DNA of 64,000 nt from Streptomyces sp. NBC_01217 (GTDB taxonomy: Bacteria; Actinomycetota; Actinomycetes; Streptomycetales; Streptomycetaceae): NCBI RefSeq assembly GCF_035994185.1, contig NZ_CP108538.1, positions 248,001-312,000 of the forward strand, given 5' to 3'. A program made the position numbers and the translations under genes. Of this stretch, positions 1 to 64,000 are shown piece after piece (positions within the stretch are counted from its first letter, which is position 1; the number at the start of each line of letters is the position of its first letter). The notes under the pieces were generated by a model. That model was not told where the DNA came from. It worked only from the letters and a program-made list of their open reading frames with translations, and ran no database searches.

Positions 1-1517
1 TGCCCCATGCACGCGGCCGCCTGGAACCCCTTGCCCGGCACCGAGCCCACGACCAGGGCCACCCGCGCACCCGACAGGGGAATCACATCGAACCAGTCGC
101 CACCGGCTCCCGCGTGCACGCGCGACGGGCGGTAGTGGTGCGCCACCTCGACCGCGCTCTGGTCCGCGACGCTGCGCGGCAACATGCTCGCGTGAAGGGT
201 GAGGACGGCGGTGTGCTCGTTCGTGTAACGGCGGGCATTGTCCACGCAGACGGCGGCGCGCGCGACGACGTCCCGGGCGAGAACGAGGTCATCGGGCTCG
301 AAGGGCTTGGTGTGACGCCGGTACAGATGTACGAAGCCCAGAGTCGCACCCCTGGCGCGCAGTGGCACGAGAATCAAGGAGGCGATGCCGTACTTGAGCA
401 TGGACCGGATCCGCTGGTCAGCAAAGTTCCGCATCCAAGGAGCATGTGGGTCGACAACCGGGATCAGCCTCGGTTGCCCGTCCATGAGGCTTTGCACGTG
501 AGGTGAGTCGAGGGGAAAGTCGTGCAGCTGCCCAGGCCGGATAATTCCCTCGAAGACCGCCGGGTTGACGGCCCTGCGGGCAACGAGACGCACCACGACC
601 GGGCCCTCGCCCATCGGCTCCGGCTCCGCCCCCGCCATGACGCTGTCCAAGAGGTCAATCGCCGCGACGTCGGCAAATCGCGGAACGAGCATGTCCACGA
701 GTTCCTCCGCTGTACGCGGCACGTCAAGCGTCGTGCCGATACGAACGGCGGCCTCGCCGATGAGCGACAGACGCTCACGAGCCTGGTACTGGTCGGTGAT
801 GTCGATGATCAGGTCGGTCACACCGAGAACGCCGTCATCGGGTCCCGTCAGGACAACGGAGGAGACATTCCACACATGGTCTCGCTCTGGATCTGCGGGG
901 GTGCGCCCGCGATGAATGGCGTTGACGACCGGCCGCCCGGTTTCGAGGGCCTTCGTGAGCCTGGACTCGATCGCCGCGGCATCGAGCCCCGGAAGAACAT
1001 CGCGGATGGAACGGCCGAGCGTCCGCTCCTCGGGAAGGCCGTGGATGCGTTCCAGAGCGGCGTTGACCCGCACAAAGCGCAGGTCCCTGTCGTAGACGGC
1101 GATGCCAACCGGCGCTTGCGCGAAGAGGGCCTCCAAGATCGCCTGATCCTCCGCAACGGGCGGGTCAAGCGCGGGCACCGCGATGACGAGAGTGCCCCCG
1201 GTCCCGGGTTTCCCGGGCTTGAGCAACCGTGACGTGAGCAGGACGACATCGGCGGGGCGTCCGTCCCGGCCAGTGAGCACGGCACGGGGGGCCGAGGCGG
1301 ACGTCAGCGCCGGTCCAGAGGCGTTCCCCAAGGGTGGTTCGGCGAATGCTTCCGGCCACAGCACGGTTGCCGACTGCCCGACGGCGTCGCACGAGCTGTA
1401 ACCGAAGAGCGCCTCGGCTCCGGCGCTCCATGCCGAGACAAGACCATGGTCGTCGAGAACGAAGCCGGCGATCTTCTCATCGCCAGGCGCAAGACGGTTC
1501 GCCGGAGAGTTACCCAT
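1..1517 (-). CDS. PAS/GAF-domain SpoIIE-type (PP2C) phosphatase, 3' part beyond window edge
   Basis: One open frame runs from an ATG at 1517 to the window edge, about 505 codons without a stop. The order is a PAS-like segment (about residues 10-55), a second PAS domain (about 125-240), a GAF domain (about 255-405) and the beginning of a SpoIIE/PP2C phosphatase domain with the hallmark GGDWFDVIPL. Streptomyces has many such sensor phosphatases, which usually act on anti-sigma-factor antagonists. One oddity: where the family normally reads VVGDVMGHG, this protein reads VVGSVPGKG, so the usual metal-binding Asp is Ser. The protein may therefore be catalytically impaired or act as a decoy. The C-terminus is not visible, so presence of an HATPase domain cannot be judged. 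Confidence 0.85.
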   Translation of the reverse strand, partial: MGNSPANRLAPGDEKIAGFVLDDHGLVSAWSAGAEALFGYSSCDAVGQSATVLWPEAFAEPPLGNASGPALTSASAPRAVLTGRDGRPADVVLLTSRLLKPGKPGTGGTLVIAVPALDPPVAEDQAILEALFAQAPVGIAVYDRDLRFVRVNAALERIHGLPEERTLGRSIRDVLPGLDAAAIESRLTKALETGRPVVNAIHRGRTPADPERDHVWNVSSVVLTGPDDGVLGVTDLIIDITDQYQARERLSLIGEAAVRIGTTLDVPRTAEELVDMLVPRFADVAAIDLLDSVMAGAEPEPMGEGPVVVRLVARRAVNPAVFEGIIRPGQLHDFPLDSPHVQSLMDGQPRLIPVVDPHAPWMRNFADQRIRSMLKYGIASLILVPLRARGATLGFVHLYRRHTKPFEPDDLVLARDVVARAAVCVDNARRYTNEHTAVLTLHASMLPRSVADQSAVEVAHHYRPSRVHAGAGGDWFDVIPLSGARVALVVGSVPGKGFQAAACMG

Positions 1518-2225
1518 CCCTCAGTCCTGTCACGCATTGTGGCACTAGGGGGCTCAGTGTCACTGCAGGTCGCTGTCGCTGGTTCTGCGGCCGACACCAC
1601 CGACTGGTGCTCTCATCTTCAGCCTAATCAGACCTCTTGCGTTGCGCCCGGCACCGCCCCCGGCAGGCCCGGCACCGCCCTAGCTGTCGGTCCAGGCAGC
1701 AGCCGCAAGTTCCGGGCCCGGAGCCGCGTCGCCCTTTCGGTGGCCAAGAGGCGGTGCTCCCGTCCGGCGGTTGACCGGCCGCGTGTGCCGGTGCCGCCGA
1801 CCGCAGTGTGGGAGGGACCCCCTGCACGGCCGGCGGGATGGTGAGGTTGCCCAGGGAGACCCGCTGTTCGGGTCGTAGGTCATGACTCGGCACGCCGCCG
1901 AGAACGGCGCACGGGAACCTGTTGACCAGGGCGGTCCTGGTCGCGGCACTCATCCCAGCGCCCGAGGTCCGCGGCGCTGCCGGCGCAACAACGGTGATGA
2001 GCGCCTACGGCTCGGGGAGTAGGCCATATGTCTCATGGCGTGGGTGGGCACTCCGGCTTAATGTTTAATTGCTTGCGCACGCAGCTCGAGGTGGCAGCCT
2101 CCCAGGGCAGTCGCCGTGTCGTGTACGCGCGACATGCCGGGAGGACCGTCGGCCGACTTGGCTTCTCCCTCCCCCACGCGCCGGAGCCCCCGGGCTCAGG
2201 CGTTCAGCACCGAAATGGAACCACC
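1518..2225. other. Non-coding or unassigned stretch
   Basis: No convincing gene is seen in these 708 bases. A minus-strand frame at about 1624-1953 is open but shows no recognisable domain and has a weak start. A short direct repeat (cccggcaccgccc, about 1647-1677) lies downstream of the phosphatase start. The promoters of the phosphatase gene and of the quinone reductase gene must lie here. Confidence 0.4.
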
Positions 2226-2846
2226 ATGCCCCACACACCCAACGTCGCAGTCATCTACTACTCCTCCACCGGCACCATTCACCAGCTGGCGGAGACCATC
2301 GCCACCGGTGCGTCCGAGGCAGGAGCCAACGTACGTCTGCTGCGCGTCGCCGAGCTCGCGCCCAAGGAAGTGATCGCGGGCGTCCAGCCGTGGGCCGACC
2401 ACGCCGCCGCGACCGAGCACATCCCGGTCGCCACGCCGGACGACATCACCTGGGCCGACGCCGTCATATTCGGCACACCCACCCGCTTCGGCAACGTCGC
2501 CAGCCAGCTCAAGCAGTTCCTGGACACCCTCGGCGGCCTGTGGGCCCAGGGCCTGCTCGCCGACAAGGTGTACAGCGCCTTCACCTCCACAGCGCAGCTG
2601 CGCGGCGGCCAGGAGTCCACCCTGCTGGCGCTCTACAACTCCATCTACCACTTCGGCGGGTTCATCGTGCCCCCCGGCTTCACCGACCCCGTGAAGTTCG
2701 TCGACGGCAACCCCTACGGCACCTCGCACGTGACCGGTGCCGACGCGCAGTTCCCCGTCGACAGCACGGCCCGCGCCGCCGCCACCTTCCAGGGCCGGCG
2801 CATCGCCGACGTCACCCGGATCATGAAGGCCGGCCGCGCGGCGTGA
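2226..2846 (+). CDS. wrbA: WrbA-type NAD(P)H:quinone oxidoreductase (flavodoxin fold)
   Basis: A 206-residue protein of the flavodoxin-like WrbA family, which reduces quinones by two electrons using FMN and NAD(P)H. It opens with VIYYSSTGTIHQLA, the phosphate-binding loop for FMN. The segment GTPTRFGNVASQLKQFLD and the later AFTSTAQLRGGQEST are typical WrbA FMN and active-site regions. The ATG at 2226 was chosen because homology begins there and GGAA lies six bases upstream; the same frame is open further upstream to 2028 but that part does not look like protein of this family. It probably forms a small redox group with the SDR and alcohol dehydrogenase downstream. Confidence 0.87.
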   Translation: MPHTPNVAVIYYSSTGTIHQLAETIATGASEAGANVRLLRVAELAPKEVIAGVQPWADHAAATEHIPVATPDDITWADAVIFGTPTRFGNVASQLKQFLDTLGGLWAQGLLADKVYSAFTSTAQLRGGQESTLLALYNSIYHFGGFIVPPGFTDPVKFVDGNPYGTSHVTGADAQFPVDSTARAAATFQGRRIADVTRIMKAGRAA

Positions 2847-2942
2847 AGGTCCCCCGGGCGTGGATGCCCGGACAACACGAGCCCCGGGCACCTCTGAACG
2901 AGGCACGAAACCAAATCAGTTCACAACACATGGAGTTTTGAC

Positions 2943-3692
2943 ATGTCAGTTCCGCAGACACACACGGGCCGCGTTGCCGTCGTCACCGGCGCCGCACGCG
3001 GTATCGGCCAGGCCATCGCCGTCGACCTCGGGGCGCGCGGCGCGACCGTTGTCGCCGTCGACCTCACCAGCCCTGACGAAACCGTCGCCCTGCTCGCCGA
3101 CAAGGGCCACACCGCACTCGGTCTCACAGCGGACGTGTCCAGCCCGGAGCAGACCGCGGCCGTGGGACAGGAAGTCGCCGACCGCTTCGGCCGGGCCGAC
3201 ATCCTGGTCAACAACGCCGGCATCTTCCCCTTCCGCGACATCGAGGACCTGGACTACGACACCTGGAAGCGCGTGCTCGCGGTCAACCTCGACTCGCAGT
3301 TCCTCATGGTCAAGGCCGTACTGGCGACCATGAAGAAGGGCGGCTGGGGCCGCATCGTCAACCTGACCTCCAACTCCATCGTCACCAACATCCCCGGCCT
3401 CTCGCACTACATGGCGAGCAAGATGGGCAACATCGGCTTCAGCCGCGGCCTGGCCAACGACCTCGCGCCCTTCGGCATCACCGTCAACGCCGTCGGCCCG
3501 ACCCTGACCATCACCCCCGGCAGCCAGCAGGTCCACCCCCAGGAAGCTCGCGACGCCGCCGCCCAGGCCCAGGCCATCAAGCGCAACGGCCTTCCCGAAG
3601 ACCTCACCGGCACCATCGCCTTCCTCACCAGCGACGACGCCGCCTTCGTGACCGGCCAGACGATCATGGCCGACGGCGGCTACGCCCGCTGA
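2943..3692 (+). CDS. Short-chain dehydrogenase/reductase, FabG-like
   Basis: A 249-residue classical SDR. The nucleotide-binding motif TGAARGIG is at residues 15-22, NNAG follows the central strand, the catalytic Tyr-Lys pair is in YMASK (about 156-160), and a Ser occurs about 13 residues earlier in NLTSNS. The C-terminal MADGGY block is also typical. The start has GGAG seven bases upstream. The substrate cannot be named; FabG-like ketoreductases and sugar or alcohol dehydrogenases share these motifs. It lies 96 bases after the WrbA gene, so co-transcription is likely. Two strong hairpins follow it. Confidence 0.85.
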   Translation: MSVPQTHTGRVAVVTGAARGIGQAIAVDLGARGATVVAVDLTSPDETVALLADKGHTALGLTADVSSPEQTAAVGQEVADRFGRADILVNNAGIFPFRDIEDLDYDTWKRVLAVNLDSQFLMVKAVLATMKKGGWGRIVNLTSNSIVTNIPGLSHYMASKMGNIGFSRGLANDLAPFGITVNAVGPTLTITPGSQQVHPQEARDAAAQAQAIKRNGLPEDLTGTIAFLTSDDAAFVTGQTIMADGGYAR

Positions 3693-3705
3693 CCCATCCA
3701 CCGGC

Positions 3706-3736
3706 CCTCCGTCAGCCCCTCTGGGGCCGACGGAGG
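3706..3736 (+). terminator. Hairpin after the SDR gene
   Basis: The arms cctccgtc (3706-3713) and gacggagg (3729-3736) pair perfectly, and the stem continues inward with five more G-C pairs after one mismatch around a 3-base loop. There is no U-run, which is usual for Streptomyces terminators. Confidence 0.55.
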
Positions 3737-3758
3737 CTGCGCGAAAACGTCTCACCCC

Positions 3759-3798
3759 GGGCCAGGCCGTCCGGCGGCGTCGCCGGACGACCTGGCCC
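3759..3798 (+). terminator. Second, longer hairpin before the alcohol dehydrogenase gene
   Basis: gggccagg (3759-3766) pairs with cctggccc (3791-3798). After one mismatch nine more pairs follow around the loop GCGT. It lies 36 bases before the dehydrogenase start, so it may terminate the upstream transcript or attenuate read-through. Confidence 0.55.
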
Positions 3799-3833
3799 CG
3801 GCACCCATCAGAAGAGAAAAGGAGTCGCAGATC

Positions 3834-4925
3834 ATGCGCAACGTCAAGCGCGCCGTACTGGTAAAGCCCGGTTCTCCCCTGGAGATCTGGGAGCGCCCCA
3901 CCCCGTCCGCATCCAGCCGTGACGTCATCGTCTCGGTCGAGATGTCCGGCGTCTGCGGCACGGACCACCACCTCCAGTCCGGCGACATCACGCTGCCCAA
4001 CCCGATGGTCCTCGGGCACGAGGCCATCGGCCGTATCGAGGAACTCGGCTCCGAGGTCACCACCGACTACGCCGGAGAGCCCGTCGCGGTGGGAGACCTC
4101 GTCTACTGGCAGCCGGCGCTGCCGTGCTACCGCTGCTACTACTGCACCGTCCTGGAAGACGTGTCCATGTGCCCCAACCTGGTCACGTACCAGCTGCACC
4201 AGCACGGGGACAAGCCGCCGGTGGGGACCTACACGGAGTACGCCTGGCTGCCGGACGGCATGACATTCTTCAAGATCCCGCAGGACGTCCCGGCCGAGGC
4301 CCTCATCGCCTTCGGTTGCGCCATGCCCACCGCGCTGCACGCCCTCGACCGGCTGGGCGGCATCCAGTACGGGCAGAACGTCATCGTGCAGGGCTCCGGC
4401 CCCGTCGGCCTCGCAGCCACACTCCTGGCGCACCTCGCCGGCGCGGGGAGCGTCACGGTCCTCGGCGCACCCGCCAACCGGCTCGAGATGGCCGAGAAGC
4501 TCGGGGCCACCACCGTCATCGACGTGACGAAGACCACCGAGCAGGAACGGGCCGCCGCGGTCATGGAGATCACGGACGGCCGCGGCGCGGACGTCATCAT
4601 CGAGGCCGCCGGCAGGGTCCCCGCGTTCACCGAAGGTCTCCCGCTCGTCGCCACCAACGGTACATACGTCATCCTCGGCCTCTGGTCCGCGCCGGGCACC
4701 TCGCCGGTCGAGCCGCGCTACCTCAACAACCGCAACATCAGCGTCATCGGCTCGGCCTACACGACGCCGCGGCACATGTACAACACGATCCAGATCACCC
4801 GGATGTGCCACCAGCGGTTCCCGCTCGCCGAAATGGTCACCCACCGCTTCTCCCTCGAGCAGGCGCAGGACGCCATCGACGCCGTCGGACGCGGCGAGCC
4901 GCTCAAGGCCGTGATCGTGCCGTAG
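3834..4925 (+). CDS. Zinc-dependent alcohol dehydrogenase, MDR superfamily
   Basis: A 363-residue medium-chain dehydrogenase. The catalytic zinc site is visible as CGTDHH near residue 42 and GHEAIGRI near residue 62. The structural zinc loop is a Cys-rich stretch (CYRCYYC, then MCPN) near residues 100-113. The cofactor-binding region has VQGSGPVGLAA around residue 185. It acts on an alcohol, polyol or similar substrate that the sequence does not reveal. GGAG is placed nine bases before the ATG. It follows the SDR gene after a hairpin-rich gap and may be the last gene of the redox group. IS remnants begin within 250 bases downstream. Confidence 0.87.
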   Translation: MRNVKRAVLVKPGSPLEIWERPTPSASSRDVIVSVEMSGVCGTDHHLQSGDITLPNPMVLGHEAIGRIEELGSEVTTDYAGEPVAVGDLVYWQPALPCYRCYYCTVLEDVSMCPNLVTYQLHQHGDKPPVGTYTEYAWLPDGMTFFKIPQDVPAEALIAFGCAMPTALHALDRLGGIQYGQNVIVQGSGPVGLAATLLAHLAGAGSVTVLGAPANRLEMAEKLGATTVIDVTKTTEQERAAAVMEITDGRGADVIIEAAGRVPAFTEGLPLVATNGTYVILGLWSAPGTSPVEPRYLNNRNISVIGSAYTTPRHMYNTIQITRMCHQRFPLAEMVTHRFSLEQAQDAIDAVGRGEPLKAVIVP

Positions 4926-5149
4926 TAGCCCGCTCAACGCCGTTGCATCAGAGATCTTCGGCCATGGGCAGTAACGGGACTCCTGGTGGATCAACTTGTG
5001 TCGAGCAGGGTGGCCGTCGATTTCGGGAGTCCCGTTGTCGTCATCACGCGCACGATCGAGGTGGCGGGGGCTGTACACACCAGGGCATCCGGGCGAGTTG
5101 CCGGAACGGACTTTCCCTTGGTGCACGCGGTACTGGAGGAGACCGGGAC

Positions 5150-5615
5150 GCGGAAGCGGCGGCTCGCTCGACGGCCCACCGCTTGGGCTGGACCTGGAAG
5201 CCTCGCCGGCCCGGCTCCTTGCGGACGATCTCCACGGTGCGTTTCAAGGCGGCGGCCCAGTCCACGAGGCGGTCGGCGAAGCCCTGATCGCCCCAGATCT
5301 TCCGCACGGTGGCGTGGGCGAGTCCGGTCCGCAGCAGCAACCGTCGGGCGCCGTCGCGGTCCTGGACGCTGGCGGCCATGACATGCACGGTCAGCAGCAG
5401 GCCGAGTATGTCGGTGACGATGAACCGCTTGCGGCCCTTGACCTTCTTGCCCGCGTCGTAGCCGCGGGTGCCGGCCAGGACGGTGTCTGCGGTGCGTACT
5501 GACTGCGAGTCGATCAGCCCCGCGGTCGGCTCGGCGCTGCGGCCCTCGGCTTGGCGGACCTGGTCGCGCAGGGCGTCGTGGACGCGGGCGACAGCACCCT
5601 CGTCATGCAGAGACC
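5150..5615 (-). pseudogene. IS5-family transposase remnant
   Basis: Minus-strand translation gives a DDE transposase segment: LIDSQSVRTADTV, then RGYDAGKKVKGRKR, VHVMAASVQDRDGARRLL and FQVQPKRWAVER. These are characteristic of actinobacterial IS5-type elements. The N-terminal third is absent and the frame loses homology right after WAVER, so both ends are missing. At its upstream side it abuts an ISAs1-type fragment on the other strand. It cannot encode a working enzyme. Confidence 0.8.
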
Positions 5616-5618
5616 CGC

Positions 5619-6005
5619 GTGACCAGGGCCTTGACCGTCACCGGCCTCGGCCTGGACTTCCCCCATGCCGCCCAGGCCGTGCGCATCCTGCGTCACCGCA
5701 CCGACCTCAAGACCGGCAGGTGCAGCCGACAGACCATCTACGCGATCACGGACCTGACCTCTCAACAAGCCTCGCCCCAGAGGCTCGGTCGGCTTGCCCG
5801 GTCACAGTGGACCATCGAGTACCGGCTCCACTTCGTCCGCGACACCACATTCGGCGAGGACGCCTCCAAGATCCACACCGGCAACGGGCCCGAGAACATG
5901 GCCACCTTGCCCAATCTGGCGATCAACGCGCTCCGCGCCGCCGGATACCGCAACATCGCCGCCGGCCTGCGGCACGCCTCCTGTCTTGTCAAGCCGTCTG
6001 GCTAG
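5619..6005 (+). pseudogene. ISAs1-family transposase, C-terminal fragment
   Basis: The 128-codon frame carries the C-terminal part of an ISAs1 (H-repeat) transposase: ITDLTSQQASPQRLGRLAR, WTIEYRLHFVRD, TFGEDASKIHTGNGPENMA and LAINALRAAGYRNIAA. The first two thirds of the protein are missing. The extreme 3' end is cut by the neighbouring IS110-type sequence, whose stop codon overlaps this frame's end at 6002-6005. Confidence 0.8.
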
Positions 6006-7018
6006 GGAGGGACTTGTTTTCGTTCGTCGGCGATCATGACGCGCCACACGTGGTCGGCCAGGCGGCGTTTCAAGCACCGCTTCGCTTCCTTCGGCGTCTT
6101 GCCCTCGGAGAGTTTGCGCTGGTAGTAGGCGTGTCCGGGTGATTTCGGCATCCGTATCTGCACGACCGCGATGGTGTGGAGGACAGAGTTGAGCTGGCGG
6201 TCTCCGGAGCGGGAGAGCCGGTGGCGGGCCTTGTCCGCGCTGGCGATCTCCACCGGGGCGGCACCGGCGTAGTTCGCGAAAGCCGCCGAGGTGGGGAATC
6301 GGTGAGCCTGTCGGGTGCGGCCGATCAGCCGGGCGGCCATGACTGGCCCGATGCCCGGGGTGTCCATCAGTGCGCTGCCTGATGCCTCCACAAGGTTCTG
6401 CATTCGGGCAGCATTGTCCGTCAGCTGCTTGTCCAGTTTCCGGATCTCGGCGATCAGATCCCAGGCGATGTTCTTGCGGACGGTCTCGACGTCGCCGGCG
6501 GGACGGACGGACCGCAGCAGTTTGGCGGCCAAGTCCGCGGACAGTTGGGCCGGGGCGCCTCCGGGCAGCAGATCACGCAGCAGCGCGTGGATTTGGTTGA
6601 CCGTGCGGACCCGGGCCTGGGCCAGGTTCACACGCCGTTCGTCCAGGAGAGCCAGCGCCGTGGTGTGGTCCTCGGGCTGGACATCCCGTCCGTCTCCCTG
6701 CAGATAGGCGACGGTGGCCGCGGCCGCGGCGTCGATCTGGTCGTTCTTGCGCCGCCCACCGCGGGAGAGTTCGCGCGCCCGACTGGTCGCCGCGGCAGGC
6801 ACGTCGACGACGCTCTCTCCGCGGGCGATGAGCCACTGAGCGAGATGCCGGCCCAATCCGTTGGCGTTCTCCACCGCCCACTTCCGCTGCGGCCACCGCT
6901 TGGCCCAGGCCAGGAGCCGCCGGTAGTCCGTCAGGCTTGCCTCGATCCGCATCGTCCCGACCTGCTGGTTTGATTCCGGCTCGCCGGCGGTGGCAGTGTG
7001 GGTGGACTTGTGGGGGTT
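6002..7018 (-). pseudogene. IS110-family transposase lacking its N-terminus
   Basis: Minus-strand protein with the IS110 pattern: WAVENANGLGRHLAQWL and RKNDQIDAAAAATVAYLQ in the DEDD N-terminal domain, then MDTPGIGPVMAARLIGR and RLSRSGDRQLNSVLHTIAV in the transposase-20 domain. Homology begins at NPHKSTHT (codon 7016-7018). Intact relatives have GVDPHKSTHT there, with Asp as the first catalytic residue, so the start codon, the first ten or so codons and that Asp are lost. The frame stays open upstream but reads antisense to the SMI1/KNR4 gene. The element seems to have landed in the ISAs1 fragment. Confidence 0.82.
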
Positions 7019-7081
7019 TCTCCGAACTAAGAAATGATCTTGCAGCGGAAGCCAGTGCGACTGAGTCGTAGGCTTCGTGTC

Positions 7082-7609
7082 ATGGCGCGATTCGATGAGG
7101 TCATGGCGACGTTCTGGGGTGACGGTGATTACGGTGTCCAGCAGCCTCTGACGGACGAGATGGTGCGAGAAGCCGAGCGTGTGCCCGGTGTGACTCTGCC
7201 CTCGGCCCTGCTCGACCTTCTGCGGGTTCAGAACGGCGGCATCGTGGCTGCCGATCACGATGCGTTCCCCACAAATCAGCCGACCTCGTGGAGCGAAGAC
7301 CACGTTCCCTTCGACGACCTGATGGGCATCGGGCGAAACGACGGGATGACTTCGTTGCTCGACACCCCGTACTTGGTCGAGGAGTGGGGTCTGCCAGCAC
7401 CACTTGTGCTGCTTTCCGGCGATGGGCACTGCTGGATCGGTCTCGACTACCGCATTTGCGGGCGGGACGGCGAGCCATCGGTCACATGGTTCGAGACCGA
7501 CCTCGACACGGAGCTCGTCCTGGCTGGTGAATTCCGCTCGTTCGTCGAGGGCCTCACTGCGGGCAGCTCGTATGGTGACGGCTCTGCTGGTGACCCCGTA
7601 TCGGCATGA
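7082..7609 (+). CDS. SMI1/KNR4 (SUKH) family protein
   Basis: A 175-residue acidic protein with the SUKH fold signature: LTDEMVREAERVPGVTLP, then LLDLLRVQNGG, a central DLMGIG and a late WIGLDYR followed by VTWFETD. In bacteria SUKH proteins often serve as immunity proteins against polymorphic toxins, but many are orphans of unknown role. Here no toxin gene is near; the gene is enclosed by an IS110 remnant upstream and an IS3 element downstream. The ATG at 7082 is preferred over an in-frame ATG at 7034 because the family homology starts there. Confidence 0.75.
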   Translation: MARFDEVMATFWGDGDYGVQQPLTDEMVREAERVPGVTLPSALLDLLRVQNGGIVAADHDAFPTNQPTSWSEDHVPFDDLMGIGRNDGMTSLLDTPYLVEEWGLPAPLVLLSGDGHCWIGLDYRICGRDGEPSVTWFETDLDTELVLAGEFRSFVEGLTAGSSYGDGSAGDPVSA

Positions 7610-7682
7610 TGATCGCGGCGTCTTCTGGGCCAAGGAAGAGATCACGAGCAGGCCGGCCTGGGCTCACGGGGGAGGCGGGCGT

Positions 7683-7708
7683 TGAAGCTTCCCCTTGATG
7701 TTGGACAC
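7683..7708 (+). repeat. Left inverted repeat of the IS3 element
   Basis: 26 bases, matching the reverse complement of 8952-8977 at 23 positions. The inner 13 bases (7696-7708) are identical. Confidence 0.88.
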
Positions 7709-7749
7709 CTGGAGACTGGGACGTGAAGTTCCAGAGGAAGTAGTGCCAG

Positions 7750-8054
7750 GTGGGAAGCAAGAGCAACCGCAGCAAGCGGTACTCGGAGGAGTTCAAGCGG
7801 GACGCGGTCGCCCTCGTTCGCTCCTCCGGCAGGACGGTCACCGAGGTGGCCAGGGACCTCGGGGTCAGCGCCGAGGGGCTGCGGAACTGGGTCAGGCAGG
7901 ATCAGGCCGACCGGGGTCAGGGGCGCCGGGCGAGCTGACGACGGCCGAGCGGGAGGAGTTGCGCCGGCTGCGCAGGCTGGCCCGCGAGCAGGCCGAGACC
8001 ATTGAGGTGCTGCGAAAAGCGGCGGTCTTCTTCGCGAAAGAGAGCGATCGGTGA
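7750..8054 (+). pseudogene. IS3 orfA (HTH protein), frameshifted
   Basis: The first frame (7750-7938) encodes an OrfA N-terminus: RSKRYSEEFKRDAVALV, then TVTEVARDLGVSAEGLRNWV, a transposase-8 helix-turn-helix. It ends after RGQGRRAS. The leucine-zipper half (LTTAEREELRRLRRLARE, then IEVLRKAAVFFAKES) continues in another frame ending at 8054, where it overlaps the orfB GTG. Relatives read both halves as one protein, so a one-base loss near 7917-7925 (CAGGGGCGCC) or recoding at that G-run is implied. A mutation is the simpler reading. Confidence 0.72.
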
Positions 8055-8944
8055 GCGCGGTGTATGCGTTCATCGAGGCGGAGAAGACCACCCACAACGT
8101 CGCCCTCCTGTGCCGGCTGCTGAAAGTGGCCCGCTCCTCCTTCTATGCCTGGCGGGCCGGGCAGCAGGCCCGCACCGCCCGGAAGGCTGCCGACGACGCC
8201 CTCGCGCACGAGATCACGGTGTTGCACATCGCCTCGCGGCGCACGTACGGAGTGCCGCGCATCCACGCTGAGCTGCGTCGGCTCGGTCACCCGGTCAACC
8301 GCAAGCGCATCGAGCGAGTCATGCGCGAACGCGGCATCACCGGAGTCACCCGCCGCAGGCGGCGGAGTCTGACCCGTCCGGCGAAGAAGGCCGTGCCCGC
8401 GACGGACCTGCTCGGCCGTGACTTCACCGCCCGTGAGCCCGGCACTCGGCTGGTCGGCGATATCACCTTCATCGCCACCGACGAGGGCTGGCTCTACCTC
8501 GCGACCTGGCTGGACCTGGCGACCCGCGAGGTGGTCGGCTACTCGATGGCCGACCATCACCGGGCGAGCCTGGTCGTCGACGCACTGACCATGGCCACCG
8601 GCCGCGGCCGTCTGCAGCCCGGCTGCATCGCGCACTCGGACCGCGGCAGCGAGTACACGTCCAAGGAACTCCGCCGTGAGATAGGCCGGTTGGGGCTTCG
8701 GCAGAGCATGGGCCGGACCGGCTCGTGCTTCGACAATGCCGCCGCCGAGTCGTTCTTCGCGGTACTGAAGGAAGAGATCGGCACCCGCCAGTGGCGCGAC
8801 CGGGCCACCGCCCGCGCCGAGATCTTCGCGTTCATCGAGACCTTCTACAACCGCAGGCGGCTGCGGAAGCATCCAGTGTGGGGCTATCTGACCCCGTTGG
8901 AGATCCGGCAGCGGCACGAGCAAGGACATGCCCTCGCGGCGTAA
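8051..8944 (+). CDS. IS3-family transposase OrfB (rve integrase core)
   Basis: A 297-residue DDE transposase starting at a GTG that overlaps the orfA stop (GTGA). An HTH_21-like segment (RRTYGVPRIHAELRRLG) is followed by the catalytic core. The catalytic residues appear as Asp in LVGDITFI, Asp in HSDRGSEYTS and Glu in AAESFFAVLKEEI, so the enzyme looks intact. It normally needs fusion to OrfA for DNA-end recognition, and OrfA is frameshifted here. Confidence 0.9.
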   Translation: MSAVYAFIEAEKTTHNVALLCRLLKVARSSFYAWRAGQQARTARKAADDALAHEITVLHIASRRTYGVPRIHAELRRLGHPVNRKRIERVMRERGITGVTRRRRRSLTRPAKKAVPATDLLGRDFTAREPGTRLVGDITFIATDEGWLYLATWLDLATREVVGYSMADHHRASLVVDALTMATGRGRLQPGCIAHSDRGSEYTSKELRREIGRLGLRQSMGRTGSCFDNAAAESFFAVLKEEIGTRQWRDRATARAEIFAFIETFYNRRRLRKHPVWGYLTPLEIRQRHEQGHALAA

Positions 8945-8951
8945 GTGCTGA

Positions 8952-8977
8952 GTGTCCAACATCACGGGGGAACTTCA
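8952..8977 (-). repeat. Right inverted repeat of the IS3 element
   Basis: Partner of 7683-7708, with mismatches at the 6th, 8th and 13th positions from the outer end. Confidence 0.88.
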
Positions 8978-9350
8978 CTCCACGTGACGTGCCATCGGAA
9001 AGATGTCATAGGCAGCAAGGCCAGGAGAAGCCGCAGGCCAGCGCCGGTATTTACGGCTCGGCAGGCGACATCCCGGCACGTTCTTCGAACAGCTCACCAC
9101 CGCTTCGATACCGCTGGCCCTGGAGCGCGCGCACCGCTCCGACTCGAACACCATCGGTCTGCTGGGTCTCGGTTGGGCGAATCCGTCAACACGAAACTGG
9201 CATTCGAGACGGGGAAGGCGACGCACGGGCAGGCGACGGCACCGACATCCTGCACCAGCGCCGATGAGGTCTGCCTCCCTGCGTTGCCGAGGTTCCGGCC
9301 CGCCCTCGGGGCGGACCGGAACCTCTTCGGCTTCTGCAGCACTGTAGAAA
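8978..9350. other. Unassigned stretch between the IS3 element and the pentose-phosphate operon
   Basis: No supported gene in 373 bases. Frames are open on both strands but have no family resemblance. The 3' end of the long operon should be terminated here; no clean hairpin was recognised. Confidence 0.4.
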
Positions 9351-9956
9351 TCAGTGGCCGGCGGCAGGAGCTCCCGTGGCGTTCCACTCAGCGATCACAG
9401 GTCGTCCGTGTTCGGTGGAGAGCCGGCTGACCGTCCCCGTCGTGAGCTGGAACAGCCGCCCGTCCTCGGCGGGCAGCCCGAGGCGACGCGCCGTGAGCAC
9501 GCGCAGGAAGTGGGCGTGGGCCACGAGCACCACGTCACCGCTGTCCAGGGCTGTTTCGATGCGGCTCAACACGCGGTCGGCACGCTGTCCCACCTCGATC
9601 GGTGACTCGCCCGGATGACCGGCCGGACCGGGCGGCACTCCGTCGTTCCACAGGTACCAGTCGGGCCGGGTGCGATGTATCTCGAGGGTGGTCACGCCTT
9701 CGTACGCACCGTAGTCCCACTCGTGCAGATCGGGTTCGCGTACGGCGTCATACAGGCCTGCGAGTTTCGCTGTCCGCTCGGCACGGCCCAGCGGGCTGGT
9801 GAGCGCGAGGGCGAAGATCCGCCCAGCGAGCAGCGGGGCGAGGGACTTGGCTTGCTCTTCGCCACGCTGGGTGAGGGGCAGGTCGGTCCAGCTGGTGTGC
9901 TGACCCGACAGGCTCCACTCGGTTTCGCCGTGGCGGACCAGCAGGAGGTCACCCAT
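9351..9956 (-). CDS. Histidine phosphatase family protein (phosphoglycerate-mutase-like)
   Basis: A 201-residue branch-1 histidine phosphatase. The catalytic LVRHGETEW is at residues 6-14, with the phosphohistidine residue in RHG. The second His is in VVLVAHAHFLRVL (about 147), and the central LHEWDYGAYEG motif is present. The last motif differs a little from cofactor-dependent mutase (AHAHFLR, not SHGGVIR), so a sugar-phosphate phosphatase is more likely than glycolytic mutase. It begins 5 bases after gnd and is the last gene of the pentose-phosphate operon, which suggests a role on a sugar phosphate or bisphosphate. Confidence 0.85.
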   Translation of the reverse strand: MGDLLLVRHGETEWSLSGQHTSWTDLPLTQRGEEQAKSLAPLLAGRIFALALTSPLGRAERTAKLAGLYDAVREPDLHEWDYGAYEGVTTLEIHRTRPDWYLWNDGVPPGPAGHPGESPIEVGQRADRVLSRIETALDSGDVVLVAHAHFLRVLTARRLGLPAEDGRLFQLTTGTVSRLSTEHGRPVIAEWNATGAPAAGH

Positions 9957-9961
9957 GGCAG

Positions 9962-10849
9962 TTACTTCGCCGACTCGACGGCGTGGCCACCGAACTGGTT
10001 GCGCAGCGCCGCGATCATCTTCATCTGCGGGGAGTCATCCTGGCGCGAGGCGAAACGCGCGAAGAGCGACGCGGTGATCGCGGGCAGCGGCACCGCGTTG
10101 TCGATCGCCGCCTCGACGGTCCAGCGGCCCTCGCCGGAGTCCTGCGCATAGCCGCGCAGCTTGTCGAGGTGCTCGTCGTCGTCCAGTGCATTGACGGCCA
10201 GGTCGAGCAGCCAGGAGCGGATGACCGTGCCCTCCTGCCAGGAGCGGAAGACCTCGCGTACGTCGGTGACGGAGTCGACCTTCTCCAGCAGCTCCCAGCC
10301 CTCGGCGTAGGCCTGCATCATGGCGTACTCGATGCCGTTGTGGACCATCTTGGAGAAGTGGCCGGCGCCGACCTTGCCCGCGTGGACGAAGCCTGCGTCG
10401 CCCTCGGGCTTGAGTGCGTCGAAGATGGGCTGGACCTTCGCTATGTGTTCGGCGTCGCCGCCCACCATCAGCGCGTAGCCGTTCTGGAGACCCCAGACAC
10501 CACCCGAGACACCTGCGTCGACGAAGCCGATGCCCTTGGCCGCCAGCTCCTCAGCGTGCTTCTCGTCGTCCGTCCAGCGGGAGTTGCCGCCGTCGACGAC
10601 GGTGTCGCCGGCTTCCAGGAGGTCACCGAGCTCGTCGATGACGTGCTGGGTCGGGCCGCCCGCGGGCACCATCACCCACACCACACGCGGGGCTTCGACC
10701 TTCTCGACCAGTTCGGCCAGGCTGTTCACATCGGCGAGGTCCGGATTGCGGTCGTAGCCGATGACGGTGTGGCCCGCGCGGCGGATCCGCTCGCGCATGT
10801 TGCCGCCCATCTTGCCGAGTCCGACGAGGCCCAATTGCATCGTTGTCAT
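9962..10849 (-). CDS. gnd: 6-phosphogluconate dehydrogenase (decarboxylating), short form
   Basis: A 295-residue enzyme oxidising 6-phosphogluconate to ribulose 5-phosphate with release of CO2. The coenzyme-binding GLVGLGKMGGNM lies at residues 7-18, the substrate signature DGGNSRW at about 87-93, and the catalytic Lys in FSKMVHNGIEYAM. The short length fits the GntZ/YqeC-type dimer class, which is often NAD-preferring, not the 470-residue type. It starts 7 bases beyond the pgi stop. An in-frame ATG three codons later could also serve as start. Confidence 0.92.
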   Translation of the reverse strand: MTTMQLGLVGLGKMGGNMRERIRRAGHTVIGYDRNPDLADVNSLAELVEKVEAPRVVWVMVPAGGPTQHVIDELGDLLEAGDTVVDGGNSRWTDDEKHAEELAAKGIGFVDAGVSGGVWGLQNGYALMVGGDAEHIAKVQPIFDALKPEGDAGFVHAGKVGAGHFSKMVHNGIEYAMMQAYAEGWELLEKVDSVTDVREVFRSWQEGTVIRSWLLDLAVNALDDDEHLDKLRGYAQDSGEGRWTVEAAIDNAVPLPAITASLFARFASRQDDSPQMKMIAALRNQFGGHAVESAK

Positions 10850-10855
10850 GTTGTT

Positions 10856-12508
10856 TCACTTCTTCCGGAGAGTGCGGTAAGCGGCCACCAGGGCGGCGGT
10901 TGAGGGATCGAGCCCGGGGGCGTCCGCTCCTTCGGTGAGCGCGGGCTCCACGCGCTTGGCAAGGACCTTGCCGAGCTCGACGCCCCACTGGTCGAAGGAG
11001 TCGATGTTCCAGATCGCGCCCTGCACGAACACCTTGTGCTCGTACAGCGCGATCAGCTGGCCGAGGACCGAGGGGCTCAACTCGCTTGCCAGAATCGTCG
11101 TCGTGGGGTGGTTGCCGCGGAACGTGCGGTGCGGAACCTGCTCCTGGGGCACACCCTCGGCGCGCACCTCTTCACTCGTCCTGCCGAAGGCGAGCGCCTG
11201 GCCCTGCGCGAACAGGTTGGCCATCAACAGGTCGTGCTGGTCCTTGAGTTCGTGGCTCAGCTCGTCGATCGGATTGACGAAACCGATCAGGTCGGCGGGG
11301 ATGACCTTTGTGCCCTGGTGGAGCAACTGGTAGTACGCGTGCTGCCCGTTGGTGCCGGGCGTGCCCCAGACCACCGGACCGGTCTGCCACTCCACCGGAT
11401 TGCCGTCGCGGTCCACCGACTTCCCGTTGGACTCCATGTCCAGTTGCTGCAAGTACGCAGTAAATTTGGACAGGTAGTGCGAGTACGGCAGCACCGCGTG
11501 CGACTGGGCGCCGAGGAACGATCCGTACCAGACTCCCAACAGGCCCAGCAGCAATGGCGCGTTGGCCGCCGCGGGCGCGGTGCGGAAGTGCTCGTCGACG
11601 AGGTGGAAGCCGTCGAGCATCTCGCGGAACCGGTCCGGGCCGATGGCGATCATCAGTGACAGACCGATGGCGGAGTCGTACGAGTAGCGACCGCCGACCC
11701 AGTCCCAGAACTCGAACATGTTGGCGGTGTCGATACCGAAGTCCGCGACCTTCTCGGCGTTCGTCGACAGCGCCACGAAGTGCTTCGCGACCGCCTTCTC
11801 ACCGCCGTCGTCGAGCCCGGCAAGGAGCCAGGACCGCGCCGATGTGGCGTTGGCGATCGTCTCGATGGTCGTGAAGGTCTTGGAGGCGACGATGAACAGC
11901 GTCTCCGCCGGGTCCAGGTCCCGTAGGGCCTCGTACAGATCGACGCCGTCCACGTTCGAGACGAACCGCACGGTCAACGAGCGGTCGGTGAAGGCCCGCA
12001 GTGCCTCGTACGCCATCGCAGGTCCGAGGTCCGACCCGCCGATACCGATGTTGACGACATTGCGGATCCGCTTTCCGGTATGCCCGGTCCACTCGCCCGA
12101 GCGGACGCGCTCGGAGAAGTCGGCCATTTTGTCGAGCACGGCGTGCACCGCCGGCACGACGTCCTCGCCGTCAACCTCGACGACGGCGTCGCGCGGGGCG
12201 CGCAGCGCGGTGTGCAGGACGGCACGCTGCTCGGTGACGTTGATCTCTTCGCCGCGGAGCATGGCGTCCCGCAGCCCGAACACGTCGGTCGCGGTGGCGA
12301 GTTCCTGGAGCAGAGCGAGGGTTTCGTCCGTGATCAGGTGCTTGGAGTAGTCGATGCGCAGGTCGCCGACGCTCACGGTGTATCGCTCCGCGCGACCGGG
12401 GTCGGCGGCAAACAGGTCACGCAGCTGCAGGTGACGCAGCTCCCCTGCGCGGTGGTCCTCAAGGGCCGTCCACTCCGGGCGGTGCGTGAGCTTGGGTGTG
12501 TCAGACAT
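10856..12508 (-). CDS. pgi: Glucose-6-phosphate isomerase
   Basis: A 550-residue enzyme interconverting glucose 6-phosphate and fructose 6-phosphate. Family signatures are clear: [27 protein letters not shown], and the C-terminal [18 protein letters not shown]. The ATG at 12508 overlaps the opcA stop by 8 bases, so translation is coupled. Streptomyces usually has more than one pgi copy; this one belongs to the pentose-phosphate operon, where it would return fructose 6-phosphate to the oxidative branch. Confidence 0.95.
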
Positions 12509-13436
12509 GACGGGGGTTCTCCTTGGTACCGTCCCCGCGCAGGGTGACGGCATACATCTCGTCCGCGTCGAGGCGGCGCAGCTCTTCGGCAATCAACTCG
12601 GAGGTGCTGCGCACCTTCAGGGCGAGGGTGCGCGAGGGCTGGCCCGGCAGGGAAAGCGTGGCCAGCGGGCCGTCGGGGCGGTCGATCACGATCTCGCCGC
12701 TCTCCGTTCCGAGCCGGACGGCCGTCACGACCGGCCCGGCAGTGACGACGCGCTCGACCGGGACCTTTAGCCGGGCCTCCAGCCAGCGGGCCAGCAGTTC
12801 GGCACTCGGGTTGTCGGCCTCACTCTCCACGACGGCCGACACGACCTTCTTACGGGCCTGGTCCAGCGCCGCGGCCAGCATCGAACGCCACGGCGTCAGC
12901 CGGGTCCACGCCAGGTCGGTGTCGCCGGGCGCGTACGAGGAGACGCGGGCCTCCAGGGCGACGAGCGGGGCCTCGACGGCGTACATGTCGGTGATCCGCC
13001 GCTGTGCCAGGGCACCCAACGGATCGTTGGCCGGGACGTCGGGCGCGTCCACCGGCCACCAGACGACAACCGGCGCGTCCGGCAGCAGCAGCGGCAGGAC
13101 CACCGAGTCGGCATGGTCGGAGACTTCGCCGTACGTCCGCAGGACGACAGTCTCACCGGTGCCCGCGTCCGAGCCGATCCGCACCTCCGCGTCCAGGCGG
13201 GAGTTCGTGCGGTCGCGCGGGGTGCGTGCGACGCGTCTGATGACGACCAGAGTGCGCGAGGGATGCTCGCGAGAGGCCTCCTCGGCCGCCTTGATCGAGT
13301 CGTACGCGTTTTCCTCGTCGGTCACGATGACCATCGTCAGGACCATGCCCATGGCGGGAGTACCGATAGCTCGGCGCCCCTGCACGAGCGCCTTGTTGAT
13401 CTTGCTTGCCGTGGTGTCGGTCAAATCGATCTTCAT
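12501..13436 (-). CDS. opcA: OpcA, glucose-6-phosphate dehydrogenase assembly/activator protein
   Basis: A 311-residue OpcA-family protein. In cyanobacteria OpcA activates glucose-6-phosphate dehydrogenase; actinobacterial homologues lie beside zwf, as here. Recognisable blocks are [21 protein letters not shown] near the start, [23 protein letters not shown] in the middle and [19 protein letters not shown]. The start overlaps the zwf stop (ATGA, 13433-13436), which suggests stoichiometric, coupled synthesis of enzyme and activator. Confidence 0.92.
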
Positions 13437-15136
13437 GGCCTGCGCCAGCTCCGTCCGTCTCGTGCGAGCATCTCGTGGGCTTCTTCGGGACCCCAACTGC
13501 CCGACGCGTACGGCGCGGGCTTGCCGTGAGCGTCCCAGTACCCCTCGATCGGGTCGAGAATCTTCCAGGATTCCTCCACCTCTTGGTGACGGGGAAAGAG
13601 GTTGGCGTCGCCCAGCAGAACGTCCAGGATGAGGCGTTCGTACGCCTCCGGGCTGGACTCGGTGAAGGAATCGCCGTACGCGAAGTCCATCGTGACGTCC
13701 CGGATCTCCATCGATGTACCCGGCACCTTCGATCCGAAGCGCACCGTCATGCCCTCGTCGGGCTGGACACGGATGACGATCGCGTTCGCACCGAGTTCTT
13801 CGGTGGCGGTCGAGTCGAAGGGCGAGTGGGGCGCACGCTGGAAGACAACCGCGATCTCGGTGACGCGGCGGCCGAGGCGCTTTCCGGTGCGCAGATAGAA
13901 GGGGACGCCCGCCCAGCGACGGTTGTCGACCTCCAGCTTGACGGCCGCGTAGGTGTCGGTCGTCGACTTGGGGTCGATGCCGTCCTCCTGCAGATAGCCG
14001 CGCACCTTCTCGCCACCCTGCCAGCTCGCCGCATACTGCCCGCGCACAGTGTGCTCGCCCAGGTTCTCCGGCAGCTTCACGGCCTTGAGGACCTTCAGCT
14101 TCTCGGTGAGCAGCGACTCGGCGTCGAAGGCGGCCGGCTCCTCCATGGCGGTCAGCGCCATGAGCTGGAGGAGGTGGTTCTGGATGACGTCACGGGCCGA
14201 GCCGATGCCGTCGTAGTAGCCGGCGCGGCCGCCGATTCCGATGTCCTCGGCCATCGTGATCTGCACGTGGTCGACGTAACTGCGGTTCCAGATGGGCTCG
14301 TACATCTGGTTGGCGAAGCGCAGCGCCAGGATGTTCTGGACCGTCTCCTTGCCGAGGTAGTGGTCGATACGGAACACCTGGTCCGGGTCGAACACCTCGT
14401 GCACGATCGCGTTCAGTTCGCGCGCACTGGCCAGGTCGCGGCCGAACGGCTTCTCGATGACCGCACGCCGCCAGGAACCCTCCGGTGCGTCCGCAAGACC
14501 GTGCTTCTTCAGCTGCTGGACGACCTTCGGGAAGAACTTCGGCGGTACCGAGAGGTAGAAGGCGTAATTGCCACTGGTGCCCCGAGATGCGTCCAACTCA
14601 TCTACGGCAGACCGAAGTTGCTTGAACGCCTGGTCGTCGTCGAAGTCGCCCGGGATGAACCGCATGCCCTCGGCCAGCTGCTGCCAGACCTCCTCGCGGA
14701 ACTCCGTGCGGGCGTGCTCGCGCACCGAGTCGTGCACCACTTGCACGAAGTCCTGGTCCTCCCACTCGCGCCGGGCGAACCCGAGGAGCGAGAAGCCCGG
14801 CGGGAGCAGACCCCGATTCGCGAGGTCGTAGACGGCGGGCATCAGCTTCTTGCGGGAGAGGTCGCCGGTGACACCGAAAATGACGAGGCCGGAGGGGCCC
14901 GCGACACGAGGAAGGCGGCGGTCGCGGGGGTCACGGAGCGGGTTGTTCCAGTCGAGGGCCGGGGCGGTAGAGCTTCCGTCGCCGGGTATCGCCGCCGCGT
15001 CGCGGCCCGATTCCCGGGCCGCGTCACCCGATCCGGCGGTCACGCCGCCCGGTTCCACGGCCGCGTCACCAGATCCGCCCGCCGCGGCGGGCGCATCCTG
15101 CGCGGCACCACCGGGAAGCGTCTCGCGCTCACTCAT
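13433..15136 (-). CDS. zwf: Glucose-6-phosphate 1-dehydrogenase with a repetitive N-terminal extension
   Basis: A 567-residue enzyme catalysing the first oxidative step of the pentose-phosphate pathway. The nucleotide-binding segment [14 protein letters not shown] starts near residue 86, and the active-site block RIDHYLGKE is near residue 252. Usual actinobacterial enzymes start about 15 residues before NPLRD, so this one carries about 55 extra residues rich in Gly, Ser, Asp and Ala, with GSGDAA occurring repeatedly. The start ATG overlaps the tal stop (ATGA), which supports it, although an internal GTG near 15045 could give a shorter form. Confidence 0.95.
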
Positions 15137-16260
15137 TCCCCCTCAACTCCCTTGCTGCTCAGTGAGGTCGCGACCACACCCAGCAGGTCTTCCCAGGCCG
15201 CCTCGAACTTCGAGACGCCCTCGTCCTCCAACTGCTTCACGACCTCGTCGTACGAGATCCCGAGCCGCTCGACGGCCGCAAGATCGGCGCGGGCCTGGGC
15301 GTGGCCGCCGGTCACCGAGTCGCCATGGATGTCACCGTGGTCGGCGGTGGCGTCGAGGGTTGCCTCCGGCATGGTGTTGACCGTGCCGGGCGCGACCAGT
15401 TCGTCGACGTACAGGGTGTCCTTGTACGCGGCGTCCTTGACGCCCGTCGAGGCCCACAGAGGACGCTGCTTATTGGCGCTCGCGGTGGCGAGGGCGGTCC
15501 AGCGGTCGGCGGCGAAGACGCCCTCGTACGCCTCGTATGCGAGACGGGCGTTGGCGAGCGCGGCCCTGCCCCTGAGCGCGAGTGCCTCGTCCGTGCCGAC
15601 CTTCGCAAGGCGCTTGTCGATCTCGCTGTCGACGCGGGAGACGAAGAACGAGGCGACCGAATGAACAGTGGAGAGGTCGATGCCTGATGCCTGCGCCTTC
15701 TCCAGGCCCGCCAGGTACGCGTTCATGACCTCGCGGTAGCGCTCCAGCGAGAAGATCAGCGTGACGTTGACACTGATGCCGAGGCCGATGACCTCGGTGA
15801 TCGCCGGGAGGCCGGCCTTCGTCGCCGGGATCTTGATCATCACGTTCGGACGGTCGACCAGCCATCCGAGCTGCTTGGCCTCGGCGACGGTCGCCGCGGT
15901 GTCGTGGGCGAGGCGCGGGTCGACCTCGATGGAGACCCGGCCGTCGCGGCCGCGGGTCGCGTCGTACACGGGCCGCAGGATGTCGGCGGCGGCGCGGACG
16001 TCGGCGGTAGTCATCATGCGGACGGCCTCGTCGACCGTGACGCCGCGCACGGCGAGGTCGGCCAGCTGCTCCTCGTACCCCTCGCCGGAGCCGATGGCGG
16101 CCTGGAAGATGGAAGGGTTGGTGGTGACACCCACCACGTGCTTCCGCTCGATGAGTTCGGCGAGGTTGCCGGATGCGATCCGCTTGCGGGACAGATCGTC
16201 CAGCCAGATGGAAACGCCTTCCTCGGAGAGGGCCTTGAGGGGTTCGACGGTGTTGCTCAC
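15133..16260 (-). CDS. tal: Transaldolase
   Basis: A 375-residue transaldolase transferring a dihydroxyacetone unit between sugar phosphates. The motif [13 protein letters not shown] lies near residue 45, and the Schiff-base Lys is in [13 protein letters not shown] near residue 140. The GTG start at 16260 has an AAAGAAAAGAG purine tract upstream. The gene lies between tkt (28-base gap) and zwf (4-base overlap). Confidence 0.95.
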
Positions 16261-16288
16261 AGTGACTCTTTTCTTTCTGGCGGCCTGA

Positions 16289-18376
16289 TCAACCACGCGC
16301 GGCGGCGAGGGATTCCCGCGCGGCGGAGGCGACGTTCTCGGCGGTGAAGCCGTACTCGGCGAACAGGGTCTTGGCGTCGGCGGAGGCGCCGAAGTGCTCG
16401 AGGGAGACGATGCGTCCGGCGTCACCGACGTACCGGTACCAGGTCAGGCCGATCCCTGCCTCGACCGCCACACGGGCCTTCACGGACGCCGGAAGCACGC
16501 TCGCGCGGTACTCCGCGGATTGCTCTTCGAACCACTCGACGGACGGCATCGACACGACACGCGTACCGACCCCCTCGGCCTCGAGCTGTTCACGCGCCGC
16601 GACGGCGAGCTGCACCTCGGAGCCGGTGGCGATGAGGATGACGTCAGGGGTCTCAGCGGAGGAGTCGCGCAGGATGTAACCCCCCTTCACCGTCTCGGGG
16701 TTCGCCTCGTACGTCGGCACACCCTGGCGCGTCAGCGCGAGGCCGTGCGGAGCCGGGTTCGTGGCGTGCCGCCTGAAGATCTCGGCCCAGGCGATCACGG
16801 TCTCGTTGGCGTCGGCCGGGCGGACGATGTTCAGGCCGGGGATGGCGCGCAGCGAGGCCAGGTGCTCAACCGGCTGGTGGGTCGGGCCGTCCTCGCCGAG
16901 GCCGATGGAATCGTGGGTCCACACGTACGTGACCGGAAGCTCCATCAGCGCGGAAAGGCGCACGGCGTTGCGCATGTAGTCGGAGAAGACCAGGAAGGTG
17001 CCGCCGTAGACGCGGGTGTTGCCGTGCAGCGCCATGCCGTTCATCTCGGCGGCCATCGAATGCTCGCGGATGCCGAAGTGGACCGTGCGGCCGTACGGGT
17101 CGGCCTCCGGCAGCGGGTTGCCCTTGGGCAGGAAGGAGCTGGTCCTGTCGATCGTGGTGTTGTTCGAGCCGGCGAGGTCGGCGGAGCCGCCCCACAGCTC
17201 GGGGATCACACCGCCGAGCGCCTGCAGCACCTTGCCGGACGCGGCACGGGTCGCGACGGATGTGCCCGCCTCGAACTGCGGCAGAGCAGCCTCCCAGCCC
17301 TCGGGCAGCTGACCGGCGATGACACGGTCGAACAGTTCGGCGTGCTCGGGGTCGGCGGTGCGCCACTCGGAGATCTGCTTGTCCCAGGCGGCGTGCGCCT
17401 CGGCGCCTCGATCAAGGGCCTCGCGAGCGTGGGCCAGTACCTCGGGCTCCACCTGGAAGGACTGCTCCGGATCGAAGCCCAGGACCCGCTTGGTAGCCGC
17501 GATCTCCTCGGCGCCGAGCGCCGAGCCGTGCGAGGCCTCGGTGTTCTGCGCGTTCGGGGCAGGCCAGGCGATGATCGTGCGCATCGCGATGATCGAGGGG
17601 CGCCCGGTCTCGGCGCGGGCGGCGGTCAGCGCCTCATACAGCGCTCGGACGTCGATGTCGCCGTCGGCCGAGGGCTCGATCCGCTGGACGTGCCAGCCGT
17701 ACGCCTCGTACCGCTTCAGGACGTCCTCGGAGAAGGCGGTTGCCGTGTCGCCCTCGATGGAGATGTGGTTGTCGTCGTAGACGAAGACGAGGTTGCCGAG
17801 CTTCTGGTGACCCGCGAGGGACGAGGCCTCGGCGGAGATACCCTCCTCCAGATCGCCGTCCGAGACGATCGCCCAGATGGTGTGGTCGAAGGGAGAATCG
17901 CCCTCCGGCGCCTCGGGGTCGAACAGGCCGCGCTCGTAGCGAGCCGCCATCGCCATGCCCACGGCGTTGGCGACACCCTGACCGAGTGGACCGGTGGTCG
18001 TCTCGACACCCGCCGTGTGCCCGTACTCAGGGTGACCGGGCGTCTTCGAACCGTGCGTCCGGAACGCCTTCAGATCGTCCAGTTCCAGCTCGTACCCGGA
18101 GAGGAAGAGCTGGGTGTACAGGGTCAGCGAGGTGTGGCCCGGGGAGAGAACGAAGCGGTCGCGGCCGGTCCACTCCGGGTCGGCCGGGTCGTGCCGCATC
18201 ACCTTCTGAAAGAGGGTGTACGCGGCCGGCGCCAGACTCATCGCGGTGCCCGGGTGGCCGTTTCCGACCTGCTGTACGGCATCGGTCGCCAGAAGGCGGG
18301 CGGTGTCGACGGCACGGCGGTCGAGTTCGGTCCACTCGAAGCCGTCAGGAAAGCTGTCGGGTGTCTGCGTGCTCAT
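16289..18376 (-). CDS. tkt: Transketolase
   Basis: A 695-residue thiamine-diphosphate enzyme moving two-carbon units between sugar phosphates. The ThDP motif begins at [10 protein letters not shown], followed by DDNHIS near residue 190. [13 protein letters not shown] is at the N-terminus, and the transketolase signature [17 protein letters not shown] lies near residue 483. The ATG at 18376 is used. A TTG two codons upstream has a better-placed GAGGA and cannot be excluded. It is the first gene of the seven-gene operon and is transcribed divergently from the AraC regulator. Confidence 0.94.
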
Positions 18377-18429
18377 CTTCAAGAAGTCCTCGATAGGAGC
18401 CTGTCAACTGCTCTGATGCGTTCAAACGT

Positions 18430-18444
18430 AAAAGTATGACTTTT
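18430..18444. promoter_or_regulatory. Perfect 6-3-6 palindrome in the tkt/AraC divergent gap
   Basis: AAAAGT-ATG-ACTTTT is an A/T-rich perfect inverted repeat in an otherwise GC-rich 86-base gap between two divergent genes. The position suits an operator for the AraC regulator or a promoter element for tkt. Function is inferred from position and symmetry only. Confidence 0.5.
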
Positions 18445-18462
18445 GCTGGGGAAGGTGCCCCC

Positions 18463-19410
18463 GTGTCAGCCTTTGGTGAAAGTGGGACAACGAGTACGGG
18501 ACCGAGCCGACGCGAGAAGGACATGACAGACAGAACGACCCAAGGAAGTGGAGAGATCAAGACCTTTCCCTTCCCCACGAACCTGAGCGTCTGCGGCGTA
18601 GGTATGCAGGTCGAATCCATGGAACCCGGTCGGCCCTGGCATGCGGACGCGCCATTGGAGCGCGTGCACCGCGTTGACTTCCACGTGGTGATGCTGTTCC
18701 ACGGCGGTCCCATCAGACACATGATCGACTTCGCCGAGTACGAGGCCTCCGCCGGCGATCTCCTATGGATCCGCCCAGGCCAGGTGCACCGCTTCTCCCC
18801 CACGGCGGGGTACCGCGGTACCGTCCTGACCATGCAGCCCGGCTTCCTGTCCCGGGCAACTGTCGAGGCGACGGGCCTGTACCGCTGTGACCAGCCCCCG
18901 CTCCTGCGCCCGGACGCGAACCAGCTGGCCGCCCTTGAGCACTCGCTCGCCCAACTGGAGCGCGAGTACGTCGACACGACCACACTGCCCCTCAGCCTCC
19001 ACACCGCGGTGCTCCGGCACTCCCTGACCGCGTTCCTGCTCCGCCTGGCCCACCTCGCGGCGATCTCCGCCGAGACGGCACTCGAGCAGACCGACACCAC
19101 CTTCAGCCGCTTCCGGGACGCGGTCGAGAAGGGCTTCGCCACCAACCACAGCGTCAGCGCGTACGCGGACGCCCTCGGCTACTCCCGACGCACCCTCGTC
19201 CGCGCGGTGGGGGCGGCCACCGGCAACACCCCCAAGGGCTTCATCGACAAACGCGTCGTCCTCGAAGCCAAGCGCCTACTGGCCCACACGGATATGCCGA
19301 TCGGCCGGATCGGCGCCTTCGTGGGCTTTCCCGACGCGGCCAACTTCTCGAAGTTCTTCCATCAACACACCGGGACGACTCCGTTGGCGTTCCGGGCGGA
19401 GCTGCGCTGA
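18463..19410 (+). CDS. AraC-family transcriptional regulator
   Basis: A 315-residue regulator with an N-terminal cupin-type sensing domain (DLLWIRPGQVHRFSP near residue 105) and a C-terminal double helix-turn-helix. The second HTH includes IGRIGAFVGFPDAANFSKFFHQHTG, a typical AraC signature. The GTG at 18463 is preferred because GGGGAAGG stands seven bases upstream; an ATG at 18523 has its purine tract too close, and the ATG at 18436 lies inside a palindrome. Its divergence from tkt suggests control of the pentose-phosphate operon, perhaps in response to a sugar, but no ligand can be inferred. Confidence 0.87.
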   Translation: MSAFGESGTTSTGPSRREKDMTDRTTQGSGEIKTFPFPTNLSVCGVGMQVESMEPGRPWHADAPLERVHRVDFHVVMLFHGGPIRHMIDFAEYEASAGDLLWIRPGQVHRFSPTAGYRGTVLTMQPGFLSRATVEATGLYRCDQPPLLRPDANQLAALEHSLAQLEREYVDTTTLPLSLHTAVLRHSLTAFLLRLAHLAAISAETALEQTDTTFSRFRDAVEKGFATNHSVSAYADALGYSRRTLVRAVGAATGNTPKGFIDKRVVLEAKRLLAHTDMPIGRIGAFVGFPDAANFSKFFHQHTGTTPLAFRAELR

Positions 19411-19415
19411 AGGAG

Positions 19416-19443
19416 GCGGGGCGGGCCAACCGGCCCGCCCCGC
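19416..19443 (+). terminator. Perfect 12-bp stem terminator after the AraC gene
   Basis: gcggggcgggcc (19416-19427), loop aacc, ggcccgccccgc (19432-19443). It starts six bases after the AraC stop codon. Confidence 0.8.
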
Positions 19444-19603
19444 TGGTGACATGAGGCTCAAGGTCAGACGTATCCTCACGACCGACACATCACGAGGCGA
19501 ACTGCGCGGCGTCAGGCCGTACTCGACCTGCCGGCCGCGAGAGCGGCACCCACGGCCCGTCCACGCGATCCCGGCGACGGTACAACCGGTGGAACCGGGA
19601 CGT

Positions 19604-20623
19604 TCAGCGGCCCACGCCGGCCACAGTGGCCTCGTACGTGATGATCTCGGTGCCGTTGCCCTCGTCACCATTGTCCGGCGCGACGGTGAGCGTCAGGTGG
19701 TCGCCGTTGGCGGTGAGCTTCATCGGGTTGCGCGTGGCGACATGACCCGCGGAGGACCACTGCTGGAAGGGCACCTCGTGGGTGACCAGGTGGCTGCGCA
19801 CGTCGATCAGTGCCAGACCACCCAGCTCGTAGGTAGCGGAGGAGCCTCCGGCCGGGTTGGTCTGGGGCAGGTTGGTCACACCGCCGCACAGCATCTGTCC
19901 CGGGGCCGCGTGCTGGCAGTCCTGGTAGTCCACGAAGTACTGGCTGTTGGTCCAGTCGGAGATCTTTCGCCCTCGGAGGTCCCACTCGTAGAAGTGCCGG
20001 GAGCCCCAGGAGTTGCCGATGAGGTGACCGGTGGCGGGGTCGCGGACGATGCCGCCGATGTGGTCCTTGAACTCGAACTGCTTGTGGACGGCCATCGACT
20101 TCGCGTCGATCCGGTACATGATGGTGCTGCTGTTGGGGCGGTACTGGGCGACCGATACCCACACCGACGTCCCGTCGAATTCGAGGCCGCCCGGGTGGTA
20201 CATGTCGCCCTCACCGAGGACGATGTCGCGTTGCAGGTTGCCCTGCTTGTCCATGACAAAGACATGCCCGACGCCCTTGCCCGGAGTCCGGTCGTAGCCG
20301 TCCCGCGGGGCCGGGTACTTGACTGTCGGCTCCAGGATCTCCACCGAGGAAAGGAAGATGTGGTCGCGCGTGATGGCGATGCCCTCGGTGTGGTAGGTCG
20401 GGAACTTCAGCGACAGTCTGCTGGTGACCTTCCAGGCGGTGTCGCGGGTGACCGCGTTGAAGTTGCGCACCAGATCGTTGGAGGGCTGGTGCCGGGCGGC
20501 GACGGCCCGGGCGCCCTCGGTATCGTTGCCGGGACCGGCAGCCACAGCGGCGGCCGTGCCGCCGATGAGCAGTGCCAGGGACAGTGCCGCGGTGAGTATC
20601 CGCTGTTTTGCTGGGACCCGCAT
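19604..20623 (-). CDS. Secreted DUF6454-like protein
   Basis: A 339-residue protein with a Sec signal peptide (basic MRVPAKQR, hydrophobic core LTAALSLALLIGGTAAAV, cleavage near AAG). The mature part has repeated beta-propeller-like motifs such as HTEGIAITRDHIFLSS, GHVFVMDKQGNL and HPGGLEFDGTSVWVSVAQY. This matches actinobacterial proteins filed as DUF6454, whose role is not known. GAGGT lies seven bases before the ATG. Three copies of a GGTAC core lie in the 65 bases upstream and may be regulatory. Neighbours give no functional hint. Confidence 0.7.
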   Translation of the reverse strand: MRVPAKQRILTAALSLALLIGGTAAAVAAGPGNDTEGARAVAARHQPSNDLVRNFNAVTRDTAWKVTSRLSLKFPTYHTEGIAITRDHIFLSSVEILEPTVKYPAPRDGYDRTPGKGVGHVFVMDKQGNLQRDIVLGEGDMYHPGGLEFDGTSVWVSVAQYRPNSSTIMYRIDAKSMAVHKQFEFKDHIGGIVRDPATGHLIGNSWGSRHFYEWDLRGRKISDWTNSQYFVDYQDCQHAAPGQMLCGGVTNLPQTNPAGGSSATYELGGLALIDVRSHLVTHEVPFQQWSSAGHVATRNPMKLTANGDHLTLTVAPDNGDEGNGTEIITYEATVAGVGR

Positions 20624-20968
20624 GGGTGGTACCTCGTAGTAGTGGTTGGTACGGAATCACCCACGCTAGGTACCGCAGGTGACTCGCAGATGGCCGTCCC
20701 CGGACGGCCAGGGGCTCCGTGGCTGGACAGAGCGTGTCCCATCCGCCTGTCGAGACATTCGACAGGAGCTTCGGGGCCTCCCGTACCAACAGTCACCACT
20801 GGCATCCAGGCCGCCGGTCGACGGGCGCCGCGTCGAGGTGATGGCGGCTGGCTTCTTCCGCATCGTCGTCGACGGGCTGGCCGGCGTGAGTTCCTTCGGG
20901 GCGACGCAGGCCTGTAGGACCACGTCCGCCTCCTTCAGGAGGCGACGGGCCTCGAGTCCACAGCATGA
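20624..20968. other. Unassigned stretch upstream of the DUF6454 gene
   Basis: No supported gene. A minus-strand frame (GLEARRLLKEADVVLQAC, about 20900-20955) has protein-like composition but no start or family match. It may be the remnant of a gene lost with the pirin 3' end. Confidence 0.35.
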
Positions 20969-21810
20969 TCAAAACAGAACCCTCACAGGAACTGCACCCA
21001 TCTCGGACCGACGGTTCATCACGAAGGGGCCGCCGAAGGCCACCGGCTCGCTGATGGGCGTACCGCTGTAGATCATGACCTTGGTCAGCGCGTTGCCGTC
21101 GGAGGTTGCCAGGGTCAGGTTGCTGTCGCCAGCGGCCTCCACCACCGGATCGGACCAGGCGGTCTGCCCGGCGTGAACGTCCCGGCCGGCCACCGCAACT
21201 CGGCCAGACAGAACGTACACGAAGGCCCGGTGTCGGGCGGGCAGCGTGTAGGCGAGAGTAGTCGTCGGCTCGAGGACTGCCGTCACGCCTTGCACGTCCA
21301 CGTGGTTGAGCGCCGGGCCGCGGACCCCCTCAACCGTACCGGAGACGACGTCGAGGATGGCGCCGGACCGGGTCACACACGGCGTGCCGACAAGGTCAGG
21401 TCCTGGTATCGGGTCTCGGTCAGCTTCCGGTCAGCGGGCAGGTTGAGCCACAGTTGAAGGGTGTGGGCGTGCTCATTCCGGTAGGCCAGTTCGCGGTGAA
21501 TGATGCCGCGCTCGGCGGTCATCCACTGCACGTCTCCGGCCTCCAGCGCGCCCACGTTGCCATGGTTGTCGCCGTGCTCGAGCACTCCATTGACGACGGT
21601 GGTCACCGTCTCCACGCCGCGGTGCGGGTGCCACTCGAAGCCCCGCGAGCTGAACCAGTCCTCGGCCAGCAGGAGGAAGGGATCCGTGAGTGCGGGGTTC
21701 TGCGGGTCGAAGACCAGTGCCTTGTTATCAACCTGGGCGTCGGGGCCGAGTTCCAGCTTGGTCGTGACCCGGGCCACCGTGCGTGCCAAGGCGATGAAGG
21801 GGGTGCCCAC
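20969..21810 (-). pseudogene. Pirin-family gene, frameshifted and 3'-truncated
   Basis: The first frame (21810-21373) encodes a pirin N-terminus with the metal-binding HPHRGVETVT and a cupin core (GDVQWMTAERGIIHRE). After RYQDLT the frame changes and ends. The second frame (from about 21400 down to 20969) continues as GAILDVVSGTVEG and ends with a pirin-like SEPVAFGGPFVMN. After that the sequence departs from the family (RRSEMGAVP) and stops, so about 20 C-terminal residues seem lost. A one-base change near 21400 explains the break. An IS110 element lies immediately upstream. Confidence 0.72.
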
Positions 21811-21828
21811 AGATGCCCCTATGGTCTG

Positions 21829-22917
21829 TCAACCTCGGTGCATCGCTGCTCCGGGCAGTGGTGAGGCGCTGGTACATCGGAAGAGTTCACGGGCCACGTA
21901 GCGTTTGAGGCAACGGATGACTTCGCGTTTGGTTTTGCCTTCGGCTGTGCGCCGCTCCAGGTAGGCCTGAGTGCGTTCGTCCCAGCGCAGGCGTGTGAGC
22001 ACGATGCGGTGAAGGGCAGCGTTGGCCTGCCGGTTGCCGCCACGGTTCAGACGCCGGTGCTTGCTCTTCCCAAAAGAGTGCTCAACGGGACTGACACCGC
22101 ACAGAGCGGCGAAGGAGGCGTCGCTGTCGAGACGATCGTGGTTCTCGCCGGCGGCGACCAGGAGGGCCGCGGCGCTGTCGGGTCCCACGCCCTGGATGTC
22201 TAGGAGCGCGGGGTTGTGCTCCTTGACCGCGGTGGTGATGCGCTTGGTGCGGACACCGACTTCGTCGGACAGCTGCTTGATGCGGACCGCAAGTAGGTGG
22301 AGTGCCTGGTGGACGGCACTGGTCTCCGGATCGAGTCGAGCACACGCGCTGAAGAGCGCGACGTTGCCTAACCGCGCCAGGGATTCACGCAGTTCCGGGT
22401 CGGCGCTCACCAGGATCGCCTTGAGCTGGTTGATCGCCTGGGTGCGGGCCCTGACAGCGGAGTCCTTGACGGTCTTGGACACCCGAAGGTCCTCCACCGT
22501 CCCGCCGGTGTGCTTCGGCCTGGCGGTGGCTCGCCCTCCAAGCACAGCACGGGCAGCGGCCTCCGCGTCAGCCTCGTCGCTCTTGCCCGACCGGCGGCGG
22601 GCGGCACGGTCCGGCCGGTTCACCTCGATCACTTGAAGGTTCTGGGCGAGCAGGTACCGACACAGGGCCGCACCGTAGGAGCCCGTTCCTTCCACGCCCG
22701 CGTGACGTAGATCGCCGAAGGAGTGGGCCCACTCCAGCATCTCCCGATAGCCTGCTGCGGTGGCCTGGAACGGGCATGCCCCCAACCGGGCGCCCAGCTT
22801 GGTCACGACCGCAGCAACGTGCACGTCCTTGTGAGTGTCGACACCCAGGACGATCTCATAGCGCTCCGTGGGGGTCTCTTGGGTGCTTCGTGTCGGAAAG
22901 GTGCTCGTAGCTGTCAT
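21829..22917 (-). CDS. IS110-family transposase, apparently intact
   Basis: A 362-residue transposase. The first catalytic Asp is present in VLGVDTHKDVHVAAV (about residue 27), followed by VEGTGSYGAALCRYL, then SDEADAEAAARAVL. The C-terminal transposase-20 domain has LLDIQGVGPDSAAALLVA and RRLNRGGNRQANAALHRIV. The ATG at 22917 has GGGAGAG directly upstream and is preferred to an upstream in-frame start at 22947. It differs clearly from the truncated IS110-type sequence at 6002-7018. IS110 elements lack terminal inverted repeats, so the ends were not placed. Confidence 0.88.
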   Translation of the reverse strand: MTATSTFPTRSTQETPTERYEIVLGVDTHKDVHVAAVVTKLGARLGACPFQATAAGYREMLEWAHSFGDLRHAGVEGTGSYGAALCRYLLAQNLQVIEVNRPDRAARRRSGKSDEADAEAAARAVLGGRATARPKHTGGTVEDLRVSKTVKDSAVRARTQAINQLKAILVSADPELRESLARLGNVALFSACARLDPETSAVHQALHLLAVRIKQLSDEVGVRTKRITTAVKEHNPALLDIQGVGPDSAAALLVAAGENHDRLDSDASFAALCGVSPVEHSFGKSKHRRLNRGGNRQANAALHRIVLTRLRWDERTQAYLERRTAEGKTKREVIRCLKRYVARELFRCTSASPLPGAAMHRG

Positions 22918-23095
22918 GTCTCTCCCGAGCGGACCGAGGAATGACACCGGGCCGAACGGACGGTCAAGACTGTGACGGTGCTGGCCGCGAAGCCCCTATC
23001 GGGACACACCCGTCGACCCGGCGTCGGCGGACTCCCGCCCGGGACCGCGGCCGACAGATCAATACTCCGGACACAATGGTCAGTCCCAGACCGGG

Positions 23096-23354
23096 TCAGA
23101 CCACGGTCCCGAACGAGGTGGCCCCATTCTCACAGTCCCAGACCAGCCGGTAGCCGATCTCGGGGAACAGGCACATCGCCAGGAAAAAAATAGATGCCGA
23201 CCCGCGAGGGCAGATCACGCAGCCGCCGCTGCACAGTCCTGGTCTCGGACAAAATCGCGTCGACCAGCTCGAATGGCACGATCGGTGTCAGCTCCCCCAG
23301 GTGACCGGGAGCGAGCCGGCCCGCGGCCACAGTCACCGTACGGGTGATGGCCAT
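23096..23354 (-). pseudogene. IS4-family transposase, N-terminal fragment with frameshift
   Basis: From ATG 23354 the minus strand reads ITRTVTVAAGRLAPGHLGE, then FELVDAILSETRTVQRRLR and LPSRVGIYF, the typical start of Streptomyces IS4-type transposases. At a run of seven T (about 23185-23191) the frame shifts. The shifted frame continues LAMCLFPEIGYRLVWD and stops at 23096. The rest of the enzyme is missing. The nearby IS110 may have removed it. Confidence 0.72.
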
Positions 23355-23383
23355 CAACACCGGTGGCGGGACACAATGAACAG

Positions 23384-23447
23384 GCAACGGAGCTCCTTGC
23401 GGGACAAGCTGTCTTGGACGACTGCCTGTACCAACGAGCTCCGTTGC
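23384..23447. repeat. Perfect 12-bp inverted repeat, 40-bp spacing
   Basis: gcaacggagctc (23384-23395) and gagctccgttgc (23436-23447) are exact reverse complements. They lie just upstream of the IS4-type fragment and may be part of that element's end or of a transcript hairpin that blocks read-through into the transposase. Confidence 0.6.
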
Positions 23448-23544
23448 TCCACGTCGAAAACCCGTCAACTCCCCTTGCGTGCCCAGCGGAAACGCCAACT
23501 ACCCGGCCTTGGGGGAACTTCAGTTCCAACGCGCTCCCGCGTGC

Positions 23545-24801
23545 TCAGTGTGCGGAGGTGGCCGGTGAGGCCAGTTCGAGTTCGTTGATGGTGGTGAAGT
23601 CGTAGGCGGTCTCGGCGTGGACGACCTGGTCGAGGCCGGTGACTTCGTGGTCGCGGGCGACTCGGAAGCCGACGGTGGCATCGATGGCCTTGGCCAGCAG
23701 CCAGGACATCACCAGGGAGTAGGCGGCCACCGCGAAGGCGCCGATGGCCTGCTTGCCCAGCTGCCCGAAGCCCGCGCCTGCGACGAGCCCGTCGGTGGTG
23801 TCGAAGACGCCGATCAGGAGCGTGCCGACGAGGCCGCCGACGGCGTGGACGCCGACCACGTCGAGGGAGTCGTCGTAGCCGAAGCGGTCCTTCAGGCCCA
23901 CGGCCCAGGCGCAGACGACGCCGGCGATCACGCCGATGGCGATGGCGCCCCAGGTGTTGACCGCGGCGCAGGCCGGGGTGATGGCGACCAGGCCGGCGAC
24001 GGCGCCGGAGGCGGCGCCCAGTGAGGTGAAGGCGCCGTGGCGGAGGCGTTCCCAGGCGAGCCAGCCCATCATGGCCGCGCCGGTGGCGACCTGGGTGTTG
24101 AGGAAGGCGATGCTGGCGGTGCCGTTGGCGGCCAGGGCGGAGCCGGCGTTGAAGCCGAACCAGCCGAACCACAGCAGCCCGGAGCCGAGCATCACCAGCG
24201 GCAGGCTGTGCGGGCGCATCGGTTCCTTCTTGAACCCGACGCGCTTGCCCAGGACGAAGAGGGCGCCGAGGGCGGCCATGCCGGCGTTGATGTGTACGGC
24301 GGTGCCGCCGGCGAAGTCCTTGACGCCGAGCTTGAAGATCCAGCCGTCGGCCTGCCACACCCAGTGAGCGACGGGGAAGTACACCAAGGTCACCCAGAGC
24401 GCGATGAACAGCATCCACGCGCCGAACTTGGCGCGGTCGGCGATGGCTCCGCTGATGAGGGCCGGGGTGATCACGGCGAACATCAGCTGGAAGGCAGCGA
24501 AGGCGAACACCGGGATGGTGCCGGTCAGGGTGGTGCCCGTGATGCCCTTCATGCCCGCGACGCCCAGGTCGCCGACCAGGCCGGCGCCCGCGTCATCGCC
24601 GAAGGCGAGCGAGTAGCCGTAGGCAACCCACAGCACGCTGACGATGCCCAGACTGATGAAGCTCATCAGCAGCATGTTCAGCACGCTCTTGACCCGGACC
24701 ATTCCTCCGTAGAAGAACGCCAGGGCCGGGGTCATCAGCATGACCAGCGCCGCGCTGATGAGGACGAACGAGGTGTCCCCCGCGTCGAAGCCCTTCGGCA
24801 T
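23545..24801 (-). CDS. amt: Ammonium transporter
   Basis: A 418-residue Amt/MEP/Rh channel with eleven predicted membrane spans, starting MPKGFDAGDTSFVLISAALV. The two pore His residues are visible in GGTAVHINAGMAALG and VVGVHAVGGLVG. The signature FGWFGFNAGSA is present near residue 220. A GGAGAGA ribosome site precedes the ATG. It lies 124 bases downstream of glnII on the same strand, and amt-glnII could share a transcript. PII-type control is expected but no glnK or glnD is in view. Confidence 0.95.
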   Translation of the reverse strand: MPKGFDAGDTSFVLISAALVMLMTPALAFFYGGMVRVKSVLNMLLMSFISLGIVSVLWVAYGYSLAFGDDAGAGLVGDLGVAGMKGITGTTLTGTIPVFAFAAFQLMFAVITPALISGAIADRAKFGAWMLFIALWVTLVYFPVAHWVWQADGWIFKLGVKDFAGGTAVHINAGMAALGALFVLGKRVGFKKEPMRPHSLPLVMLGSGLLWFGWFGFNAGSALAANGTASIAFLNTQVATGAAMMGWLAWERLRHGAFTSLGAASGAVAGLVAITPACAAVNTWGAIAIGVIAGVVCAWAVGLKDRFGYDDSLDVVGVHAVGGLVGTLLIGVFDTTDGLVAGAGFGQLGKQAIGAFAVAAYSLVMSWLLAKAIDATVGFRVARDHEVTGLDQVVHAETAYDFTTINELELASPATSAH

Positions 24802-24925
24802 CGAACTCTCTCCAAATCTGTGAAATGCCGCTGCCGGGCAGCGGGGTTGATCGGGTGCGGTTCACCGGGGGCGGACCGGTGCGCCCGTTGTGGAGTCGGG
24901 CGCACCGGTCCGTTGCGGCCGGTCC

Positions 24926-25945
24926 TCAGACGAGGTCGGCCTTCTCCAGGGCGGTGCAGCAGGTGTCGACGATCAGGCGGGTGACGGTGTAGGGGTCGAC
25001 GTTGGCGTTGGGGCGCCGGTCCTCGATGTAGCCCTTCTTGTCGACCTCGACCTGCCACGGGATGCGCACGGAGGCACCGCGGTTGGAGACGCCGTAGCTG
25101 TACTCGCTCCACGGGGCGGTCTCGTGGGCGCCGGTGAGGCGGGCCTCGACGCCGACGCCGTAGTTGCGGATGTGTTCCAGCGGCTTGTCGTCGCGGCCCA
25201 GGGACTCGGCCGCCTCGATGATCGCGTCGTAGCCCTCGCGCATGGCCTTGGTGGAGAAGTTGGTGTGCGCGCCGGCCCCGTTCCAGTCGCCCTTGGCGGG
25301 CTTGGGGTCGAGGGTGGCGGAGATGCCGAAGTCCTCGGCGGTGCGGTAGAGCAGCCAGCGGGCGACCCACAGCTGGTCGGAGACCTCCAGCGGGGACAGC
25401 GGGCCGACCTGAAACTCCCACTGGCCAGGCATGACCTCGGCGTTGATGCCGGAGATGCCCAGGCCCGCCTTCAGACAGTTGTCCAGGTGGGCTTCGACGA
25501 TGTCACGGCCGAAGATCTCGTCCGCGCCGACACCGCAGTAGTAGCCGCCCTGCGCGGCCGGGAAGCCGCCCTCGGGGAACCCGAGCGGGCGGTGGCCGTC
25601 GAAGAAGGTGTACTCCTGCTCGATGCCGAACAGGGACTCCTGGCCGGCGAACCGCTCGGCGACCGGGCGCAGCACGGCACGGGTGTTGGACTCGTGCGGC
25701 GTGCCGTCGATGTTGAACACCTCGCACAGCACGAGGACGTCGTCGCCGCCGCGGATCGGGTCCGGGTAGGTGGCGACCGGCTTGAGCACGCGGTCCGAGC
25801 TGTGGCCCTCGGCCTGGTTGGTGCTGGAGCCATCGAAGCCCCACACACCGGGCTCCGCACCGTCGGCGAGGATCTTGGTCTTCGAGCGCAGCTTGGCGGT
25901 CGGCTCGGTACCGTCGATCCAGATATACTCGGCCTTGTAAACCAC
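24926..25945 (-). CDS. glnII: Glutamine synthetase, type II (GlnII)
   Basis: A 339-residue eukaryotic-type glutamine synthetase, which condenses glutamate and ammonia using ATP. Blocks include GFDGSSTNQAEG, ESLFGIEQEYTFFD, GQWEFQVGP and the ATP-binding GDWNGAGAHTNFSTK; ARLTGAHETAPW follows. Type II lacks the adenylylation Tyr loop of type I. The GTG start at 25945 has AAGGAG eight bases upstream. Streptomyces carries both GS types. Its grouping with an ammonium channel and a glutaminase makes a local glutamine cycle. Confidence 0.95.
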   Translation of the reverse strand: MVYKAEYIWIDGTEPTAKLRSKTKILADGAEPGVWGFDGSSTNQAEGHSSDRVLKPVATYPDPIRGGDDVLVLCEVFNIDGTPHESNTRAVLRPVAERFAGQESLFGIEQEYTFFDGHRPLGFPEGGFPAAQGGYYCGVGADEIFGRDIVEAHLDNCLKAGLGISGINAEVMPGQWEFQVGPLSPLEVSDQLWVARWLLYRTAEDFGISATLDPKPAKGDWNGAGAHTNFSTKAMREGYDAIIEAAESLGRDDKPLEHIRNYGVGVEARLTGAHETAPWSEYSYGVSNRGASVRIPWQVEVDKKGYIEDRRPNANVDPYTVTRLIVDTCCTALEKADLV

Positions 25946-26036
25946 TTGTCTTACTCCTTCGGATGGCCTGCCGCCTTGACGGGCAGGACGTTTCTTGGTG
26001 TGAGGAACATGTGCCGCGGTGAACGCTGATGGCGAG

Positions 26037-27686
26037 CTAGCCCACGATGGTCGGTACGGGCAGCAGGAGCTCAGCCACACGGTCGTGGCCGCCACGCCCT
26101 GCGTCAGAGTGCGCGGTGCCGCCCCAGCGATCCTTGATCCCCGGGTCGGCGCCCTGGTCCAGGAGGTACTGGACGACCTCCAAGTGACCCTCGGAGGCGG
26201 CCAGGTGGAGCGCCGTCCGCTTGTCGTAGTCCGTGGAGTTCGGGTCCTTCCCCGTCGCCAGCGCGATCCGGACCTCGTCCAGGTCACCCTGGCTGGCGGC
26301 CCACAGCAGGCGCATCGTGGAGGTGATCTCCTCCTCGTTCTTGCCCCGCCGCGGATCACGCTTGCCGGACACCTCACCGGCGGCAAAAGACTCGTAGACA
26401 TGGAAGTTGAAGCGCCCGACCAGTTCCTTGCAGAACGCCACACCCCGCACCGAGTTGCCCAGCGCGTCCAGACGCGGGGACCACACGCACACGCCCATGA
26501 CCCCCGGGACGACGATCATCAGCCCTCCGGACACACCGCTCTTCGCCGGCAGCCCGATGGTGAAGGCGAACTCGCCGGAGTAGTCGTACATCCCGCACGA
26601 AGACATCAGCGATAGACACTTGCGCACCGTGTCGGCGGAGAAGATCCGCTCCCCGGTCAGCGGGTTGACCCCGCCGTTGGCCAGGGACGCCGCCACCACC
26701 GACAGCGACCGGGCGTCGACCTCGATCGAACAGCACTGGAAGTAGAACTCCAGGGTCTCCACCAGATCGGTGCCCTCCGGGAAGGAACCGTGCTCCCGCA
26801 TGAAGTAACCCAGCGCGAAGTTCCGGTCCGCGGTGCGACGTTCGGAGAGATAGACGGCGTTGTTGAAGCCGACCGTGCCTCCGCCGGACAGCCTGCGCCA
26901 GGTCTCGGCGACGTAGTCGAAACGGTCGGCCGTGTCCTGCTTCGGACGGATCAGCGAGCACGACATGATGGCCCCCGAGTTGATCATCGGGTTGTGCGGC
27001 AGGCCGTCACTGTTCAGCGTGAGCTCGTTGAAACCACGGCCACTGGGCTCTCGGCCCACATGCCGGTGTACCATCTCGGCGCCGTGCTCCTCCAGCGTCA
27101 GGCAGTAGTTGATCGGCTTGCACACCGACTGCACACAAAAGAGGGTGTCCGCGTCACCGACCGCGAACCGCTGCCCGTCGACCGTGCACAGCGCGATCCC
27201 GAACTTCTCCGGATCCACACGACCGAGTTGCGGAATGTAGTCCGCGACATGCCCACCGTCCACACGCCGGAGACTCTCAAAGATCCCGGATATCTCGGTC
27301 TGGAACGCACCGAAGTCCGGAATGACGAAGTCCCCCTTGATGGACTTCGCAACGACACCGCCACCCATCTTGCACAGGCCGATGAACCGGTCCAGGTCAA
27401 TCCTGGACCGACCCTCAATGTCGACACCCCGGCGCAGCGCCGCCCATACCTCCGTGACCCGCGGATCGGTCTCCGAAACACCGGACTCCCGAAGCCGGGC
27501 AGCCAGCTCGGAAGCGGCGATCCGGCCGTCCTCACCGACACCGAACGACGTGAACAGCTTGCGGTAGTACCCGGTGCCGAAATCGACCTCCCCGATCTCC
27601 GCGCCGGGCTCCTGGGCCTGTGCGCCATCGACGTGACGCAGCCGGGACCCAGCTTTCTTGGTCGTAGGCATAACAAGAATTCCCAT
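26037..27686 (-). CDS. glsA: Glutaminase A with EF-hand-like N-terminus and C-terminal ankyrin repeats
   Basis: A 549-residue enzyme hydrolysing glutamine to glutamate and ammonia. The N-terminal 115 residues resemble an EF-hand-like helical segment (FGVGEDGRIAASELAARL, then DIEGRSRIDLDRF). The serine-dependent core has the S-x-x-K motif SVCK at about 187-190, NPMINSGAI, and GLPAKSGVSGG. The C-terminal 80 residues form ankyrin repeats (RTALHLAASEGHLEVVQYLLDQ). This is the layout of animal kidney-type glutaminase, not the short bacterial form. ATG 27686 or 27671 may be the start; GGGA is nine bases before the latter. Confidence 0.92.
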   Translation of the reverse strand: MGILVMPTTKKAGSRLRHVDGAQAQEPGAEIGEVDFGTGYYRKLFTSFGVGEDGRIAASELAARLRESGVSETDPRVTEVWAALRRGVDIEGRSRIDLDRFIGLCKMGGGVVAKSIKGDFVIPDFGAFQTEISGIFESLRRVDGGHVADYIPQLGRVDPEKFGIALCTVDGQRFAVGDADTLFCVQSVCKPINYCLTLEEHGAEMVHRHVGREPSGRGFNELTLNSDGLPHNPMINSGAIMSCSLIRPKQDTADRFDYVAETWRRLSGGGTVGFNNAVYLSERRTADRNFALGYFMREHGSFPEGTDLVETLEFYFQCCSIEVDARSLSVVAASLANGGVNPLTGERIFSADTVRKCLSLMSSCGMYDYSGEFAFTIGLPAKSGVSGGLMIVVPGVMGVCVWSPRLDALGNSVRGVAFCKELVGRFNFHVYESFAAGEVSGKRDPRRGKNEEEITSTMRLLWAASQGDLDEVRIALATGKDPNSTDYDKRTALHLAASEGHLEVVQYLLDQGADPGIKDRWGGTAHSDAGRGGHDRVAELLLPVPTIVG

Positions 27687-28053
27687 TTTCCCTGGGCGAA
27701 AAGAGTAGCGACAGCGTGGTCTCAGGCGTCATGGACTGCGACGCAGCAGCCCCGACAACGATGTCAAGTCACGGTGCCGACCCGCTTCCACACCTCGACG
27801 GCGCGGCATCATGAGCCAGCGGGCGATCATTTCGGCGGACCGGCGCACTGCAATCATCTTCGGTGCCAACCTTGACTTGTTCGGGTCGACCAGTCGTGAA
27901 GTGCGGTCATCGGTTGGGTTACTCCATTTTTCACACTGTTCATTCAACATTGCGTTGCCATGAACTACGTATCGATCGATACGCGATGCGCGAGAGCGAT
28001 TTGACTCACGCCGACGGTACGACCAGCCTGCTGACCATGCCGCGCGAAGATCA
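27687..28053. other. Gap upstream of the glutaminase gene
   Basis: No supported gene in 367 bases. The stretch 27890-28000 is unusually A/T-rich for this window and probably carries the glutaminase promoter. A frame reading KMIAVRRSAEMIARWLMM on the minus strand looks protein-like but is too short to assign. Confidence 0.4.
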
Positions 28054-28407
28054 TCACCAGCATATCAGCAATTTACGTGCGTGGGCACGCACGTAGAGGG
28101 CAACCAGCACACGGCGGTATAGCGGCTGCAGTTCTTCCTGATAGTCGCGGACCGCGTCGCGCAGCCGGTCCGCATCCCACACCGAGCCGTTGAGCAGCCA
28201 CTGCATCCGATCCGCAGTCACATGCCCAGCCCGCTCGGCGAGCGTCCAGCCGTTCTTCGCCGGCAGCTCCGCCAGCAGCCCCTCGATGAACTGCGCGAAA
28301 ACCACCCGCGGCTCCGGCCGGTTGAACAAGTGCCCCAACGAACCGGTCAACACCGACAGTTCGGCGTCCCACTCGGCTATCTGCTCAGCCGTCACATCCA
28401 GCAGCAT
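28054..28407 (-). pseudogene. IS701-family transposase, N-terminal fragment
   Basis: The frame begins LLDVTAEQIAEWDAELSVL and continues LAELPAKNGWTLAERAGH, then MQWLLNGSVWDADRLRDAV, the conserved start of IS701-type transposases. After YQEELQPLYRRV homology ends and the frame stops, so only about the first quarter remains. The catalytic region is missing. Confidence 0.7.
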
Positions 28408-28469
28408 GCCCGGTCAACGACGCCACCGGGAGTCCGTCACAAGATCTCCGGCTGTAGTACACGTATCGC

Positions 28470-28869
28470 CGTGGCAGGGGCTCGGCCCAGGTGATCCCCG
28501 AGCGGCCCTGCTCTTTCGTGGCCGGCCAGGAGCAGGGGCGGCCCTCGTGGACCGCCATGCTGGACGCAGTCCGGCTGTGTCCCCGGGACGACGCGATCGC
28601 CGTCACCGCCGCCCCGATCCGGGAAACGTTCCAGCGGCTGTATGTGGCGGGCCAGTGGCAGATCGGAGATCCGCCCGTCCTGGTCGTCGCCGATGCCGGC
28701 TACGACGTGACCCGCCTGCCTCTCCTGCTGACCGACCTGCCCGTCGAGATGCTGGGTCGGAAGCGGTCCGACCGCGTCCTGTACTTCCCACCCCAGCCGC
28801 AGCCGCCGGGCAAGGTCGGCCGCAAGCCCAAGCGCGGGACGAGCACCGGGCGAAGCCGGCCGGAACTCG
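28470..28869 (+). pseudogene. IS701-type (NF041680-like) transposase, internal fragment
   Basis: The plus strand encodes SWTAMLDAVRLCPRDDA, LVVADAGYDVTRLPLLL and DLPVEMLGRKRSDRVLYFP followed by GRKPKRG, matching the middle of a second transposase type related to IS701. Both ends are missing, and it is inverted relative to the preceding fragment. Together they mark a rearrangement point. Confidence 0.65.
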
Positions 28870-29139
28870 CGTTTGTGGACCACGGCGGACCTGGCGGCCA
28901 GTCTCGCACGCCACCCGCATGCCGCGGTCCGCCGCGCGGTGGCGGCCAACGAGGCGACACCACCGCAGGGCCTGGCCATGCTGATCACCGGGGAGGGGCT
29001 TCCCGAGGTCAGCCTGTGGGCGAGGCTGTACACACTCGCCACGGCTGTCGGTATCGAAGAGTTCGCGGAGTCGCGCGAGCGGCAGTTGGCGATGGCCTGG
29101 GCAAGAGGGCGGGCCCAGGCCAGGTCGTGGTCCATGTAA
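28870..29139 (+). pseudogene. Possible leucine-rich-repeat-variant protein fragment
   Basis: About 88 codons, starting LWTTADLAASLARHPHAAV and RRAVAANEATPP, which resembles the helical repeat of LRV/HEAT-like proteins (LA-hP-x-VR-x-AVA-x-N-x-TPP). No proper start is seen and the upstream part is replaced by the transposase fragment. The second half (LWARLYTLATAVGIEEF) is not recognised. Confidence 0.35.
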
Positions 29140-29576
29140 CCCTGGGTCGTGCGGTTGGCCAGAGCCCTGGCGGTGAGATGTCTGCGCTGCATACCGACCG
29201 CGGTCTCGGAGCCGGGGAAATCCCGGATGAGCATGGCCATGGCGCGGCTTGTATCAGCAGATGCCGTGTGCAGATCACCTCGTGCAGCGATTGAGCAGGA
29301 GTCTCATCGAGACAACTTCCGCGATGCAGACCTCAGTCCGTGTTGCATTGGACAGCTTCACCCATGACGCGGATCACATTCGTAGGTGGCTTCGAACAGT
29401 CTGTTGGCCCTACGGGAACGAGTTCTCTCACCGCAGACAGCGATCTTCGGGGCGATCTGAACGACCATTCTGGCCCCGCCCCACGCCGCTGAGCGACAGC
29501 GTCCCCGCGTGGATGTGCCGGCCCGTCGGATCTGGGAGGCATCCGCTCGGATCCGGGCTGGACCACGTCCGGCGGG
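29140..29576. other. Unassigned stretch downstream of the MFS gene
   Basis: 437 bases with no supported gene on either strand. It lies between the rearranged transposase fragments and the 3' end of the exporter gene. Confidence 0.4.
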
Positions 29577-30893
29577 TCAACAAGGTACTGGTCGTTGGTC
29601 GTCGTCCGCGTCGCCGGCGATATCCGCGGTGCTGTTCGGGGCCAGGGATCGGATGCGGGGTATCGGTGAAGGCAGTAGCCAGAGCAGCGACAGGGCTCCG
29701 CCGACGGCGGCGATGAGCAGGGTCGGCCTCAGGCCGATGAAAGTGGCGAGCAGCCCGCCGACGATGGCGCCGACGGGGCGTATGCCGTAATTGATCGTGC
29801 TGTACGCGCCGGCCACGCGACTGCGCATGCCGTCGGGGATCACCGCGGCCTGGAGAGAGTTGAGGTTGACGTCGAACAGCATGACGCCGAAGCCTGAGAG
29901 GAACTCGGCCGCGGCCAAGGCTCCGGCGCGGAGCCAGAGCGGGCCGTCCGCAGTGGCGGCGATAGCGATCGGCGCCGGGAACAGCACCGCGCCCACGACG
30001 ATGCTGCGCCCCACGCCGAACCGTCGCGAGACCTTCGGGGCGAGCACCGCGCCGAGGAGGGAACCGGTCGCGCCGATCCCGAACGCGATGCCGATCACTC
30101 CTGCGGACAGTTCAAGGCTCCGGCTGGCGAAGAGAACGATCAGCCCACTGCCCGCGACAAAGGTGAAGAAGTTGACGGTTGCCGCGCAGCCGAGGCCGGC
30201 CCGCAGTATCGGGTGACGGACGACGAACGAGAGTCCCTCTCGGGCACGTTGCATCAGCGAGGGCGCCGCTGTGTTGTCGGAGGCAGCAGGCGGTTCGTCG
30301 ATCGAAACCCGACCGACCAGGACCGCTGATGCCAGAAAGGTCAGGGCATCCACGACGACGGTGACGGGCGCGGTCAGCGCCTGGATCAGAGCGCCGCCGA
30401 TGGCCGGGCCGGCGACATACGATGCGGACCGGCTGGCGCTGAGCTTGCTGTTGGCGTCGACGTAGGACTCACGCGGCACGAGGCGCACAAAGAACGGCGG
30501 ATAGGCGGTGTTGAACAGCACCCCGGCGGCGCCTGTCAGCAACGCCACGGCGTACAACTGCCCGAGCGTCACCGCTCCCAGCAGGTGGGCCACCGGGAGG
30601 CTGAGCAGTACTGCGGAGCGCACCAGGTCGGCGAGGATCATCAGACGGCGTTTGTGGGCTTGGTGATCGACCCAGGCCCCCAGAAAGATTGCGAGCAGGT
30701 TCGGGGTCCAGATGAGTGCGGTCAGCCACGCCACCTGGTTGGCCGTGGCGTTCAGTGCGCTGACGGCGATCAGGGGCAGGGCCAGTTCGGTGATCCGGTC
30801 GCCGAACTGTGAGACCGACTGACCGGCCCAGAAGCGGCGGAACCGTCGATCCCGCCACAGCGATATTGCGGTGGTCCGCTCCGGGCTGTTCAC
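29577..30893 (-). CDS. MFS exporter (MFS_3/EntS-like)
   Basis: A 438-residue major-facilitator protein with about twelve hydrophobic spans. It begins RRFRRFWAGQSVSQFGDRIT, typical of the MFS_3 class of drug and siderophore exporters, with GAWVDHQAHKRRLMILAD as the loop-2 motif. The GTG start overlaps the stop of the ArsR regulator gene (GTGA), so the two are translationally coupled. Its substrate is not evident; the pairing with a winged-helix regulator and a strong operator suggests inducible efflux. Confidence 0.87.
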   Translation of the reverse strand: MNSPERTTAISLWRDRRFRRFWAGQSVSQFGDRITELALPLIAVSALNATANQVAWLTALIWTPNLLAIFLGAWVDHQAHKRRLMILADLVRSAVLLSLPVAHLLGAVTLGQLYAVALLTGAAGVLFNTAYPPFFVRLVPRESYVDANSKLSASRSASYVAGPAIGGALIQALTAPVTVVVDALTFLASAVLVGRVSIDEPPAASDNTAAPSLMQRAREGLSFVVRHPILRAGLGCAATVNFFTFVAGSGLIVLFASRSLELSAGVIGIAFGIGATGSLLGAVLAPKVSRRFGVGRSIVVGAVLFPAPIAIAATADGPLWLRAGALAAAEFLSGFGVMLFDVNLNSLQAAVIPDGMRSRVAGAYSTINYGIRPVGAIVGGLLATFIGLRPTLLIAAVGGALSLLWLLPSPIPRIRSLAPNSTADIAGDADDDQRPVPC

Positions 30894-31498
30894 GGGGTCT
30901 GCCCGGGCTGTTCCTCGGCGCCTTCCGGCAGGACGTAGCGCATCAGCCGGACGCCGCGGCCGTCGGTGGGCCGCTCGGCCGGGTCACGATTGACGTACGG
31001 CGCAAGAACGCGCTCGATCCCGTCCTCGATGGCGGCGAGTTCCTCAGCGGAAACGACGACGCGGGTGTTGGCCAGCCCGGCCAGCCTGCGCCACGCTGGA
31101 TCGAGTTCGGGCTCGACTTCGGCAACCCATCGGCTCGGGAAGTCCGCATAGCGCAGGAACATCTGCTGCGACAACACCCGCGCGGCTGACCGGCCCTCCT
31201 CATCGGCCGGGTCTTGCGGCGTCTCGAATCGGAAGCCGCGTGCTACTGCCTCCCACCGCCGTTGGCGGCGGTCCGGTCCTGGCTCACTGTCGCGGACCAG
31301 TCCAAAGCCGGCCAAGTGACGCAGATGCCAACTGGTCACCGACGGCGTCGCTCCCACGTCAGGCGCGAGCTGCGTGGCGGTCGCAGGCCCGTGCCGCAGA
31401 AGGTGGTCAAGAATCGCCAGCCGCACCGGATGCGCCAACGCTCGCATGGCTTGTGGATCAGTGATCTCGATATCGCCCAGGCGATTACTGGAGTCCAT
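30890..31498 (-). CDS. ArsR-type winged-helix regulator
   Basis: A 202-residue regulator. The N-terminal winged helix reads ALAHPVRLAILDHLLRHG, then TATQLAPDVGATPSVTSWHLRHLAGFGLV. The second half is a helical region without metal-binding Cys pairs, so this is the large HTH_20-type subgroup, not a metal sensor. ATG 31498 is preferred to an upstream in-frame start at 31519, which would lie inside the operator palindrome. It heads a two-gene operon with the MFS exporter. Confidence 0.84.
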   Translation of the reverse strand: MDSSNRLGDIEITDPQAMRALAHPVRLAILDHLLRHGPATATQLAPDVGATPSVTSWHLRHLAGFGLVRDSEPGPDRRQRRWEAVARGFRFETPQDPADEEGRSAARVLSQQMFLRYADFPSRWVAEVEPELDPAWRRLAGLANTRVVVSAEELAAIEDGIERVLAPYVNRDPAERPTDGRGVRLMRYVLPEGAEEQPGQTP

Positions 31499-31512
31499 GA
31501 CGCGAGAGTCTC

Positions 31513-31542
31513 CTCTCACGATTCGTGAGAGTCAACTCTCAC
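31513..31542. promoter_or_regulatory. Overlapping perfect palindromes upstream of the ArsR-MFS operon
   Basis: CTCTCACG-ATT-CGTGAGAG (31513-31531) and GTGAGAGT-CA-ACTCTCAC (31525-31542) share the arm GTGAGAG. Both are perfect and start 15 bases before the regulator's ATG. They likely form the autoregulatory operator. On the minus strand TTGACT occurs within the second palindrome as a possible -35 element. Confidence 0.72.
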
Positions 31543-31648
31543 GTTGAGGGCGTCAAGTATCCGCCGGTGTATGTCCCTGTGGATCAGATGCAGTTCGGCA
31601 TCTGCGGCGGCCCAGGCTTGCCCGGGGCCGGGCGTTGTCGGGCCGGGT

Positions 31649-32407
31649 TCAGTCAGGGAGCGAGAGTTCCCTGGTCACGCGCATTGCCGACGCCAGCAGC
31701 CCCGCCCGGACCCGAGTGGCCCGGTACATCCAGTCCGAACGGAAGGAGATACCTAGCGAACCGACTTGGTCACCGCTGTACACCGGCACCGCGATACACG
31801 TCGTACCGCTGGAGTACTCTTCCCGGTCCATGACGACCGGGGCTGACAGCGAGGCGTCGAGGTGCTGCACCAGTTCCTCCCTGCGCGTGATGGTGCGGGG
31901 CGTGAGGTCCGTCAGGGAGTGTCGGGAAAGGTAGTCGGCGCGCGCGTCCTCGTCCAGTTCACGCAACACGCTCTTGCCCAGTGCCGTGGCGTGTCCGGCG
32001 TCCTCGAAGCTCACCCAGAGGTCCACTCGCGGCGCCTGGGCGCTGTCGACGATTTCCATGACACGGATTTCGCCCTCCTCGTACAGGGTCAGATAGACCG
32101 CGACCGAAAGGTCGTCCCGCAAGGAAGTCAGGACCGGGCGGATGCGCTCCAGTTGCTCCTGCCCGTTGTGTCCGGCGCACGATGGGTGGCGTTTGCCGGA
32201 GCGGACGAACGCGCCGACGTCCGGCTCCTCCACGTGTCCGTCCTGGGCGAGCGCAGGCAACAATCGGTGAACGGTGGCCAATGGCAGTCCTGACTCCCGG
32301 GCCAGCTGCTGCGCCGGGGCGCCTTCCGCGTGCGCCTCTACGGCCTCCATCAGGCGTAGGACATCCCGTACGGACGCGGGGAACTCGGGCCCTGCCTGGT
32401 CACCCAT
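31649..32407 (-). CDS. IclR-family transcriptional regulator
   Basis: A 252-residue regulator. The N-terminal winged helix is seen in SVRDVLRLMEAVEAHAEG, then QLARESGLPLATVHRLLPAL. The ligand domain has the IclR pattern GHATALGKSVLRELDE near residue 140 and SGTTCIAVPVYSGDQ near 215. The ATG at 32407 was chosen because the family homology begins there, although the frame stays open upstream to 32611. No obvious target gene adjoins, so the ligand is unknown. Confidence 0.82.
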   Translation of the reverse strand: MGDQAGPEFPASVRDVLRLMEAVEAHAEGAPAQQLARESGLPLATVHRLLPALAQDGHVEEPDVGAFVRSGKRHPSCAGHNGQEQLERIRPVLTSLRDDLSVAVYLTLYEEGEIRVMEIVDSAQAPRVDLWVSFEDAGHATALGKSVLRELDEDARADYLSRHSLTDLTPRTITRREELVQHLDASLSAPVVMDREEYSSGTTCIAVPVYSGDQVGSLGISFRSDWMYRATRVRAGLLASAMRVTRELSLPD

Positions 32408-33098
32408 ACCAACAAGCATGGACCCGGTGCCGGAGGACGGCAAGGCGTCCTGCATACGTGCCCCGACCTGGGCATACAGAGCGGCATACGACGACCGAAG
32501 GTCCGGTCCTCGAAGGTGCCGTGACGCAGCGTGACCGTGTTCACGTCGTCGGTGTGGCTGGAAATCCAGAGATGGACCGTGACTATCACCGACCGCCACG
32601 CCCAGGCCCACGAACGCATCGCCGCCGCCCCCTGCTCCCGGCCACCGTGCCCACCGCGCTCAGCGCCACCTGGGGCTGCATGACCGCCCTCTACGATCCC
32701 GCCTCCCCACCAGCCGCCTCCGTCCGTAACCCCGAGGGCGAGCTGAGGCGGCCCTCCAGCGGTCTGACAGTAAAGGTCAGCCGGCCGAGCCCGCGGACCC
32801 GCATCGGAGTCAGCCACGGGCCTGCAACTGGTGGTGGCAACCAGCGCTACGACCGACATAGCGCTTGCCGGGCCGTAGAGGACCGGCCGTTCGGCTCCGG
32901 AACCACCCGCAACCCGACGCCTCCCACGCCCGCCATGTCCTCGACATGCGACGCCGTGCACGCAGCACTGTCAACCGACGCGACCTCCCCGACGGGGCGA
33001 GGTCGCCGATGATGTACGTGCGGGCTCGAACACCCCCGATGGGGAAACACTCTTTCAGGACGGACGCGCCGGCCCCACACCCCTCGTATTCTTTTCCC
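32408..33098. other. Long gap between the IclR and GlxA-type regulator genes
   Basis: 691 bases without a supported gene. Open frames on both strands are low-complexity (Pro, Arg, Thr-rich) and lack any family motif, as expected for chance frames at this GC content. Promoters of the two regulators must be here. Confidence 0.45.
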
Positions 33099-34055
33099 GT
33101 GCCACCGCCCCGCCTGCATCACGTCGCCGTCCTCGTGCTCGACGGTGCGAAGCCGCTCGATGTCGGCATTCCTGCGCAGGTGTTCACGACCCGTGCGAGC
33201 ATGCCGTACGAGGTACGGGTGTGCGGCGCCGCGCCCGGTCTCGTAACCGGCGGCGATGGCCTGTCGTACTGCGTCGCCCACGGCCTCGACGCGCTTGCGT
33301 GGGCCGACATCGTCTTCATCCCCGGCTACCGGTTCCCGGACAGTGACGACCCGCCGCAGGCCGTCGTCGACGCGCTGATCGCGGCCCACGATCGGGGCGC
33401 GCGGCTCGCCGCCATCTCGACGGGCGCCTTCGCGCTCGCCGCCACTGGCCTGCTCGACGGCAAGCGCGCCACGACGCACTGGCATTACACGCGCGCGCTT
33501 GCGGCGAGGCATCCGCTCGTCCAGGTCGACGAGAACGTTCTGTTCGTCGACGAGGGCAGCGTACTGACGTCGGCCGGCGCCGCCTCGGGCATCGACCTGT
33601 GCCTGCACATTCTGCGCGGCGACCTCGGGGTGGCCGCGTCGAACCACGCGGCCCGGCGCCTGGTCGCGGCCCCCTACCGCAGCGGCGGTCAGGCGCAGTA
33701 CGTGCCACGCAGCGTGCCCGAGCCGCTCGGCGAGCGGTTCGCCGCCACCCGTGAGTGGGCGTTGCACCGACTGGGCGAGCCCCTCGCCCTCGAGGTGCTC
33801 GCCCGGCACGCGGCGGTGTCGCCGCGCACGTTCTCGCGGCGCTTCGTCGAAGACACGGGGTACACGCCGATGCAGTGGGTCATGCGTGCCCGCATCGACG
33901 CGGCCCGTGAGCTGCTCGAGCGTTCGGAGCGGACCGTCGAGCAGATCGCCGCCGACGTCGGTCTCGGCACCGGTGCGAATCTGCGGCTGCACTTCCAGCG
34001 CATCCTCGGCACCACGCCGAGCGAGTACCGGCGCACCTTTGCCCAGGGCGAGTAG
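33099..34055 (+). CDS. GlxA-type regulator: DJ-1/PfpI domain plus AraC helix-turn-helix
   Basis: A 318-residue regulator. Residues 1-180 form a class-I amidotransferase-like (DJ-1/PfpI) domain beginning LHHVAVLVLDGAKPLDVG. The usual nucleophile-elbow position reads AISTGAFALAATG, with Thr in place of Cys, as in other non-enzymatic members. The C-terminal AraC-type HTH shows LARHAAVSPRTFSRRF and EQIAADVGLGTGANLRLHF. The GTG start has no purine tract, but TATTCT lies 6-11 bases upstream, so a leaderless message is possible. It is followed after 100 bases by gap. Confidence 0.85.
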   Translation: MPPPRLHHVAVLVLDGAKPLDVGIPAQVFTTRASMPYEVRVCGAAPGLVTGGDGLSYCVAHGLDALAWADIVFIPGYRFPDSDDPPQAVVDALIAAHDRGARLAAISTGAFALAATGLLDGKRATTHWHYTRALAARHPLVQVDENVLFVDEGSVLTSAGAASGIDLCLHILRGDLGVAASNHAARRLVAAPYRSGGQAQYVPRSVPEPLGERFAATREWALHRLGEPLALEVLARHAAVSPRTFSRRFVEDTGYTPMQWVMRARIDAARELLERSERTVEQIAADVGLGTGANLRLHFQRILGTTPSEYRRTFAQGE

Positions 34056-34155
34056 TCGCCGCCGTGGCGCGATCCTTTCGAGCCGTGGCACTCACGCCAC
34101 TGTCACGGGCGGATGCTGCGAGCGAACCTGATGGCGAACCGAAGGGACACCACTC

Positions 34156-35154
34156 ATGACTCGCATCGCCATCAACGGATTCGGCCGTATCGGACGCAAT
34201 GTGCTGCGCGCACTGCTCGAACGCCACAGCGACCTCGAGGTCGTAGCCGTCAACGACCTCACGGAGCCCGCCGCCCTTGCGCGGCTGCTCGCCTACGACA
34301 CGACGGCGGGCCGGCTCGGCCGCCCGGTGACTGTCGACGGGGACGCCCTTGTCGTCGACGGCCGTCGCATCACGGTGCTCGCCGAGCGCGAACCGGCGAA
34401 GCTGCCGTGGGCCGAGCTCGGCGTCGACATCGTGCTTGAGGCGACCGGCCGCTTCACGTCGGCCACGGCCGCCCGCGCCCACCTCGACGCAGGCGCGAAG
34501 AAGGTGCTCGTCGGTGCGCCGTCGGACGGCGCCGATGTCACGCTCGCGTTCGGGGTCAACAGCGACGCGTACGACCCGGCCGTGCACACGATCATCTCGA
34601 ACGCCTCGTGCACGACCAACGCTCTTGCGCCGCTGGCCGCGGTCCTCGACGAGCTCGCCGGCATCGAGCACGGTTTCATGACGACGGTGCACGCCTACAC
34701 GCAGGAGCAGAACCTGCAGGACGGCCCGCACCGCGACGCCCGCCGTGCCCGTGCTGCCGCTGAAAACATCGTGCCGACCACGACGGGTGCTGCCAAGGCG
34801 ATCGGCCTCGTGCTGCCGAACCTCGAAGGCAAGCTGACGGGCGACTCGATCCGCGTACCGGTTCCGGTGGGCTCGATCGTCGAACTCAACACCACCGTCG
34901 CCCGCGACGTGACGCGCGACGACGTGCTGGCGGCGTACCGCGCCGCGGCAGAGGGGCCGCTCGCCGGCATCCTCGAGTACTCGGACGACCCGCTCGTGTC
35001 CTCAGACATCACGGGCAATCCCGCCTCGTCGATATTCGACTCGGCTCTCACCCGCGTCGACGGCCGCCACATCAAGGTGGTCGCCTGGTACGACAACGAG
35101 TGGGGCTTCTCGAACCGTGTGATCGACACACTCGAACTCCTCGCCACCCGTTGA
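34156..35154 (+). CDS. gap: Glyceraldehyde-3-phosphate dehydrogenase
   Basis: A 332-residue type-I GAPDH. INGFGRIGRNVLRAL binds NAD, the catalytic Cys152 is in SNASCTTNALAP, and the conserved PTTTGAAKAIG and WYDNEWGFSNRV blocks are present. GAAGGGAC precedes the ATG. Streptomyces usually has its main gap elsewhere, beside pgk and tpi, so this is probably an additional copy. Its position after a GlxA-type regulator suggests conditional expression. Confidence 0.95.
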   Translation: MTRIAINGFGRIGRNVLRALLERHSDLEVVAVNDLTEPAALARLLAYDTTAGRLGRPVTVDGDALVVDGRRITVLAEREPAKLPWAELGVDIVLEATGRFTSATAARAHLDAGAKKVLVGAPSDGADVTLAFGVNSDAYDPAVHTIISNASCTTNALAPLAAVLDELAGIEHGFMTTVHAYTQEQNLQDGPHRDARRARAAAENIVPTTTGAAKAIGLVLPNLEGKLTGDSIRVPVPVGSIVELNTTVARDVTRDDVLAAYRAAAEGPLAGILEYSDDPLVSSDITGNPASSIFDSALTRVDGRHIKVVAWYDNEWGFSNRVIDTLELLATR

Positions 35155-35291
35155 TCGCAGGCCGGGGCGGTCCCGCCGTCTGTTCCCGGAACCGGCCGAG
35201 GGCAGCTCCATGAATGCCGCAGCCTTCGAATACGTGACGGGTACCGGTTGCCCGCCCCGCCCTCTCCCCCAGTGACGTCCGCCGCCGGTCT

Positions 35292-35540
35292 TCAGCGCCG
35301 CACCGGCGGCGGTCCGGGGGCGGCGGTCCCGACCGGCGCGCAACACGATGCGAGCGCGCCCCGATCCCCGGCCGCGGCCCGCGCCGCCCATCCCTGCTCC
35401 TTCTGGAAGGCCGCGAGATCCGCGATGAGGACGTCGTACGACTGTCTCCGCGCAAGCAGCGGAACGTGAACGTCCCGGGCCGCCACCCCTGCATCGTCTC
35501 TGTCCCGCACGACGAAGGTCGGGGGGACGGTCCAGGTCAC
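35292..35540 (-). CDS. Small hypothetical protein coupled to the FBP-domain gene
   Basis: An 82-residue frame whose GTG start (35538-35540) overlaps the stop of the FBP-domain gene (GTGA). The sequence VTWTVPPTFVVRDRDDAGV then SYDVLIADLAAFQKEQGWA reads like real protein with an amphipathic helix; the last 25 residues are Ala/Pro-rich. No family is recognised. The overlap argues for translation from the same message. It could still be a chance frame. Confidence 0.45.
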   Translation of the reverse strand: MTWTVPPTFVVRDRDDAGVAARDVHVPLLARRQSYDVLIADLAAFQKEQGWAARAAAGDRGALASCCAPVGTAAPGPPPVRR

Positions 35541-36028
35541 GCGGTCACCTTGGCAATGAACGCGGCGAGGTTCGCCACGGTCCGCTGAACCTTCTCCTCC
35601 AGGGTGAGGGACTCGTGGAGTCGTGCGCCGATGCCCGCGTCCTTCCTCCCGCGTACATACAGGGAGCAGGCCAGGTCGCTGCACATGTAGACGCCGACCG
35701 AGTTGCCCTGCTGCCCGGCCTTTCCGGACCTCGGCGCGACCATCAGGGAGACACCCCCGGTGTGGGTGGTCACGCACACCGAGCACATGCTGCGCCGCAT
35801 CTGCCAGGAACCGACGTCGCGGGAGCGCAGCTGGACGCCGACCGGGCGGCCGTCCAGTTCGATTACGAGGTAGGCCCGGTCGGGGGCCTGAGGATCTCGC
35901 CAGCCCAGGAAGTCCAGGTCGTCCCACCGCTGCTCGGCCAGGTCACGGGGGACGGCCAGGCGCTTGGCCTCGCCCTTGGTGCAGTTCACGAACGCCGTAC
36001 GAATCTCTTGCTCGGTCAGTGGCTTCAT
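35537..36028 (-). CDS. FBP-domain (treble-clef zinc-finger) protein
   Basis: A 163-residue protein of the actinobacterial FBP-domain family, related to the C-terminal zinc finger of EF-G-binding/FusB-type proteins. It opens PLTEQEIRTAFVNCTKGEA. The zinc ligands are visible as CSVC near residue 87 and a second CSDLAC near 117-122. Such proteins are thought to contact the ribosome or EF-G. Divergent to a TetR gene across a perfect palindrome, it is probably that regulator's target. Confidence 0.8.
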   Translation of the reverse strand: MKPLTEQEIRTAFVNCTKGEAKRLAVPRDLAEQRWDDLDFLGWRDPQAPDRAYLVIELDGRPVGVQLRSRDVGSWQMRRSMCSVCVTTHTGGVSLMVAPRSGKAGQQGNSVGVYMCSDLACSLYVRGRKDAGIGARLHESLTLEEKVQRTVANLAAFIAKVTA

Positions 36029-36041
36029 AAACGACACGCTA

Positions 36042-36066
36042 ATTTGCCTAATCAGATTAGGCAAAT
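36042..36066. promoter_or_regulatory. Perfect 11-3-11 palindromic operator between the FBP and TetR genes
   Basis: atttgcctaat (36042-36052), cag, attaggcaaat (36056-36066): an exact inverted repeat of 25 bases in the 84-base divergent gap. Its A/T richness, symmetry and location are those of a TetR-family operator. It begins 14 bases from the FBP start codon, so bound repressor would block that gene directly. Confidence 0.85.
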
Positions 36067-36112
36067 GCATAATCATCGATGTCAGATATGAGGATCGCTT
36101 AGGAGGACGAGC

Positions 36113-36694
36113 ATGGCAGGGACCGGACGGGTAGGACTGACCACGGAGCGCCTGGTCCGGGCAGGGGCGGAGCTGGCCGACGAGGTCGGCTTCGAGCAGG
36201 CGACCCCCGCGGAACTCGCCCGGCGGTTCGGTGTCAAGACCGCGAGCCTGTACTCGCACGTGAAGAACGCCCACGACCTCAAGACCAAGATCGCTCTGCT
36301 CGCCCTGGAGGAACTCGCCGACCAGGTCTCCACCGCGGTGGCCGGACGGGCCGGCAAAGACGCCCTGACCGCTTTCGCCAACGTCTACCGCGACTACGCC
36401 CTCCAGCACCCGGGGCGCTTCGCCGCAGCCCAGTTCCGGCTCGACCCGCAGACGGCGGCCGCCAGCGCCGGTGTCCGGCACGCCCAGATGACGCGGGCGA
36501 TCCTGCGCGGATACGACCTGGCCGAACCGCATCAGACGCACGCGGTGCGGCTGCTGGGCAGCGTCTTCAGCGGCTACGTCGGCCTGGAGGGCGCCGGCGG
36601 CTTCAGCCACAGCGCCCCCGACTCGCAGGAGAGCTGGACCGAAATCCTCAACGCGCTCGACTCCCTGCTGCGCACCTGGCCCACCACCTCCTGA
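36113..36694 (+). CDS. TetR/AcrR-family regulator
   Basis: A 193-residue repressor. The N-terminal HTH spans VRAGAELADEVGFEQATPAELARRFGVKTASLYSHVKN in segments, with the recognition helix at VKTASLYSHV. The C-terminal half is of the WHG type common in actinobacterial TetRs. AGGAGGACGAGC upstream gives a good ribosome site. It probably represses itself and the divergent FBP gene through the palindrome in the gap. Confidence 0.88.
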   Translation: MAGTGRVGLTTERLVRAGAELADEVGFEQATPAELARRFGVKTASLYSHVKNAHDLKTKIALLALEELADQVSTAVAGRAGKDALTAFANVYRDYALQHPGRFAAAQFRLDPQTAAASAGVRHAQMTRAILRGYDLAEPHQTHAVRLLGSVFSGYVGLEGAGGFSHSAPDSQESWTEILNALDSLLRTWPTTS

Positions 36695-36750
36695 CCAATC
36701 CTTCCGACCGCCGCCGCCAACCGACCCTCCTGATCGAGGAGACCCACGAG

Positions 36751-36879
36751 ATGAACCCCGAGCACGACTGGACCACCACTCCCATCACCGCCGGCCTCCT
36801 GCACGGCGCCCTCGACCTGGAGCGCACCGAACGCGGCGTACTGCCCCACCGGTTGCCTGCGCGCGCCCGGCAGGGCTGA
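36751..36879 (+). pseudogene. GDSL/SGNH-hydrolase N-terminal fragment
   Basis: A 42-codon frame with a good ribosome site (GAGGAGACCC) begins TTTPITAGLLHGALDLER and continues GVLPHRLPARAR, the conserved N-terminus of actinobacterial GDSL-type esterases of about 370-400 residues. It then meets a stop at 36877. None of the catalytic blocks follow in any frame, so the gene was cut short by a deletion. The junction must lie close to 36875. Confidence 0.6.
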
Positions 36880-37065
36880 TGGCACCCGGCCGGCCGCTCG
36901 AAGGCCTCTGTGCGCCGTTCGCCCACCCACGGCAGTTGCCCGCCTGGCCTTCCCCGCCCGAAGGCGTCCACCATCCGGCCCTTGTGGTTTGGACCACCGT
37001 CACCGTCCGGCTATCGGCGATCAGCATCATCCCTGCTGACATACGGGGCAGTTCAGGGAGATCGC

Positions 37066-38955
37066 ATGAGCAGAACCAGTCATCCCGGACCGGGTCGCCG
37101 CAGCCTGCTGCAGGCGGCGCTGGCCGTACCGGCGGCCGGAGCGGCCGCCACGGTGCTGGGCGCGCAGTCCGCACAGGCCGCCACGTCGCAGCCATCGGCA
37201 GCCGGCTCCGGCAGCCACCGCTTCGACACACAGAGCCCGCGCTTCGCACTGGCGGTCCTGCCGGACACCCAGTACCTCTTCGACGCGGACAGCGCGGACC
37301 CGGAGCCGCTGAAGGAGACGTTTCACTACCTGGTGGCCCAGCGCCAGGAGGCGAACATCGCCTTTATGACGCACCTGGGCGATGTCACCGAGCACGGCAG
37401 CGAGGAGGAGATCGGCCTCGCGGCGGACACCTTCCGGACCATCCACGGCAAGGTGCCCTACAGCGTCCTCGCCGGCAACCACGACATCAACTCGGGCACC
37501 GACGACCAGCGCGGTGACACCGCCTATCTCCGGGCGTTCGGGCCGCAGCGGTTCACCTCCATGCCGACCTTCGGCGGCGCATCGCCCGACGGGTACAACA
37601 GCTACCACGTGCTGCGGGCGGCCGGGCGCGAGTGGCTGGTGCTCGCCCTCGACTGGCGCGCCTCCGAGAAGGGGCTGGCCTGGGCGCAGGGCGTCCTCGA
37701 CGCCCACCCGACTCTCCCTGCCATCCTCACCACCCATGACATCGCCTGGGCCGAGGACGACGGCCAGGCGCATCTGTCCGACAACGGACAGCGGCTCTGG
37801 GACCGCATCATCCGCGGCAATGACCAGATCTTCATGGCGCTGGGCGGGCACTACTGGCCTCCGGGGCGCACGGTGCTCACCAACGACGCCGGCAATGATG
37901 TGCATGTTCACATCACCAACTACCAGGACCGCTACTACGGCGGTGCCGGCATGGTCCGCCTCTACTCCTTCGACCTGGTCCGGCAGGTCGTCGATGTCGA
38001 GACATTCTCTCCGTGGTTCCTCGCCCGCGACCCCGAGAAGCGGACACCGTTGGAGGCCGAGACCATCGAACTGACCGGCCCGGTGGACCGGTTCACACTG
38101 GACATCGACTTCTCGGAGCGGTTCGAGGGATTCGCACCGTTGGTTCCTCCGGCGCCGCGTCCGGCCTCCCGGGTGATGCCGCGGGGCACCGTCGCCTACT
38201 GGCGGTTCGACTCCTCCGGTCTGGCGGGTGCCGGCGCCGCCGGTTCCGCGGTGGCCGCGGGCACCGTGGCACGCGACCTGTCGGGGCACGGAAACGACCT
38301 CCGGGTCCAGCTGCTCCACGACAGCGCCTCGAAGGCTCTCACCTGGTCGGGCGACCACCACACCGGGCAGCCGGCCCACGCCAGCCTCCGCTTCGACGGC
38401 GGCAAGTCGCCGGATCGGGGCGCAATCCTCACCACGGCCGGGCAGGCTCCTCTGAACAGCCTGACGTTCACCTCCGGTTTCACCATCGAGACCTTCATCA
38501 AGCTGCCGGAGCCGTTCGAGGGCGACCACGCCTGGATGGGCATCCTCAGCTGGGAGGGCCGTAACGGCGATGCCGGGAAGACCACGGGCTGGTCGACGGA
38601 GGAGCCCACCTGCAGCCTCAATGTCACGCCTGAGCGCTTCCTGCAGTTCGTGCTCTACCCGCACGTCCAGGACGCCGATCCGACGTCGTGGAGCCACGCG
38701 CTGCCCGTGGGGCGCTGGACCCACATCGCGGTCGTCAACAACGGTCGCCGCACGGTGATGTACGTCGACGGGTCGAAGATCGCCCGGAACCCGTCGCAGC
38801 CGGCCACCGGCATCGCAACGCTCGGGAAGCCGTTCGTCATCGGCGGCACCCAGTTCGCCGAGCAGTTCGGCCAGAGCTTCTACGGCTGGATCGGCGACAC
38901 CCGTATCGTCGACCGGGCGCTGACGCCGAAGGACTTCATGGCCCCGTTCGCGTAA
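37066..38955 (+). CDS. Tat-exported metallophosphoesterase with LamG-like C-terminal domain
   Basis: A 629-residue secreted enzyme. A Tat signal (RRSLLQAALAVPAAGAA, ending AQAA) is followed by a calcineurin-like phosphoesterase domain: ALAVLPDTQY, LGDVTEHG, LAGNHDIN and TTHDIAW, supplying the two-metal ligands. After about residue 390 comes a concanavalin/LamG-like domain (VAYWRFDSSG and MYVDGSKIARNP). GGGAG is well placed before ATG 37066. It probably acts on extracellular phosphoesters; the exact substrate is unknown. Tandem hairpins terminate it. Confidence 0.88.
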   Translation: MSRTSHPGPGRRSLLQAALAVPAAGAAATVLGAQSAQAATSQPSAAGSGSHRFDTQSPRFALAVLPDTQYLFDADSADPEPLKETFHYLVAQRQEANIAFMTHLGDVTEHGSEEEIGLAADTFRTIHGKVPYSVLAGNHDINSGTDDQRGDTAYLRAFGPQRFTSMPTFGGASPDGYNSYHVLRAAGREWLVLALDWRASEKGLAWAQGVLDAHPTLPAILTTHDIAWAEDDGQAHLSDNGQRLWDRIIRGNDQIFMALGGHYWPPGRTVLTNDAGNDVHVHITNYQDRYYGGAGMVRLYSFDLVRQVVDVETFSPWFLARDPEKRTPLEAETIELTGPVDRFTLDIDFSERFEGFAPLVPPAPRPASRVMPRGTVAYWRFDSSGLAGAGAAGSAVAAGTVARDLSGHGNDLRVQLLHDSASKALTWSGDHHTGQPAHASLRFDGGKSPDRGAILTTAGQAPLNSLTFTSGFTIETFIKLPEPFEGDHAWMGILSWEGRNGDAGKTTGWSTEEPTCSLNVTPERFLQFVLYPHVQDADPTSWSHALPVGRWTHIAVVNNGRRTVMYVDGSKIARNPSQPATGIATLGKPFVIGGTQFAEQFGQSFYGWIGDTRIVDRALTPKDFMAPFA

Positions 38956-38966
38956 CCGGCTGCGGT

Positions 38967-38986
38967 GGGCGGCCGGATGGCCGCCC
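38967..38986 (+). terminator. Hairpin after the metallophosphoesterase gene
   Basis: gggcggcc, loop ggat, ggccgccc: a perfect 8-bp stem, 11 bases past the stop codon. Confidence 0.65.
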
Positions 38987-38999
38987 GAGTCCGGTGCCC

Positions 39000-39033
39000 G
39001 GCCCGGGAGCGACATCGTTGTCGCTCCCGGGCC
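39000..39033 (+). terminator. Strong 15-bp stem terminator
   Basis: ggcccgggagcgaca (39000-39014), loop tcgt, tgtcgctcccgggcc (39019-39033), perfectly paired. With the preceding hairpin it forms a tandem terminator. Confidence 0.85.
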
Positions 39034-39331
39034 GTGTTGCGTCCTGCGGCCGGTGAGCCGAGGGGTGATGCGAGGGGGCCTTCGGCCGGGGCATCCGACA
39101 GCGGAGAGGGCTCGGCAGCCTGGCCGCGGCCCCACCCGCATTCCGGCAGGCACCGGCGCAGGACGGCGACGACCGGCGCCGACGCCGCCTGCGCGTTGCC
39201 GGCTCCCCTTCCCGCCACCACCCCGTCCACCGGGCGTCGGCCGCACGACGCCGGAACGTCGTGCACGCCGGGGACACTGTCGGCGAGCCCGCTCCCGGCG
39301 GGTGCACGACGAGCAGGGACGACCGAGACCG

Positions 39332-40273
39332 ATGGCCCTACCACGCATGCCGTTCCTGCGCCGGATCGCCTGCCTGGTCCCGATCGCCGTCATCGGCGTC
39401 CTGGTGGCACTGAACTGGCCACTCGTCGCCTCCGGCGGCCGCGGGCTCCTCACCGCCAACCGCTACTGGCTGCTGGCCGCGCTGGCAGTCACCGCGCTGG
39501 GCTGGGTCGCGGTGTCCTTCGCGCGCCAGGGCGCGGTGCTCGAACCGCTCCCCGCCCGGCGGCTGTTCGCCACCCAGTTCGCCTCGGGTGCCGCCAACCA
39601 CCTCCTGCCTGCCGGGCTCGGTGCGGGCGCGGTCAACCTGCGCTTCCTCAGGGGCTGCGGAATCCCGCTGACCCGGTCCTCGGCCGCACTCGCGTTGTAC
39701 CTGCTGGCGGAGGCAGCGGTCCGGCTCGTGCTCCTGCTCACTCTTCTGGCCGCCTTCCCCGACGCGCTCCGGCTGGACGGCCTCCTACCTCAGGCGGCTG
39801 CCCTCCCGCTCGTGTGGGCGGCGGGCGGGCTGCTCTGCACGGCATTGCTCGCGCTCATCGCCATACGCCCGCTGCGCAGGGCCGTCGCTGCCTTTGCGGG
39901 CACCGCGCTGACCGACGCGCGTGCGCTGCATGCCAGGCCCACCCGGGCGCTGGCCCTGTGGGGCGGCTCACTGGCCTTCCCCGTCCTGCAGGCCGCCGGA
40001 CTGGTCGCGGTCGCGCTGGCCCTCGACGTACCCGTACCCGTGATCCATGTCGCGATCGCGTATCTCAGCGCCAGCATCGCGGCCGCCGCCGTCCCGACCC
40101 CCGGCGGCATCGGCTCCGTGGACGCCGCGCTGGTCATCGCACTCGTCGCCGCCGGGGCTTCGGTCACCGCCGCGGGTTCCGTTGTGCTGGGCTACCGCAT
40201 CATCACAGTGTGGCTGCCGCTGATCCCCGGGGCTCTGGTACTCGGCGCCCTGGTGCGCTCGAAGGTGATCTGA
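39332..40273 (+). CDS. Flippase-like integral membrane protein (LPG-synthase TM / UPF0104 family)
   Basis: A 313-residue protein with about eight hydrophobic spans. It fits the lysylphosphatidylglycerol-synthase TM/flippase family: FATQFASGAANHLLPAGLG and AVPTPGGIGSVDAALV are the conserved small-residue motifs. Members move or modify lipid-linked substrates. It is convergent with two polyprenol-phosphate-mannose-dependent glycosyltransferase genes, so a role in polyprenyl-linked glycan traffic is plausible but only inferred. Confidence 0.8.
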   Translation: MALPRMPFLRRIACLVPIAVIGVLVALNWPLVASGGRGLLTANRYWLLAALAVTALGWVAVSFARQGAVLEPLPARRLFATQFASGAANHLLPAGLGAGAVNLRFLRGCGIPLTRSSAALALYLLAEAAVRLVLLLTLLAAFPDALRLDGLLPQAAALPLVWAAGGLLCTALLALIAIRPLRRAVAAFAGTALTDARALHARPTRALALWGGSLAFPVLQAAGLVAVALALDVPVPVIHVAIAYLSASIAAAAVPTPGGIGSVDAALVIALVAAGASVTAAGSVVLGYRIITVWLPLIPGALVLGALVRSKVI

Positions 40274-40334
40274 AGGCCGGTCGTGCGACGGCTGGTCACG
40301 ACCCACGGCAGGCGGAACGGCCGTGAGTGCCCCG

Positions 40335-41525
40335 TCAGCCGGATGGGCGGGGACGCCGAGGACCACGTACGAACCAGGAGCGAGCCGGGGACCGGCCGGC
40401 TCCGCGCACTGTCCCCGGCCCCGGTCCATCCGCGCGGCCGTGCGACGGAAGCCCGGAGGACGCCTGCGGCCACAGCGCCAGCAGCCCCAGGCAGATCCAT
40501 ACGTACGCGCTCCCGCCGAGGAAACCATCCACGCCGGACGGGTCATCACGCCACAGCCACACGACACTGCTGCACAACACCACGTACAGGGCTGCGGCAA
40601 CGGCGCGACGCCCGGTTCGGGCGAGCAACGCAAGGGCTGGCACCGCCCACACCAGGTGATGCACCCAGGTCACCGGGCTGACCAGGCAAGCCGCAAGGCC
40701 GGTGAGCGCCATCGCGGCCTCGTTGTCACCGACCGCGGCCGCCCGGCGCACACGGTACGCCCACAGGACGAGCACCGCTGCCACGGCCAGCACCCACACC
40801 GGGCGGGCCGCGCCCAGCCGGGCCAGCGCGCCCTGGAGCGACTGGTTGGACGCATAGTCCAAGGCGCCGACCCGGTGCGTGTCCCACAGCGCCCGGGTCC
40901 AGAACACCCATGACGCGCGCGGCGCCGCAAGCACACCGATCATGGTCGCTGCCACCGCCGTACCCGTGGCGACGGCAGCAGCCCGGCGGCGGCCGGTGAG
41001 CAGCAGGTATCCGATGAAGATGCCCGGCGTGAGCTTGAACGCCGTCGCCAGGCCGATGCCGACGCCCGCGAAACGCCCGCGCCCGCTGTCCGCGTACACC
41101 AGCGCCATCAGCAGCAGATTGACCTGCCCCAGACTGAAGGTGTCCCGCACCGGCTCCAGCATCACGAAGAGGCACCCGGTCACGACCAACCCACCCCGGC
41201 CCACGGGTAGTTCACGCAGTGGGCCGCGCAACAGCAGCACCGAAGCGGCCGCGTTGAGCAGCACACAGCCCACCACGGCGCCGGTGTCCCCGACCAGGAG
41301 CATCGGCAGCATGCAGACGGCGGCGAAGGGCGGGTAGGTGAAACCGTATGCGGTCCCGGGCAGCACATAGTCGTAGATCCGGCCGTCGTGCCGGATCCAG
41401 TTGTCGACGGCCCCGTAGTAGATGTGCAGGTCGAACCAGCCCCGGTAGTACGGCACCACCACCATGAACAGCACGGCGCCGGCAACCAGGACCACCGTGC
41501 CGAGCAGCTGCCTCGGCCGGGTCAC
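40335..41525 (-). CDS. Glycosyltransferase 87 family membrane mannosyltransferase
   Basis: A 396-residue polytopic GT-C enzyme. The first loop has DLHIYYGAVDNWIRHDGRIYDY, with the early acidic residues typical for GT87, and FTYPPFAAVCMLPML. It uses a polyprenol-phosphate sugar donor, most likely mannose, on the outer face of the membrane. The GTG at 41525 overlaps the stop of the upstream mannosyltransferase (GTGA). The final 45 residues are Gly/Arg/Pro-rich and cytosolic. The frame is open far upstream, but that part is antisense to other genes. Confidence 0.82.
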   Translation of the reverse strand: MTRPRQLLGTVVLVAGAVLFMVVVPYYRGWFDLHIYYGAVDNWIRHDGRIYDYVLPGTAYGFTYPPFAAVCMLPMLLVGDTGAVVGCVLLNAAASVLLLRGPLRELPVGRGGLVVTGCLFVMLEPVRDTFSLGQVNLLLMALVYADSGRGRFAGVGIGLATAFKLTPGIFIGYLLLTGRRRAAAVATGTAVAATMIGVLAAPRASWVFWTRALWDTHRVGALDYASNQSLQGALARLGAARPVWVLAVAAVLVLWAYRVRRAAAVGDNEAAMALTGLAACLVSPVTWVHHLVWAVPALALLARTGRRAVAAALYVVLCSSVVWLWRDDPSGVDGFLGGSAYVWICLGLLALWPQASSGLPSHGRADGPGPGTVRGAGRSPARSWFVRGPRRPRPSG

Positions 41526-42898
41526 GGCAGGTATCCCGGGGTGGCCGCGGCCCGCGGCCGGGACGCTGCCCACCAGGTCAGCGCTGCCCGCCAGGTCAAC
41601 AGGGCCAGCACCGCCAGCCCGCCGCCGCTCACCGCGAGCACCAACTGCCCTGCGTCCGGGGCGAAACCGTCCGGGAGGACCACGAGGGCGAGCACACAAC
41701 TGCCGACAGCGGCCCAGCGGCGCACCCGGCCGCGCGGTGCGGCGGCCGCGATGGGGAACAGCGCCCAGAGCACGTACCAGGGACGGATCGCAGGGCCGAA
41801 CAGGGCGACAGCGGCCAGGCCCAGCCCGAGGGCGTACACCGGGCCAAGACCGTGGCGGCGCCGCCAGAGAAGGAGCAGTACGGCAGCGATCGCGGCGACG
41901 CCGAGGAAACGCCAGGCGGGCACGGCGCCGGTGAGGCGGCCGAGAGTGCCGGTGAGGGACCAGTTGTGGGCGGAGACAGGGGTGCCCAGGGCCGCGACCC
42001 AGCCGTAGCCGGTGCCGGTGGCGGCGGTGGCGGCCACCGTGGTCGCCACCGCGACGGCGAGAGTCGCAAGTCCGGTCCTGACCAGCCTGGCACGCCCCCG
42101 CAGCCGGTACGACCAGATCGACGCGACCGCGAACAGCCCCAGCACGGCAGGCACCTTCACCAGCGCGGCCAGTGTGACCAGCACCGCGGCCGACACCGGC
42201 CACCGCCCGGACGCCGCCACCAGCCCCGCGCCGAGCAGCCCCAGCATCACCGCGTCGTTGTGCGCGCCCGCGACGAGGTGCAGCAGGAGCAGCGGGTTGA
42301 GCGCACCCAGCCAGAGCGCGGCCGACCGGTCGGTGCCGCACCGCCCGGCGAGTACGAGCAGGAAGACGATCATCAGGGCGACGCCGGACAGCGCCACCAG
42401 CCGCATGCCGACGATCCCGAGCGGTACCGCCGCCCTGGCCACCGCCAGGAAGACCGGGCCGTACGGCGTCGGCGTGTGCTGCCAGATCGGCGGCACCTCG
42501 GCGGCCAGCGGCCCGCCGAGCCGGTCGGCACCGTACACGTACACGTCCATGTGCGCGGCGGCCATCGTGCCCTGCACCAGGTAGCTGTACACATCCCGGC
42601 TGAACAGCGGCGGCCCCAGCACCAGCGGCACCGCCCAGATCCCCAGCGTCACCAACAGGAAGCGCTCTCCCGGTGGTTCGGGACCGCGCACCGCCCGCCC
42701 CAGCCACCACCATGCGGCGACCAGCAGCACCAGCCCGAAGTACGTACCGGCCAGCCCCAGTCGCCCGCCGTCCGGCCCGACGACCTGCCGCACCGGCAAC
42801 GCCCCTGCACTCAGCCCGCCCACCGCCACCGCGACCGAGCCCGCGAACCCGAGCCACCGGCAGCGGCGCGGGTCGACGATCACATCCGGTACCGGCAT
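41522..42898 (-). CDS. mptB: MptB-like alpha-1,6-mannosyltransferase
   Basis: A 458-residue polytopic GT-C protein resembling MptB, the polyprenol-phosphate-mannose-dependent alpha-1,6-mannosyltransferase of lipomannan synthesis. Matching blocks are LGPPLFSRDVYSYLVQG, with the early acidic motif, and TPTPYGPVFLAVARA; HNDAVMLGLLGAG follows. Start ATG 42898 gives the usual length. It is coupled to the downstream GT87 gene, so both probably extend one mannan chain. Symbol given by resemblance only. Confidence 0.82.
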   Translation of the reverse strand: MPVPDVIVDPRRCRWLGFAGSVAVAVGGLSAGALPVRQVVGPDGGRLGLAGTYFGLVLLVAAWWWLGRAVRGPEPPGERFLLVTLGIWAVPLVLGPPLFSRDVYSYLVQGTMAAAHMDVYVYGADRLGGPLAAEVPPIWQHTPTPYGPVFLAVARAAVPLGIVGMRLVALSGVALMIVFLLVLAGRCGTDRSAALWLGALNPLLLLHLVAGAHNDAVMLGLLGAGLVAASGRWPVSAAVLVTLAALVKVPAVLGLFAVASIWSYRLRGRARLVRTGLATLAVAVATTVAATAATGTGYGWVAALGTPVSAHNWSLTGTLGRLTGAVPAWRFLGVAAIAAVLLLLWRRRHGLGPVYALGLGLAAVALFGPAIRPWYVLWALFPIAAAAPRGRVRRWAAVGSCVLALVVLPDGFAPDAGQLVLAVSGGGLAVLALLTWRAALTWWAASRPRAAATPGYLP

Positions 42899-43374
42899 GC
42901 GCGCACGATACGGCTGCCCAGGCCACCGGCAGCCGACCGCCAGGCGGACGGAATCCGGACGGCCGGTGAAAACCCCGGCGTCCAAGGCCCCCGACCGGCA
43001 ACGGCACCACCAGGCGGCCCCACCGCGTTTGGAGGTTCAGCCCGCGCCCGGCGCACAGGGCGGCCCGCAGGAACCGGCTCCCCGGTACCGGCCGGACCGA
43101 GCGCAGCTTCCCGCCACCGCCGAGGGCTCGTACGGTGACCGAACCGCATGGACCGGTTGAGTACCCACGGCCAGGGCGGCCGGTCGGCTCTGCTGCCGCG
43201 GGCGGCGCGTCGTGAAGTGTGGGCAGCCGCAACGGCGTCAGGTTGCGGACGGCAGTGCGCCGCCGGGTCCAGCAGCGGGCAAGCCGCGCCCGAGTACAGC
43301 AGCCCCGCGCCCGGCAGCGTTCCCGGCCTCCGTACCCTGGCGCCCACATCGTCTTCTCGCCTCCAGGAGTACGC
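42899..43374. other. Divergent gap between mptB and the desulfurase-like gene
   Basis: 476 bases with no supported gene. An inverted repeat ccgcaac-N8-gttgcgg lies at 43227-43248 and could be an operator. Other open frames here are antisense extensions without family motifs. Confidence 0.4.
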
Positions 43375-44595
43375 ATGACCTTCGATGTCCATGCCGTCCG
43401 TGCCCGGTTCCCCGCCCTGAAAGCCGGCTCCGCCCGGTTCGACGCCCCCGGTGGCACGCAGACACCGCAACCGGTGATCGACGCCATCGCGGACGCACTG
43501 GCCAACCCGCTCGCCAACCGGGGGCTCACCACCGAGGGCGAGCGCAACGCGGAGGCAGTGGTGACCCGTGCCCGTCGCGCGCTGGCCGACCTGCTGGGCG
43601 CCGATCCGCGGGGCATCGTGTTCGGCCGAAGCTCCACCCAGCTCACCTACGATCTGTCCCGCACTCTGGCCAAGAGCTGGGGTCCGGGCGACGAGGTGGT
43701 CGTCAGCCGTCTCGACCACGACTCCAACATCCGCCCCTGGATCCAGGCGGCCGAGGCCATGGGTGCCACACCCCGGTGGGCGGATTTCGATCCGACCACC
43801 GGAGAGCTGACGGCCGATGACATCGCCGCCGTGCTCTCCCCGCGCACCCGCCTGGTCGCCGTCACCGCGGCGTCCAACCTGATCGGTACGCGCCCCGAGA
43901 TTCCCGCCATCGCGGGACTGGTGCACCGGGCAGGGGCCCTGCTGCATGTCGACGCGGTGCACTACGCCTCGCACGCCGCCGTCGACCTGCCCGGCCTCGG
44001 CGCCGACTTCCTGGTCTGCTCGCCGTACAAATTCCTCGGCCCGCATCTGGGCGTGCTGGCGAGCCGTCCCGAGTTGCTGGAGACGCTGCGGCCGGACAAG
44101 CTGCTGCCCTCGACCGACGCGGTTCCCGAGCGCTTCGAACTGGGCACGCTGCCCTACGAACTGCTGGCCGGGGCCTGTGCGGCGGTGGACTTCCTCGCCG
44201 CGCTGGCTCCCGGGGACGGTGGCACCCGGCGGGAACGGCTGCTCGCCGCCTTCGTTGCGATCGAGGCCCATGAGGATGCCCTGCGGGCCCGTATCGAGCA
44301 GGGACTGGCCGATCTCGGAGGCATCACCGTGCACTCCCGGGCCGCCCACCGCACCCCCACCCTGCTACTGACCCTGCCCGGCCGCAGCACCGCCGCCGCC
44401 TCGCAGTACCTGGCGCAGCAGGGCATCGATGCCCCGGCCGGATCCTTCTACGCGCTGGAGGCATCCCGTCGGCTCGGGCTCGGCGACGAAGGCGGACTGC
44501 GGATCGGTCTGGCCCCCTACAACAACGACGAGGACATCGACCGCCTGCTGGAAGCCCTCACCGGCTTCCTCACCACCACACCCGCCATCAACTGA
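43375..44595 (+). CDS. Cysteine-desulfurase-like class-V aminotransferase
   Basis: A 406-residue PLP enzyme of the class-V fold. HVDAVHYASHAAVD supplies the cofactor-binding Asp and His; SPYKFLGPHLGVL contains the Schiff-base Lys (about residue 223). The family pattern GRSSTQLTYDLSRTL is at about 83-97. It belongs to the actinobacterial desulfurase-like subfamily, whose members lack the usual long Cys loop, so sulfur transfer is not certain. CCAGGAG precedes the ATG by five bases. No Fe-S assembly genes are nearby. Confidence 0.85.
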   Translation: MTFDVHAVRARFPALKAGSARFDAPGGTQTPQPVIDAIADALANPLANRGLTTEGERNAEAVVTRARRALADLLGADPRGIVFGRSSTQLTYDLSRTLAKSWGPGDEVVVSRLDHDSNIRPWIQAAEAMGATPRWADFDPTTGELTADDIAAVLSPRTRLVAVTAASNLIGTRPEIPAIAGLVHRAGALLHVDAVHYASHAAVDLPGLGADFLVCSPYKFLGPHLGVLASRPELLETLRPDKLLPSTDAVPERFELGTLPYELLAGACAAVDFLAALAPGDGGTRRERLLAAFVAIEAHEDALRARIEQGLADLGGITVHSRAAHRTPTLLLTLPGRSTAAASQYLAQQGIDAPAGSFYALEASRRLGLGDEGGLRIGLAPYNNDEDIDRLLEALTGFLTTTPAIN

Positions 44596-44727
44596 CCCGA
44601 CACCCCCAGACACCCGAGACAACGGGCCGACCCCGACCAAACCACCACCAGCCAGCTGACTGATCGACCTCAAGGCCACAGCCACTACCTTCGGCCGAAC
44701 TCCCCGGCGGCGACCAGCCGCCCCTGC

Positions 44728-45111
44728 TCATCCCCCGGACCCCTCGGGGCGATAGTGCCCCTCATCGAGCAGTTCCCGCACTCGGGCCTTTTTCCTCTCC
44801 GCCGTTCCCGCCCCGCGTAGTCGGCTGTCCTGCACTGCGCGGGCAACGCGGCCAGGATCCTGACGCTCGGTACGTTCGTCCGCGACGTCATGCGAGTACA
44901 GCAGCGCGGCGGCCGCTGCCCAGTGGCTTGCCACAGCCACCGGTTCCCAGGAATAGCCATCCCAACGCGAGATCAGACGCGGCGCTTCCGGGAAAACATG
45001 CGAACCTCGACGGGGGTGCGAATTAAGCGCATCCAAACGCATACGCCCCTTCATGCGCCGGCGTTCCTGCTCGCGCCTGCTCATCCAGTGCTCAAAAGAC
45101 TCCTCATCCAC
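44728..45111 (-). CDS. DUF6087-like small protein
   Basis: A 127-residue basic protein. The block RRGSHVFPEAPRLISRWDGYSWEP is split by conserved residues seen in Streptomyces DUF6087 proteins (RG-H-PD-PR---W-G--W-P). The start at GTG 45111 is uncertain; a TTG at 45129 or ATG at 45066 are alternatives. DUF6087 genes often sit beside XRE-type regulators, and a regulator fragment does lie just upstream. Confidence 0.65.
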   Translation of the reverse strand: MDEESFEHWMSRREQERRRMKGRMRLDALNSHPRRGSHVFPEAPRLISRWDGYSWEPVAVASHWAAAAALLYSHDVADERTERQDPGRVARAVQDSRLRGAGTAERKKARVRELLDEGHYRPEGSGG

Positions 45112-45284
45112 CCCGCCAGCATGGCGCAACTACCAATCGGAGAGCTACTCGCAGACGAGAGGTCGATCCCGAACGTTTCCATGCTCAGTTCACGCAGGCA
45201 GGCCGTACCTCTCCCCGGCCCGCACAACCGGTGGCGACGATGTCCTCCAGGGTGCCGTCACCTACTCCTGAGGCCGGTCGAAGA

Positions 45285-45445
45285 GGACCGCGACGGCGAG
45301 GAAGCGTCTGGTCGTTGGGGTCGCCGCCTGCCTCTATCCGCAGGGCCTCGACGCACTCGCGTGCGCGGCGCGTGGCCAGTCCGCATACAGGGCCCGGTAG
45401 GCGTCATCGAGGAAGGTCAGCCAGATCAGGGCCACGACCGCCGGG
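45285..45445 (-). pseudogene. Fragment of an MmyB-like ligand-binding domain (XRE regulator)
   Basis: Minus-strand translation gives LIWLTFLDDAYRALYADWP and, after a frame change, RECVEALRIEAGGDPNDQT, which together match the middle of the MmyB-like domain of actinobacterial XRE regulators. A start, the HTH and the C-terminus are missing. The frame change lies in a GCGC-rich stretch near 45370. Confidence 0.5.
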
Positions 45446-45758
45446 AACCAGGCTGCGAGCTGAAATGGGCGGATGCCCGTGCCTTCATGGCGACGTGGTC
45501 GTAGTTCCCATGGGCGAGCTTGTCGGCGGCGGCCATGGTGCCTGTCTGCCGCAGGTTTGGTTCACAGCCGAGCACGTCCTCTGGTCAGGCATGACCGCCG
45601 AGGTATCGAGGCAGCCTCGGATTGTCGCGTTGGCCGGGACACCCCGCAGGCAGTCGGCCGTGATCGCGGTGTTCCGCCGCTGAGCAACGCCGCCCTGCCG
45701 GGGCGTACACCCTGGAGCTCTCCGCTCCGGGGCGTACGTGTCCATGGCGTGCCGGTCG
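45446..45758. other. Unassigned stretch upstream of the regulator fragment
   Basis: 313 bases without a supported gene. A short minus-strand frame holding LAHGNYDHVAMKARA may belong to the same decayed regulator. Confidence 0.35.
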
Positions 45759-46844
45759 TCAGTGACGCGGCGCGGGGTATGCCTTGGGCAGGGCCATGCC
45801 GCGGTCGGCCATGATGTCCCGCACACGGTTGGGGTAGTCGGTGATGATCCCGTCGATGCCCATGTCCATGAGCTCCTCGATGGTGGCGGGGTCGTCACAG
45901 GTCCACGGAATGACCTTCAGACCGCGCTCATGGGCCTCGGAGATCATCTTCTTGTCGGGGTAGAAGCGGAAGTCCGGGTCCGCGACCGTGCCGTTCTGCG
46001 GGAAACCGTAGTTCGGGGACAGCGCGGTCACACCGGGGACAGCGGCGGCGGCCTTGACGAAGTCACCGTCGTAGTCGTCGGCGTCGATACCGCCGAGCCA
46101 CGGGGAGGCGCCGTCCTTGCCGACCTGCAGGAAGTCGTAGTTCGTCAGCGCCACGAGCGGGTAGGACGGAGCAAGCTTGTGCATCGCCTTCAACGCCCCC
46201 CAGTCGAAGGACTGGATGGTGACCTGATCCTCGATCCCGGAACGGTGGATCTCCTCGAAGACACGGCGGACGAACAGCTCGCGCGGTGCGGTCTGCTCGG
46301 GCGCACCGGCCTCCACCTTGGTCTCGATGTTCAGCTTGACCTGCTTGGCCTTGTAGCTCTTGACCAGGTTGAGGACATCCTTGAGCTCCACCATGCGGAA
46401 GCCCTTGATCTGCTCCTGCTCGGGGAAGCCGGGCAACTGCTGGTAGCCGCAGTCCATGCTCTTGATCTGCGCCAGCGTCAGGTCCTTGATGTACTTCCCG
46501 ACGTACGGGTACATCGGGTCACCGGGCGTCACCGGGCCGGTGTCCTTGCACTTCTGGGCACTGATCTGCCGGTCGTGGTTGACGACGACCTTCTGGTCCT
46601 TCGTGATGTGGGTGTCCAGCTCCAGAGTCCTCACACCGAGACGCAGCGCCTTGCCGAAGCCCTCCAAAGACTCCTCGGTGGTCAGACCGAGCCCACCGCG
46701 GTGGGCTTGCAGATCGAAATGCGCCTTCTGGGAAGGCCCATGGTGATGGTGGTGGCCATGATGGGCCGTGGCCGCCTGAGCGGTCGCCGGGGTGGCGAGC
46801 ACAGGCAGGACAGCCAGGCTCGCGACTGCATACCGCAGTGACAT
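45759..46844 (-). CDS. Secreted glycerophosphodiester phosphodiesterase with a native His tract
   Basis: A 361-residue enzyme hydrolysing glycerophosphodiesters to glycerol 3-phosphate and an alcohol. A signal peptide ends at AQA, followed by TAHHGHHHHHG (about residues 26-36). The catalytic GDPD core shows DLQAHRGGLGLTTEES, TLELDTHITKD with metal-binding acidic residues, and VVNHDRQ. The C-terminal DMGIDGIITDYPNRV is conserved. GAGG lies five bases upstream of the ATG. Phosphate-scavenging control by PhoP is usual for such genes; a clear PHO box was not found. Confidence 0.93.
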   Translation of the reverse strand: MSLRYAVASLAVLPVLATPATAQAATAHHGHHHHHGPSQKAHFDLQAHRGGLGLTTEESLEGFGKALRLGVRTLELDTHITKDQKVVVNHDRQISAQKCKDTGPVTPGDPMYPYVGKYIKDLTLAQIKSMDCGYQQLPGFPEQEQIKGFRMVELKDVLNLVKSYKAKQVKLNIETKVEAGAPEQTAPRELFVRRVFEEIHRSGIEDQVTIQSFDWGALKAMHKLAPSYPLVALTNYDFLQVGKDGASPWLGGIDADDYDGDFVKAAAAVPGVTALSPNYGFPQNGTVADPDFRFYPDKKMISEAHERGLKVIPWTCDDPATIEELMDMGIDGIITDYPNRVRDIMADRGMALPKAYPAPRH

Positions 46845-47044
46845 TTACGCCTCGTCTATTTCGGACTTACTGGACCTTGCGAAGGTAAGCCGCAAGCCCG
46901 ACTCGCACGAAGATCAGATATTAGGACATCATGAATCCCCGGGAAACGATTACCCCTCCGGACCCGGACGAGGCGGAAAGTGCTGCCGCCCTTCATAGCC
47001 CCCCATGAGCAGCCCCTCGGCGTCCTTCTGGTGCTCACGCCGGG

Positions 47045-47998
47045 TCAGCTCTGTCCGTTCTCGGTCCAAGGACGGAGTTTCTCGGGGTTGCGGACCGCCC
47101 AAATGCGAGTGATGCGGCCGCCGGTGAGGCTGAACGCCGCCACGGTCACGGTGACGTCGGCGTGCTGGGCGACCAGGCCCGGCCGGCCGTTGACCGTCCG
47201 CTCCAGGAGCGTCAGCCCAGGGGCTTTGCCGGCGATGTGAATCAGGTACTGGGCGATGCGCTCGCTGCCCTCGACCGGGCGGAGGACGGTGCCGACCAGG
47301 CCGCCGCCGTCGGCGATCATCGTGGCGTCGGGGTCGAGGAGGTCGACGAGGGCCTCGATGTCCCTCGCCTCCCACGCCTCCTTGAAATGCCGCACCAGAC
47401 CGGCCTGCCCTGCCTTCGGGACCGCCGGAACCTGCGCGGCGCGAATACGTCGACGGGCCGAGGACGCCAGCTGCCGGCAGGCCGCGGGCGTTCGGCCGAC
47501 GATCTCAGCGACCTCGGCAAAGGGATACCGGAAGATGTCGTGCAGGATGAACGCCACGCGTTCGGCAGGCGTCATCGACTCCAGTACGACGAGGAACGCC
47601 ATGTTCACCGACTCGTCCAGGGTGACCCGGTCGGCGGGGTCGGCCGGCTCGGCCCTGCCGCCGCCCGCCCGCCCGCCGCTCCACTCCGCACGGTCGGGCA
47701 GCGGCTCGGGTATCCATTCGCCGACATAGCGCTCGCGCCGGACCCGCGCCGAGCCGAGGACGTCCAGGCAGATTCGGCTGGCCACTGTCGTCAGCCAGGC
47801 GCCGGGCGACTCGATGGCCTCCTGCCGTTGCCGCGACATCGCGTACCAGCGGGCGTAGGTCTCCTGCACGGCGTCCTCGGCCTCGGCCAGCGAACCGAGC
47901 AGCCGGTAAGCGAGGTTGATCAGCTGGCGCCGCTCGCCGACGATCACGCTCAGGCCCGGCTCGGACCGGTCGTGCTCCGGCTCGGATGGGGTGCTCAT
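47045..47998 (-). CDS. sigJ: ECF41 (SigJ-type) sigma factor with SnoaL-like C-terminal extension
   Basis: A 317-residue sigma factor. Region 2 is at about 22-90 (LGSLAEAEDAVQETYARWY) and region 4 at about 130-187 (SMTPAERVAFILHDIF). The fused SnoaL-like domain follows at about 200-317. ECF41 marks are present: WIPEP in the linker (95-99), DGGG at 230-233 and NPEKL at 304-308. In this group the C-terminal domain replaces an anti-sigma factor. The gene diverges from a DUF6220 gene, and both upstream regions carry the same promoter-like element. Symbol by similarity only. Confidence 0.92.
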   Translation of the reverse strand: MSTPSEPEHDRSEPGLSVIVGERRQLINLAYRLLGSLAEAEDAVQETYARWYAMSRQRQEAIESPGAWLTTVASRICLDVLGSARVRRERYVGEWIPEPLPDRAEWSGGRAGGGRAEPADPADRVTLDESVNMAFLVVLESMTPAERVAFILHDIFRYPFAEVAEIVGRTPAACRQLASSARRRIRAAQVPAVPKAGQAGLVRHFKEAWEARDIEALVDLLDPDATMIADGGGLVGTVLRPVEGSERIAQYLIHIAGKAPGLTLLERTVNGRPGLVAQHADVTVTVAAFSLTGGRITRIWAVRNPEKLRPWTENGQS

Positions 47999-48049
47999 GG
48001 TCGCGACCGCTCCCTGTTTCTTCTCGTCCGCTTCCGCTCTCGCCACTTC

Positions 48050-48076
48050 GACGAAACAGCGCACCGGACTGTGAGG
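48050..48076 (-). promoter_or_regulatory. ECF41-type promoter driving the sigma factor gene
   Basis: On the minus strand CCTCACA (48076-48070), 16 bases, then CGTC (48053-48050). The ECF41 consensus as known is TGTCACA-N16-CGTC. It lies 52 bases from the sigma ATG. Confidence 0.72.
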
Positions 48077-48087
48077 TCGGCGCTTCG

Positions 48088-48114
48088 CCTCACATTTCGC
48101 GGGCCCACGTCGTC
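48088..48114 (+). promoter_or_regulatory. ECF41-type promoter driving the DUF6220 gene
   Basis: CCTCACA (48088-48094), 16 bases, then CGTC (48111-48114). Hexamer, spacing and tetramer are identical to the element on the opposite strand. It lies 56 bases upstream of the ATG at 48170. Confidence 0.75.
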
Positions 48115-48169
48115 GGACTGCCGAGACACTACCGAGCCACCGCCGCGAGGCAGAAGAGGAGACCGCGTC

Positions 48170-48574
48170 ATGGCCGCACAGACGACGGCAGAAAAGGGCA
48201 GCCTCACGTTCCTGCAGGTCGCGATCGCCCTGCAGACCTTGGCCATCTTCTTCCAGGCGGTCACCGCCGGACTGCTGCTGTCCTCGCCCCACGGCGAGGT
48301 ACTGCACAGCGCCGGAGCGCGCGTGATGTACGGCGCATCGATGTTGTACGTGCTCGCCGCGATCCTGGCGTGGCGGCCGGGCGGCGGGGCGCCCCGCCCC
48401 ATCCTGTACGCGTCCGGCTTCCTCGTACTCGCTTCGGTGCAGGTAATGCTGGGCATCGCGCACATGCCGTCGCTCCATGTCCCCCTGGGCATCCTTATGT
48501 TCGGCCTGAGCGTGCTGGCGCTGGGCCAGGTGCTGTCCACCCGGGTGTCGGAGCGCCCCGACACCCGGTCGTAG
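48170..48574 (+). CDS. DUF6220-like four-span membrane protein, putative ECF41 target
   Basis: A 134-residue protein with four hydrophobic segments: FLQVAIALQTLAIFFQAVTA, then VMYGASMLYVLAAILAW, PILYASGFLVLASVQVML and LGILMFGLSVLALGQV. It fits the DUF6220 family, of unknown role. GAGGAG lies eight bases before the ATG. ECF41 sigma factors usually control oxidoreductase, epimerase or carboxymuconolactone-decarboxylase genes, so a small membrane protein as the adjacent target is less common. Confidence 0.8.
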   Translation: MAAQTTAEKGSLTFLQVAIALQTLAIFFQAVTAGLLLSSPHGEVLHSAGARVMYGASMLYVLAAILAWRPGGGAPRPILYASGFLVLASVQVMLGIAHMPSLHVPLGILMFGLSVLALGQVLSTRVSERPDTRS

Positions 48575-48617
48575 CCGCCGCGCGAACCACTGTTGCCACC
48601 GCCACCGCAGTCAACCG

Positions 48618-49901
48618 TCACAGGCGCGCGTGGTGCTCGATGTCCTCTCTGAACTTGGTGAGAGCCTGGTCGGTGAGGGTGGGCCGGGTCTCGGCGATGG
48701 CAGCGAGGTAGTCCTCGGTGCTGGCCGGTGCGCCTTTGCGGTCGGCTACTTCGCGTTCGAATGCGGCGTGGGAGCCTTTGCGGGCGGCGAACTCGATGTC
48801 GGCGGGTGTGAACATCTCACTGGCTGACACCAGTTGGTGCAGCGCTATGCCGCTGACGGCCGGGCCGAGATAGCGCTGCCAGATCGCCGCCCGTGCTGTC
48901 GGATCGGGCGGGCCGACCGGAATGACGTAGTCGAACCGGCCCGGGCGCAGGAATGCCGGGTCGAGGGAGCGCACGGAGTTGGTGGCGCAGATCAGCAGGC
49001 GGTTGTCGTGGTCGCGGAAACCGGGAATCAGCTTGAGCAGCTCGTTGGTGACTCCGTGCCCGGGATCGACAGCCTGACCGGACCGGATGCCTGCGATCTC
49101 CTCGACTTCGTCGATGAACAGCAGAACGGATTCCAGCTCCCCCAGATCGGCGAACGTTTCCCGCAGCGAGGCGGCCAGGCCGCCGGCGGCGCCCTCCGTG
49201 AGCCGGGAGGGAAAGAGTTCCACGAACGGCCAGGCCAGCCGGGATGCAACGGCCTTGGCGAAACTGGTCTTCCCGGTGCCCGGCGGGCCGAAAAGGATGA
49301 CGGACTTCGGTGGCGTCACCCCGTACCGATCGGCCAGCACGGGCTCCGCCAGCGGCAGCACTATCCGCTGCTCGATGGCTTCCTTCTCTCGCTCCATGCC
49401 CGCCAGAGCGCCCCAGAGCCCCTGCGGCAGGACCCTCCCACCGAGCTCGGTGAGCAGGCCCGCGTCACTTGCGCCGAGATGCTCGACCTTCTCGTAGAAG
49501 ATCAACCCGTCGCGAGCGCGATAGCCGGAGTTCTCCAGCGCCGTGATCCCGGTCGCCCCCGGGGCAAGCAGCGCACTGATCCGGCGTACCCCCTGGATGC
49601 GCAGACGCCTCTCGACCTCCGCGATCAGGGCGCTCCCGATTCCGCGGTTGCGCCACATACCGGCGAGCGCCATCAGCATGATCCAGGCCCGCTCCCCCTG
49701 GGCCTGCGCCACCGCCATGCCGACCAGATCCTCGCCGACCACAGCGACGACCACGGTCCCGCCGGTCCGGGCCGCAGCCATTGCCTCGGAGAGCGGAAAG
49801 ACCGGAGGCATGTCGTCGGCCTGCCGGTCCTGATCCCATATCTGGATCGCGCGGTCCAGGTCGTCGTCACGGAAGTCCCGCAATCGCCACGTCGGCATCA
49901 T
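48618..49901 (-). CDS. GNAT acetyltransferase fused to an AAA+ ATPase
   Basis: A 427-residue two-domain protein. Residues 1-140 form a GNAT domain with the acetyl-CoA motif MWRNRGIGSALI (82-93) and GYRARDGLIFYEKV at its end. Residues 160-427 form a classical AAA+ module: Walker A GPPGTGKTS (205-213), Walker B LLFIDEVEEI (260-269), sensor-1 LLICATNS and arginine finger region LRPGRFDYV. It resembles CDC48/FtsH-like ATPases without a protease. Such a fusion is unusual; the ATPase may remodel a target that the GNAT domain acetylates. Confidence 0.82.
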   Translation of the reverse strand: MMPTWRLRDFRDDDLDRAIQIWDQDRQADDMPPVFPLSEAMAAARTGGTVVVAVVGEDLVGMAVAQAQGERAWIMLMALAGMWRNRGIGSALIAEVERRLRIQGVRRISALLAPGATGITALENSGYRARDGLIFYEKVEHLGASDAGLLTELGGRVLPQGLWGALAGMEREKEAIEQRIVLPLAEPVLADRYGVTPPKSVILFGPPGTGKTSFAKAVASRLAWPFVELFPSRLTEGAAGGLAASLRETFADLGELESVLLFIDEVEEIAGIRSGQAVDPGHGVTNELLKLIPGFRDHDNRLLICATNSVRSLDPAFLRPGRFDYVIPVGPPDPTARAAIWQRYLGPAVSGIALHQLVSASEMFTPADIEFAARKGSHAAFEREVADRKGAPASTEDYLAAIAETRPTLTDQALTKFREDIEHHARL

Positions 49902-50119
49902 CACCACCCTGTCGGCGGACCGCCACGGCCTACCCGGCGCCCTGGCCACGGGCTGCCCGGCCGCCGCTCCGTTCCTGCTCCCTCCCAGTCATTCTCCGCG
50001 CCGGTCAGACACCCGTCGACCGGAACCGCGGCGGGCACGTCATCCGCGGGCCTGACAGTTCGAGGCAGGGGCTGTCTCAAATGACGGCCTCGGTGCCGGT
50101 GCGTTGCTGCTGCCCGGCA

Positions 50120-50139
50120 GGTCCGGGGATTGCCGGACC
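50120..50139 (-). terminator. Hairpin downstream of the pectate-lyase remnant
   Basis: ggtccgg, six-base loop, ccggacc. It stands 24 bases beyond the last codon of the remnant on the minus strand. Confidence 0.5.
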
Positions 50140-50162
50140 CGCCAGGCAGCGGGATCGCGCTG

Positions 50163-51335
50163 CTACCCGGCGTAGGTCTCGTACTCGGCGACCTGCGGCG
50201 TGCCGGTCGATCCGGTGATCTCGAAGGTGATCTTGCGCAGCGAGGTCTGCGGGAAGGTGATGACGCCCGCCCCGCTGCCGGAGGTCAGGACGGTGCCGGT
50301 GTCGGCGTTGATGACCCTCCAGGACCCGATGCGGCCTGCAGCGCCTGACGCCTCAGGATGTTGATCACGGACACCGTGGTGGAGGAGGCCCACTTGATCG
50401 AGACGGAACCGGTCGAGCCGGCCGGCGACCAGTAGGTGCCCATGTCGCCGTCCCGCACGCTGCCGAAGCTCGTCCCGTCGGCCTTGCCGGAACCGTCGGA
50501 GCCGGCGCCGATGCTGAGGTTGGTCCCGCTGGGCTGGGTCGGATCAGGTGTGGGGGTGGTGGGATCCGGCGTGGGGTCGGTCGGTGTAGGCGTGGGTGTG
50601 GTCGGGTCCGGAGTCGGTGTCTGCGGCGAGCAGTTGCCGTTCGACACCTGCAGCCCCTTGTTGGCGCCTGCCGTCTGGCTCACGATGTCCGGCACGCAAC
50701 TGGCCGCATCGAGACTGTAGGAGTAGGGGATGCTGACGGTGGTGTTGGACTGGGGGTCGGGACCGGCCGGGTTGGTCTCGCTGCTGGGGCTGGACCATGT
50801 CACGTTGTCGAAGGTGTTGCCGCTGACCTGCCAGTATCCGGCCGCATCGGTGTAGAAGGTGCCCAGGACGTCCTTGGAGTCCTTGAAGTAGTTGTTGTCC
50901 ACCTTCGCGCGAGCCCCGGCCCGGGAGTTGATGCCGGACTCGTTGAGCTGGACGTAGTAGTTGTTGTAGATGTGGGCTATGCCGCCACGCAGCAAGGGGG
51001 TGCGGGAGTCGATGTTCTCGTACAGGTTGTGGTGGTACGTGATGAAGCCGTTCGAGAGCTCGGTCTCGCTGGACCCGACGAGGCCGCCGCGGCCGGAGTT
51101 GCGCAGGATGCTGTAGGACAGGGTCACGTACTGGGTGTTGTCCTTCATGTCGAAGAGGCCGTCGTACCCTTCCGACTCCCCGCCCGACGCCTCAAGGGTG
51201 GTGTGATCGACCCAGACGTTGCGGACGTCGCTCTCCATGCCGATGGCGTCACCGCCGTTGGATGTGGGCGAGCCGGACTTCTTGACGTTCCGTACGGTGA
51301 CGTTCTGGATGATGATGTTGCTGGACTCGCGGAAA
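50163..51335 (-). pseudogene. Family-1 pectate lyase with carbohydrate-binding domain, decayed
   Basis: The frame from about 51330 contains a PL1 pectate lyase core without its signal peptide or first strands: SSNIIIQNVTVRNV, VWVDHTTLEASGG, YDGLFDMKDNTQYVTLSYS and RTPLLRGGIAHIYNNYY. A Thr/Pro-Asp linker (PTPDPTTPTPTPTD) leads to a carbohydrate-binding domain. Within that domain the frame shifts near 50340-50380: one frame ends STPTPAPS, the other continues GRIGSWRVINADTGTVL to AEYETYAG and stops at 50163. Both the missing 5' end and the frameshift mark a pseudogene. The cut 5' end abuts the lacI-type gene. Confidence 0.8.
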
Positions 51336-51450
51336 GGTTGCCGACCTGTCGCTGCTTCCTACGGCGGCACGCAGCGCCCCACCCACGGCGGCTGCCACAC
51401 GGCTGTCATGAACCACGGGGGGCGACCTGGACCGGGTCGTCGCGGTGGAT

Positions 51451-52464
51451 TCAGGCGGGCAACTCGCCCGAGCCGCGGGGTACGAGACGGGTCTCGACCA
51501 TGATCGTGCGAGCCCGGGAGCGGTCGCCCTCAAGGCGTTCGATGGCGACGACACCCGCCAACTCGCCCATGGCAACAGGGTTCTGGGCGATGACGGTCAG
51601 CGCGGGATCGAGGATGGCGGCCATGGGGACGTCATCGAAGGCGACGACCGCGACGTCCTTGCGGCGGCTGCGGGAGACCTCTGTCATGACGCCGATCGTC
51701 ATGACGTTGTTGCCCGACAGCAGCGCGGTCGGCGGATCGGCACGGGCGAGCAGCCGGGCCGTCGCCTCGGCGGCGCCTGCCGGGTCGTGGGCGTCGGCGA
51801 CCAGGGTCCGGTCGTAGGGCAGGCCCGCCTCGGCAAGCGCCGCGCGGTACCCGGCGATCCGTTCGCGGCGGGTGTACAACCGGGCCGGCAGATCGCCGAT
51901 GAAGCCGATCCGGCGGTGCCCGCGGGCGATCAGGTGGGCGACGCCCTCCTGTGTGCCTGCGCGGTTGGAACTGACCACGGTGTCGGCCGTGAGGCCGTTG
52001 CCCGGCCGGTCGAGGAAGACGACCGGCATCCCGGCGGCCCGGTGCGCCTTGAGGTGGGAGTGGTCGGCGCCCACCGCCGGGGCGACCATGAGGACGCTGA
52101 CCCGGCGGGCCAGGAATGTGCGGATCAGCGCGTGCTCCCGCTCCGGGTCGTCGTCCGACGAACCCATCAGCAGCGTCAGCCCCCGGTCTCGCACGGCCTC
52201 CTCGATACCGCCCGCGACGGAGCCGAAGAACGGGTTGCCGAGGTCCGGCACCACGAGCCCGACGGTGGTGTCGGGGCCTCCGACACGGATGCTCCTGGCC
52301 ATCAGGTTGGGCTGGAAGCCCAGCCTCGCCACCGCGTCCAGCACCCGTCTCCTGGTCTCCGGAGAGCTGGGGCCGTCCTCGTTGAGCACCCGGGAGACCG
52401 TCTTGGCACTGACGCCCACCTCACGGGCGACATCCGCGAGGGTCGGTCTGCGGGACGCTGCCAT
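51451..52464 (-). CDS. LacI-family regulator of the fructan locus
   Basis: A 337-residue LacI-type repressor. The N-terminal HTH reads TLADVAREVGVSAKTVSRVLN and the hinge RSIRVGGPDTTVGLVVPDLG. The periplasmic-binding-like effector domain follows (LPARLYTRRERIAGYRAAL). It is the last gene of the SBP-permease-ATPase-lacI series, 55 bases after the ATPase gene. It is the natural candidate to bind the repeated TGTCA-CG-TGACA operators upstream of the importer operon and the GH32 gene; its inducer is probably a fructose-type sugar. Confidence 0.88.
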   Translation of the reverse strand: MAASRRPTLADVAREVGVSAKTVSRVLNEDGPSSPETRRRVLDAVARLGFQPNLMARSIRVGGPDTTVGLVVPDLGNPFFGSVAGGIEEAVRDRGLTLLMGSSDDDPEREHALIRTFLARRVSVLMVAPAVGADHSHLKAHRAAGMPVVFLDRPGNGLTADTVVSSNRAGTQEGVAHLIARGHRRIGFIGDLPARLYTRRERIAGYRAALAEAGLPYDRTLVADAHDPAGAAEATARLLARADPPTALLSGNNVMTIGVMTEVSRSRRKDVAVVAFDDVPMAAILDPALTVIAQNPVAMGELAGVVAIERLEGDRSRARTIMVETRLVPRGSGELPA

Positions 52465-52519
52465 GAACCACCTTTTCTCTAGACCTCGTACTCGTCCCCT
52501 CGGATGCCGGAGACCTCGG

Positions 52520-53443
52520 TCAGCTCCCCCGCACCCCGGCTGCCGAGGCCGCGTCGCTGTCCGCCACGACCGTACCCCCGTCCGGGCGCACGCCGAGCGC
52601 GCCGGTCATGATGGCCACCACTTCCGCCATGGAATAGTCCGAGGGCCTGATCACGGCCTCGCGCCGACCGAGGCGGTGGACGTGGATGCGGTCGGCGATC
52701 TCGAAGACGTGCGGCATGTTGTGACTGATGAGGATCACCGGCACGCCCTTGTCCCGGACCCGGCGGATGAGGTCGAGTACCTGCCCCGACTCCTTCACGC
52801 CCAGGGCTGCCGTCGGCTCGTCCATCACGACGACGCTGCGGGCCCAGGCGGCGGCGCGGGCGACGGCCACGGCCTGCCGCTGGCCGCCGGACAGCGTCTC
52901 CACCGACTGTGACAGTGAGCCGACCCCGACCTTGAGCTCGGCCAGGTGCGCGGCGGCCTCCTGGCGCATCGCCTTCTTGTCGAGCATCCGGAACACCGAG
53001 CCGAGCACACCCGGGCGCCGGATCTCTCGGCCGAGGAACATGTTCGATGCGATGTCCATGGACGCGGCGACGGCGAGGTCCTGGTAGACGGTCTCGATGC
53101 CGCGGGCTCGTGCGTCCTGCGGTCCGGCGAACCTGATCGGCTTGCCGTGCAGCCGGATCTCCCCGGCATCCGGCACCAGCGCACCGGTGAGCGCCTTGAT
53201 CAGACTCGTCTTGCCCGCGCCGTTGTCACCGATGACGGCCAGTACCTCGCCGGGCATGAGCTCGAAGTCGGCCTCGTCGATCGCGGTGACGTGCCCGTAA
53301 CGCTTGACCAGTCCGCGCGCGCTGAGCACGGGGACGGGTCCGTCTCCCGGTGCGGACACGGCCGGGGTCGGGGACTTCGGCGTCTGCGGGGCAGTGTGCG
53401 GTTCGCGTGCCGCCGGGTCCTGGGGAGAGGCGAAGCCAGTCAT
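52520..53443 (-). CDS. Sugar ABC importer, ATPase subunit
   Basis: A 307-residue single-module ATPase of the carbohydrate-uptake type 2 (FrcA/RbsA-like, one NBD). Walker A GDNGAGKTS is near residue 72, signature LSGGQRQAV near 165, and Walker B VVVMDEPTAAL near 185. A 35-residue Pro-rich N-terminus precedes the domain. The start ATG overlaps the permease stop (ATGA). One-NBD members occur in fructose importers, which fits the neighbouring kinase and GH32 enzyme. Confidence 0.9.
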   Translation of the reverse strand: MTGFASPQDPAAREPHTAPQTPKSPTPAVSAPGDGPVPVLSARGLVKRYGHVTAIDEADFELMPGEVLAVIGDNGAGKTSLIKALTGALVPDAGEIRLHGKPIRFAGPQDARARGIETVYQDLAVAASMDIASNMFLGREIRRPGVLGSVFRMLDKKAMRQEAAAHLAELKVGVGSLSQSVETLSGGQRQAVAVARAAAWARSVVVMDEPTAALGVKESGQVLDLIRRVRDKGVPVILISHNMPHVFEIADRIHVHRLGRREAVIRPSDYSMAEVVAIMTGALGVRPDGGTVVADSDAASAAGVRGS

Positions 53444-54438
53444 CGGGTCCCCTTTCGCGAGAGCTGGTCGACTGTGACCGCCAGGATCACCAGGACGCCG
53501 GTGACCAGCGTCTGGTAGACGGACGAGACGCCCATCAGCTGGAGGCCGTTGCGGAAGACGCCCACGATGAGTACGCCGACGAGGGTGCCGAGCACGGTGC
53601 CGCGGCCGCCGAACAGGCTCGTGCCGCCGAGCACGACCGCGGTGATGCTGTCGAGGTTGTCGGTCTGCCCGGCCTGTGGGTCGCCGACGCCCGTCCGCGA
53701 CACGAGCAGCAGGGCCGCGATCCCGTAGACCAGCCCGGCGACCGTGTAGACGCCGACGGTGAGCCGGGACACGCGGATGCCGCTGAGCCGGGCGCTCTCC
53801 GCGCTGTTGCCCAGGGCATAGACGTGCCGGCCCCAGGCGGTGCTGCTCAGTGCGTAGGCGAAGCCGAGGAAGAGTGCGACGGTGACCAGCGACCCGTAGG
53901 TGACGTCGGTCCTGCCGAGGGGGAAGGTCCGGCCCAGCCAGGTGAGCGGGCCGGGCAGACCGGTGACCGTCTGTTCGGCGGAGTAGATGTGGGTCAGGGC
54001 GAAGGCGACGTTGAGCATGCCCAGGGTCACGATGAACGGGGGCAGCGGCACGATCCGTACGAGCAGCCCGTTGACCAGGCCGAAGACCCCGCAGACCAGG
54101 ATGCCGAGCGCGATGGCGAGCACCGGCGGCAGCGGCCCCTGGACGGCGAGTTTGGCGATGACGATGCCGCCGAAAGCCATCACGGCGCCGCAGGAAAGGT
54201 CGATGCCGGCGGTGAGGATGATGAGTGTCTGCCCGATGGCGAGCGTGCCGACGACCATGACCTGCTGCAGGATCAGGGAGAAGTTGCCTCCGGACAGGAA
54301 CTGGTCGGTCGACACGGAGAAGAACACCGACGCGAGCAGCAGGGCCACGAGCGGCCCCGCGGCCGGCGCCGTGAGCAGCCGCCGCAGGGCGGTCGACTCA
54401 GCGGCGCCGACGGGGATCGAGGAGGTGGATACGGTCAC
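53440..54438 (-). CDS. Sugar ABC importer, permease subunit
   Basis: A 332-residue BPD_transp_2-type permease with about nine spans. The family motif GIDLSCGAVMAFGGIV is near residue 80, and YALGNSAESARLSGI near 215 is the EAA-like cytosolic loop contacting the ATPase. The GTG at 54438 begins five bases after the binding-protein stop. One permease gene means the channel is a homodimer, as in ribose and fructose importers. Confidence 0.9.
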   Translation of the reverse strand: MTVSTSSIPVGAAESTALRRLLTAPAAGPLVALLLASVFFSVSTDQFLSGGNFSLILQQVMVVGTLAIGQTLIILTAGIDLSCGAVMAFGGIVIAKLAVQGPLPPVLAIALGILVCGVFGLVNGLLVRIVPLPPFIVTLGMLNVAFALTHIYSAEQTVTGLPGPLTWLGRTFPLGRTDVTYGSLVTVALFLGFAYALSSTAWGRHVYALGNSAESARLSGIRVSRLTVGVYTVAGLVYGIAALLLVSRTGVGDPQAGQTDNLDSITAVVLGGTSLFGGRGTVLGTLVGVLIVGVFRNGLQLMGVSSVYQTLVTGVLVILAVTVDQLSRKGTR

Positions 54439-54443
54439 CGTGC

Positions 54444-55445
54444 TCAGCCCCAGCAGTTCTTCAGGCCGAAGCCGGTGTCCTCGGACTCGGTGCCCGTCTG
54501 CGCCTTGTCCGTGATGAGCTGGACACCGGTGTCGGTGTAGCCGGAGGCCTTCTTGTCGCCGTCCTTGGCGTACTCGGCGACCGCCTTGACGCCGTCGGCG
54601 GCCATCTTCAGCGGGTACTGCTGCGAGGTGGCGGCTATCTTGCCGTCCTTGACCGCCTGCACGCCGGTGCAGCCGCCGTCGATCGCGACGATCATGACGT
54701 CCTTCTCGCGGCCCTTGGCCTTGATGGCGGTGTAGGCGCCGAGCGCGGCGGGCTCGTTGATCGCGTACACGAGGTTGATGTCCGGTGCCTTCTGCAGGCA
54801 GTTCTCCATGGCGGTCTGGCCCTTGGCCTGGTCGCCGCCGGTGTCCTGGGAGCACACGATGGACGGGTCGGAGGCGCCGACGCCGAAGCCCTTGATGAAG
54901 CCGTCGTGCCGCTGGACGCCGACCGACACACCGGGTGCGAGGTCCAGCGTGGCGATCTTCACCGGCTTGCCGCCCATCGCGGCCTTGGCATAGGCGCCGA
55001 TCAGCTCGCCGGCCTTCACGTTGTCGGTGGCGAACAGCGCGTCGACGGCGCTCTGGGGCTCGGGCGGTGTGTCGAGGGCGATGACGAGCACGCCCTTGGC
55101 GCGGGCCTTCTGAATCGCGGGGACGATGGCCTTGGAGTCGTTGGGGGTGATGAGCACGCCCTTGACGCCGGAGGCGACCATGTTCTCCAGCGCGGTGACC
55201 TGGCTCGCGTTGTCCCCGTCGAACTTGCCTGCGGCGGTGGACAGTTCGACGTCCGAGCTCTTCGCGGCCTGCTCGGCTCCCTCCTTCATCTTCACGAAGT
55301 ACGGATTCGTGTCGGTCTTGGTGATCAGGCCGACCTTCACCTTGCCCCCGGACTGGGAGCCGCCGGAACCGGATCCGCACGCCGCCAGGGACAGGGCGAG
55401 GCCGACGGCTCCGATGGCGAGGACCGGGCGGGCTCTACGGGACAT
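54444..55445 (-). CDS. Sugar-binding lipoprotein of the ABC importer
   Basis: A 333-residue substrate-binding protein of the ribose/fructose (Peripla_BP_4) class. The lipobox LAAC lies at about residues 20-23 after a hydrophobic signal. The core begins VGLITKTDTNPYFVKMKEG and holds VLITPNDSKAI, ALDTPPEP and IDGGCTGVQAVKDG. It is the first gene of the operon. Tandem operators lie 78-107 bases upstream of its ATG. The ligand is probably fructose or a fructo-oligosaccharide, inferred from neighbours. Confidence 0.9.
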   Translation of the reverse strand: MSRRARPVLAIGAVGLALSLAACGSGSGGSQSGGKVKVGLITKTDTNPYFVKMKEGAEQAAKSSDVELSTAAGKFDGDNASQVTALENMVASGVKGVLITPNDSKAIVPAIQKARAKGVLVIALDTPPEPQSAVDALFATDNVKAGELIGAYAKAAMGGKPVKIATLDLAPGVSVGVQRHDGFIKGFGVGASDPSIVCSQDTGGDQAKGQTAMENCLQKAPDINLVYAINEPAALGAYTAIKAKGREKDVMIVAIDGGCTGVQAVKDGKIAATSQQYPLKMAADGVKAVAEYAKDGDKKASGYTDTGVQLITDKAQTGTESEDTGFGLKNCWG

Positions 55446-55522
55446 GTGCGACTCCTACGGGAAGCAGTGAGCGTGGACAGCCGAGTAGCGCTGAGGGGCG
55501 ACGGTACGCGTCCCCGAGGCAG

Positions 55523-55552
55523 TGCCATCGTTGACACATGTCATCGTTGACA
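55523..55552. promoter_or_regulatory. Tandem LacI-type operators upstream of the importer operon
   Basis: TGCCATCGTTGACA (55523-55536) and TGTCATCGTTGACA (55539-55552), 16 bases between centres. The second is a near-perfect palindrome (TGTCA-TCGT-TGACA). They lie in the divergent gap between the importer operon and the PfkB gene, and could control both. Confidence 0.82.
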
Positions 55553-55711
55553 CCGCATGCGGAGGATGATGGACTCCCCGTCCGGTGACGTCAATGCCCT
55601 GCACCGAAAGCAAGTTGGCAACACGACAAGCCGGACCTCGCCGTCCCGTCCGCCCGGCCCGCCCGGCGGACGCGGCCGCCGATCCCGCGTCCCGTCTGGA
55701 GGGTCCACCCC

Positions 55712-56725
55712 ATGCAGCCACCGCGTCAGGTCACCGTGCTGGGAGAGTGTGTCGCCGATGCCTTCGCCGACCCCGCGTCCATGCCCCCGCGCACCGGCCC
55801 GGACGGCACCTCCAGGGACGGCCGGGGCCTGTTCATGCGTGTCCTGCCGGGCGGTGGCCCCGCCAACACGGCTGTGGGCCTGGCCCGTCTCGGCACGCCG
55901 ACCCGGCTGCTCGCGCGGCTGTCCGGCGACGTCTTCGGCCGCCTGTTCCGCGCCCACCTGCTGGATTCAGGGGTCGATCTGTCGGACGCGACGGCCGCGG
56001 CCGAGTCCAGCACGCTCGCGGTCGCCGATGTCGGCGCCGCAGGACAGGCCTCGTACTCCTTCCACGCCGAGGGCACCGCGGACTGGCAGTGGACACGGGA
56101 GGAGCTGGCCCGGGCGGATCTGCGCGACTCGGCCTGCGTGCACTCCGGTTCGCTCGCGCTGGTCCGCGAACCGGGCGGCCCGCTGGTGGAGGAGCTGCTG
56201 ACCAGGGCGCGGCAGCACTCCACGGTCAGCGTCGACCCCAACATCAGGCCGGCGCTGGTCGACCCGGCGCTCTACCGCGACCGGCTGCCCGGCTGGTGCG
56301 CGGTGGCGGACATCCTGCGATTGAGCGAGGACGACCTCGACGCGGTGGCCCCGGGCATCCCGGCGGAAGCGGCCTGCGACGGCTTCCACGCGGCGGGCGC
56401 GCGGCTGGTCGTGGTCACCCGCGGCGCGCACGGCGCGCTCGCCTCGCTCGACGGCCGGCGGATCTCCGTGCCCGGCGTGCCCACACGGGTGGTCGACACC
56501 GTCGGCGCCGGGGACGCCTTCACCGCAGGCCTTCTGCACCACCTCGGCGGGCGCGGCCTGCTGGGCGGCCGGCTCGAGCATCTGGAGCCGGCCGACGTCG
56601 CGGCTGCCTGTGCGTACGCGGTCCGCGTGGCGGCGCTGACCTGCGCCGTCGCCGGCCCCAACCCGCCGTGGGCGCACCAGATGGAACCGGAGCACACCGA
56701 CTCGCGCGCACAGGGCCGTTCATGA
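55712..56725 (+). CDS. PfkB-family sugar kinase (fructokinase-like)
   Basis: A 337-residue kinase. The N-terminal PfkB signature is GGGPANTAVGLARLGTPT near residues 47-64, and the ATP-site/catalytic motif is DTVGAGDAFTAGLL near 260-273, with the base Asp in GAGDA. GGAGGG stands well before the ATG. Given the importer and the fructan-cleaving enzyme, it most likely phosphorylates fructose. No phosphofructokinase-specific features were judged. Confidence 0.88.
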   Translation: MQPPRQVTVLGECVADAFADPASMPPRTGPDGTSRDGRGLFMRVLPGGGPANTAVGLARLGTPTRLLARLSGDVFGRLFRAHLLDSGVDLSDATAAAESSTLAVADVGAAGQASYSFHAEGTADWQWTREELARADLRDSACVHSGSLALVREPGGPLVEELLTRARQHSTVSVDPNIRPALVDPALYRDRLPGWCAVADILRLSEDDLDAVAPGIPAEAACDGFHAAGARLVVVTRGAHGALASLDGRRISVPGVPTRVVDTVGAGDAFTAGLLHHLGGRGLLGGRLEHLEPADVAAACAYAVRVAALTCAVAGPNPPWAHQMEPEHTDSRAQGRS

Positions 56726-56797
56726 CGAGCCGGGGCCGATCCCGTCCGGAGCGTTGACGGGTTCCCGGCGGGGGCCCATCATCTGACATCGATCGGG

Positions 56798-56827
56798 TGT
56801 CAGCGATGACATATGTCAACGATGACA
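56798..56827. promoter_or_regulatory. Tandem LacI-type operators upstream of the GH32 gene
   Basis: TGTCAGCGATGACA (56798-56811) and TGTCAACGATGACA (56814-56827), again 16 bases between centres. They are the reverse-orientation form of the sites at 55523-55552. The second ends 32 bases before the GH32 ATG. Confidence 0.85.
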
Positions 56828-56859
56828 TGTATCCGTCTTCGTGCAGAGAGTGGGTTCAC

Positions 56860-59274
56860 ATGCGCCGAAGAGTCCGGGCGCTGTTCGTCGCCCTGATCGC
56901 GTGCCTGGCCGCATTGCTGCCGGGCACTCCCGCAGTCGCCGGGACCGTCTGGGACTATCCCGAATTCCCGTATCCGCCGACCACGTACAGCGAGCCCTTC
57001 CGCGGCCAGTTCCACTTCAGTTCGCAGTCGGGCTGGATGAACGACCCCAACGGCCTGGTGTACGCGAACGGGCTCTACCACTTCTTCTACCAGCACAACC
57101 CGCACGGCCTGGCCTGGGACACCATGCACTGGGGCCACGCCACCAGCCCCGACCTGGTGCACTGGACACAGAAGCCGATCGCGCTGGAGCCGGGCGTGCA
57201 CCCCGGCACGCTGTTCTCCGGTGGCGGCGTCGTCGACAAGGACAACACCTCCGGGCTGAAGACCGGCTCCCTCGACCCGATCGTGGTGTTCGCCAACACC
57301 GACGGCGTCAGCGTGTACTACAGCAACGACAACGGCCAGACCTTCCAGGCCTACGACAAGGGCCGCAAGCAGATCGACATCCCGAACGAGAGCCGCGACC
57401 CCAAGGTGTTCTGGGACGCGGCGCGCCACCGCTGGGCCATGGTCGTCTGGTCCAGCCAGGGCGGCAACGGCGTGAACATCTACACCTCGCCGAACCTCCT
57501 GGACTGGACCCTCGCCAGCCGCTACCAGGCGCCCTGGCTCTTCGAGTGCCCCGACATGTACCCGCTGCCCCTGGACGGCAAGGCCGGCCAGCAGCGATGG
57601 GTCCTGACCTCCGCCTCCAGCCAGTACGTCGTCGGCTCCTTCGACGGCACGACCTTCCGCACCGACTGGACCGGCCCGCAGCAGATGGACCTGGGCACCA
57701 CATACGCGGGCGGCACCTTCTACGCCGCGCAGACGTTCACCAACACCCCCGACGGCCGTACGGTGCAGATGGCCTGGCAGGGCGGCAACCGCGGCAGCAC
57801 CTGGACCGGCAACGCGACCTTCCCGGCGACGCTCGCCCTGGTCAGCACCCCGGACGGGCCGCGGATCACCCGCACACCGGTCGCCGAACTCGCCTCGCTG
57901 GCCTCGGAGACCAAGAGCTGGAAGAGCCAGACGATCAACGCGGACAAGGGCGGCAACCTCTTCGAAGCCATCAAGGCCGACACGTACGAGATCACCGCCC
58001 AGTTCGACGTGCAGGGCGCGAGCGCGGCGCAGTTCGGTTTCGACCTGCATGCCCGTTCCGACGGCACCGCCGACCGCAGAGTCGTCTACGACACGAAGGC
58101 ACAGACCCTTCAGGGCAAGCCGCTCAAGCCGAGGAACGGCAAGGTCACGATGCGACTCCTGGTGGACCGGGGCCAGTTGGAGACATTCGCCGACGGCGGA
58201 CGGTACTCCCTCTCCGACAACGTCGACTTCGACTCCGCGGCGGACAGCCAGGGCATCCGGCTCTTCGCCATCGGCGGCAGGGTGAAGCTCGACAGCGCGA
58301 CCTTCACCCGCCTCAACACCAGCTGGGGAACGGCCCAGTCCACCCTGTCGAGCAACCTGAAGGGCCCCTGGCATGCCGCAGGCGGCTCCTGGAGCGACGT
58401 CAGCGGCGGCAAGCGCGTGTCCACCGGTGGCGACGGCTTCTACATGAGCGCGAGCAGCGGCGGTGACGCCGTCTATCAGGGCGACATCACTCTGGACACC
58501 GCGCACGCCGGCGGCCTGACCTTCCGCGCGAACGCCTCGGGTGCCGGCTACACGGCCAATATCGACACCAGCGGCGTGGTCAAACTCTGGCGCCCCGGCA
58601 AGGACATCGCCGTCCGCTCGACCCCCATCACCACCGGCCGCACCTACCACTTGAAGGTGCAGACGGACGGCCCCCGCATCCGGGTCTGGCTCGACAACGG
58701 CACCGACCCGGTCATCGACGCCACCGACAGCACCTACGCCGGCGGCCTGTTCGGCGTGAACGCATTCAACGGCACGGCGACGGTGCAGAACCTGAACACC
58801 GGGGCGGCCGGCTTCTCGGCGTTCCCGGCCGGGAGGTGGACACCGCGCGGCGGCACCTGGACGGTCACTCCGACCGGGCTGCACGGAAACTCCGCGCAGG
58901 ACGGCTTCTACCTCAGCGACCGCACGGGCGAGGACTTCACCTACGAGGGCGACCTGTCGGTCACCAACGGCACCGCAACCGGCCTCACCTTCCGGGCCGG
59001 CACCGACGGCGCCGGCTACACGGCGAACATCGACACCGGCGGCGTGGTCAAACTCTGGCGCCCGGGACGGGACATCGCGGCGTATGCCGCGCCGGTCATC
59101 GAGGGCCGCACCTACCACCTGAAGGTACGGACCGACGGCTCCCGCATCCGGGTCTGGTTCGCGGGAAGCGCCGACCCCGTCATCGACGCGACCGACGACG
59201 CCTACACCAGCGGCCTGTTCGGCGTGAACAGCTTCGCGGCGAACACCCTCGCGCAGAACCTCACCGTCGGCTGA
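56860..59274 (+). CDS. Secreted GH32 fructan hydrolase (levanase/inulinase type) with two LamG-like domains
   Basis: An 804-residue exoenzyme. The signal peptide is RRVRALFVALIACLAALL, cleaved near AVAG. The five-bladed GH32 core has the nucleophile in WMNDPNG (59-65, Asp62), the transition-state Asp in RDP (179-181) and the acid/base Glu229 in ECPD. A beta-sandwich module follows to about 490. Two C-terminal repeats of about 150 residues share GAGYTANIDT and GVVKLWRPG and resemble concanavalin-like sugar-binding domains. Start ATG 56860 is the last before the signal peptide; the upstream in-frame ATG is inside the operator. It probably releases fructose from levan or inulin. Confidence 0.9.
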   Translation: MRRRVRALFVALIACLAALLPGTPAVAGTVWDYPEFPYPPTTYSEPFRGQFHFSSQSGWMNDPNGLVYANGLYHFFYQHNPHGLAWDTMHWGHATSPDLVHWTQKPIALEPGVHPGTLFSGGGVVDKDNTSGLKTGSLDPIVVFANTDGVSVYYSNDNGQTFQAYDKGRKQIDIPNESRDPKVFWDAARHRWAMVVWSSQGGNGVNIYTSPNLLDWTLASRYQAPWLFECPDMYPLPLDGKAGQQRWVLTSASSQYVVGSFDGTTFRTDWTGPQQMDLGTTYAGGTFYAAQTFTNTPDGRTVQMAWQGGNRGSTWTGNATFPATLALVSTPDGPRITRTPVAELASLASETKSWKSQTINADKGGNLFEAIKADTYEITAQFDVQGASAAQFGFDLHARSDGTADRRVVYDTKAQTLQGKPLKPRNGKVTMRLLVDRGQLETFADGGRYSLSDNVDFDSAADSQGIRLFAIGGRVKLDSATFTRLNTSWGTAQSTLSSNLKGPWHAAGGSWSDVSGGKRVSTGGDGFYMSASSGGDAVYQGDITLDTAHAGGLTFRANASGAGYTANIDTSGVVKLWRPGKDIAVRSTPITTGRTYHLKVQTDGPRIRVWLDNGTDPVIDATDSTYAGGLFGVNAFNGTATVQNLNTGAAGFSAFPAGRWTPRGGTWTVTPTGLHGNSAQDGFYLSDRTGEDFTYEGDLSVTNGTATGLTFRAGTDGAGYTANIDTGGVVKLWRPGRDIAAYAAPVIEGRTYHLKVRTDGSRIRVWFAGSADPVIDATDDAYTSGLFGVNSFAANTLAQNLTVG

Positions 59275-59528
59275 CCCGGCAAACCCCCCGGAAACCGACA
59301 CCCCCCACAGGCCCGGAAGACCGCCACCACAACCACAGACACACCTCCTGTCCAGTTCTCGGACAGTGCCACGCGCGGTACGCCGGTCGGTCGGTGGCAA
59401 TGGGCAGGTCGTAGCCACCGCGGTCATCCTCGGCGGCGTGTCCTGGCGCTGGGCCTCCACGGTGGTTGAGGCGTGTGGGCAGTGGAACCAGCCCCCCCGT
59501 GCGTTCCTGCGCGTGAGGGGCTGGCACC

Positions 59529-60173
59529 ATGCCGGATATGACCTCCCGGCCCGGATTTCGGCTCGCGCGATCCGCGATTTTCGCGGCGGTGTGCGTGGTG
59601 ACGACGGCGCTGGGGCACTCCATGATGTCCGGCGTCGCCCCGCCGACGTGGGCGGTGGCGTGCGCGCTCGCCGCGGCGACGGGAGGCGCGTGGTGGCTGA
59701 CCGGTCGGGAGCGTGGAGCGTCGGCCGTGACCGGATCGACGGTCGCCACGCAGCTCGTCCTCCACACCTGTTTCAGCCTGCTTCAGGCGCCGACCGCCAT
59801 GGGGTCCATGCATGGGATGGAAGGCCCACACGGCATGGCGGGCATGGAGAGCGCGCATCACGCGATGCCCATGTCCGCCGCCTCGTCCTGGCACGGCTGG
59901 AATACCGGGATGGTGCTGGCGCATGCGCTGGCCGCTTTGGTGTGCGGGCTGTGGCTGTGGCGCGGCGAGGTGGCGGCGTTCCGGCTCGGCCGCGCCCTGG
60001 CGGCCTTCGTCTTCGCACCGCTGTGCCGCGCCTGCCTGGTCCTGGCCCGCAGCGTGCCCCGTCTGCCGCCGGACCGGGTCGTCACCGCCCCGCGGACGCG
60101 GCGGCTGCGCAGGTCTCCACTGCTCCACGTCGTCTCGCGCAGGGGCCCACCGGCCCCTCCGGTCTGCTGCTGA
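59529..60173 (+). CDS. Met/His-rich membrane protein, putative copper-related
   Basis: A 214-residue protein with about four membrane spans. Between spans two and three is the loop MGSMHGMEGPHGMAGMES with further AHHAMPMS, very rich in Met and His, as in periplasmic copper-binding proteins. GAGGGG lies eight bases before ATG 59529. It lies upstream of an ECF sigma gene and near copC, a PCu(A)C chaperone and a DyP peroxidase, so a role in copper handling is a fair inference. No named family was recognised. Confidence 0.75.
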   Translation: MPDMTSRPGFRLARSAIFAAVCVVTTALGHSMMSGVAPPTWAVACALAAATGGAWWLTGRERGASAVTGSTVATQLVLHTCFSLLQAPTAMGSMHGMEGPHGMAGMESAHHAMPMSAASSWHGWNTGMVLAHALAALVCGLWLWRGEVAAFRLGRALAAFVFAPLCRACLVLARSVPRLPPDRVVTAPRTRRLRRSPLLHVVSRRGPPAPPVCC

Positions 60174-60333
60174 CCGCCCGTCCCGCGGTCCTCACGGTTG
60201 CCTCGGTGACGGGCGGAGTACCGGCGCGCCGGTGACGCGTCATCTCACCTGTGCGTCGGCCCATGGCCCTGCGGTACCCCGGGCCTGCGGGCCTGAAGGT
60301 GTGCCGCTCACCACGCATCCGTAAGGACCTGTG

Positions 60334-60984
60334 ATGACCCCTGCACCGATACTCACCCCTGCACTCAAACGGGCCTCGCTCCTGGGCGCCGTTGTGCGCG
60401 ACGACCAGCAGATCACCCAATGGGCGCTGGCTGCCCGAGGCGGCGACCGGGAGGCGACCGAACAGTTCGTGCGTGCCACGCACGGCGATGTCTGGCGCTT
60501 CGTGGCCCACCTCTGCGCCGACGTGCAAGGTGCCGACGACCTCGCCCAGGAGACGTACCTGCGGGCGCTGGCCGGACTGCCGCGCTTCGCGGGCCGCTCG
60601 TACGCGCGTACCTGGCTGCTGTCGATCGCCCGCCGTGTGGTGGTCGACCGTCACCGTTCGGCGGCGGCCCGTCCCCGGGTCGCCGACGCCGCGGACTGGC
60701 AGGTGTCGGCCGAACGGGCGCAGCGCGCCCAGCAGACGGGACTGCCCGGCTTCGATGACGGAGTCGCGCTGCTCGACCTGCTCGGAGCGCTGGACGCCCC
60801 GCGCCGCGAGGCGTTCGTCCTCACTCAGATGATGGGCCTGCCCTACGCGGAGGCCGCGAAGCTGGCGGACTGTCCCATCGGCACTGTCCGCTCCCGAGTG
60901 GCGCGGGCCCGCGAGGAGATGGCCGGGCTGCTGCGGGCGGCGGAGGCCGCCGGTGAGCCCGGGCCGGTGACGGCCACCGCGTAG
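60334..60984 (+). CDS. ECF sigma factor of the copper/peroxidase locus
   Basis: A 216-residue ECF-type sigma factor. Region 2 includes DVQGADDLAQETYLRALAG and RTWLLSIARRVVVDRHR. Region 4 shows APRREAFVLTQMMGLPYAE and CPIGTVRSRVARAREEM. No anti-sigma gene is adjacent. ATG 60334 is taken because AAGGA stands six bases upstream; GTG 60331 is also possible. It may read the GGGAAC-N17-CGAC elements in the copC/PCu(A)C gap. Confidence 0.87.
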   Translation: MTPAPILTPALKRASLLGAVVRDDQQITQWALAARGGDREATEQFVRATHGDVWRFVAHLCADVQGADDLAQETYLRALAGLPRFAGRSYARTWLLSIARRVVVDRHRSAAARPRVADAADWQVSAERAQRAQQTGLPGFDDGVALLDLLGALDAPRREAFVLTQMMGLPYAEAAKLADCPIGTVRSRVARAREEMAGLLRAAEAAGEPGPVTATA

Positions 60985-61296
60985 GCGGGGCGGTCGCACG
61001 TCGAGCGGCCCCGGGCAGAATCCGGACGCCGTTTGCGGTTCCCTCCCTTGGGCGGGAACCGCAAGCGGCACGGTTCGCGTAGGGCCGCAAGCAGATGGGA
61101 CACGGTGCGGTTACACCCCGGTGTCTGTCCCAACGCATGGCGTCGTCGGCCCGAAAGGCGCCCCGCGCGGCATCCGGCGCCTGTGATCTCATGAGGCTGG
61201 GGCGCGTCCCCCCGGAGGGGCCGGGGGAAGCCCCCTCCCAAGCCGCAGGTGCGCGTCGGCATCGCGCGGCGAGCGGATGTGCCGGGCAGTCCCTGC
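60985..61296. other. Convergent gap between the sigma factor and copC genes
   Basis: 312 bases with the 3' ends of two convergent genes. It contains the hairpin at 61033-61064 and a second G/C-rich inverted repeat near 61210-61240. No gene is supported. Confidence 0.45.
61033..61064 (+). terminator. Hairpin terminator after the ECF sigma gene
   Basis: ttgcggttccc (61033-61043) and gggaaccgcaa (61054-61064), perfect 11-bp stem with a 10-base loop. Confidence 0.7.
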
Positions 61297-61959
61297 CTAC
61301 GGGCGACGCGACGGGCGGACGGACGGGAAGAGGACGACGCCCAGCAGGACCACGACCGCCAGCAGCGCCACGCCTGCCGCCGCCAGCCACAGATCCGACC
61401 ACGACCTGTTGTCGGCATCCCCCGCGTGGGGCGACGCCGTGGGCGGCTCCGCGGACGCCACTCCGCTCGCCGTCCCACCCGCGGCATTCGCCCGCGAGGA
61501 CGGCGCCGGGGACACGGTGCGTGCTGCCGGGTCCGCGTTGGTGAAGGTGTAACGGCCCTGGAGCGGGGCCCCGTCGGCCGCGACGGTGCGCCAGGTGACG
61601 ACGATCTCGCCGGCGGGGAGCGCCGTGACCCTCTGCCGTACGTCATTGTTCAGCGCGCTCGGCGCGCCGTCGTGGCAGGGCACGCCGTCCGGGCCGGACA
61701 CCGTGATGGTGGTGAACTGCAGCTTGACCGGCCCGTCGAAGCTCAGTGTGACCGAAGCCGGGGACTCGGACACCACCGACCCGGCGGCCGGACCGGAACC
61801 CACCAGCCGTGCGTGCGCCCACGCCGGCGACGCCGCCGCAGCGACCAGCAGCATCGCGAGCAGCGTCGATACCGCTGCCACGAACAGCACGGACGGCACG
61901 CCCCCGGCGGACACGGCCGGCCTGACGGGCGGGAGCGGGCAGTTGCTTCGGTGCTTCAC
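61297..61959 (-). CDS. copC: CopC-domain copper-binding membrane-anchored protein
   Basis: A 220-residue protein. A long signal peptide ends AWA, so the mature protein starts with His (HARLVGSGPAAGSVV), which is the N-terminal copper-brace His of CopC. SVTLSFDGPVKL and VVTWRTVAADGAPLQGRYTF are the usual CopC blocks; the His-x-His of that last block is replaced (AADGAP). A C-terminal span (LWLAAAGVALLAVVVLLGVV) anchors it. Start at GTG 61959. It diverges from the PCu(A)C gene. Confidence 0.88.
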   Translation of the reverse strand: MKHRSNCPLPPVRPAVSAGGVPSVLFVAAVSTLLAMLLVAAAASPAWAHARLVGSGPAAGSVVSESPASVTLSFDGPVKLQFTTITVSGPDGVPCHDGAPSALNNDVRQRVTALPAGEIVVTWRTVAADGAPLQGRYTFTNADPAARTVSPAPSSRANAAGGTASGVASAEPPTASPHAGDADNRSWSDLWLAAAGVALLAVVVLLGVVLFPSVRPSRRP

Positions 61960-61971
61960 ATACCAGTACGT

Positions 61972-62045
61972 CGGATCCGGCACCCGGAAAGTTCCCGGAA
62001 ACAATTCTGTGCGGGCCCGGGAACTTCCCGCCGATGCGCCACGAC
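61972..62045. promoter_or_regulatory. Paired divergent ECF-like promoters GGGAAC-N17-CGAC
   Basis: Plus strand: GGGAAC (62019-62024), 17 bases, CGAC (62042-62045). Minus strand: GGGAAC (61997-61992), 17 bases with the same TT start, then CGAC (about 61974-61971). A GGAAC -35 element is usual for ECF sigma factors. The two -35 parts also form an inverted repeat (agttcccgg and ccgggaact). Confidence 0.6.
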
Positions 62046-62098
62046 TACCTCTGCGACTCCCCGAACCACGGATCGCCAAGCCGGAGGACCGACGAATC

Positions 62099-62692
62099 AT
62101 GCGCACCACCACAACGACGTCCATACCCTGGGGATCCCGCCGCCTGCGTGCCCTCGCCGCCGCCTCGGCAGCCGCTGCGCTGGGAATGATCACCCTTGCC
62201 GGCTGCAGCACGGACAGCCCCTCCCCGTCGGGCGCAGCCGGCTCCGCAACGGCGAGCCCCGGCAAGGTGGCCGCCACCGCGGCGCCGGTCACCATGAGGG
62301 ACCCGTGGGTGAAGGTCGCCGAGTCCGGAATGGCGGGGGCGTTCGGAACGCTGGTCAACAGCACCGGCGCCGACATCACCGTCGTGTCCGCCACCTCGGG
62401 CTCCTCCGAGAAGATGGAACTTCACGAGGTCGCCGACGTGGACGGCAAGACGCTGATGCGCCCCAAGGAGGGAGGGTTCGTCATCCCGGCCAAGGGCAGC
62501 CACACACTCGAGCCGGGCAGCGACCATCTGATGCTGATGGGCCTCACCAGGGCCATGAAGCCGGGTGATGAGATCCCCGTCACCCTGGCCTTCAAGGACG
62601 GGCGGACGCTGAAGTTCACCGCCGTCGCCAAGGAGTTCGCGGGCGGCAAGGAGAACTACGACTCCGGCACGTCCGACATGAAGAAGGACTGA
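62099..62692 (+). CDS. PCu(A)C copper chaperone lipoprotein (ECuC-like)
   Basis: A 197-residue lipoprotein with lipobox LAGC near residue 36. The PCu(A)C domain covers about 62-185. Cu(I) ligands are placed as expected: Met and His in KMELHEV, Met in KTLMRP, and His and Met in DHLMLMG. GGAGGACC precedes the ATG. It delivers copper outside the membrane to targets such as oxidases, and is followed after 9 bases by the DyP peroxidase gene. Confidence 0.9.
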   Translation: MRTTTTTSIPWGSRRLRALAAASAAAALGMITLAGCSTDSPSPSGAAGSATASPGKVAATAAPVTMRDPWVKVAESGMAGAFGTLVNSTGADITVVSATSGSSEKMELHEVADVDGKTLMRPKEGGFVIPAKGSHTLEPGSDHLMLMGLTRAMKPGDEIPVTLAFKDGRTLKFTAVAKEFAGGKENYDSGTSDMKKD

Positions 62693-62701
62693 CCACCCGC
62701 C

Positions 62702-63946
62702 ATGGAGGAGAACCGCATCCCACCGGTGAGCCGCCGCAGGCTGCTGGCCGGCGGAGCGCTCACCGTCACAGGCGCCCTCGCCGGCGCCACGGTCACCGCC
62801 GCCGCGGGCTCGCGTAACAGCACCGGGGGCAGCGCCGGACATCGCCACCAGAGCGTCGCCGTCGCCTACGGCGAGCAGACCGTGCCCTTCCGCGGCAGGC
62901 ACCAGGCCGGCATCGCCACCCCCGCCCAGGCCCACGCCGCGTTCCTCGGCTTCGAACTGGCCAAGGACACGGACCGCGCGGCCCTCGGCCGGATGATGCG
63001 GCTGCTCACCGACGACGCCGCCCGTCTCACGCGGGGTGAGCCGGCCCTGGCCGACACCGAACCCGAACTCGCGGTGCTGCCGGCCCGGCTGACCGTGACC
63101 TTCGGGTTCGGACCCGGGCTGTTCAAGACCGCGGGCGTCGAAGACCAGCGGCCCGCGTCCCTCGAACCGCTGCCGCGGTTCACCATCGACCGGCTGCAGG
63201 ACCGCTGGAGCGGCGGCGACCTGCTGATCCAGATCTGTGCCGACGACCCGCTCACCGTCGCGCACGCCCAACGGATGCTGACCAAGGACGCCCGGACGTT
63301 CGCCCGGCTGCGCTGGACGCAGCGCGGGTTTCGCCGCGGGCGCGGCATCGAGGACGAACAGGTCACCCAGCGCAATCTCATGGGCCAGCTCGACGGCACC
63401 GCCAATCCCGCCCCGGACGACGACGTCTTCTCGGACATCGTCTGGACCGACGCGGGACCGCGGTGGCTGCGTGACGGCGGAACCACTCTCGTACTGCGGC
63501 GGATCCGCATCGAGTTGGAGACCTGGGACGCCGCCGACACCGGCGCCAAGGAGTTCACCATCGGCCGGAGGCTACGCACCGGCGCGCCCCTCACCGGCAC
63601 CGTGGAGAAGGACACCCCCGACTTCGACGCCAAGGACGACCTCGGCTTCCCGGTGATCTCCGCACACGCCCACATACGCCGGGCCCACGTGGCAGAGGAC
63701 CGGCGGCGCATCTTCCGCCGCCCGTACAACTACGACGAGGCCGCAGCCGCGGACGGTCGGTCGGAGACCGGCCTGCTCTTCGCCTCGTTCCAACGCGACA
63801 TAGGCGAGCAGTTCCTGCCGATCCAGCGCCGCCTCGCCGAGTCCGACCTCCTCAACCAGTGGACCACCCCGATCGGCTCCGCGGTCTTCGCGGTCCCGCC
63901 CGGCGACAACACCAACGGCTGGATCGGGGAGACGCTGCTCGGCTGA
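62702..63946 (+). CDS. Tat-exported DyP-type heme peroxidase (DtpA-like)
   Basis: A 414-residue A-type dye-decolourising peroxidase. The Tat motif is SRRRLLAGGA (10-19). The distal-site GQLDG motif holds Asp231; the proximal heme His is in AHAHIRRAH (321-329). IFRRPYNYD near 337-345 carries the distal Arg. A homologue in S. lividans works together with copper chaperones in aerial development. Here it is coupled to the PCu(A)C gene, which suggests the same partnership. Confidence 0.93.
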   Translation: MEENRIPPVSRRRLLAGGALTVTGALAGATVTAAAGSRNSTGGSAGHRHQSVAVAYGEQTVPFRGRHQAGIATPAQAHAAFLGFELAKDTDRAALGRMMRLLTDDAARLTRGEPALADTEPELAVLPARLTVTFGFGPGLFKTAGVEDQRPASLEPLPRFTIDRLQDRWSGGDLLIQICADDPLTVAHAQRMLTKDARTFARLRWTQRGFRRGRGIEDEQVTQRNLMGQLDGTANPAPDDDVFSDIVWTDAGPRWLRDGGTTLVLRRIRIELETWDAADTGAKEFTIGRRLRTGAPLTGTVEKDTPDFDAKDDLGFPVISAHAHIRRAHVAEDRRRIFRRPYNYDEAAAADGRSETGLLFASFQRDIGEQFLPIQRRLAESDLLNQWTTPIGSAVFAVPPGDNTNGWIGETLLG

Positions 63947-64000
63947 GAGGCCGGCCCGGCGTGCGCTCCACCGCCACCTGCGGGGGCACGACAATGGCGA

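Follow-up and report, generated by a model that had tools for sequence, protein, structure and literature searches.

ECF41 sigma factors are widely distributed and carry a built-in regulatory domain, a fused SnoaL-like extension of ~100 aa that regulates activity, together with a WLPEP linker motif (Wecke 2012, PMC3426412). As described there, they use TGTCACA-N16(+/-1)-CGTC promoters and have single neighbouring targets; ~30% of members have no neighbouring gene for a decarboxylase, oxidoreductase or epimerase (COE), so such a neighbour is not defining. Fewer than 20% of ECF41 loci in that account are divergent, and orphans are common in actinobacteria. Table 4 of the same paper gives, for the arrangement <ECF< >COE>, the motif at 36 of 55 ECF genes and 41 of 55 COE genes (PMC3426412).

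The locus analyzed here lies in a 64,000-nucleotide stretch of DNA, hereafter the window (Table 1). It resembles Ecf41Bli and Ecf41Rsp, as presented in PMC3426412, in combining sigma-2 and sigma-4 regions with a SnoaL-like extension, in its WLPEP-type linker and in a TCACA-N16-CGTC element before one neighbour, and it shares with ECF41 loci of that study divergent genes with the motif before both. Unlike the ECF41 systems described there, its predicted target encodes a small membrane protein and not a COE enzyme, and the -35 reads CCTCACA or, at related loci, CCTTACC where theirs reads TGTCACA, the first two bases being CC and not TG. Gene order also differs: 135 of our 160 loci, which were chosen by the membrane gene, are divergent, versus <20% of ECF41 in PMC3426412. 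Literature searches, whose scope stopped short of the ECF re-classification (10.1093/nar/gkaa1229) and of work on the SigJ SnoaL_2 domain (PMC5766207), returned no report of this membrane target. The twin divergent promoters highlighted by an earlier sequence-only reading of this DNA are present, and they represent a kind of switch already known from Table 4 of Wecke 2012; it is the membrane target and the partly re-coded promoter that appear to be new variants.

Table 1. Positions of the features of the locus within the window
Feature	Positions	Strand	Basis or detail
ECF41 (SigJ-like) sigma factor P0001, 317 aa	47045..47998	(-)	Pfam, NCBIfam, PDB match, motifs
Sigma-facing predicted promoter CCTCACA-N16-CGTC	48050..48076	(-)	-35 48076-48070, -10 48053-48050
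Separation of the two -35s	48077..48087	(.)	11 nt; start-to-start 12
Membrane-gene predicted promoter CCTCACA-N16-CGTC	48088..48114	(+)	-35 48088-48094, -10 48111-48114
Membrane-gene 5' region	48115..48169	(+)	conserved GAGACACTACCGA-type stretch and AG-rich ribosome-binding region
Four-span membrane protein P0002, 134 aa	48170..48574	(+)	predicted model, two alignments

P0001 is organized as sigma-2, WIPEP linker, sigma-4.2 and a C-terminal SnoaL_2 domain. Sigma-70 regions 2 and 4 matched PF04542 (E 3.3e-13) and PF08281 (E 1.6e-9), both above cut-off, and the extension matched PF12680 at residues 202-296 (E 3.4e-7; 31.2 bits versus a cut-off of 27). The protein also scored above the NCBIfam cut-off for the PRK09636 SigJ subfamily and aligned over residues 22-308 (E 7.7e-47) with SigJ of PDB 5xe7, presumably the Mycobacterium tuberculosis protein, which has the same domain order. 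WIPEP (94-98), DGGG (230-233) and NPEKL (304-308) are all present; DGGG and NPDKL-type motifs in the extension are what we take to be ECF41 family motifs. The ECF41 assignment of the earlier reading is thereby supported, and judged by its sequence P0001 is an ordinary SigJ-like ECF41 sigma. Its own genome holds 11 further matches of 25-41% identity, none close to P0001, and at one site two ECF41-like sigma genes (36-37% identity to P0001) stand in tandem (L043, G000:C1:476122-477904). Twin elements at these paralogues were considered and dismissed: among those scanned, only L045 (G000:C1:1712000-1720000) has TGTCACA-N16-CGTC close upstream on the sigma's side. At L045 an aldo/keto-reductase-like frame, labelled by eye, lies upstream of the sigma paralogue.

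The 171-bp gap at 47999-48169 is bounded exactly by the start of the sigma gene (47998, minus) and that of the membrane gene (48170, plus). The CCTCACA-N16-CGTC elements claimed for both strands of this gap were recovered at exact coordinates with a spacer of 16 in the plus and minus copies alike. Both contain the core TCACA-N16-CGTC with CC for TG, in agreement with the proposed nearness to the ECF41 consensus, and the -10 of the sigma-facing copy is 51 nt from the sigma start. On its own the short pattern TCACA-N16-CGTC is unremarkable and weak evidence, with 2 occurrences in the window versus 0.78 expected (21 of 100 shuffles reach 2) and 63 across the genome versus 13 for the reversed pattern. 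The full CCTCACA-N16-CGTC, for which a genome-wide search had been suggested, occurs four times in the 9.03-Mb genome and its reversed control not at all; two copies fall inside frames with coding-type composition, leaving the gap pair as the sole non-coding copies. Scanning with an extended consensus and up to 3 mismatches returned 8 sites versus 4 for the reversed control. The two in the gap were the only single-mismatch sites, and the remaining six have 3 mismatches, barely above the control's 4; a larger regulon in this genome was accordingly rejected.

Downstream of the membrane-gene element, the GAGACACTACCGA-type stretch would sit roughly where transcription of that gene should start. 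The pattern GAGAC..TA.CGATC (window 48115-48135 and homologous loci) is conserved at this presumed transcript start; read by eye, its opposite strand holds a TAnnnT box, a candidate housekeeping -10 of the sigma gene. Single-sequence folds hinted at a hairpin in the 5'-UTR before the ribosome-binding site, a candidate that was discarded after RNAalifold on 98 UTRs gave none (energy 0.0).

P0002 has no Pfam or NCBIfam family at E<=0.1, consistent with the suggestion that the target departs from the usual oxidoreductase, epimerase or decarboxylase. The DUF6220 label attached to it did not survive. P0002 is a small membrane protein like DUF6220, but the profile PF19728 has no match in the genome at E<=1 and is absent from the Pfam families matched by 23 P0002 homologues at E<=1. 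Four spans are supported by a predicted model of moderate confidence (pLDDT 71.3; helices 14-36, 42-67, 76-96 and 100-128), as that reading had them. Residues Q22, Q29, H46, W68, R76, Q91 and H103 are invariant in both alignments (A1, 23 sequences; A2, 34). In the model, H46 and H103 would lie on the same membrane face, near loops 37-41 and 97-99. This is probably the outer face, since those loops have no K/R and both termini and the middle loop have 1-2 each, a weak argument on charge. Bis-histidine haem-b four-helix membrane proteins, with conserved histidine ligands and bound haem, may be comparable: for P0002 four helices are predicted and H46/H103 are invariant (23 and 34 sequences), and the fold search returned nothing significant, generic bundles only. 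The genome has one clear copy, with one further match at E 0.117. Homologues number 1746 at E<=1e-3 in the protein database, of which the best 120 were listed; a match was found in 144 of 392 genus genomes at E<=1e-10, and the alignment profile matches 41 of 394 class genomes at E<=1e-6. At distant homologue loci L115, L315, L316 and L322 a multicopper oxidase gene directly follows the P0002-like gene, the two frames overlapping by 4 nt in L115, L315 and L316, and at L313 and L319 the homologue stands beside a divergent MarR-type regulator. The adjoining gene in the window (48618-49949, minus) fuses GNAT acetyltransferase and AAA ATPase domains in one 443-aa frame.

To follow the pair across genomes, 179 loci carrying a P0002 homologue, drawn from own, same-genus and same-class genomes and from the best 80 named records, were collapsed by identical 350-nt keys to 160 distinct loci, 63 of them named. 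Among the genera in the best 80 named records are Streptomyces, Kitasatospora, Actinacidiphila, Rhodococcus, Streptosporangium, Microbispora and Micromonospora. At three named loci (L188, Rhodococcus maanshanensis; L197, Rhodococcus oryzae; L246, Micromonospora sp. MP36) the membrane proteins are 74-85% identical to P0002, which suggests horizontal transfer or mislabelled records. The membrane gene is divergent to a sigma gene in 135 of the 160 loci, has a sigma co-directionally upstream in 14 and has no sigma nearby in 11. Genes beyond the pair are not conserved, the largest cluster covering 3 of the 118 and 3 of the 86 loci at which a neighbour was called, and the sigma/membrane pair is, on this comparison of neighbourhoods, therefore a self-contained, portable module.

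A membrane-facing element with N16-CGTC is kept in 127 of the 135 divergent loci, as CCTCACA in 67 and as CCTTACC in 60; nearly half of the branch thus has CCTTACC and not the CCTCACA noted in the earlier reading. Seven of the other eight have CCTGAC(A/G)-N16-CGTC facing the membrane gene, and L120, whose sigma is ~1 kb away, has no membrane-facing element. The sigma-facing element was found in 20 (regex) or 21 (strict form) of the 135 and is absent or altered in 114. Shuffled intergenic sequences gave chance expectations of 0.2 membrane-facing and 0.1 sigma-facing loci of 135. Since the membrane-facing copy is kept in 127 (plus 7) loci and the sigma-facing copy in 20-21, the membrane-gene promoter would be the conserved target and self-activation a lineage-restricted trait; the autoregulation that the sequence-only reading proposed has its element here and is not general. 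The -35 and -10 letters are conserved through how the loci were selected; outside them, the two sub-clades score 1.34 and 1.66 bits in the spacer and 1.10 and 1.57 over the 23 nt downstream, more than the 0.35 and 0.75 of the 70 nt upstream.

The room available for a second element was also measured. Using real start codons, at least 40 nt separate the sigma start from the membrane element in 63 of 130 scored loci (L059, L120, L174, L188 and L215 being left out of the 135), and 20 of these 63 have a second element. Across the 59 scored loci of the TTACC sub-clade, the median distance from sigma start codon to membrane -35 is 19 nt, less than the 27-nt element, so that a sigma-facing copy has no room, none of the 59 has one, and the sigma must there be expressed otherwise. 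A 4-nt overlap between the start of the sigma gene and the membrane promoter, once considered for this sub-clade, was abandoned, as it arose from extrapolated starts. The scarcity of the sigma-facing copy, even among loci with room, and the lack of space in most of the TTACC sub-clade would fit a single functional element facing the membrane gene, the other copy being a remnant, decayed or there by chance, with the sigma made from another (e.g., HrdB-type) promoter. We regard that alternative as rather unlikely: the copy here is a perfect 7+16+4 match where chance gives 0.1 in 135 loci, and the twins are spaced 10-12 nt start-to-start in 20 of 21 loci.

The same question can be put to related sigmas whose partners differ. 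The comparison set comprised 60 chosen loci among the matches listed, with sigmas 67-87% identical and not paired with the membrane gene; tblastn found no P0002 homologue in those 60 loci (20 + 40). Twin elements (spacer 15-17 allowed) occur at 12 of the 60, 11-14 nt apart in 9 of the 12, which again argues against a remnant. Pfam analysis of eight representative partners gave CMD, YceI, FMN_red/flavodoxin, SnoaL_4, FMN_red plus SnoaL_3, DoxX_2, LUD and one without a family; the remaining partners were labelled by motif, as 'other' (20 of 60) or as none (4). The DoxX-like partner (PF13564) at L272 resembles P0002 as a small membrane protein beside a same-subgroup sigma with CCTCACA on the partner's side. 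DoxX proteins have four spans; unlike that partner, the 23 P0002 homologues have no DoxX profile among their Pfam matches. At L121 (G225) an 87% identical sigma is divergent to a 111-aa hydrophobic protein with no Pfam match at E<=1e-4 and no element.

A quick tree was built from 210 sigma rows, best hits of <120 bits or spanning <230 residues having been dropped. Apart from L168, L166 and L120, the membrane-linked divergent sigmas fall into one 134-row clade (SH-aLRT 98), in which 127 rows are divergent beside the membrane gene and 7 are without it. An ECF41 sub-branch tied to a membrane gene, as had been suspected, is thus recovered. The clade lies within a set of sigmas that mostly diverge from enzyme genes, a topology pointing to a target swap in which the usual, mostly enzymatic partner of an ECF41 subgroup was exchanged for the membrane gene. 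Of the co-directional loci, 8 belong to a distant sigma clade, 2 to another and 4 to the subgroup outside the 134-row clade, long branches being flagged in this tree. The 10 with distant ECF41 sigmas (34-38% identity), 9 of them within 240 nt, imply that the membrane gene joined ECF41 sigmas more than once; in three tested, a Pyr_redox_2 oxidoreductase (2) or a short-chain dehydrogenase (1) lies upstream of the sigma.

The two -35 forms covary with the sigma itself. All 59 TTACC rows have K at position 175, within the recognition helix of sigma-4 (GRTPAACRQLASSARRR), and all 63 TCACA rows have R there; in other ECF sigmas we take this position to be a -35 contact. R175 is also found in all 60 other-partner rows and in all 8 divergent rows without the CCTCACA/CCTTACC form; co-directional rows have 11 R and 3 Q, and paralogues 5 R and 1 Q. 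Ten further positions split TTACC from TCACA rows at >80%, and only 175 is in the recognition helix. The linker motif W[LIVM]PEP is present in 63 of 63 TCACA, 40 of 59 TTACC and 60 of 60 other-partner sigmas. In the quick tree the TTACC rows group in a single sub-clade that includes L112; constraining the TTACC rows to stay together was not rejected (p-AU 0.919) and gave the better-scoring tree. L112 has the TTACC-type residues L54, T73, V126, L167, V205, M252 and V283 and differs from TTACC rows in R175, A61, A288 and in its promoter, which is of the TCACA form. L112 thus resembles an intermediate that preceded the switch. These data are suggestive of one sub-clade having replaced a TCACA -35 by TTACC while R175 became K. 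Because the R/K change maps to one branch, it would count as one event and not many, which is suggestive and not proof.

Loci at which the pair has been split separate the element from its gene neighbourhood. The element is retained by five membrane genes that have no sigma beside them (G012, G764, G767, G629 and G038), and all five genomes encode a 75-84% identical sigma elsewhere, that of G764 adjoining a second membrane homologue. Neither G765 nor G766 has the element at its membrane gene; a sigma match at E<=1e-60 is absent from G765, and the single one in G766 is 47% identical. A counter-pattern is seen in G376 and G383, with 68-70% sigmas and a membrane gene without element, and in G763 (L175), whose element is altered to CGTCACA and which lacks any sigma match at E<=1e-60. 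Numbers are small. The search for a sigma elsewhere took in nine of the 11 sigma-less loci; the other two, L115 and L170, whose genomes were outside it, have no element. Four of six relocated sigma copies retain a self-facing element (L301 and L303, CCTCACA; L302, CCTGACA; L307, ACTCACA), a further point against the remnant explanation, and L299 and L300 have none. Retention of the element at split loci, like the -35 change that accompanies a change in the sigma-4 recognition helix, is also difficult to reconcile with intergenic DNA serving another regulator, conserved through gene neighbourhood and not through the sigma. Conservation reaching into the presumed initial transcribed region (GAGAC..TA.CGATC) would suit such a regulator, which we nevertheless consider highly improbable.

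The membrane protein might also be more than a mere target and regulate the sigma as a membrane sensor or anti-sigma. ECF regulators are often membrane neighbours, and the pair is retained together in 135 of 160 loci, chosen as these were by the membrane gene. Against this, the cytosolic stretches predicted for P0002 (13, 8 and 6 residues) are too small for an anti-sigma domain, the protein also stands beside quite different ECF41 sigmas (34-38% identity), 11 of 160 loci have no neighbouring sigma at all, and some distant homologues have a multicopper oxidase or a MarR regulator for a neighbour. ECF41, moreover, has its own regulatory domain, as set out in PMC3426412. Regulation of the sigma by P0002 is, on balance, improbable, and we favour P0002 as the target.

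The element, its conservation, the clade, the target swap, the split loci and the sigma/promoter covariation were obtained by computation. From them we consider it quite probable that the locus is a two-gene ECF41 module whose sigma directs the divergent membrane gene and, in this lineage, itself. By analogy with studied ECF41 members, the SnoaL_2 domain would hold its own sigma inactive or tune it. Once active, the sigma would take RNA polymerase to the element before the divergent membrane gene, a conserved and probably the only other target, and in this lineage would also use the matching element before its own gene in positive feedback. Because the two -35s are 11 nt apart, two holoenzymes probably could not occupy both elements together, and the promoters would compete. 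The module probably arose when the usual partner of an actinobacterial ECF41 subgroup, mostly enzymes, was replaced by a four-helix membrane protein.

Partners of related sigmas (CMD, YceI, FMN_red/flavodoxin, DoxX, SnoaL and LUD among the eight representatives, one of which has no family) suggest that redox or quinone-type stress is what they share. Given these redox-type partners, the invariant histidines and the multicopper-oxidase coupling of distant relatives, P0002 is most likely an envelope protein in redox or electrophile defence. A fuller reading, a portable ECF41 module joining an unrecognised envelope redox protein to a naturally re-coded promoter (TCACA to TTACC with R175K), assumes two histidines on one membrane face and kinship to multicopper-oxidase-coupled membrane proteins, and is offered tentatively. 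If true, the two sub-clades would provide a natural pair of separable ECF41 promoter specificities. A large clade with one non-enzyme target and a recognition-helix change would offer a handle on ECF41 promoter specificity, and the same clade may serve as a handle on what ECF41 responds to.
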